23,978 nt of DNA from IMG/VR virus record IMGVR_UViG_3300033233_000164, positions 1-23,978 of that record; one strand, written 5' to 3'. The translations under genes and the position numbers were made by a program. The notes under the pieces were generated by a model. That model worked only from the letters and a program-made list of their open reading frames with translations. It did not search any database and was not told the origin of the DNA. Positions 1 through 23,978 of the stretch are shown here, in pieces (the first letter of the stretch is position 1; each line of letters opens with the position of its first letter). The stretch is from a virus.

Positions 1-1266
1 TTGTATGAAGTTGCTTATCCTATCTCCAATACCCAACCCTGACTTAAATGAGAAAGCTTCCTTCAGCCTAGAATAGAAAGAATATGCAGCATATATTGGT
101 TCTGCTATCACACCTAACCATTTTCCAACAGTCTTACCAATTCCAAAGGGACTCTTAATCCAACTCAATATCTTAGTGGTCTTCTCACCTAATTTAACAC
201 CAGAACTCATTGATTTAAATATACCAACAATAGGCTCAACCAATTTAAAAAACTTCTCTTTTGCAATATCACCATAGTATTTGAAGTACTCTGGTATCAT
301 AACAATTCTATCACGAAGATTTTTCATTATTCCCGATACTTTAGGAAAAGACATCTCAAGAAATAGTTTAGTAAACTCATACTCCTTTGACATCAATTTA
401 CCCATTTTACCCCATGACTTACCAATCCCCTCCATATACTTGGATAATTTTCCCTGAGTAGGTGTTGTTCTGTCTCTAAGAAGTGTTGGAATTTCACTAG
501 ATGATACTGATGTTCTACTTCCTCCAAAATGTAATCCTTTAAAAAGCCTAGAAGCATTACCCTTCAAAGCACCAACAAAAATACCAGTAGCAAAAGCAAA
601 CATCTCAACAGCAGTTTGAAAACCACCTTTATTCAAAGAGTTTTGTCCTTCCATATATGCATCATGGTTCATCCATGACTTAAACAAATCTCTTATTTCG
701 GTTAATATAGTTACTTCTGGAGATTTCTTCTTCATCCCCATCTTCTCTTTAAAGAAATTCCAAGACTTCTTAGTTATATCCATAATAGGTTGAATGAAGT
801 ATGTATGAACATCACCCAATATACTTTTTATATCACTAGCTATAGTTTCTGATATAGTAGAAAAAAGTGCAAGAGTATGATATTTAAACATACCGAAGAA
901 TATATTATTCTTCTTTGTTTCATGATCCTTTTTCTTTTCCTTTTCCTCTCTCTCTTCCTCGCTGGGATTAACAGAAGGTGGTATTAACTGAGGGATAGTC
1001 TGAACAGGAATTTTGAAGGTTTTCATTGTGCTCTCTAAGCCACCAAAAGCCTTCTCTAAGCTCTCAAACATACCTTTAATGGAATCACTAAAGCTGGATA
1101 TAGTTTCGTTGATAGTAGCCAAGGAAGCATCATTATTATCAGACAGGGTGTTAATGCTAGTTGCCATAGTGGGCATTAACATACTAAGTTCTTTTACAGC
1201 AGTAATTAGCTCAGTTGTTTTCTTATTCTGATTCTCTGTTACATTTATGTATTTTTTTACATTCAT
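1..1266 (-). CDS. Probable tail tape measure protein, N-terminal part (3' end outside window)
   Basis: A frame open for 422 codons from ATG at 1264-1266 to the left edge, so the gene is truncated by the window. The N-terminal third is polar and probably helical, with a highly charged Glu/Lys stretch around residues 110-125. Later parts hold amphipathic or hydrophobic helices (for example AVEMFAFATGIFVGALKG). I recognise no catalytic motif. The tape measure call is mainly positional: it follows sheath, tube and a chaperone-like gene with a frameshift site, the usual place of this gene in contractile-tailed phages. A gp29-like hub or tape role would fit T4. The ribosome binding site is modest (GGGA five bases before ATG). 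A late promoter lies 100 bp upstream with a strong hairpin in between. It could be another large tail structural protein. Confidence 0.6.
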   Translation of the reverse strand, partial: MNVKKYINVTENQNKKTTELITAVKELSMLMPTMATSINTLSDNNDASLATINETISSFSDSIKGMFESLEKAFGGLESTMKTFKIPVQTIPQLIPPSVNPSEEEREEKEKKKDHETKKNNIFFGMFKYHTLALFSTISETIASDIKSILGDVHTYFIQPIMDITKKSWNFFKEKMGMKKKSPEVTILTEIRDLFKSWMNHDAYMEGQNSLNKGGFQTAVEMFAFATGIFVGALKGNASRLFKGLHFGGSRTSVSSSEIPTLLRDRTTPTQGKLSKYMEGIGKSWGKMGKLMSKEYEFTKLFLEMSFPKVSGIMKNLRDRIVMIPEYFKYYGDIAKEKFFKLVEPIVGIFKSMSSGVKLGEKTTKILSWIKSPFGIGKTVGKWLGVIAEPIYAAYSFYSRLKEAFSFKSGLGIGDRISNFIQ

Positions 1267-1278
1267 ATTTTTCCCATA

Positions 1279-1326
1279 AAAAAACTCTCAAACACTGGTT
1301 ACTAAAACCAGCCCTTGAGAGTTTTT
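1279..1326 (-). terminator. Nested hairpin with U-tract between late promoter and tape measure gene
   Basis: The outer stem AAAACTCTCAA/TTGAGAGTTTT encloses an inner stem CTGGTT/AACCAG. A run of T follows the outer stem on the minus strand, and A/T runs flank both sides, so it could work in both directions. It stands 13 bp upstream of the tape measure start and downstream of the late promoter at 1367, so transcripts from that promoter must read through it. Confidence 0.75.
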
Positions 1327-1366
1327 AACTCCTTAATCTTTATGATTAGCGAGGCTTCTATTACCC

Positions 1367-1374
1367 TATTTATA
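1367..1374 (-). promoter_or_regulatory. T4-type late promoter (TATAAATA)
   Basis: Exact TATAAATA on the minus strand in the 114-bp gap between the 82-aa gene and the tape measure gene. In T4 this -10-like element is recognised by the phage sigma factor gp55 with gp33 and the sliding clamp. The element is seen directly; late activity is inferred. Confidence 0.7.
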
Positions 1375-1380
1375 GTTATT

Positions 1381-1629
1381 TCACAGTAATGAGCTTCTAA
1401 TTGCTTTAATAAGTTTTTCTCTAACATCAGAAAATTGCTTATTATATTCCTTACTATCTGTGTTTATAACCAAATCTAGCTTTCTGCTAGATAGTGTCAT
1501 AAGTTGATTAGCAGCTATACGAGCATCTCCCATCAAATATCTAGTGAAAGAATCAACAACCGCTATCAAGTCCTGACTATTCTCATTAACAGTCTCACCA
1601 ATATACTTATCAATCTTATCTTCGATCAT
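1381..1629 (-). CDS. Conserved-position small protein, 82 aa, unknown function
   Basis: Starts ATG at 1627-1629, five bases after the TAG that ends the shifted extension of the gp26-like gene, with AGAGG about nine bases upstream. The protein is small, mostly helical in appearance and rich in Asp, Lys and Ser, with no membrane segment and no motif I recognise. Its place between the chaperone-like gene and the tape measure gene suggests a role in tail assembly, but this is positional inference only. A hairpin and late promoter follow it. Confidence 0.75.
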   Translation of the reverse strand: MIEDKIDKYIGETVNENSQDLIAVVDSFTRYLMGDARIAANQLMTLSSRKLDLVINTDSKEYNKQFSDVREKLIKAIRSSLL

Positions 1630-1634
1630 TATAT

Positions 1635-1829
1635 CTAACCTCTATTCTTAGCAATCTCTTCTTTTTCTTTTTGAACATCTCTAAATAACTTACCAATGAT
1701 CATCTTTCTTTCAAAGTCAGGCATATTATTTGAATCAAGTAATCCAATATGACAATGTTTAGCTAAAACGTATTGCTCTTCAACTATGCTATCGATATTA
1801 TCATCAGAACAACATAGTTGAATTAGTCG
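1635..1829 (-). CDS. 64-residue -1 frame extension of the gp26-like gene (frameshift product C-terminus)
   Basis: The frame starting at CGA (1827-1829) runs 64 codons to TAG at 1635-1637. It has no good start of its own: the first in-frame ATG is internal, at extension residue 36, without a clear ribosome binding site. It joins the upstream gene exactly at the slippery heptamer 1829-1835, giving a predicted 311-aa fusion. The extension is Asp-rich at its start and Lys/Glu-rich and helical at its end (DVQKEKEEIAKNRG). Placement between tube and tape measure matches the G/GT tail assembly chaperone arrangement known in lambda and many other tailed phages. Expression by frameshift is inferred. 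Confidence 0.65.
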   Translation of the reverse strand, partial: RLIQLCCSDDNIDSIVEEQYVLAKHCHIGLLDSNNMPDFERKMIIGKLFRDVQKEKEEIAKNRG

Positions 1830-2569
1830 AAAAAATGGTCCAACGGAATACGGTGTACCTCCGTCTTACCACATTTCTTATTAGCACACTTTGTTTCGAT
1901 TTTAAAGTCCATACCAAAATCATGTGCAGACAAACAATTCTTCAACTTCTCAAATGTCTGAACATCCAAACGATTGTTAATAATCTCCATCTTATCCTTG
2001 AATAAGACTTCATTAGAGGTTACACCTTCAGCAGTGAACTCATCCATAGATTGTGCAACACTCATAGTAGTCGCTTCAATCATTTGCTGTTCAAGTGTTA
2101 GCTTAGTACCTTTAACAAGATCAAAAATCTCTTTCTGTTCACCTCTAGTAAGATACTTCATCTTAACAGAAAGTTGCTCACTGAGAGCAATAGTCTCAAA
2201 TACTTCATTGATAGGATTGATCTTTGTTTCTGATAGCTTAACAGACCCAACATTATCCTTCTTACAACCAGAACATCTAAAGTTGTATTGATATACATCA
2301 CCTTTAGACTTCTCTCTTATTCTCATAAGTAAGTAAAATCTATCTTGAAGATATAAATCATCAATATCAAAATCTACATCAAGAACACATGATGTTATGA
2401 TTTCATCTAACATTTCCTCAATAACAAAAGGATCGGTAGAATCTTCATACACCAGCATCTTTTTCATCATACCAGTAGTAAAAGGTTTAAACTTAACAGT
2501 CTCCTTACTTCCTGGCAACTCACAAGTAAATTCATATGGGTTTAAGTAACCCAATACATCTAACGACAT
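1823..2569 (-). CDS. gp26-like baseplate/tail assembly protein with zinc ribbon
   Basis: A 248-aa protein resembling the T4 baseplate family (T4_baseplate, gp26/gp51 type). Conserved-looking features are the FKPFTTGMMKKML segment (about residues 27-39), the acidic region with the DRFYLLMRIR segment (about 76-85), and two cysteine pairs, C99/C102 and C228/C233, likely forming a zinc ribbon. In T4 such proteins help to assemble the baseplate hub. Here the gene lies between tube and tape measure, where tail assembly chaperones sit, and carries a -1 slippery site at its end. The start ATG has the strong site AAGGAAGG. Family assignment is from memory of motifs; exact T4 orthology is uncertain. 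Confidence 0.7.
   Translation of the reverse strand: MSLDVLGYLNPYEFTCELPGSKETVKFKPFTTGMMKKMLVYEDSTDPFVIEEMLDEIITSCVLDVDFDIDDLYLQDRFYLLMRIREKSKGDVYQYNFRCSGCKKDNVGSVKLSETKINPINEVFETIALSEQLSVKMKYLTRGEQKEIFDLVKGTKLTLEQQMIEATTMSVAQSMDEFTAEGVTSNEVLFKDKMEIINNRLDVQTFEKLKNCLSAHDFGMDFKIETKCANKKCGKTEVHRIPLDHFFD
1829..1835 (-). promoter_or_regulatory. Candidate -1 ribosomal frameshift site U UUU UUC
   Basis: On the minus strand the zero-frame codons are CAT TTT TTC GAC TAA, so the heptamer T TTT TTC fits X XXY YYZ exactly and sits one sense codon before the stop. Slipping one base back leads into the 64-codon frame. No strong downstream pseudoknot was identified by eye. Confidence 0.7.
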
Positions 2570-2607
2570 ATTTTACCTTCCTTTTGGTTAACAGATTATT
2601 GTAAAAC

Positions 2608-3129
2608 TTAAACAGCAATTAGCTTGTGGTACTGATATGCGAAAGTAACATCAAACTTTAGAATATCTTTAGTTGCATAATCCAAAGTAGGAGCACTAAT
2701 TGTCTTGGGCCAAGCATTTACCATCTGATACTTGATGTTTTCTTTACCTTCTACATCCAACTGAGATAGCTCAAGAAGACACATGTAACTAGATGGATTA
2801 CCATGAACGTTAGTAGATGGATCATGAATGAAGTTAATCCAATTCACAAAGTCATACCTAATAATAGCAGCAGGATCAACAGCAAATGTTACTGTAAAAT
2901 CTTCATAGGTCTGTGTACCAGCAAGCTTATATTCCATTCCTTGCCAATCAGTCTTAATTTCAGCAAGAGTAGATGATGGAATAGTTGTTGATCTAACTAG
3001 ATATGGATACTTATCTCTCCAAAATCCAGTTGGCGCATTATGAATCTCAAACTTGAACAAGTACCCTCTTGCATGATCTTTGTAAGCACCTAACATCGAA
3101 TCTAAATTAAAACCTATTTCTTTTCCCAT
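2608..3129 (-). CDS. 19: Tail tube protein (gp19 family)
   Basis: A 173-aa protein of the size and pattern of T4 gp19, the subunit that stacks in hexamers to form the inner tail tube. The N-terminus (GYLFKFEIHNAP), the STTIPSSTL segment, the GTQTYEDFTVTFAVD strand and the NAWPKTISAPTLDY segment all fit the family. The ribosome binding site AGAGGAAAT precedes ATG. A late promoter lies about 57 bp upstream, overlapping the end of the HNH gene that separates this gene from the tail sheath. In T4 sheath and tube genes are adjacent, so the HNH gene appears to be an insertion. Late expression is likely. Confidence 0.9.
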   Translation of the reverse strand: MGKEIGFNLDSMLGAYKDHARGYLFKFEIHNAPTGFWRDKYPYLVRSTTIPSSTLAEIKTDWQGMEYKLAGTQTYEDFTVTFAVDPAAIIRYDFVNWINFIHDPSTNVHGNPSSYMCLLELSQLDVEGKENIKYQMVNAWPKTISAPTLDYATKDILKFDVTFAYQYHKLIAV

Positions 3130-3184
3130 TTTATTTCCTCTTATTTTTTATTTGTAAGGTGTTATTTACAATCATTTATTAACA

Positions 3185-4381
3185 CTATTTATATGAATTG
3201 TTTATCAAACCATTTGATCTTAATTCATGAGTACCACAACCATCTATTTGATGTGCTTCTCTATTATGTTTTTCACACAAAGTAACACAATTATCAATAT
3301 CAGCACTTTCAATTGGATTGCATATTACCGGATCAATATGATGACAGGTTAAGTTTTCGGTTTCTCCGCACTTAACACATTTATATCCATCTCGCTCCAG
3401 CACAAGTTTTCGTAATGAAGATTGTAGTTCTCTTGAGTTATCATTATTTATAAAACCTTTGGGATATAATTTTCTCCCATATATAGTGCAGCTATGTTTA
3501 CAAGAATCAGAACAGTAAAATCTACTATCTCCTACCATACCGCCATTAATACACTTTAATCTTTTAACCACACTATCAACGGATGGAATATACCATATAT
3601 CACAATGAACACATTTAACTTCTAATATATTTTCGTCCTCAATGTTTCGTTTTATATCTTCATACTTTTCAAGACGATGCCCATACGTTTCATATAAAGG
3701 TGTTTCTTTATAACCACCCTTCCATAGAGGGCTTTTATCACCTCTATAATCAATAATACCATCTCTCCAAAGACCTTTAGTAATGTCACTTCTTCGTTTC
3801 TTTACTTCTGATGTATTTTCTATATTGCTATATTCTATACTATTATATGTACAGTCCTTACAACAATAATAATTTCTTATATTTATTCTATCATTTTTTA
3901 TATTTTGAATGAAATTAACAATCCTAGTTCTATTAGGAGAATCCCACGTATTACAATTTCCACACTTAACCTCTAAATGACCAATACTACTTTTTCGAGA
4001 TACAACCACATTAGGTAATTTATGAGCATATGTATCATATAAAGCTATTGTTCTCACACCACCTTTATAGTTTGGATTTCCAGACCCCGAGCATTTGTTT
4101 GTTGATTTTTCTCTAAGTATTTGCTTCGCTTCATCTGTATGGTGCCGCCCCTTAAAGGTAGAAATTTTACCATATAATGGACTGTGTTCCCCAACCATAT
4201 ACTCCTGCCGACAATTTGCATCGCAAAAGGGCGAACCGTTATAATTCAATCTCTGAAAACACTCATCACCGCAATTACAACAAACCATCATAGAGTAGCT
4301 ATGATTATTAAATCTCCAATTTTGCTTATTAGGCTTATAAACTATATTATCTAATTCTTTATATGTCTCTGGTATTTTCAT
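3185..4381 (-). CDS. HNH homing endonuclease 1 (between sheath and tube genes)
   Basis: A 398-aa free-standing HNH endonuclease. The N-terminus has a cysteine cluster (CCNCGDEC, residues 34-41), then a NUMOD3-like DNA-binding segment (GEHSPLYGK to AKQILREK, about 64-92). Two copies of an LYxTYxHxL plus EVKCxxC module follow, then a YCSDSCKHSC cysteine pair. The C-terminal HNH fold covers about 335-376 (CVKCG, CHHIDP, NPIESADIDNCVTLC). Its C-terminal core is clearly shared with the HNH genes at 12144 and 22128. Such genes spread by cutting alleles that lack them. The start is supported by AAGGAG six bases before ATG. Its own late promoter and an inverted repeat lie upstream. Confidence 0.9.
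   Translation of the reverse strand: MKIPETYKELDNIVYKPNKQNWRFNNHSYSMMVCCNCGDECFQRLNYNGSPFCDANCRQEYMVGEHSPLYGKISTFKGRHHTDEAKQILREKSTNKCSGSGNPNYKGGVRTIALYDTYAHKLPNVVVSRKSSIGHLEVKCGNCNTWDSPNRTRIVNFIQNIKNDRINIRNYYCCKDCTYNSIEYSNIENTSEVKKRRSDITKGLWRDGIIDYRGDKSPLWKGGYKETPLYETYGHRLEKYEDIKRNIEDENILEVKCVHCDIWYIPSVDSVVKRLKCINGGMVGDSRFYCSDSCKHSCTIYGRKLYPKGFINNDNSRELQSSLRKLVLERDGYKCVKCGETENLTCHHIDPVICNPIESADIDNCVTLCEKHNREAHQIDGCGTHELRSNGLINNSYK
3186..3193 (-). promoter_or_regulatory. Late promoter for tail tube gene, overlapping HNH stop codon
   Basis: TATAAATA on the minus strand, continuing as TATAAATAG in which TAG is the stop codon of the HNH gene. It lies 57 bp before the tube start codon, so the endonuclease gene end carries the promoter of the next structural gene. 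Confidence 0.75.
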
Positions 4382-4389
4382 TTTATTCT

Positions 4390-4433
4390 CCTTGATAGAT
4401 TAAATAATAAAGAGGTGAGATTATCGATCAAGG
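4390..4433 (-). promoter_or_regulatory. Possible SD-sequestering hairpin in HNH1 leader
   Basis: On the minus strand CCTTGAT (4427-4433) is complementary to ATCAAGG (4390-4396), which includes most of the AAGGAG ribosome binding site at 4388-4393. This 7-bp pairing could hide the site. Seen by eye only; stability was not computed. Confidence 0.4.
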
Positions 4434-4477
4434 CAATAATCAAGAATGGCCGTTCCTGTCCCTCTCTATACTATTTA
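4401..4477 (-). repeat. Inverted repeat pairing the HNH1 late promoter with the leader
   Basis: The plus strand carries taaataataaagagg at 4401-4415 and cctctctatactattta at 4461-4477. As minus-strand RNA the arms can form about 13 of 14 pairs (one G-U, one mismatch). The upstream arm includes the late promoter. A transcript starting at the late promoter would lack that arm, whereas read-through RNA would contain both. Confidence 0.55.
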
Positions 4478-4479
4478 TA
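4472..4479 (-). promoter_or_regulatory. Late promoter for HNH1
   Basis: TATAAATA on the minus strand, 91 bp before the HNH1 start and directly after the sheath terminator. Confidence 0.7.
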
Positions 4480-4480
4480 C

Positions 4481-4519
4481 AAAAAATGGTATAATAACAT
4501 TTAAGCTATTATACCATTT
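4481..4519 (-). terminator. Rho-independent terminator after tail sheath gene
   Basis: A perfect 13-bp stem, AAATGGTATAATA/TATTATACCATTT, with a 10-base loop, followed on the minus strand by a T-run. It lies 25 bp after the sheath stop and just before the HNH1 late promoter, so it insulates the two units. Confidence 0.85.
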
Positions 4520-4543
4520 CAAGATACTTATGTAATCTTACTA

Positions 4544-6268
4544 TTATGCGCCAGCAGCAATCTCATCAAATGATGCTCCAGTCTTAGTGGCAATAAATTG
4601 AAGTTGGATGAACTCAGCTGCTTTGGTAGGTTGAATGTAAATACTTACCCACAATTCGTTCCTATCGATCCTCTCGTTGGTATTATTGCTAGAATCAGCA
4701 ATAACTTTGAAGTCATAAATACCTCTACGAGACTTAACATCGCGTAAAAATGGCTCGATCATGTTGATCAGCGTTCTACGAGTAGCAGGATCATTAGGTT
4801 CAAACAAGAAGTACTTGCTTGCAGTTGAAATAGCCTTCTCAAGTACGATGAACAATCTACGCACATTAACTCTATTGAAAGCAGAAGATTTATCAAGAAG
4901 GTTCTTCTGACCCCAAACAACTTTACCCTGTCCAGCAAATGACACAATAGGATTGATACCATTGCTGTATAGTAAATCTCTCTGACCAAGAGTAGGATTC
5001 CAAGCAAGCTTACGAACACCAGTGATAATACCTCTATTTAGACCAGCAGGAGCGAACCAAGGATCAGAAACATCATCATTTCTAGCGTATATTCCGCCGA
5101 CATAACCAGAAGCAGGAACCCATACATACTTTTTAGTGTATCGATTATAAACTTCAAACCAGTTACCATATAGAGCAGCATAGCTAGTATTTTCGTTTAG
5201 ATTCTCACCAGCCCCAATACCTCTACGCCAATTACGAAGATTTACCGCTTCACTACCTCTTTGATTAATAACAGTAGAATATGGACAATCAAGAACAGCC
5301 ATACAGTCTTTTCTTGATTCACAGATAGAAATTAAGTATCTCTTAATTTCTTCAGACTTATCAGCATCGATGAAGATATTAACATCAATCTCTTCAGCAT
5401 TGGCATATAGGTCAAGAGCAGTCATAATATCAGCATCTTGAACAGTATCGCCTTTGTTATTAAGACCCCCACCAAACACCATAAAGTCATCCATAATGGC
5501 CGATGTGATACTAGCTTCAATCATTGAAGAATCTAGCTTCATTCTAATATAATTAGAATTAGAATTAACTTTATTCTCGCAGAAACGAGACTGACCTTGA
5601 TCATCAACAGCACTTTCTACAGTTGACACATTCCAAACCTCTTTGGTTGCCCATTCAGTTTTGTTTTGGTCTTTAGCCTGAATAAGTAGTAAGAAGTCAG
5701 TACTTGATTCAAGACGATTATCAACTTCGCCCCAAGCACCAGAAGTATTAAATGCTTGATATTGACTTCCACCAGAAATCATTTGATTCTGTGTACTGTA
5801 ATCAAGAAGAGAAATCCTAACATTATTACCCCAAGCACCCCTTGAGGAAGCAATAAAATACATATCACCACCTGTTAGAGATTCTGTATCAAATGAATCT
5901 GGATCGCTAGACTCAAGATCATTTAGTGTTAAAGAAGTTGCACTAGTATCAGCGGTGAAGGTATCATTATTAATTGAACCACCGGCAAAGGTAGCAGATA
6001 CCGGCATAACTCTAGTGACATATAGTTTGTTACCATACTTTAAGAAAGCTTCTGCTGAAAGCATGTCTTTATAGCAATTAGCAGATGTAGTCGGATCGCC
6101 AAATGCAGCATTAAGCTCATCTGTAATGGTAACAAGTGTTTGTTTTAACTCTGGGCCTTTATATGTATCCCTAGCAATTAAAACTCCTATTGAGGTTGCC
6201 ACAGATGGTATTGTGACACTCAAATCTATTTCTTGTACATTAACAACAGGTGAAAGAAAAAATCCCAT
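4544..6268 (-). CDS. 18: Tail sheath protein (gp18 family)
   Basis: A 574-aa protein (T4 gp18 is about 659 aa) that polymerises around the tube and contracts during infection. The N-terminus SPVVNVQEIDLSVTIPSVAT and the early AEAFLKYGNKLYVTRV segment are typical. The C-terminal conserved domain contains NRNELWVS-like and GIYDFKVIAD segments and the region around RRTLINMIEPFLRDV, which fits the sheath family. Start ATG follows GGAGATAAT. A late promoter sits 55 bp upstream and a strong terminator follows. The shorter length points to fewer or smaller surface insertions than in T4. Confidence 0.95.
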   Translation of the reverse strand: MGFFLSPVVNVQEIDLSVTIPSVATSIGVLIARDTYKGPELKQTLVTITDELNAAFGDPTTSANCYKDMLSAEAFLKYGNKLYVTRVMPVSATFAGGSINNDTFTADTSATSLTLNDLESSDPDSFDTESLTGGDMYFIASSRGAWGNNVRISLLDYSTQNQMISGGSQYQAFNTSGAWGEVDNRLESSTDFLLLIQAKDQNKTEWATKEVWNVSTVESAVDDQGQSRFCENKVNSNSNYIRMKLDSSMIEASITSAIMDDFMVFGGGLNNKGDTVQDADIMTALDLYANAEEIDVNIFIDADKSEEIKRYLISICESRKDCMAVLDCPYSTVINQRGSEAVNLRNWRRGIGAGENLNENTSYAALYGNWFEVYNRYTKKYVWVPASGYVGGIYARNDDVSDPWFAPAGLNRGIITGVRKLAWNPTLGQRDLLYSNGINPIVSFAGQGKVVWGQKNLLDKSSAFNRVNVRRLFIVLEKAISTASKYFLFEPNDPATRRTLINMIEPFLRDVKSRRGIYDFKVIADSSNNTNERIDRNELWVSIYIQPTKAAEFIQLQFIATKTGASFDEIAAGA

Positions 6269-6322
6269 TTTATTATCTCCATAAATGCCTAACTAAGATT
6301 CATTAGTAGGTCTTGTTTGTTT

Positions 6323-6330
6323 TATTTATA
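6323..6330 (-). promoter_or_regulatory. Late promoter for tail sheath gene
   Basis: TATAAATA on the minus strand, overlapping the TAA stop of the preceding tube-like gene and 55 bp before the sheath start. Confidence 0.75.
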
Positions 6331-6832
6331 TCTCTTCTAATTCATATCTATCATAATAGAAGTTACAAGTACTAGTTAGGTAGCTGTCACTCTCTCTATA
6401 GTTTAGAACCACTTCACCAAGCATCGAAGGCCAGACATTCTTAAAATTGATAGTTTGTATTGGACTTCTTTCATTGTTTAAGATATTCAATGAAGCATCA
6501 ACAGTATATTTATCTCTTGATCGTCCATATCTATCTTTATTGTTATTTATAGAAGTTATCCATCTGAATATAATTTTCCAATTATCTAAATTATCATCAA
6601 TCATAAAGTTAACTAACCAAGGCTCATATGTCATATCTCCAGAATCAAAGAATGCTTTACCACCTTGCCAATGATCTTCTAATGATGCAATTGATATAGA
6701 CGGAATAACTGTTTGATATACATTCAATGATAAGCTTTGAGAATCCTTCAGGTTGTCCAACTCAGGAAGAACAGGAAATACCAACTCAAATGAATCAGGA
6801 AATCCTTTATTTAGGTTTGTTATGTTTGTCAT
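6326..6832 (-). CDS. gp19-like tube-fold protein (second copy), 168 aa
   Basis: Resembles the gp19 tube fold: FELVFPVLPE near the N-terminus, a VIPSISIASLEDHWQGG segment that parallels the IPSSTLAEIKTDWQG segment of the tube protein, a central WLVNFMIDDNLDNWKI strand and helix, and a late NFKNVWPSMLGEVVLNY that parallels NAWPKTISAPTLDY. The start at ATG 6830-6832 is preferred over the upstream TTG because AAGGT stands properly upstream. The gene begins right after the gp15 stop and ends in the sheath late promoter. A tail terminator, tail completion or secondary tube protein are all possible; the exact role is not clear. Confidence 0.75.
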   Translation of the reverse strand: MTNITNLNKGFPDSFELVFPVLPELDNLKDSQSLSLNVYQTVIPSISIASLEDHWQGGKAFFDSGDMTYEPWLVNFMIDDNLDNWKIIFRWITSINNNKDRYGRSRDKYTVDASLNILNNERSPIQTINFKNVWPSMLGEVVLNYRESDSYLTSTCNFYYDRYELEEI

Positions 6833-6833
6833 T

Positions 6834-7664
6834 CTATACCTTATCAAATATCAATGTTTTGCTATTGATATTTCCATTTTCGTCATATTTTGTAGCACTA
6901 GTGGAAATAACCAACACCTCTTCACTATCATGACCAATACCACTCAATGATTCGGTTGTTGTATCAGCGTAATGTAACCAACCACCAGGAGTTGTGTAAA
7001 ACTTTGTATCAATCTTCTTTATGGTCTTAACTGTCGAGGTGTTCTTAATTAAGAAACCATCAACCTTAAATGATAGGGTCCATATAATAGCTCTATAATC
7101 AGATTCTGGAATATCAATAACAGTCTCTTGACTAGATGATGTTAGAGAAACCTTCATATTACTCGTTGTTGTTCCACTTTCTGATGTTGCTGTAGAACTA
7201 CTCATACCCAACTCAGGGACATCAATACTTATTAATGATGTTGGTGAATAGAAAGGAAGTATTTGCTCTAATATCTGGCATACGTCAAACATATACTCAG
7301 CAGCTATCTTAACATCAAAGGTATATGAGAAGGGAACTGGATTACCAAAGGAAACTGCTGATTCTGCTGTTTTTGATATACCAACTCTTGAGTGTGGACT
7401 TACTTTTCTTTCGTTATCATATTCAACATTAGTAAGAGAAATACCAATCATAGGAAGAATCTTATCTCTTACTCGTTTTCCCTCACTATCTCTTCTCTCA
7501 ATCCACATAAAGTCACGATCTTTTGGAGCAAATCTGCTAGGAACATTAACATATGAGTTAACACTTCCATCATCATTGTATTTTGCGATTCGTATACCAT
7601 TGAAACAGTCACAGAATTGAACTATGACCTTTCTCATTATGTTGAAGAAGAAGTGTTCTGACAT
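6834..7664 (-). CDS. 15: Tail sheath stabiliser/tail completion protein (gp15 family)
   Basis: A 276-aa protein close to T4 gp15 in length and layout. T4 gp15 forms a hexamer at the head-proximal end of the tail and joins it to the neck. Matching features are the N-terminal FFFNIMRK segment, VNVPSRFAPKDRDF (compare IRVPITYASKEHF in T4), DKILPMIGISL, the aromatic VPFSYTFDVKIAAEYMFDVC, and the QILPFYSP and IWTLSFKVDGFL segments. The Ser/Thr-rich stretch around residues 160-185 is likely an exposed loop. Its start overlaps the stop of the upstream gene (TAATG), pointing to coupled translation. Confidence 0.85.
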   Translation of the reverse strand: MSEHFFFNIMRKVIVQFCDCFNGIRIAKYNDDGSVNSYVNVPSRFAPKDRDFMWIERRDSEGKRVRDKILPMIGISLTNVEYDNERKVSPHSRVGISKTAESAVSFGNPVPFSYTFDVKIAAEYMFDVCQILEQILPFYSPTSLISIDVPELGMSSSTATSESGTTTSNMKVSLTSSSQETVIDIPESDYRAIIWTLSFKVDGFLIKNTSTVKTIKKIDTKFYTTPGGWLHYADTTTESLSGIGHDSEEVLVISTSATKYDENGNINSKTLIFDKV

Positions 7665-7954
7665 TATTTCCAGTTGAATCCTAGAGTTGATAAAATCTTT
7701 TTAGCTAACTCATTAGCGTCATCACTTTTCGCCTTAACTAAATTACCTAATATGGAATACATTTCAGCAGCATTAAAATTACCATTAGTAGGAAGACCTA
7801 ACATAGAAACAGTTCTATTATCAGGAAACTTCAAATCTAACTTATATATGCTTCCCATGTTATTCATTAATGACTTCTTAAAGTCAGTGAAGTTTGGAAG
7901 AACACCATAAGTAAGATTGGTTGACTCTGTTATATATTGTTTCAATGTTTTCAT
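7664..7954 (-). CDS. Small protein with capsid-targeting-like leader, 96 aa
   Basis: The N-terminus MKTLKQYITES is very like the capsid-targeting sequence of T4 internal proteins (MKTYQEFI-x-EA), and ITE followed by Ser fits the (I/L)-x-E cleavage consensus of the T4 prohead protease gp21. The rest (about 86 residues) has no motif I recognise; it seems soluble and ends in a helix with AKKILSTLGFNWK. It overlaps the upstream HAD gene by ATGA and the downstream gp15 by TAATG, so all three are likely coupled. A packaged internal protein is inferred; the leader resemblance is seen in the sequence. Confidence 0.7.
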   Translation of the reverse strand: MKTLKQYITESTNLTYGVLPNFTDFKKSLMNNMGSIYKLDLKFPDNRTVSMLGLPTNGNFNAAEMYSILGNLVKAKSDDANELAKKILSTLGFNWK

Positions 7955-8478
7955 TTCTCCAATATTTCCTTTAGTTTCTTTATGGTATCATTAGAGTTTC
8001 TATGAAGTATTCCAATACCACCAGCATTAATCCACTGTTGAATATTATCCTTCCTATCATCAATTAGAATCGCTTTATCTCCAGCCCATTTCTTCTTCTC
8101 TTCACTTCTAACAAGCAGTGCTTGTTTAGCAACATTACTATTTATATGGTGTGAAAGCCAATCTCTCTTACCACTCAAGGCTTGTTCTTTACCACCAGGA
8201 TTCTTAGGATATGCCGAAAGAATAACAGGATTATATTCCTTAACGTAATTCCACAACTGCTTTCCATCTTTAGTCCAAGGAAGATCAGACCAAAATTTAG
8301 GACCAAGGGATGTAACCTTATCCCAATTTTCCTTTTTAAAGTCATCCCATTGATTATGATCATTCATATCAATATCAAATCTATCCTTAACGCCCTTAAC
8401 GAAATCGACAATTACGCCATCCAAATCCACATAAACCTTATAACCATCTGATTCTACTAAATATTGTTTAAATTTCAT
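7951..8478 (-). CDS. HAD-family 5'-nucleotidase-like phosphatase with capsid-targeting-like leader
   Basis: A 175-aa HAD hydrolase of the deoxyribonucleotidase (NT5C-like) type. Motif I is DLDGVIVDF with D18 and D20 as nucleophile and acid; motif II is the Ser in ILSAYPK (S88); motif III is a Lys in the 126-133 region; motif IV is IDDRKDNI (D140, D141). Such enzymes remove phosphate from nucleotides. Uniquely, the first residues MKFKQYLVES match the neighbouring gene's leader and T4 capsid-targeting sequences, with LVE followed by Ser as a possible prohead-protease cut. The enzyme may be packaged and injected, or the leader may be chance. It sits between gp14 and gp15. Confidence 0.8.
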   Translation of the reverse strand: MKFKQYLVESDGYKVYVDLDGVIVDFVKGVKDRFDIDMNDHNQWDDFKKENWDKVTSLGPKFWSDLPWTKDGKQLWNYVKEYNPVILSAYPKNPGGKEQALSGKRDWLSHHINSNVAKQALLVRSEEKKKWAGDKAILIDDRKDNIQQWINAGGIGILHRNSNDTIKKLKEILEK

Positions 8479-8492
8479 CTATATGCCCTTTA

Positions 8493-9200
8493 TTATCTAC
8501 CAAACATTTGTTCATCAATATTAGAATATGAATGAATTGTATTACTTTCATCCTCTATCACTTCATTATCACCAAATAACAACAAATCATCATATATCAA
8601 ATTACCATCAGCAGCACTAACATCACTTGTAAATGTAGCAGTTGGGTTTAGAGTATGAATCTGATAGTGCTCCAAACTCTGATGAGAATATCTGAATGGT
8701 CTAAGTATTAGGGACCATACGAACTTCTTAGCCATAAAAACTTGATCAGCATTCTTAGCATCTACAATCTCATATTTTAAATCATTCCAAGGTATATGGA
8801 TAACTGTTCCAGGTGCCGGTTGAATGAACTCACCACTCAAAGATGGGTTACTCATATACGCCCCAGAACAGTCCCTTGTATATGTGGTCATTGGGATATA
8901 AGCAAACTGTAGTGTCTCATCAGAGTTAATACCGAAACTATCTATAATAGAATCCTCATTACCAACCTCATACACCATTTTGGTGCTAATTGGTCCTACG
9001 AGATTCTTATTAGTATCCTCACCAAATACTTTATCCCAAGAAGCTAATGGAATATATAGATTAATCTCTACACCTCTAATATCACACATCTCAACAACAA
9101 CAGAATCGAACAGCAAATGTTCAGGATTATTATCTGATATATCATACATATTCCACATATGACGCTGTTTGAGTGCTGACTTTACTTGACTAATTGACAT
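8493..9200 (-). CDS. 14: Neck protein (gp14 family)
   Basis: A 235-aa protein resembling T4 gp14, which with gp13 forms the neck that closes the filled head. Matching features are the segment VVVEMCDIRGVEINLYIPL (T4 has MRGVECYYVPREY), the FGEDTNKN motif (T4 FGEDLKNKF), the FGINSDETL segment, and the proline-containing GTVIHIPWNDLKYEIV region (T4 GDLIYFPMDNSLFEI). The order gp13, two small genes, gp14, gp15 keeps the T4 order 13-14-15. The start overlaps the upstream 66-aa gene by 19 bp and has AGGAG five bases ahead. Confidence 0.85.
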   Translation of the reverse strand: MSISQVKSALKQRHMWNMYDISDNNPEHLLFDSVVVEMCDIRGVEINLYIPLASWDKVFGEDTNKNLVGPISTKMVYEVGNEDSIIDSFGINSDETLQFAYIPMTTYTRDCSGAYMSNPSLSGEFIQPAPGTVIHIPWNDLKYEIVDAKNADQVFMAKKFVWSLILRPFRYSHQSLEHYQIHTLNPTATFTSDVSAADGNLIYDDLLLFGDNEVIEDESNTIHSYSNIDEQMFGR

Positions 9201-9382
9201 ATACTCTCCTGATATGGTATTAAAGCATTTGCTGTAACGTTATTTATCCACTCAGTTTCTGTACCAACAAATACATTAGCTAAAGCAATTTGATATGCAC
9301 TTTTACCAGGCTGTCCTATTGATATAGGTGCTGATATTGATGTTGATTTAGTTGTAAAATTTGATGATATTATATTTGCCAT
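9182..9382 (-). CDS. Small fibre-like protein, 66 aa
   Basis: A short protein whose central segment (GKSAYQIALANVFVGTETEW) matches the SAYxIAxxxGFxGTExEW motif seen in many phage tail-fibre and head-decoration proteins. The N-terminal third is Ser/Thr/Ile-rich. It follows the upstream gene by one base (TAACATG), so translation is likely coupled, and overlaps the gp14 start. Between gp13 and gp14 it may belong to a collar or neck appendage, comparable in position with T4 whiskers (wac lies next to gene 13). The role is inferred. Confidence 0.65.
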   Translation of the reverse strand: MANIISSNFTTKSTSISAPISIGQPGKSAYQIALANVFVGTETEWINNVTANALIPYQESICQLVK

Positions 9383-9383
9383 G

Positions 9384-9740
9384 TTAGTATGTTATATCCT
9401 CGATAACTCTCATAGAGCCTTTATATAAAGTTCTTTTAAATCCACTAGAATCCATCGTTTCAAAATCCCAATACCAACATCCAACCATCAAAGGAAGTTC
9501 AGTCGGAAATATTTTAACTTCCCATTTATCACTATCGATAATTATAATCTCTCCATGTCCTATAGATGGAGTTGTTCTAAAACTATAACCGAGTGTTCCA
9601 TTTTCATCTCTAAAATCGATATAACAAGCAGATAGTGGATATTCAGGGTCTATATTATCGAATAGTATAGGACCAATAGTAATACCGTCCCACGTATCAC
9701 CACGATAATAATCATCTAATTCTACAAATACTGGTATCAT
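9384..9740 (-). CDS. Beta-rich structural protein, 118 aa, possible neck accessory
   Basis: The preferred start is ATG at 9738-9740, preceded by AAAGGAAAG; upstream in-frame starts lack a site. The protein is rich in aromatic and acidic residues and looks all-beta, with DDYYRGDTWDGI near the N-terminus, CYIDFRDENGTLGYSF in the middle, and WYWDFETMDSSGF followed by TLYKGSMRVIEDITY at the end. This pattern is common in small phage adaptor or fibre-attachment domains. It lies between gp13 and the fibre-like 66-aa gene, which supports a neck or collar structure. No enzymatic motif is visible. Confidence 0.7.
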   Translation of the reverse strand: MIPVFVELDDYYRGDTWDGITIGPILFDNIDPEYPLSACYIDFRDENGTLGYSFRTTPSIGHGEIIIIDSDKWEVKIFPTELPLMVGCWYWDFETMDSSGFKRTLYKGSMRVIEDITY

Positions 9741-9777
9741 ATACTTTCCTTTTAAACAACGTAAAATCAACTACATA

Positions 9778-10566
9778 CTAACCAATAAGAATATTATATC
9801 CTTCGAAAACTTCTTGAGCATCAATACGCTCTTCTAATTGTTCTATCCAAGTATTTGCTTCTGATATCAAGGATTCCCCATCCATAGCCATGCCTTGATT
9901 TCCCATAGCAGGAGTATTAGCATATTTTCGTCTAATAAACCCTAGCTTCCTCATGGATAACGCAGTCGCATAGTCCTGTATGGTTTGCTCTTCGTATAAA
10001 TCATCTATTTCTGTTTCTACTTTATAAACCTTTAATAAAGCATATCCAGATACATCTAACAAAACTTCACCACCAGTAGCATCATAAGTAACCATATAGC
10101 TACCTGTTGGTGGTGATGGTGATAGTGTTATTTGATTTTTAAACCTGTTATATCTCCAATTATATTTTGAAACCGTGTATCTACTAAGAGTCTCTAAGAA
10201 GTCTAAAGCAACGTGATAACCAACCAAATCAAAAGGCTGAGAAAGATTGCTTAACATACCCTGAGAGAAGAAGTAATTCTCAATAGTGAATAGTGTGTTA
10301 ATCTTACCACCCATACCTCCACCACCAGAACCATCAGCATAATCAACAACTTCTCTAATGGTTGATGGAAGATCATACACACTCTGGCCACCAGATAACA
10401 TCATAGTAATATAATCTTCCTGTACCACATTACCGATAGCTCGTTTTATAAATCTATCTCTAGCATAATTAATAGAGTCAATTATTTGATCATCGACCAA
10501 CTCTATTTTTATTAGAGGAGAACCTAAATTTCTTTTTATTAGTGATATCAGTTCACTTCTAGTCAT
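9778..10566 (-). CDS. 13: Neck protein (gp13 family)
   Basis: A 262-aa protein with features of T4 gp13-type head-completion proteins: an N-terminal helix ending in IDSINYARDRFIKRAIGN, the YDLPSTIREVVDY segment, a glycine-rich loop GGGGMGGK, and the long helical C-terminal part (YEEQTIQDYATALSMRKLGFIRRKYA). Products of this family bind the portal ring and receive gp14. ATG at 10564-10566 follows AAGG. Its own late promoter stands about 32 bp upstream in the gap after the terminase gene. Confidence 0.8.
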   Translation of the reverse strand: MTRSELISLIKRNLGSPLIKIELVDDQIIDSINYARDRFIKRAIGNVVQEDYITMMLSGGQSVYDLPSTIREVVDYADGSGGGGMGGKINTLFTIENYFFSQGMLSNLSQPFDLVGYHVALDFLETLSRYTVSKYNWRYNRFKNQITLSPSPPTGSYMVTYDATGGEVLLDVSGYALLKVYKVETEIDDLYEEQTIQDYATALSMRKLGFIRRKYANTPAMGNQGMAMDGESLISEANTWIEQLEERIDAQEVFEGYNILIG

Positions 10567-10597
10567 ATATACCTTCTTATATGTAAAGTCTCATTAC

Positions 10598-10605
10598 TAT
10601 TTATA
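10598..10605 (-). promoter_or_regulatory. Late promoter for gp13 gene
   Basis: TATAAATA on the minus strand in the 42-bp gap between the large terminase stop and the gp13 start. Confidence 0.75.
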
Positions 10606-10608
10606 GTT

Positions 10609-12156
10609 TTAGCATAGGGTAGGAATATACTCATATCCATCATCAATGCCCTGAGCATCATCGAATATTCCCCAACCTTCTTCTTCTAAATTAACATCTT
10701 CAATTCTCATTGATTCGTCAAGAATATTCATTTCGAATATATAGCTTGCCCAATATAAAGCAGAAACCAAGTCATCTGGTTTTCCATTGCCAGAATACTT
10801 ACCGTTTATATCAACAAATGTTAACAATTGATCAACAGTTGGCTTATCAATAATTTCCATTGAACCATTATCGATAAGTTTTTTTAGAAGAAGAACAGCT
10901 TTAAGCTTGCTGGTAGCAGTTGCTCTAATACCTAATTTGGATATTTTCTGTCCTTCATTGACAAGATTGGCATTTTCATGATCCCACCATAAACGAGATA
11001 TTACAGGAGCACCCTCACCATTATTCTCACACATGATATGAGCATTATTATAGTAATAACTTGTCTTATTTATAATATCAGCAAACTTATATGTATCTGT
11101 CATATTGTCCTGAAAAACAGCAACCTGAACCATTTTAACAGGGTTTATTGAGATTATTCTAAATACCTGCATGACAGAATCATGTTCACCACTTCCCTTA
11201 CCACTATCAATACCTAACACATACAATCCACCATCAACAGGAGGCTCAAATATTCTAAATAATCCCTTACCTTCTAATGAAGTGGGGTATACCGTACTTG
11301 CTATCAATCTCCTTAATGTGGCTTCCTCAAGAACAATACTATCGGAGCCAAGGAAGTTGCCACCAAACTCTTGATTGAATCTCCTAATACCAATTGTCTT
11401 TATTTGATCTTCAGCCCACTTCTCATCTCTACCAGGAACATCACGCCAATCTGAGAAAAAATGAACGAAGGTATTTATTTTCTTTTCAGCTTCAGTATAT
11501 AACTGATGAAATAAATTACCAATACCTTTAGGTGTTGATATAACAATAAACTTAGATACTTCTGATTTTGAAATTGTAGGCCAGTTAGAAGTGAAAAACT
11601 CATCACATTTCCATTGAGGTTCAACATGGGCCATTTCATCAGAGCACAAGATGTTGCATGTACGACCTCTGAAGGAGTCTTTTGATGTTGCTCTAGCTTT
11701 TACTGATGTGCCATTTTCAAATACAACAGTCTTTTTGTTATATTCAACAACACCTGGCTTTATAAATGAAGGCAATTCTTCATATATAACCTTCATCCTA
11801 TCGAGAATATCAATAGCTCCTGCTTCATTGTTAGATACAATACCAACTAACTTATCTTCATTGAATATAGAATACCACACTAAATATACGGCGATTGTTA
11901 TTGATTTTCCTGATTGCCTAGAAGAGTTTATTACTATATGCCTGTTATCATGTACTAAATTAAGTATCTTCTTTTGAAACTCATAAGGAATATATGGTAT
12001 TCTTCCCAAGTCAGGATGCACAACCTTAACATACTTCAAGAAGTACATAAAACTCTTCTTACACTTAGCAAGTTCTCTTATTTGATCTGGTGTAAAATCT
12101 TCTTCTTCACCAGGACGCTTTACATATTCATTATAAACTATACTCACTTTACGCAC
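10609..12156 (-). CDS. 17: Terminase large subunit (gp17 family)
   Basis: A 515-aa DNA-packaging motor. The ATPase domain has a Walker A-type loop SSRQSGKS (78-85), Walker B ILCSDEMAH with D173/E174, and the coupling motif STPKG (207-211). The nuclease domain has LGIDSGKG (D317), CENNGEG (E377) and GKPDDLVSA (D461/D462). It pumps genome into proheads and cuts the concatemer. T4 gp17 is about 610 aa; this copy starts near T4 residue 90 and lacks the N-terminal extension. The apparent start is GTG at 12154-12156, inside the end of the HNH gene, with no clear ribosome binding site, so translation may depend on coupling. Confidence 0.93.
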   Translation of the reverse strand: MRKVSIVYNEYVKRPGEEEDFTPDQIRELAKCKKSFMYFLKYVKVVHPDLGRIPYIPYEFQKKILNLVHDNRHIVINSSRQSGKSITIAVYLVWYSIFNEDKLVGIVSNNEAGAIDILDRMKVIYEELPSFIKPGVVEYNKKTVVFENGTSVKARATSKDSFRGRTCNILCSDEMAHVEPQWKCDEFFTSNWPTISKSEVSKFIVISTPKGIGNLFHQLYTEAEKKINTFVHFFSDWRDVPGRDEKWAEDQIKTIGIRRFNQEFGGNFLGSDSIVLEEATLRRLIASTVYPTSLEGKGLFRIFEPPVDGGLYVLGIDSGKGSGEHDSVMQVFRIISINPVKMVQVAVFQDNMTDTYKFADIINKTSYYYNNAHIMCENNGEGAPVISRLWWDHENANLVNEGQKISKLGIRATATSKLKAVLLLKKLIDNGSMEIIDKPTVDQLLTFVDINGKYSGNGKPDDLVSALYWASYIFEMNILDESMRIEDVNLEEEGWGIFDDAQGIDDGYEYIPTLC

Positions 12157-13301
12157 CGCATATCTATTTTTCTACATCCTATTTCACTATGAGAATTTTC
12201 ATGATGAGTAAAACACAAGGTAACACACAAATCCATATCAGCACTTTCTATAGGGTTATATAGAATTCCTTCTAAATGATGGCATATAAGATTTTCTGTT
12301 GATCCACATATGATACACCGATTTCCATCTCTTTCGAGAACCATTTGTCTAAGTTCTGGTTGATCAGCCCTATAGTTATCATACTTGATATTATATCCTT
12401 TCGGCCAAATAGTCCTATTATAGACACTACAATTACTTCTACATTCATCGGAGCAGTAAAAATTATGTTCTCCTTCATCTACTCTACATATGGATTTATA
12501 TCTATTGCTTGATTCCATAGTTGTAGGAATCATCCATTCTTTGCAATGATAGCACCTAACCTTTAGATATCCCCCATCAGTAATATCAATGTCTTCTATA
12601 TATTTAAGCTTTTGCTCATATTTATTATAGCTTGCTGGAAGACCTCTATAAATTTTATTATATTCACTATCTTTTACCATATTTCTCATAAGTCTTCCAC
12701 CATTGACAATACCTATCTGGTGCTTGGTTAGCCCTGTTTTTTCATCTAATACACGCAACCGTCGTTTTATGTTCTCTATCCTATCTGAACACGACCTATT
12801 TTCCCGGGAAAATGGATAATCTTCGTCTTTCATATTTAAAATATTTTTGATATACGATTTCTTTATACTGATGAGCCTAGCACCCAAGATAGGACATGTA
12901 ATAAAAGATTTCCCATCTAAAGAGGAATCAAGATCATATAACATAGAATTTCTAACTAAATTTCTCTTTAAGAACGTCCTAATTTTCTTACCATCCTTTA
13001 TATCATCACTTCCGATCAATCCAGCATAAAATATAAAATTTATTCTATCTGCCTTACTTTTATTTATCCTATCTCTATGTATTGGATTCCTCAGAACATC
13101 ATTATATTTAGAAGAGCAAGACCCACAGCAAAATTCCCCCTTCCCATGCTTCACCAAATCATGACTGGAAAAATATTCTTCATTGCAATATTTACAACTA
13201 TCTAACAAAATAAACTTTGTATATGAGTCTGAAGCAATATAATCAAACCTACCATCACTAAGTAATTTAAAATTATCAATATTATCCCATGTTATTTTCA
13301 T
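12144..13301 (-). CDS. HNH homing endonuclease 2 (upstream of large terminase)
   Basis: A 385-aa HNH endonuclease. The preferred start is ATG at 13299-13301 (MKI, as in HNH1) rather than GTG at 13310; neither has a strong ribosome binding site. The N-terminus has CKYC and CCGSC cysteine pairs, followed by a basic region unlike the other HNH copies (about 60-200). The shared core begins at LPASYNKYEQKL and contains VRCYHCKEW, YCSDECRSNCSVYNR and PKGY. The HNH domain is CIICG, CHHLEG and NPIESADMDLCVTLC. It overlaps the terminase start by 13 bp. A late promoter and a 13-bp inverted repeat precede it. Confidence 0.88.
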   Translation of the reverse strand: MKITWDNIDNFKLLSDGRFDYIASDSYTKFILLDSCKYCNEEYFSSHDLVKHGKGEFCCGSCSSKYNDVLRNPIHRDRINKSKADRINFIFYAGLIGSDDIKDGKKIRTFLKRNLVRNSMLYDLDSSLDGKSFITCPILGARLISIKKSYIKNILNMKDEDYPFSRENRSCSDRIENIKRRLRVLDEKTGLTKHQIGIVNGGRLMRNMVKDSEYNKIYRGLPASYNKYEQKLKYIEDIDITDGGYLKVRCYHCKEWMIPTTMESSNRYKSICRVDEGEHNFYCSDECRSNCSVYNRTIWPKGYNIKYDNYRADQPELRQMVLERDGNRCIICGSTENLICHHLEGILYNPIESADMDLCVTLCFTHHENSHSEIGCRKIDMRCVK

Positions 13302-13317
13302 AATAGACACTAATCCA

Positions 13318-13404
13318 TATAAATAGAGGTCAGAAGGGACAGCGATTAACTAATCCCATTGTTGAAGATCGACCCGATATCTTTCTTCTTACCTTCTATT
13401 TATA
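13318..13404 (-). repeat. Inverted repeat containing the HNH2 late promoter
   Basis: The plus strand carries tataaatagaggt (13318-13330) and accttctatttata (13391-13404). The arms are complementary over 13 bp with one bulged base. The distal arm is the late promoter itself; the proximal arm ends 17 bp before the preferred start codon. Same layout as HNH1 and HNH3. Confidence 0.65.
13397..13404 (-). promoter_or_regulatory. Late promoter for HNH2 (and terminase)
   Basis: TATAAATA on the minus strand, 96 bp before the preferred HNH2 start and just after the stop of the membrane-protein gene. As no other late element separates HNH2 from the large terminase, it may serve both. Confidence 0.7.
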
Positions 13405-13415
13405 CAGAGCTATAC

Positions 13416-13754
13416 TCATTTATCTATTGTTAAATCCCTAACTGTTTTTTGTAGGTCTTTAATCTTTCTCTCCAATCTAGGCTTACTTGCTTTATCAAAT
13501 TCAGTGGCTTTGCCTAATTGCTCTTTTAACTCTATATCTTCAAGTCTATCTTCATAGTCAACAACTCTTTCTTGTGCTCTTTCAAGAGATTGCTGAACAA
13601 CTAACTTATGAAGATCATCAGCATGAACATATCTAGTATCTATCCAGAAGATAGAACCAAAGATGAACGATAATATAGTAACAATTCCTGATATTGATTT
13701 AATAGGATTCTCCTTTATAGCCTTAACAGTAGCTTTCATAAACTCATTCTCCAT
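13416..13754 (-). CDS. Membrane-anchored coiled-coil protein, 112 aa
   Basis: A short basic N-terminus is followed by one hydrophobic segment (about residues 19-37, SISGIVTILSFIFGSIFWI) and then a charged, heptad-like helix through residues 50-110 (QERVVDYEDRLEDIELKEQ and PRLERKIKDLQKTV). This is a single-pass protein with a probable outward or periplasmic coiled coil. Proteins with a DTRYVHADDL-like segment after a membrane helix are common in phage genomes, usually unassigned. An inner-membrane spanin or lysis accessory is possible, but no partner outer-membrane lipoprotein is seen nearby. An alternative start is ATG at 13737-13739, which has GGAG upstream. Confidence 0.75.
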   Translation of the reverse strand: MENEFMKATVKAIKENPIKSISGIVTILSFIFGSIFWIDTRYVHADDLHKLVVQQSLERAQERVVDYEDRLEDIELKEQLGKATEFDKASKPRLERKIKDLQKTVRDLTIDK

Positions 13755-14076
13755 TTAACTTTTTCCTTTTCACTATATGAACTTTAGGATCAGGAAGACC
13801 CGTTATAGAGTCTTCCCCTTGATTCCTATATATGAGCACCTTAGATTTAGTACTCATAAACTTTCCTTCAATAATAACCAAACCCTCATGAACAGAACTA
13901 TGGCAATTTGGACAAATAAAAGCCAAGTTCCAAACACTATTTGATCCACCATAACATTTACTTGTTATGTGGTGCGACTGTAATAACTCTTTATCTGTTC
14001 CACAAATTTCACATCTACTAACTGGCTTCAATATTCCTATAACCCCGATATAAATTTTCGTATCATACCAAAACAA
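13744..14076 (-). CDS. Short HNH endonuclease domain protein
   Basis: The frame covers 110 codons from TTG at 14074-14076; a later TTG (ILKPVSR, after AGGA) is another possible start. It carries an HNH-type zinc finger: CEICG, then LLQSHHITSK, then CPNCHSSVHEG. The C-terminal tail GEDSITGLPDPKVHIVKRK matches the tail often found in phage HNH homing endonucleases. It overlaps the end of a Vsr-like frame upstream, so both may be pieces of one decayed endonuclease. Its last codons overlap the start of the membrane-protein gene. Whether it is still expressed is unclear. Confidence 0.65.
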   Translation of the reverse strand: MFWYDTKIYIGVIGILKPVSRCEICGTDKELLQSHHITSKCYGGSNSVWNLAFICPNCHSSVHEGLVIIEGKFMSTKSKVLIYRNQGEDSITGLPDPKVHIVKRKKLNGE

Positions 14077-14264
14077 TGATCCTTGTTAGATAGCCACATT
14101 TCATCGGTTATCTTCAGTAGGTCAATATTCAATCTTTTACATTCTTTCTTTTTTATTCTATCAGCCAATTTTCTATCTCTAGTAGAGTGCCAATACAACC
14201 CATTATATTCTATAGCCTTATTCAAAGAAGGAATCCATACATCAAGCTCTAACCATCTATTAGT
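14037..14264 (-). pseudogene. 5'-truncated Vsr-like endonuclease fragment
   Basis: The open frame reads RWLELDVWIPSLNKAIEYNG and then LYWHS, followed by CKRLNIDLLKITDEMW. This is the classic core of Vsr/PD-(D/E)XK-like phage homing endonucleases (ELDIYIP...AIEYNGLYWHS...C...I.L..I...EW). There is no ATG start: the frame opens only 14 bases after the PhoH stop, and the only initiators are TTG or similar. The usual N-terminal zinc-finger and repeat region is missing. It is best seen as the remnant of an endonuclease gene that was inserted behind phoH. Confidence 0.65.
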
Positions 14265-14277
14265 TTATCCCTCTATA

Positions 14278-15474
14278 TTATTTCCAATATTTAGAAACCA
14301 TATCACATATAGGTCCACGACTTTTACTACCCTGAAGTGTTATATGACCATAATTATTAAGACCATTAAAGTTTGTCAAACACCAATTAAGACCATTATT
14401 ATCTCTATTTAACCCTTTAGTATCTACCTGACCAATATCACCATTAATAATACACTTAACATTCTGACCCATTCTGCTTAATATTGTCTTCATAAAGTAG
14501 TTAGAATAATTTTGACCCTCTTCGATTATAACAACACACTGAGATAAGTTAAGACCCCTAATGAAGTTTATAGGCATAAACTCAATATATCTACTATTTA
14601 AATTATCACTATCATCCTCGAATAACTTATTAGCTGGTCTTAGCTCATGTAACTCTACTATCAAATCCTTTACATTCTTAAAATATGGACTCAGCTTATC
14701 ATCAACACTCCCAGGTAAGAAGCCAATCTCTTTCCCTATTTCCTCAGTGCTTTTAAAAACATAAATCTTCTTATACTTTTTATCCTGTAACATTAATTGA
14801 AGAGCACAAGAAAGAGAGAGTAGACTTTTACCCAATCCTGCACTAGATTGAACAGAAACAACATCAATATCATCATTCATAACCAGATTAACAAATGCTT
14901 TCTGATATATGGTCTTAGGAGTAATCTTCCAAACATCTCTATCAGGTACTAAAACACCTTCTTGATGCTTCTTTTTGAAGTACAATCTACCTTCATACAT
15001 ATAGAAGCAGTTGTTTACTTCATCATCCACTTTACCTTCAGCATCTACTTCAATAAAACCAGTAAACTTTTCCGATTCTGTTTTAAAAGGATTGGATGCT
15101 TGAAGTTCTTGTGTTTCTATATCAAAGAACTTCTCTGCCTTAAATCTCATCAATAAATCATTAGTGACTAGAATTGGCTTTAGATCACTCTTATCATCAA
15201 CAATCTTAATCAACTGATTATCGTTCTTATATGAAGTATCAACCTTTCCAATAATCTCTACTGAATCTTTATTTTCCCATATATACCTAATAATCTCTCT
15301 TACTTGTGGACCCAATCTATTGTCAGTTTTTAGATGATCCAACTCTTCGATAACAACACTACTCAGATACACTTTGTTTTTATCTTTCCCATCCTCACCA
15401 TTAATAAGAATCTTAATTGCGTCTGGATTGTCGATAATTGCACATGTATCAATAATAAAGTGTTTAATTGCCAT
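14278..15474 (-). CDS. phoH: PIN-PhoH family ATPase/ribonuclease (PhoH2-like)
   Basis: A 398-aa two-domain protein. Residues 1-125 form a PIN-like nuclease domain with acidic residues D9, E44, D85 and D106 (IIDTCAII, VIEELDHLK, LVTND). Residues 190-398 form a PhoH ATPase with Walker A SSAGLGKSLL (210-219), the FLPGSVDDKL loop, Walker B VVIIEEGQN (314-322) and the sensor motif NGDIGQVD. In bacteria, PIN-PhoH2 proteins are RNA helicase/ribonucleases. PhoH genes are widespread in phages, but the fused PIN form is less common. ATG follows AAGGAACTAT. It sits between small and large terminase genes, an unusual place. Its phage function is unknown. Confidence 0.9.
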   Translation of the reverse strand: MAIKHFIIDTCAIIDNPDAIKILINGEDGKDKNKVYLSSVVIEELDHLKTDNRLGPQVREIIRYIWENKDSVEIIGKVDTSYKNDNQLIKIVDDKSDLKPILVTNDLLMRFKAEKFFDIETQELQASNPFKTESEKFTGFIEVDAEGKVDDEVNNCFYMYEGRLYFKKKHQEGVLVPDRDVWKITPKTIYQKAFVNLVMNDDIDVVSVQSSAGLGKSLLSLSCALQLMLQDKKYKKIYVFKSTEEIGKEIGFLPGSVDDKLSPYFKNVKDLIVELHELRPANKLFEDDSDNLNSRYIEFMPINFIRGLNLSQCVVIIEEGQNYSNYFMKTILSRMGQNVKCIINGDIGQVDTKGLNRDNNGLNWCLTNFNGLNNYGHITLQGSKSRGPICDMVSKYWK

Positions 15475-15496
15475 ATAGTTCCTTATGGGTTAGAAG

Positions 15497-16060
15497 TTAA
15501 CTACTAAATACCTCTCCTGTTTCAACATCAATAATTTCTTCATTCTCTGAATCTGCTATCATCTTCATGATATCTTCCCTAGTGCTAACGATAATATTAT
15601 TTTGGGTTTGAATGGTGTTGCCAGTGTTACCCTTAATAGCATTCTTTATTGTTAACTGTCTTTCCTTAAACTCCAACTCTCTAGCCTTCTGAGCCAATAC
15701 TTCTTGATTGTAGCTATTACCACTAATTCCGCCACTAGCAGCAGTTATTGAATTGATCAGCTGGCCGGAGACTTCGAGAAGGCGGTTATCTATCCCAGCA
15801 GCATCTAAAGCCTTCTCAGCTAGGTCTAACAATCTATTGGCTCTTTCAATGTTCTTATATATGATTTCGTCAGGATCAGGCCCGATACTTTTGGTGGCTT
15901 CTGATAGTTCTTTTCTCATATCAGAAAGCTCTTGTATATCGGATTTTGTTGCAGGTAGGTTTGATGATCGATATATATTGAACAATGAATCCAATCCCTT
16001 GATGTCAAGTTGTGGTTCAGCAAAGTCTTCAGCATATTTATTATCTTCTTTTTTCTTCAC
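15497..16060 (-). CDS. 16: Terminase small subunit (gp16-like)
   Basis: A 187-aa mostly helical protein similar in size to T4 gp16 (164 aa). Key parts are IYKNIERANRLLDLAEKAL, the oligomer-type helix region with SGQLINSITAA, the helix ARELEFKERQLTIKNA, and the acidic C-terminal tail EEIIDVETGEVFSS. Small terminases bind DNA at packaging initiation and stimulate gp17 ATPase. The start is GTG at 16058-16060 after AGGAG; no ATG precedes the conserved region. Preceded by a late promoter and a terminator. Assignment rests on pattern, length and nearness to gp17. Confidence 0.75.
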   Translation of the reverse strand: MKKKEDNKYAEDFAEPQLDIKGLDSLFNIYRSSNLPATKSDIQELSDMRKELSEATKSIGPDPDEIIYKNIERANRLLDLAEKALDAAGIDNRLLEVSGQLINSITAASGGISGNSYNQEVLAQKARELEFKERQLTIKNAIKGNTGNTIQTQNNIIVSTREDIMKMIADSENEEIIDVETGEVFSS

Positions 16061-16087
16061 AGATTGTAAACTCCTAATATTTATTCT

Positions 16088-16095
16088 TATTTATA
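16088..16095 (-). promoter_or_regulatory. Late promoter for small terminase
   Basis: TATAAATA on the minus strand, 28 bp before the GTG start of the gp16-like gene and immediately after the terminator at 16104. Confidence 0.75.
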
Positions 16096-16103
16096 GGAAT
16101 TCA

Positions 16104-16145
16104 CATAAAAGAAAAGGGACAACAGCATTATTGCCATTGTCCCTT
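16104..16145 (-). terminator. Rho-independent terminator between early-type block and packaging genes
   Basis: The stem AAGGGACAA/TTGTCCCTT (9 bp) encloses GCAATAATGC-like inner sequence and is followed on the minus strand by TTCTTTT. It ends leftward transcription before the gp16 late promoter. Confidence 0.8.
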
Positions 16146-16416
16146 ATATGAGATACCTGAAGGATTTCGGTATCACTATCTCATAACAGCTAGGAAGCTT
16201 GATTATTTTATACCTAATAGGGCAACAGCATTATTGCTGATAATCAAAACTGTTATGAAAACTATATCAACTTTAAAGAGTGAATGGCATCTACCACCAT
16301 TGATAGACACCATCCACCTTATTCACATTAGCTTGGGGAATCTGCCTGAATACCCGTTAAGGTGGCCTCCATTGGACAATCCAATGCCAGGATCAGAAAG
16401 CTAATGCAAAACTATA
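16146..16416 (-). ncRNA. Candidate structured non-coding RNA region
   Basis: About 270 bp without an intact gene and dense in inverted repeats: GATACC/GGTATC (16152-16157, 16169-16174); CATAACAG/CTGTTATG (16182-16189, 16250-16257), enclosing TTGATTAT/ATAATCAA (16199-16206, 16240-16247); GTGAAT/ATTCAC (16280-16285, 16321-16326), enclosing GGCATCTA with TAGACACC; and CATTAGCTT/AAGCTAATG (16326-16334, 16398-16406), enclosing CATTGG/CCAATG. Two positions of one stem pair only as G-U on the minus strand (A-C on plus), which favours a minus-strand RNA. A terminator follows it directly. No tRNA T-loop is visible. Function unknown. Confidence 0.5.
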
Positions 16417-16637
16417 TTAACTATTACAACACACATTCCCTCCTACGCTACTAACACTCCTATACATATCAACAGCATTATCTACAGTACATCCCTGACC
16501 AATTGACATAGAAACACCATTAAAATTATACTTGATATAAACAACACCCAATCGTATAGCCATATTCTTTGCTTCTAATATGGATTTTCTATGGATGTTC
16601 CGGGTAAGAAAGACACATTAATACACATATTACTCAT
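16417..16637 (-). pseudogene. Frame-interrupted small gene
   Basis: ATG at 16635-16637 overlaps the upstream stop as ATGA and reads MSNMCINVSFLPGTSIENPY before TAG. The frame one base back stays open from there and reads RNIHRKSILEAKNMAIRLGV and then VYIKYNFNGVSMSIGQGC, ending TAA at 16417-16419. The second part looks like a real conserved small phage protein (the YxxYNFNGVxxSI segment). A single-base change around 16600-16610 would join the two parts. It may be a decayed gene, a sequencing error or a recoded gene. An internal ATG (MAIRLGV) could also start a 48-aa product. Confidence 0.55.
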
Positions 16638-16864
16638 AATTTGTTCCTATACCAAATTTTACCAACATTATTGGTTGAGTGATGCTTTCTAGCTGCGGAA
16701 GTCCACTTACAACTGTATCCGGTCTTATCAGACCACATCAACATCTCCTTACAAATCCAACCAATATCACGTTTTTCTTCACAAGCCATTTCATCAATGA
16801 TTGCTTCTTCATAGATCAATCGAGCATGATACCTGTTCTTAATTTTCGTAACCTTGATATCCAT
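16634..16864 (-). CDS. Small hypothetical protein, 76 aa
   Basis: The start is ATG at 16862-16864 (MDIKVTKIKNRYHARLIYEE), supported by AGGTG five bases upstream, rather than the GTG two codons earlier. The protein is basic, with several Trp and Lys residues and a C-terminal KWTSAARKHHS segment, a pattern seen in small phage early proteins of unknown role. It has a clear sigma70-type promoter upstream and overlaps the next small gene by ATGA. I do not recognise the family. Confidence 0.7.
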   Translation of the reverse strand: MDIKVTKIKNRYHARLIYEEAIIDEMACEEKRDIGWICKEMLMWSDKTGYSCKWTSAARKHHSTNNVGKIWYRNKL

Positions 16865-16900
16865 AATCACACCTTTATGTTTTATTTCCCTTAGATGACT

Positions 16901-16929
16901 ATAATACTAACACACATCTTATAAGTCAA
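16901..16929 (-). promoter_or_regulatory. Sigma70-type promoter (variant)
   Basis: Minus strand TTGACT, a 17-bp spacer, then TATTAT, about 37 bp before the 76-aa gene. Near-consensus for host RNA polymerase. It differs in its flanks from the five similar promoters at 19.6-22.1 kb. Confidence 0.65.
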
Positions 16930-16934
16930 GACAT

Positions 16935-17189
16935 TTATCGATAAAACTCTTCACATCTTCGATCCCCTTTATACCAAGAATACTGAAGAATATAGCTGTT
17001 TGAAGAGTTGCCAATAATTCTAACCATATTATTAAAACATTTCTTAGCAGCTTTGAATGTCAATCGACTAGCAGCGGAACAATGACTACCAGTACCACCA
17101 ATTTCCTTACTCCAAGTCTTATTCTTTAGGCTATACCAATAACCATCGAAATTACTAACTTGATAATAAACCTTACGTTTTCTTCGCAT
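16935..17189 (-). CDS. Small basic hypothetical protein, 84 aa
   Basis: ATG at 17187-17189 is chosen because GGAGG stands six bases ahead. The protein starts RRKRKVYYQ and is rich in Lys, Arg, Tyr and Ser, with segments YWYSLKNKTWSKEIGG and CSAASRLTFKAAKKCFNNM. The spacing of Trp, Ser and Ala-Ala-Lys in it recalls the KWTSAARKHHS part of the 76-aa neighbour, so the two may be distantly related. It overlaps the preceding 57-aa gene by 17 bp. Function unknown. Confidence 0.7.
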   Translation of the reverse strand: MRRKRKVYYQVSNFDGYWYSLKNKTWSKEIGGTGSHCSAASRLTFKAAKKCFNNMVRIIGNSSNSYILQYSWYKGDRRCEEFYR

Positions 17190-17346
17190 TACCAACCTCC
17201 AACATTCTTTGATTAACCCAATATCTAACAGTGTCATTGCCCCATTTGCTTCCCCAACAACTGCTATATAGAGCATAACACAATCTATCAGAATAGCAAG
17301 AAACATCTCGCCATTTAGAAAACCTACTTTTATATGTATACATCAT
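17173..17346 (-). CDS. Small hypothetical protein, 57 aa
   Basis: ATG at 17344-17346 shares one base with the ligase TAA stop (TAATG), indicating coupled translation; a second ATG follows immediately. The protein is rich in Tyr, Ser, Cys and Trp (YSDRLCYALYSSCWGSKWG) and ends in a helix VNQRMLEVGNAKKT. No known motif. Confidence 0.65.
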   Translation of the reverse strand: MMYTYKSRFSKWRDVSCYSDRLCYALYSSCWGSKWGNDTVRYWVNQRMLEVGNAKKT

Positions 17347-18632
17347 TAACCCCAAGTCAAATCTTCTCGTACTCGATAGAAACGAGGAAACCTCATTCTA
17401 CCATTAGAGCCACATTCTTGGTGAAGAACTTCAATTACCTTCCCAACAACCAAACTAGGATCAGTAGTCCATGCTTCTCTAATATCTCTAGGGAAACCCG
17501 ACCCAACAACACAATCTTTACCATCCTTCTGAATAACATTCAACTTGGTAAGCAATTGCTTATAAATCATGGTGTTAACACCATCAACCATTTCACATAC
17601 AGGGAATTTATCAATAACGATTCCTGTTACTAAACAGTCTGATACAACTTCACCAACATCAGAGCCAGCAAGCTTCTTAATCTTCAAAAGAGCATCGGAA
17701 CGCTTAAAGTCATATAAGCTGCTAATGTTGCGAAGCATTAGACCTTCATAACCCTTTGAAAATGCTTCTTCCATAAGAAGGTTGATAGTCTCATCATTAA
17801 ATGGATGCTCACCTAGATCAGCAACAAAAATATCATCAATATCAGAGACATCAAGACCATGAGTTGAAAGGATATTAGTGTTATTCTGAGCAAGAAAATC
17901 TTCTGCTAATCCACAACAAAAGATATGATAATCAATCTCAGGTGCTTGACCCTTCTTAAAGGCCATTACCTTGCCTTGTACCTCTTCAAACTTCATTCCC
18001 TCAGTGAATAGCTCACCATCAAAGAAAGTGTATGATACGCGATTATAGAGCTTTTCTAGCCTATCCTTAATATGATCACAAGTAAGGATATCATGACCTT
18101 GCCTTGACTTCAATAACCATTCACCATTAACACGAAGAGCAACACACCGAATACCATCAAGCTTATATGAATATATACGATTTAGATTACGATCCTTATA
18201 CTTCTTATCAACCTTATATGAGTTTGCCAACTGAACTTCAAACACAGGAAACAAACCAGGATACATCTCTAATACATTCTTTTCCCCAAGTCCTGCTTTC
18301 CAGTTCTTATTGATAATACCTACCAATAGCTCTTGAGAACCAGAATCAAGGTCATATAAGACATCAATAACATTTAACTTATTCTGGAGACTTGAGTTAT
18401 TTAGACCACAGTTATCAAGAAGATTATGAATAGTAATCTGATATTCTTCAAAAGTATTAAGACCAGCAGGTGGAATATCACTATCCTTAATCTTAACACG
18501 AAACAACTTAAATGGATTATAGGTGTATTCCAATACCCATTTAAGTAATTCCCCTTCATTGGATTTAATAACAGCAAGCTTCTCACTTGGTTTAGTTGTA
18601 CTACGCAAATCATTAATCAGTGTTGAAAGCAT
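17346..18632 (-). CDS. ATP-dependent DNA ligase
   Basis: A 428-aa nucleotidyltransferase. Motif I is YKLDGIR with K157 as the AMP-accepting lysine; motif III is FFDGEL (203-208); motif IV is EGLMLR (296-301); motif V is LLKIKK (315-320). The C-terminal OB-fold part ends with FPRFYRVRED, typical of motif VI-region ligases. The N-terminal ~140 residues are a helical DNA-binding part. T4 gp30 (487 aa) is the functional counterpart; it seals nicks during replication and recombination. ATG follows AAGGAG. The gene is in an early-type block behind a zinc-ribbon gene. Confidence 0.93.
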   Translation of the reverse strand: MLSTLINDLRSTTKPSEKLAVIKSNEGELLKWVLEYTYNPFKLFRVKIKDSDIPPAGLNTFEEYQITIHNLLDNCGLNNSSLQNKLNVIDVLYDLDSGSQELLVGIINKNWKAGLGEKNVLEMYPGLFPVFEVQLANSYKVDKKYKDRNLNRIYSYKLDGIRCVALRVNGEWLLKSRQGHDILTCDHIKDRLEKLYNRVSYTFFDGELFTEGMKFEEVQGKVMAFKKGQAPEIDYHIFCCGLAEDFLAQNNTNILSTHGLDVSDIDDIFVADLGEHPFNDETINLLMEEAFSKGYEGLMLRNISSLYDFKRSDALLKIKKLAGSDVGEVVSDCLVTGIVIDKFPVCEMVDGVNTMIYKQLLTKLNVIQKDGKDCVVGSGFPRDIREAWTTDPSLVVGKVIEVLHQECGSNGRMRFPRFYRVREDLTWG

Positions 18633-18644
18633 TTATTCTCCTTT

Positions 18645-18821
18645 TTATTTATTTTCGGGGAATGGAATTTCATGATACATATCTCTACCACAAATAGGAC
18701 ATTCGAATGTAATAACATAAGCATTATCAGCGAAGTCGCACAGCACAGAAACCTTCTCTTTAGGAAGGATGTCCCATTTATTACAATGAGTGCATTTAAC
18801 TTTATACATATCTACTTTCAT
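18645..18821 (-). CDS. Small zinc-ribbon protein, 58 aa
   Basis: A 58-aa protein with two CxxC pairs, C10/C13 (VKCTHCNKW) and C41/C44 (FECPICGRDMYH), the layout of a compact zinc ribbon. ATG follows AAAAGGAG five bases upstream and the gene ends 12 bp before the ligase start. Possible DNA or protein binding; no further assignment. Confidence 0.75.
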   Translation of the reverse strand: MKVDMYKVKCTHCNKWDILPKEKVSVLCDFADNAYVITFECPICGRDMYHEIPFPENK

Positions 18822-18832
18822 AGCATCTCCTT

Positions 18833-19015
18833 TTAATACATATCACAAAGATAGTCAGTATCACTAACACCGAATTCTTCACCGAGAATTGTTTCAGGCT
18901 TATCACCGCTTAAAACTCTCTTCCTAGCCTTATGAAGTATTTGATCAACATCAACAGCCGATAGATGATCCCTCTCCATTATAAGGTCTTTTAGGCTTTC
19001 CATATTATTCACCAT
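18833..19015 (-). CDS. Small hypothetical protein, 60 aa (or 56 aa)
   Basis: Two starts are possible: ATG 19013-19015, which overlaps the end of the upstream gene with GGAG very near, or ATG 19001-19003 (MESLKDL), which has GGTGAATAAT ahead like other genes of this block. The protein is acidic and helical with DVDQILHKARKRVLSGDKP and ILGEEFGVSDTDYLCDMY. No known domain. It lies between two small genes and is likely co-transcribed with the ligase. Confidence 0.65.
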   Translation of the reverse strand: MVNNMESLKDLIMERDHLSAVDVDQILHKARKRVLSGDKPETILGEEFGVSDTDYLCDMY

Positions 19016-19259
19016 TACTCCAAATTAGACAAAAAATCCCAGGTATGAGGTATCCCAACCCTATCTCACCTTTACTATTAGGGTGTCGATCTAATAGAGC
19101 ACCAGCAGGAGCAAACAAACAGGTTTCTTTTTGACCAAAAAATTCTGTCCTATAGAATTTGCACACTCTACCATTTTCATAAGATATGGCACATGTAGGA
19201 TCACCATCAACAACATAACACTCAACAGCAATAGATTTCTCTGTTATTTCGATGTTCAT
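19005..19259 (-). CDS. Small hypothetical protein, 84 aa
   Basis: ATG 19257-19259 (MNIEITEKSIAVECYVVDG) is preferred because GAAAGGAAC stands directly upstream, inside the end of the previous gene; the longer frame would run across that gene. The sequence has several Cys (C14, ATC, VCKFY, TCLF) and a Gly/Pro-rich C-terminus. No family recognised. Confidence 0.7.
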   Translation of the reverse strand: MNIEITEKSIAVECYVVDGDPTCAISYENGRVCKFYRTEFFGQKETCLFAPAGALLDRHPNSKGEIGLGYLIPGIFCLIWSNGE

Positions 19260-19260
19260 G

Positions 19261-19572
19261 TTAGTTCCTTTCAGGAAAATAGATTTCACAGGAATACTTA
19301 CGAGCATTAACACGCTTATGAGCATTGTTATCATACCAAGAGAACCCACCCTTCTTACCAATAAATACATGCTTTCTAGCCCGACAAAAGACAGCTGCCA
19401 TAGTACCCTCATCATTCTTCATTCCAACTTCAGCAACTATAGAAACCATACCATAATCATGATCTTGCACTTCCCATTCCTTATACTCGTAATCTTCTTT
19501 AGTAACATGAGAATTATAATCAAAGAATTCTCTCTTGAACCACTCTACTGCTTTTTTTTGTGAAGGGGTCAT
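19261..19572 (-). CDS. Hypothetical protein, 103 aa
   Basis: The protein starts MTPSQKKAVEWFKREFFDYN and contains a beta-rich middle (MVSIVAEVGMKNDEGTMAAVFCRARKHVFIGKKGG) shown here only in part: the segment VAEVGMKNDEGT is followed by FCRARKHVFIGKKGG. Pattern common in small phage early proteins of unknown function. It is the first gene behind the promoter at 19611-19660; a GTAACGAAC leader precedes ATG with AAGG about eight bases upstream. Confidence 0.7.
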   Translation of the reverse strand: MTPSQKKAVEWFKREFFDYNSHVTKEDYEYKEWEVQDHDYGMVSIVAEVGMKNDEGTMAAVFCRARKHVFIGKKGGFSWYDNNAHKRVNARKYSCEIYFPERN

Positions 19573-19610
19573 GTTCGTTACCTTGTTTTGATTACCTGCT
19601 TATCACTCAC

Positions 19611-19660
19611 TGACACATACAGATTAAACAATTCAAAATGGAATGTAAAGAGTTATTTTA
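19611..19660 (-). promoter_or_regulatory. Early-type promoter, copy 1
   Basis: Minus strand AAATAACTC, TTTACA, 17-bp spacer ending TTGTT, TAATCT, then GTATGTGTCAGTGAG. One of five aligned copies that share AAATAACTC, the 17-bp spacer and the GTTTA-TCTG core. It overlaps the end of the membrane-protein gene. Confidence 0.7.
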
Positions 19661-19883
19661 AAGATTTGCTAATATTATTTACTAGATCATTTAAAGGCTT
19701 ATTACCGATAATCAACCAGCTACCAACAAAGACAATAGGACCACCCAAAATACAAGACAAGATAGGGTAACAGACAGCAGCGACTAAACTTACATCACTA
19801 TCGGACTTAACCCACCAAAAGATAAGAGAGCAAAGCCCTGATGCCATCCACATGAGAATAAAAAGGCTATCGTAAATATTCAT
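19653..19883 (-). CDS. Small membrane protein, 76 aa
   Basis: Two hydrophobic segments, about residues 5-24 (DSLFILMWMASGLCSLIFWW) and 33-59 (LVAAVCYPILSCILGG then PIVFVGSWLII), with a charged loop between and a polar C-terminal tail LNDLVNNISKSLK. It probably spans the inner membrane twice. ATG follows AAGGTGAAGAT, the standard ribosome binding site of this block. No sequence family recognised; holin or superinfection functions cannot be judged. Confidence 0.7.
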   Translation of the reverse strand: MNIYDSLFILMWMASGLCSLIFWWVKSDSDVSLVAAVCYPILSCILGGPIVFVGSWLIIGNKPLNDLVNNISKSLK

Positions 19884-19892
19884 ATCTTCACC

Positions 19893-20312
19893 TTAGAAGT
19901 TCATTTTATGCATGTTGCGATAAACCGCATTGTCTTTCCAAGTACCAAAAACCCCTTGCCATTGATTCTCATCATTAACATCAGTAATTCCGAAATCTTT
20001 AGCCACCTGATTGGTAATGCGCTCACGAACCTCATCACTATAGCTACGATGAGTCTGAACGTACTTGGCTTGAGGAATGCTTTTATCAACACTAGAATAC
20101 TCATACATATCATTCATAGAGTCAAAATGACCATACTGATACTTCTTAACAATGTCATCAACAGAGTCAACAGTTGGCCCATCAATCCAGCCAACATCAA
20201 CAGCATTACCACCAGCAAAGCTAGAGGAACGAACAGAGAATTTAACAGCAGGAAAAGCTTTCTTGAGGTCTTTCTTGATGAGAGAAGCAGCTGATGACTG
20301 AGAAGATTTCAT
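19893..20312 (-). CDS. LPD29-like domain protein, 139 aa
   Basis: The N-terminal 90 residues fit the Large Polyvalent protein-associated Domain 29 pattern: a helix (LIKKDLKKAFP), then KFSVRSSSFAGGNAVDVGW, DGPT, and FDSMNDMYEY. These domains occur in phages and conjugative elements, often in large proteins delivered into a new host or in small stand-alone genes; their biochemical activity is not established. The C-terminal part (ERITNQVAKDFGIT onward) is hydrophilic. ATG follows AAGGTG. The gene is behind the promoter copy at 20354. Assignment from memory of the family pattern. Confidence 0.7.
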   Translation of the reverse strand: MKSSQSSAASLIKKDLKKAFPAVKFSVRSSSFAGGNAVDVGWIDGPTVDSVDDIVKKYQYGHFDSMNDMYEYSSVDKSIPQAKYVQTHRSYSDEVRERITNQVAKDFGITDVNDENQWQGVFGTWKDNAVYRNMHKMNF

Positions 20313-20353
20313 GTCTTACACCTTAGAAGAGTTTTAAGAGGTTTTGTCTCAAT

Positions 20354-20400
20354 GACAAATACAGAATAAACTAGTTGAAAGTGGATTGCAAGGATTATTT
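20354..20400 (-). promoter_or_regulatory. Early-type promoter, copy 2
   Basis: Minus strand AAATAATCC, TTGCAA, 17-bp spacer ending CTAGTT, TATTCT, then GTATTTGTCATTGAG. It lies 42-90 bp upstream of the LPD29-like gene. Confidence 0.75.
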
Positions 20401-20442
20401 AATTTTTTTCCATCCCCTAGATAATGCTTTAGAATTGATAAT

Positions 20443-20577
20443 TTAACTGATAACATCCCCAGACAAGAAATACACCATTGACATACCATTACCACTTAAT
20501 GTTGCCAATACATTCCTTCCATGTAAATAGTGAAAGGTTTGAGCATTTGATGGTTGATTAATCCACATTCGTACCAT
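20443..20577 (-). CDS. Very small protein, 44 aa
   Basis: ATG 20575-20577 with AAGGTGAATATC directly upstream, the same leader as the neighbouring genes. The product begins MVRMWINQPSNAQTFHYLHG and ends MVYFLSGDVIS. No motif recognised. Supported mainly by the conserved ribosome binding site and by filling the space between two genes. Confidence 0.55.
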   Translation of the reverse strand: MVRMWINQPSNAQTFHYLHGRNVLATLSGNGMSMVYFLSGDVIS

Positions 20578-20600
20578 GATATTCACCTTAGAAGATTTTT

Positions 20601-20867
20601 TTAATACATCAAATCGAAATCTTTTCCCTTATGGTAGGTAGGAACCTCATCTTCATTATATTGGTCTTTCTCAATACTATTTTCGGCTATCATCTCATCA
20701 AGTATTTCTGAGATAACATTTTTGGCTCGATCAAAGTTCTTATACCTACTTCCCTTGAATCCCCAAATAGTCCGTTCTGCAATATCAACCATCCAAATAC
20801 AATATCCAGCTTTAATGGTTCTGATGATGTAATTTTTAACTAATCTCTCAGTTACCTTGCTTGCCAT
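20601..20867 (-). CDS. Hypothetical protein, 88 aa
   Basis: The start is ATG 20865-20867 (MASKVTERLVKNYIIRTIKA) with AAGGTG six bases upstream; the GTG three codons earlier lies in that leader. The protein has a basic N-terminal helix, an aromatic middle (YCIWMVDIAERTIWGFKGS) and an acidic C-terminal part. No family recognised. It is first behind promoter copy 3. Confidence 0.7.
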   Translation of the reverse strand: MASKVTERLVKNYIIRTIKAGYCIWMVDIAERTIWGFKGSRYKNFDRAKNVISEILDEMIAENSIEKDQYNEDEVPTYHKGKDFDLMY

Positions 20868-20907
20868 GTTGTTCACCTTGTTTTGTTTTGATGTGCTCTC
20901 TTGATTA

Positions 20908-20953
20908 CGAATTCAATTTAACACTACCAAAACACAAAAGCAATAGTTATTTT
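20908..20953 (-). promoter_or_regulatory. Early-type promoter, copy 3
   Basis: Minus strand AAATAACTA, TTGCTT, 17-bp spacer, TAAATT, then GAATTCG. Same upstream block and spacing as the other copies. An imperfect inverted repeat (CTTTTGTGTTTTGGTAGTG with a similar downstream sequence) spans its spacer. Confidence 0.7.
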
Positions 20954-20956
20954 TAA

Positions 20957-21115
20957 TTATTTTTCACAAATCTCAAATCCCCTCGCATAGCCACAAGAGA
21001 AAGGAATTTCATGATCTTTACCCTTATGGATGCAACTATGATTATGAAAAATACATTTGTCTTTATATGGACACTAAGTGTTGGCTGGTATTTTCCCATC
21101 TACTAGATTTTTCAT
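20957..21115 (-). pseudogene. Small Cys-rich protein gene with in-frame amber codon
   Basis: ATG 21113-21115 overlaps the upstream stop as ATGA and reads MKNLVDGKIPANT, then TAG (21074-21076), and in the same frame CPYKDKCIFHNHSCIHKGKD, HEIPFSCGYARGFEICEK, then TAA at 20957-20959. The part after TAG strongly resembles a known small phage protein type (CP..KDKC...C..H.G..H..PFSCG.ARGF). The interruption is exactly one codon. It is either a nonsense mutation or a readthrough site. Without readthrough only 13 residues are made. Confidence 0.6.
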
Positions 21116-21687
21116 ACATTCTCCTTTTTCTTATCTTCTTCAAGTTTTTCAGCAACAGCCACAATCACATTAAAAGGGGTAAGCTTATAAAACATGTAAA
21201 AGAAGTGACGAATAAAAACAGTCCCATGAGCATTGCGAACCAAATGAGCATTACAAGTTACATTCAAACCACCAAACTTCTCAGAAAGATCAATTCCCCT
21301 TACATAGTTCTGCTGGTTCATCTCCATTTGATCTTTAATGCTCTTCAGAATGACAGATTCCTTCTCATCTAACTTCTTAACAGGAGTGTTAATGTCTGCC
21401 TCCTTGATAGCGTTTCTAAGCTCAATCATCTCTTCAATAACACTTACACTCTCAGGATAATCAGAATACATCTTGGAATGCTTATCTCTCCACTGATGAA
21501 GCTCTCTAGGACAATTCCAATACAAATCTTGAGTCTCTGGTGTTCTTTCAAGCATAAGAATATTATCAGTGATACTACCAGAAATGCCCTCATAACCTCG
21601 ACTCAGAACCTGAAGGGCATTCTGCTTAGAAGCTTTAGAAGTAAAACCCTTATTAAACAACTCAGTAGCTTTATCGATGGATTTCAT
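21112..21687 (-). CDS. Hypothetical protein, 191 aa
   Basis: A soluble, mixed-charge protein. The N-terminal part contains ELFNKGFTSKASKQNALQVL and a WNCPRELHQWRDKH segment; the middle is helical and acidic (VIEEMIELRNAIKEADINT); the end has a hydrophobic stretch (HFFYMFYKLTPFNVIVAVA) followed by a charged tail. No enzyme motif seen. ATG is preceded by only a weak site (GGAG-like bases CACTCC read as GGAGTG on the coding strand). It is the first gene of its unit after promoter copy 4 and overlaps the next small gene by ATGA. Confidence 0.7.
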   Translation of the reverse strand: MKSIDKATELFNKGFTSKASKQNALQVLSRGYEGISGSITDNILMLERTPETQDLYWNCPRELHQWRDKHSKMYSDYPESVSVIEEMIELRNAIKEADINTPVKKLDEKESVILKSIKDQMEMNQQNYVRGIDLSEKFGGLNVTCNAHLVRNAHGTVFIRHFFYMFYKLTPFNVIVAVAEKLEEDKKKENV

Positions 21688-21728
21688 GGAGTGTCTCGCT
21701 AGATTGGGTTTGAATTAACTTCCCTTTA

Positions 21729-21773
21729 CGAGTTCAGAATAAACAATTATGAAGAGGATTACAAGAGTTATTT
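21729..21773 (-). promoter_or_regulatory. Early-type promoter, copy 4
   Basis: Minus strand AAATAACTC, TTGTAA, 17-bp spacer ending ATTGTT, TATTCT, then GAACTCG. It follows directly after the stop region of the 84-aa gene and precedes the 191-aa gene. Confidence 0.75.
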
Positions 21774-22028
21774 TTAAGATAATGCAAATTTTATTGCTGT
21801 TGAACAATTATATAAATAAACTCCTTCCATTGCCTGATTCACAACATCATATCCATGATAACTCTTCCGAACAAAGAACCAATCAATGGTTGGTGCTTTG
21901 ACAAACTGGATAGTACTACCATTCGTATGCTTAACAGTTACTAAACTATAATCTTCTTTATTGGTTATAAGGGAAGTTGAAAAATTTGATTTGTTAAGCT
22001 TGCTTGCTGCATTCTCATACTTAATCAT
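21774..22028 (-). CDS. Hypothetical protein, 84 aa
   Basis: ATG 22026-22028 (MIKYENAASKLNKSNFSTSL) has AAGGTGAACATC directly upstream; the longer frame starts within that leader. The protein is Asn/Ser/Lys-rich at the start, with a WFFVRKSYHGYDVVNQAM segment later. No family recognised. Confidence 0.7.
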   Translation of the reverse strand: MIKYENAASKLNKSNFSTSLITNKEDYSLVTVKHTNGSTIQFVKAPTIDWFFVRKSYHGYDVVNQAMEGVYLYNCSTAIKFALS

Positions 22029-22044
22029 GATGTTCACCTTGTTC

Positions 22045-22101
22045 TGTGTTTTATCTAGTTCTATCTCAGTGACAAGTACACTCTAAACTAGATAAAACAC
22101 A
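22045..22101. repeat. Perfect 16-bp inverted repeat over early-type promoter copy 5
   Basis: Plus strand tgtgttttatctagtt (22045-22060) and aactagataaaacaca (22086-22101), separated by 25 bp. The right arm falls in the spacer between the -35 and -10 elements; the left arm lies in the 5' leader. This geometry is more like an operator pair than an RNA hairpin, because the transcript should contain only one arm. Confidence 0.7.
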
Positions 22102-22117
22102 AAATCAAGAGTTATTT
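22070..22117 (-). promoter_or_regulatory. Early-type promoter, copy 5
   Basis: Minus strand AAATAACTC, TTGATT, 17-bp spacer ending CTAGTT, TAGAGT, then GTACTTGTCACTGAG. Best-preserved upstream block; it directly follows the HNH3 stop. Confidence 0.75.
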
Positions 22118-22127
22118 TTTTTTTAAT

Positions 22128-23015
22128 TTATTCAGGACAAACATCTCTTCTCATATCGCAATCCGTATGAATGGTATTATGACACTTCTTACATAGTGTT
22201 ACACAGTTATCAATATCCGCTGATTCTATTGGATTAAGCTCTATTCCCTCATAATGATGACAATGTAATGGAGATTCTTCTTTACTCTTATAGCATTTTT
22301 GACAGGTATAATTATCCCTTGCTAATACCAATTTTCTTAATTCAGGTTGCACTTCCCTTGATGTATCTGGCTTAAACCCTTTAGGATACTTTCTTCGATT
22401 ATAGGTGCTACATGATTGCTTACATCCTTCAGAACAATATAAGTTACAATCACCAGTAAACTTTCCTACTATACTACTTATCCTATGGATAACAGATATG
22501 TTAGATGGTATATGATAACAACCACAATATTTACATATACATTCAAGAGATAATCCATCATCTGATAGTCTTGGTGCTTCTTCTACTGTCAATCTATGTG
22601 AAAAAGTTGAATATAGCGCAGGTAAATTAACATATTCCTTTTTATATTCCTTTGTTCTTTCTTTATTATCTATTGCATATTTTCTCTTCTGTTCTCTTAT
22701 CATCTCTTTATTTTTAATACTATATTGTATTTTCTTAACACTACGGCAATCCCTACATTCATTTCGATGCCCATCAATACCATTCACAGCTTTTTCAAAA
22801 TCACTAATAGGTTTTATTTCTTTACAAGTACGACACTTTTTTAATCCACTTATACGCAGTTCGCTATTAATTTTGTCTTCTTCATAATGTTTGTAGAGGC
22901 ACATTTTACATGTACATCTGAAACCATCTTTTTCTTGTGCGTGATTACCAAAATCACTAATAGGTTTAATTTCTTTACATTTACGACATTTCTTGGTATA
23001 AATAGGTTCAGACAT
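22128..23015 (-). CDS. HNH homing endonuclease 3 with tandem zinc-finger repeats
   Basis: A 295-aa protein. Two tandem N-terminal cysteine modules share KKCRxCKEIKPISDF (C10/C13 with C34-C39; C61/C64 with C87/C90), the sort of small finger often joined to phage HNH enzymes. A basic linker (about 95-128) follows, then the core shared with HNH1 and HNH2: LPALYSTFSHRL, CKYCGCYHIPS, YCSEGCKQSCSTYNRR, YPKGF, and the HNH domain with CQKC, LHCHHYEG, NPIESADIDNCVTLC. ATG follows GGAGGG. A terminator-like hairpin and a late promoter stand upstream. Nearly identical finger repeats suggest recent duplication. Confidence 0.9.
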   Translation of the reverse strand: MSEPIYTKKCRKCKEIKPISDFGNHAQEKDGFRCTCKMCLYKHYEEDKINSELRISGLKKCRTCKEIKPISDFEKAVNGIDGHRNECRDCRSVKKIQYSIKNKEMIREQKRKYAIDNKERTKEYKKEYVNLPALYSTFSHRLTVEEAPRLSDDGLSLECICKYCGCYHIPSNISVIHRISSIVGKFTGDCNLYCSEGCKQSCSTYNRRKYPKGFKPDTSREVQPELRKLVLARDNYTCQKCYKSKEESPLHCHHYEGIELNPIESADIDNCVTLCKKCHNTIHTDCDMRRDVCPE

Positions 23016-23050
23016 GATAGTTTACCCTCCATAGGTAACTGTTGTGGTTA

Positions 23051-23085
23051 AAACCCAATAACTATTATCAGTAGTTATTGGGTTT
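23051..23085 (-). terminator. Strong hairpin between late promoter and HNH3
   Basis: A perfect 14-bp stem AAACCCAATAACTA/TAGTTATTGGGTTT with a 7-base loop. The T-run on the minus strand is short (TTTT in total), and is TTTGTTTG on plus, so it may act in both directions. It would lie early in transcripts from the 23100 promoter. Confidence 0.7.
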
Positions 23086-23099
23086 GTTTGTATCATATC

Positions 23100-23107
23100 T
23101 ATTTATA
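23100..23107 (-). promoter_or_regulatory. Late promoter upstream of HNH3
   Basis: TATAAATA on the minus strand just after the stop of the Hef-like gene and 85 bp before the HNH3 start. Confidence 0.7.
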
Positions 23108-23110
23108 GAG

Positions 23111-23978
23111 TTATACAGGCTTCTCTTCAATGTTATGTTCAGCCATGTAGGATTTCCTATCAAGTGTATAAATTATATTACCCGCATTAGCTACACTATA
23201 CACTTCACCGTTTGCCATCTGTTCCATTATTAACTTATGTTGCATTGGTCTTCGATGAAATACCTCACCAGTCTTCACGTTATGATTCATGAATCCAGCA
23301 CCTTGATGTGAAACAAACTCAAACCCTAGTGTTTCTAATGATCCACCGTCATTGTGATCAGCATCTACAATAAAGACGATTTTATTAACTTCTATCTCTT
23401 TACCACCCATCTCCAATGTTGGATGGTTCGCCAGGAAGTATTTAAGCAGTTTACTAGCCCCACCTATTACTTGACAAAACAGCTTAGTAGAAACACGGAT
23501 AACCTCAACGTCATATATCCCCCTTCCAAAATAAGCATGACCAAAGGTGTAAATCAACACTAAAGTACCCTTTTCAATACCTGCCTTATCCTTCTTTAGA
23601 TATAGACCGTAATTCTTATTTGCTGATCTATACCCATAAAAACAATTGGTTTCTAAGAATGGTCTTAACTGACTATTAGGAACTTCTTTTACCTCACAAT
23701 CCCTAGCATAAACTCTATGATCAATTTTACCAACTGCGGTCTTTATATATGATTGCAGAACTTTCCATTTCCTACGATAGTCCTTTAATTCAACACCATT
23801 GATATCAGTAGTATTCTTAAAATGATCAATTTCGTGGTCTTTCAACCAAATAGTTCTAATACCATTTTCCTTATTTGCCTTTGTGATATTAATAAAGTAA
23901 TTATGAGGAATACCCACAATACCAAATCGTTTAGTATAATCCATTTTAAAATTCTCGGTATCAACATACCGCAATTGT
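23111..23978 (-). CDS. Hef-like homing endonuclease, C-terminal part (5' end outside window)
   Basis: The frame is open to the right edge; the first initiator is TTG at 23972-23974 and the first ATG is a few codons later, so the true start is probably outside. The N-terminal part has the end of a Vsr-like nuclease domain (YFINITKANKENGIRTIWLK). The remainder is the domain that commonly follows it in phage endonucleases: YARDCEVKEV, FLETNCFYGYRSANKNYGL, a VLIYTFG strand, VIGGASKLLKYFL, FIVDADHNDGGSLETLGFEF and FHRRPMQHKLIM. The catalytic half cannot be fully judged. Probably another mobile endonuclease, upstream of HNH3. Confidence 0.75.
   Translation of the reverse strand, partial: QLRYVDTENFKMDYTKRFGIVGIPHNYFINITKANKENGIRTIWLKDHEIDHFKNTTDINGVELKDYRRKWKVLQSYIKTAVGKIDHRVYARDCEVKEVPNSQLRPFLETNCFYGYRSANKNYGLYLKKDKAGIEKGTLVLIYTFGHAYFGRGIYDVEVIRVSTKLFCQVIGGASKLLKYFLANHPTLEMGGKEIEVNKIVFIVDADHNDGGSLETLGFEFVSHQGAGFMNHNVKTGEVFHRRPMQHKLIMEQMANGEVYSVANAGNIIYTLDRKSYMAEHNIEEKPV

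Follow-up and report, generated by a model that had tools for sequence, protein, structure and literature searches.

A conserved -1 frameshift site at the end of a gp26-like gene points to a short and long tail assembly chaperone pair in T4-like phages

Analysis of a 23,978-base virus record (IMGVR_UViG_3300033233_000164, analysed over its whole length and referred to below as the window) revealed a T4-like tail operon on the minus strand, in which the gp26-like gene very probably encodes a short and a long tail assembly chaperone by means of -1 ribosomal frameshifting (we place the probability of this reading at about 0.9). The gp26-like ORF terminates with CAT TTT TTC GAC TAA, so that a single sense codon separates the heptamer T TTT TTC from the stop. 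This heptamer meets the X XXY YYZ pattern and lies in the zero-frame phase needed for tandem -1 slippage. After the slip, the -1 frame reads 64 codons (RLIQLCC...EIAKNRG) to a TAG at 1637..1635, giving a fusion of 247 + 64 = 311 residues; upstream of the heptamer the same frame is closed by many stops. The heptamer and its phase, the open frame and the length of the fusion had all been described in an earlier, sequence-only reading of this DNA, and each was confirmed. The relevant features of the operon are as follows.

6847-6326, minus strand: tube-like protein (phrog_45)
6268-4544, minus strand: sheath
4381-3185, minus strand: HNH endonuclease gene
3129-2608, minus strand: tail tube protein gene, the second tube-like gene (phrog_45, E 1.8e-36; PF06841 gp19, E 1e-8)
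2569-1823, minus strand: gp26-like zero-frame gene, 248 aa, stop codon at 1825-1823 (PF12322, phrog_150)
1835-1829, minus strand: slippery heptamer T TTT TTC (from the sequence)
1822-1779, minus strand: predicted stimulatory stem-loop (RNA folding)
1829-1635, minus strand: -1 frame extension, 64 codons and TAG, gp51-like C-terminal domain (family alignment, profile match to T4-group gp51)
1629-1381, minus strand: 82-aa ORF between the -1 ORF and the tape-measure ORF (position)
1266-1, minus strand: putative tape measure gene, cut by the window edge (position, weak phrog_167 match)

The placement of a gp26-like gene between the tube and tape measure genes, also proposed in the sequence-only reading, was borne out. 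The zero-frame protein matched PF12322 in Pfam (E 1.6e-28; 100.4 bits, cut-off 24.5) and the baseplate hub family phrog_150 in PHROGs (E 2.1e-28), and the gene directly upstream encodes a phrog_45 tube protein. Downstream, past the 82-aa ORF, lies a large ORF tentatively assigned as the tape measure gene from its position and a phrog_167 match with an E of 0.024. A large ORF also occupies this position in relatives, and in HTVC008M and RHph_I1_18 a tape measure is annotated at the corresponding place. The 82-aa ORF matched none of the families in either PHROGs or Pfam; at its site several relatives go straight to the large ORF, and others carry a small ORF.

Two other properties of the region were observed. 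The two tube-family proteins, both of phrog_45, flank the sheath gene. Three genes with HNH endonuclease domains are present within 24 kb (3185-4381, 12144-13310 and 22128-23015); the first two are similar in their C-terminal part and have the tube/sheath genes and a terminase gene as their neighbours.

Conservation was analyzed in 220 gp26 genes with an intact 3' end, namely 57 window-type (window included), 83 P-SSM2-type and 80 S-RSM4-type genes, many of them redundant or close copies. Used alone as the query, the window gp26 detected no related loci among viral or genome contigs, and tblastn against isolated phages gave 11 weak matches. The set was assembled with the window sheath protein with flanks (80 loci, 56 of which, plus the window, had a gp26 with an intact 3' end), the P-SSM2 gp26 (80 IMG/VR loci) and the S-RSM4 gp26 (80 loci), and three isolates were added to reach the total. 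L091, with an in-frame TGA and a contig that ends before the gp26 3' end, and L102, cut before the end, were left out. The TGA of L091 (near position 6264) is located in the middle of the gene with the frame open beyond it, and may represent a nonsense change, a sequencing error or recoding.

An in-frame T TTT TTN was retained in all 220 genes, followed by no more than two sense codons before the stop. The codon preceding the slippery Phe codons varies (AGT, AAT, TCT, GCT, GAT, CAT, GGT) and ends in T in every six-T run. With T-rich codon usage, the heptamer would be expected in roughly two of every three genes: given the amino acids and each gene's own codon usage, the chance of finding it within the final 8 codons averages 0.66. 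Multiplied over 38 representatives that share less than 60% identity, these chances come to 10^-7.95, a conservative figure because the null takes Phe-Phe as given. The same arrangement with the heptamer was found in the annotated isolates KVP40, AS-zj, pf16, OLIVR5, PhiW-14, Atu_ph07, HTVC008M and SH-Ab 15599, and in RHph_I1_18 with the heptamer farther upstream. Heptamer loss in close relatives, which the sequence-only reading had held to count against slippage, was seen in no close kin; the heptamer is lacking only in Vibrio phage D506, T4, Acinetobacter phage 133 (Acj133) and Aeromonas phage 50AhydR13PP, the last three having 26 and 51 as separate genes. D506 is the exception within the -1 arrangement, as it carries a gp51-like -1 ORF (L170, 2670-2860) without a slippery heptamer.

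Alignment of homologues, as the sequence-only reading had proposed, also showed that the -1 ORF (56-74 aa) belongs to one family (gp51, phrog_634) in 220/220 relatives. Its conserved pattern is FF-x-LI-x-L ... EEQY-x-LA ... ISI-x-ESN-x-M-x-DFERE, and conserved residues continue across the zero-frame stop, back to the heptamer. For P-SSM2-type pairs, dN/dS was 0.05 in the -1 frame, compared to 0.97 for the same region read in the zero frame. The -1 frame is thus a real coding domain under purifying selection. Phrog_634 (baseplate hub assembly catalyst) was matched by 32 of the 36 members of the family alignment; the window's own extension gave no match to it at E 0.1 and is linked to the family via the alignment. 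In five relatives with records of 58-204 kb, one copy of the domain was found per record, adjoining gp26. The AlphaFold2 model of the extension is all-helical (pLDDT 91). It had no match in the structure library searched with Foldseek; this absence should not be taken to indicate a new fold.

A canonical -1 signal includes a 3' stimulatory structure at about 5-9 nt, and in bacteria a Shine-Dalgarno-like upstream stimulator is optional. In addition to what the sequence-only reading had described, a strong predicted stem-loop was identified at 1822-1779. It begins 6 nt past the heptamer (spacer GACUAA), a distance that fits this range, and directly follows the zero-frame stop. It is composed of 15 base pairs, a 2-nt bulge, 4 pairs and a 4-nt loop. 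The 76-nt fold has an energy of -20.9 kcal/mol (z -4.25), and none of 200 shuffled sequences was as stable. When the -1 frame was recoded synonymously, none of 200 variants reached the stability of the downstream structure (-17.6 kcal/mol; z -5.47).

The synonymous-recoding test gave strong signals in the P-SSM2-type loci (mean z -4.83; 42/42 below -2) and the S-RSM4-type loci (mean z -3.70; 47/49 below -2). In all three groups the stem lies at the same position, with a different sequence in each; column-wise covariation in the cyanophage stems is small because their pairs are mostly invariant or wobble-limited. Window-type loci were mixed, with z below -2 in 15 of 49 distinct loci, and the 49 nt examined in the closest relatives, L086 and L088, contained no stem-loop (z 0.68 and 0.05). 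For window-type loci with 6-7 T the mean structure signal drops to zero farther downstream. Many six-T loci of this type have strong stem-loops, whereas those with 8-10 T mostly have weak structure, although this relation between T-run length and stem strength is suggestive only (Mann-Whitney P 0.058). A Shine-Dalgarno-like stimulator is absent at stimulatory spacing in the window, where GGAGG sits about 22 nt upstream, while a GGAGG-like element is located 10 nt upstream of the heptamer in 57/61 P-SSM2-type loci. An Rfam search gave a single chance-level match, elsewhere on the plus strand.

The identity of the extension is indicated by comparison with T4, Acj133 and 50AhydR13PP, in which genes 26 and 51 are separate and divergently transcribed. 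Over residues 4-203, a gp51 profile built from these three phages aligned with the gp26 of the same phages (E 7e-11), and residues 200-251 of T4-group gp51 aligned with the -1 domain (hhalign E 3.7e-6); no alignment was obtained between T4-group gp26 and the -1 domain profile. T4-group gp51 therefore aligns with gp26 followed by the -1 domain, i.e. T4 gp51 corresponds to the long form in one frame. In T4 the long form is a separate in-frame gene, whereas in the window the extension exists in the -1 frame only; KVP40 and the cyanophages resemble the window in having no T4-style separate in-frame long gene. The Phe-Phe near the end of T4 gp26 is coded TTC TTT, which is not slippery, and no heptamer is present there. 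The Kyanoviridae (P-SSM2, S-RSM4, S-B68) share with the window the place of the heptamer, the -1 ORF family and a downstream stem-loop, but their gp26 is only about 25% identical to that of the window and their public records show two separate genes.

In a 2016 review, T4 was still named as the phage that departs from the rule of frameshifting in tail chaperone genes (PMC5009743). Genes for the tail assembly chaperones of T4-like phages were later identified by Vladimirov, Gautam and Davidson (2022), as cited in PMC10885494 and PMC12846349; from these citations and the gp51 alignment, we read the genes concerned as 26 and 51. Of the papers citing that work, PMC10885494 states that certain T4-like phages have the short gene alongside a long gene that is a fusion, and PMC12846349 states that the short chaperone genes of T4-like phages are known to contain poly-T slippery sequences. 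The correspondence of T4 gp51 to the long form is in agreement with what these citing papers relate. A conserved -1 frameshift is also described in the tail assembly chaperone gene of the Pakpunavirus Adele, a myovirus, where the slippery motif is GTTTTT and the passages concerned mention no stem-loop (PMC12846349). A poly-T character is what this motif shares with the T TTT TTC of the window.

The sequence-only reading had regarded the zero-frame product as a gp26-like baseplate protein rather than a chaperone, recruited as a frameshifted chaperone or fused to one. This part of it was not upheld: both gp26 and gp51 of T4 are counted among the hub assembly chaperones (PMC3004832), and gp26 itself is probably the short tail assembly chaperone, with nothing foreign fused to it. 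In the AlphaFold2 model of gp26 (mean pLDDT 91) two halves can be distinguished, in which strands and helices follow one another in a similar order. A search of solved structures by Foldseek alone gave no significant match to this model. In a second structure comparison, in which all Z scores were below 8, the best chain was 2ob9 (HK97 gp13; residues 121-217 of gp26, Z 6.2), followed by 3fgx (Rbstp2171; residues 6-98, Z 5.9), and the next rows dropped to Z 3.9 and 2.7. Both 2ob9 and 3fgx are named as phage tail assembly chaperones (PMC9603447). Since a Z of about 6 is moderate, the chaperone fold is supported rather than proven, and the likeness of the model to these chains could reflect a common arrangement. 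HK97 gp13 and Rbstp2171 are short single-domain chains with 8-9% sequence identity to gp26, whereas the modelled gp26 is two-halved; that each half is best matched by a different single-domain chaperone suggests a tandem duplication inside gp26. A PDB sequence search with the gp26 and -1 domain profiles returned only unrelated or designed repeat proteins.

The gp26-like protein also carries four cysteines (99, 102, 228 and 233) arranged as C-x2-C ... C-x4-C, one pair per half, which may plausibly form a single metal site (a candidate zinc ribbon). T4 gp26 has Cys pairs at similar places, but those of the window protein are not conserved in cyanophage gp26.

The heptamer of the lambda G/GT pair is GGGAAAG and thus differs from that of the window. 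In lambda, the G/GT locus lies between the genes for tube and tape measure and gives a short form and, by -1 frameshifting, a long one (PMC5009743). The window gene shares this position, and its 248-aa product is modelled with two chaperone-like halves. Good support for -1 slippage producing a long chaperone form at the G/GT position, as suggested in the sequence-only reading, comes from the conservation of the heptamer and of the -1 frame, the purifying selection, the stem-loop and the in-frame fusion in T4 gp51. We infer that termination at the TAA would be the usual outcome and yield the short form of 248 aa (gp26, TAC-N), whereas the smaller share of ribosomes would pause on T TTT TTC, delayed by the stem-loop, slip back one base and produce the 311-aa long form (TAC-NC). 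The predicted helical domain at the end of this form shares homology with the T4 gp51 C-terminus. If the roles known from lambda G/GT carry over, as the gene position also suggests, the short form may coat the tape measure protein encoded by the next large gene, and the extension may recruit tube subunits encoded by the gene just upstream.

The -1 ORF could instead be a separate small gene (gp51), with a start of its own or with reinitiation coupled to the gp26 stop. In GenBank, gp51 is annotated as a gene in its own right in many cyanophages, an arrangement that the sequence-only reading had named as counting against slippage; on the other hand, T4-group gp51 carries this domain only as a fusion. 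An independent start is possible in P-SSM2-type phages since an ATG occurs there at -1 codon 4, and in D506 an ATG overlaps the gp26 stop (TAATG), possibly reflecting a switch from frameshifting to coupled reinitiation; in both cases the -1 ORF may be translated separately. For the window this is unlikely because the conserved domain begins before any usual start codon is reached: no ATG, GTG or TTG is found before the ATG at codon 36, which itself lies inside the domain. Start codons are likewise lacking in the first 20 -1 codons of 19/57 window-type loci, before codon 7 in 80/80 S-RSM4-type loci, and before codon 19 in 28 of the latter. The retention of the heptamer in every intact-end relative and the conservation of the -1 frame right up to it also argue against a separate gene, an explanation we consider improbable.

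Still less likely, in our judgement, is that the fusion arises from transcriptional rather than ribosomal slippage on the T run. Runs of 8-10 T are long enough for polymerase slippage, and such runs occupy the slip site in 30/57 window-type relatives (e.g. L096, L132, L140, L152, L160 and L165), where this mechanism is possible. It is unlikely in the window because the run has only six T, as it does in 83/83 P-SSM2-type loci and in the S-RSM4-type loci displayed; these loci show the X XXY YYZ phase and, in most cases, a stem-loop typical of ribosomal frameshifting. T runs are common in the region since it is A+T-rich (34% G+C), which might suggest a chance heptamer, a sequencing error or a decayed gene. 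Comparison of relatives ruled this out: the heptamer persists in 220/220 genes with gp26 identity down to about 25%, the -1 frame evolves under the strong constraint given above, and it is homologous to gp51. Ribosomal frameshifting is therefore the preferred reading for the window.

A wider proposal, to which we give slightly less than an even chance, is that T4-like phages originally made the gp51 long form by frameshifting, in many cases aided by a dedicated stem-loop, and that most of them still do, the two-gene layout of T4 being a derived loss. Within this proposal, the short form would be a tandem double chaperone fold unlike the single-domain HK97 type, and lineages with 8-10 T may slip without a stem-loop. 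The principle of chaperone frameshifting in T4-like phages is already known (Vladimirov et al. 2022, as related in the citing papers). Relative to those accounts, the present analysis adds a new member, the breadth of conservation, codon-controlled evidence for the stem-loop and the modelled double-chaperone fold of gp26.

In many public records of cyanophages and related T4-like phages, gp51 is listed as a separate "baseplate hub assembly catalyst". The comparison indicates that a slippage product is the proper annotation for this pair in a large share of T4-like phages, and gp51 would be explained as the long form of the chaperone. The locus would provide a compact natural frameshift signal which, with relatives that possess and lack the stem-loop, is suited to reporter work.
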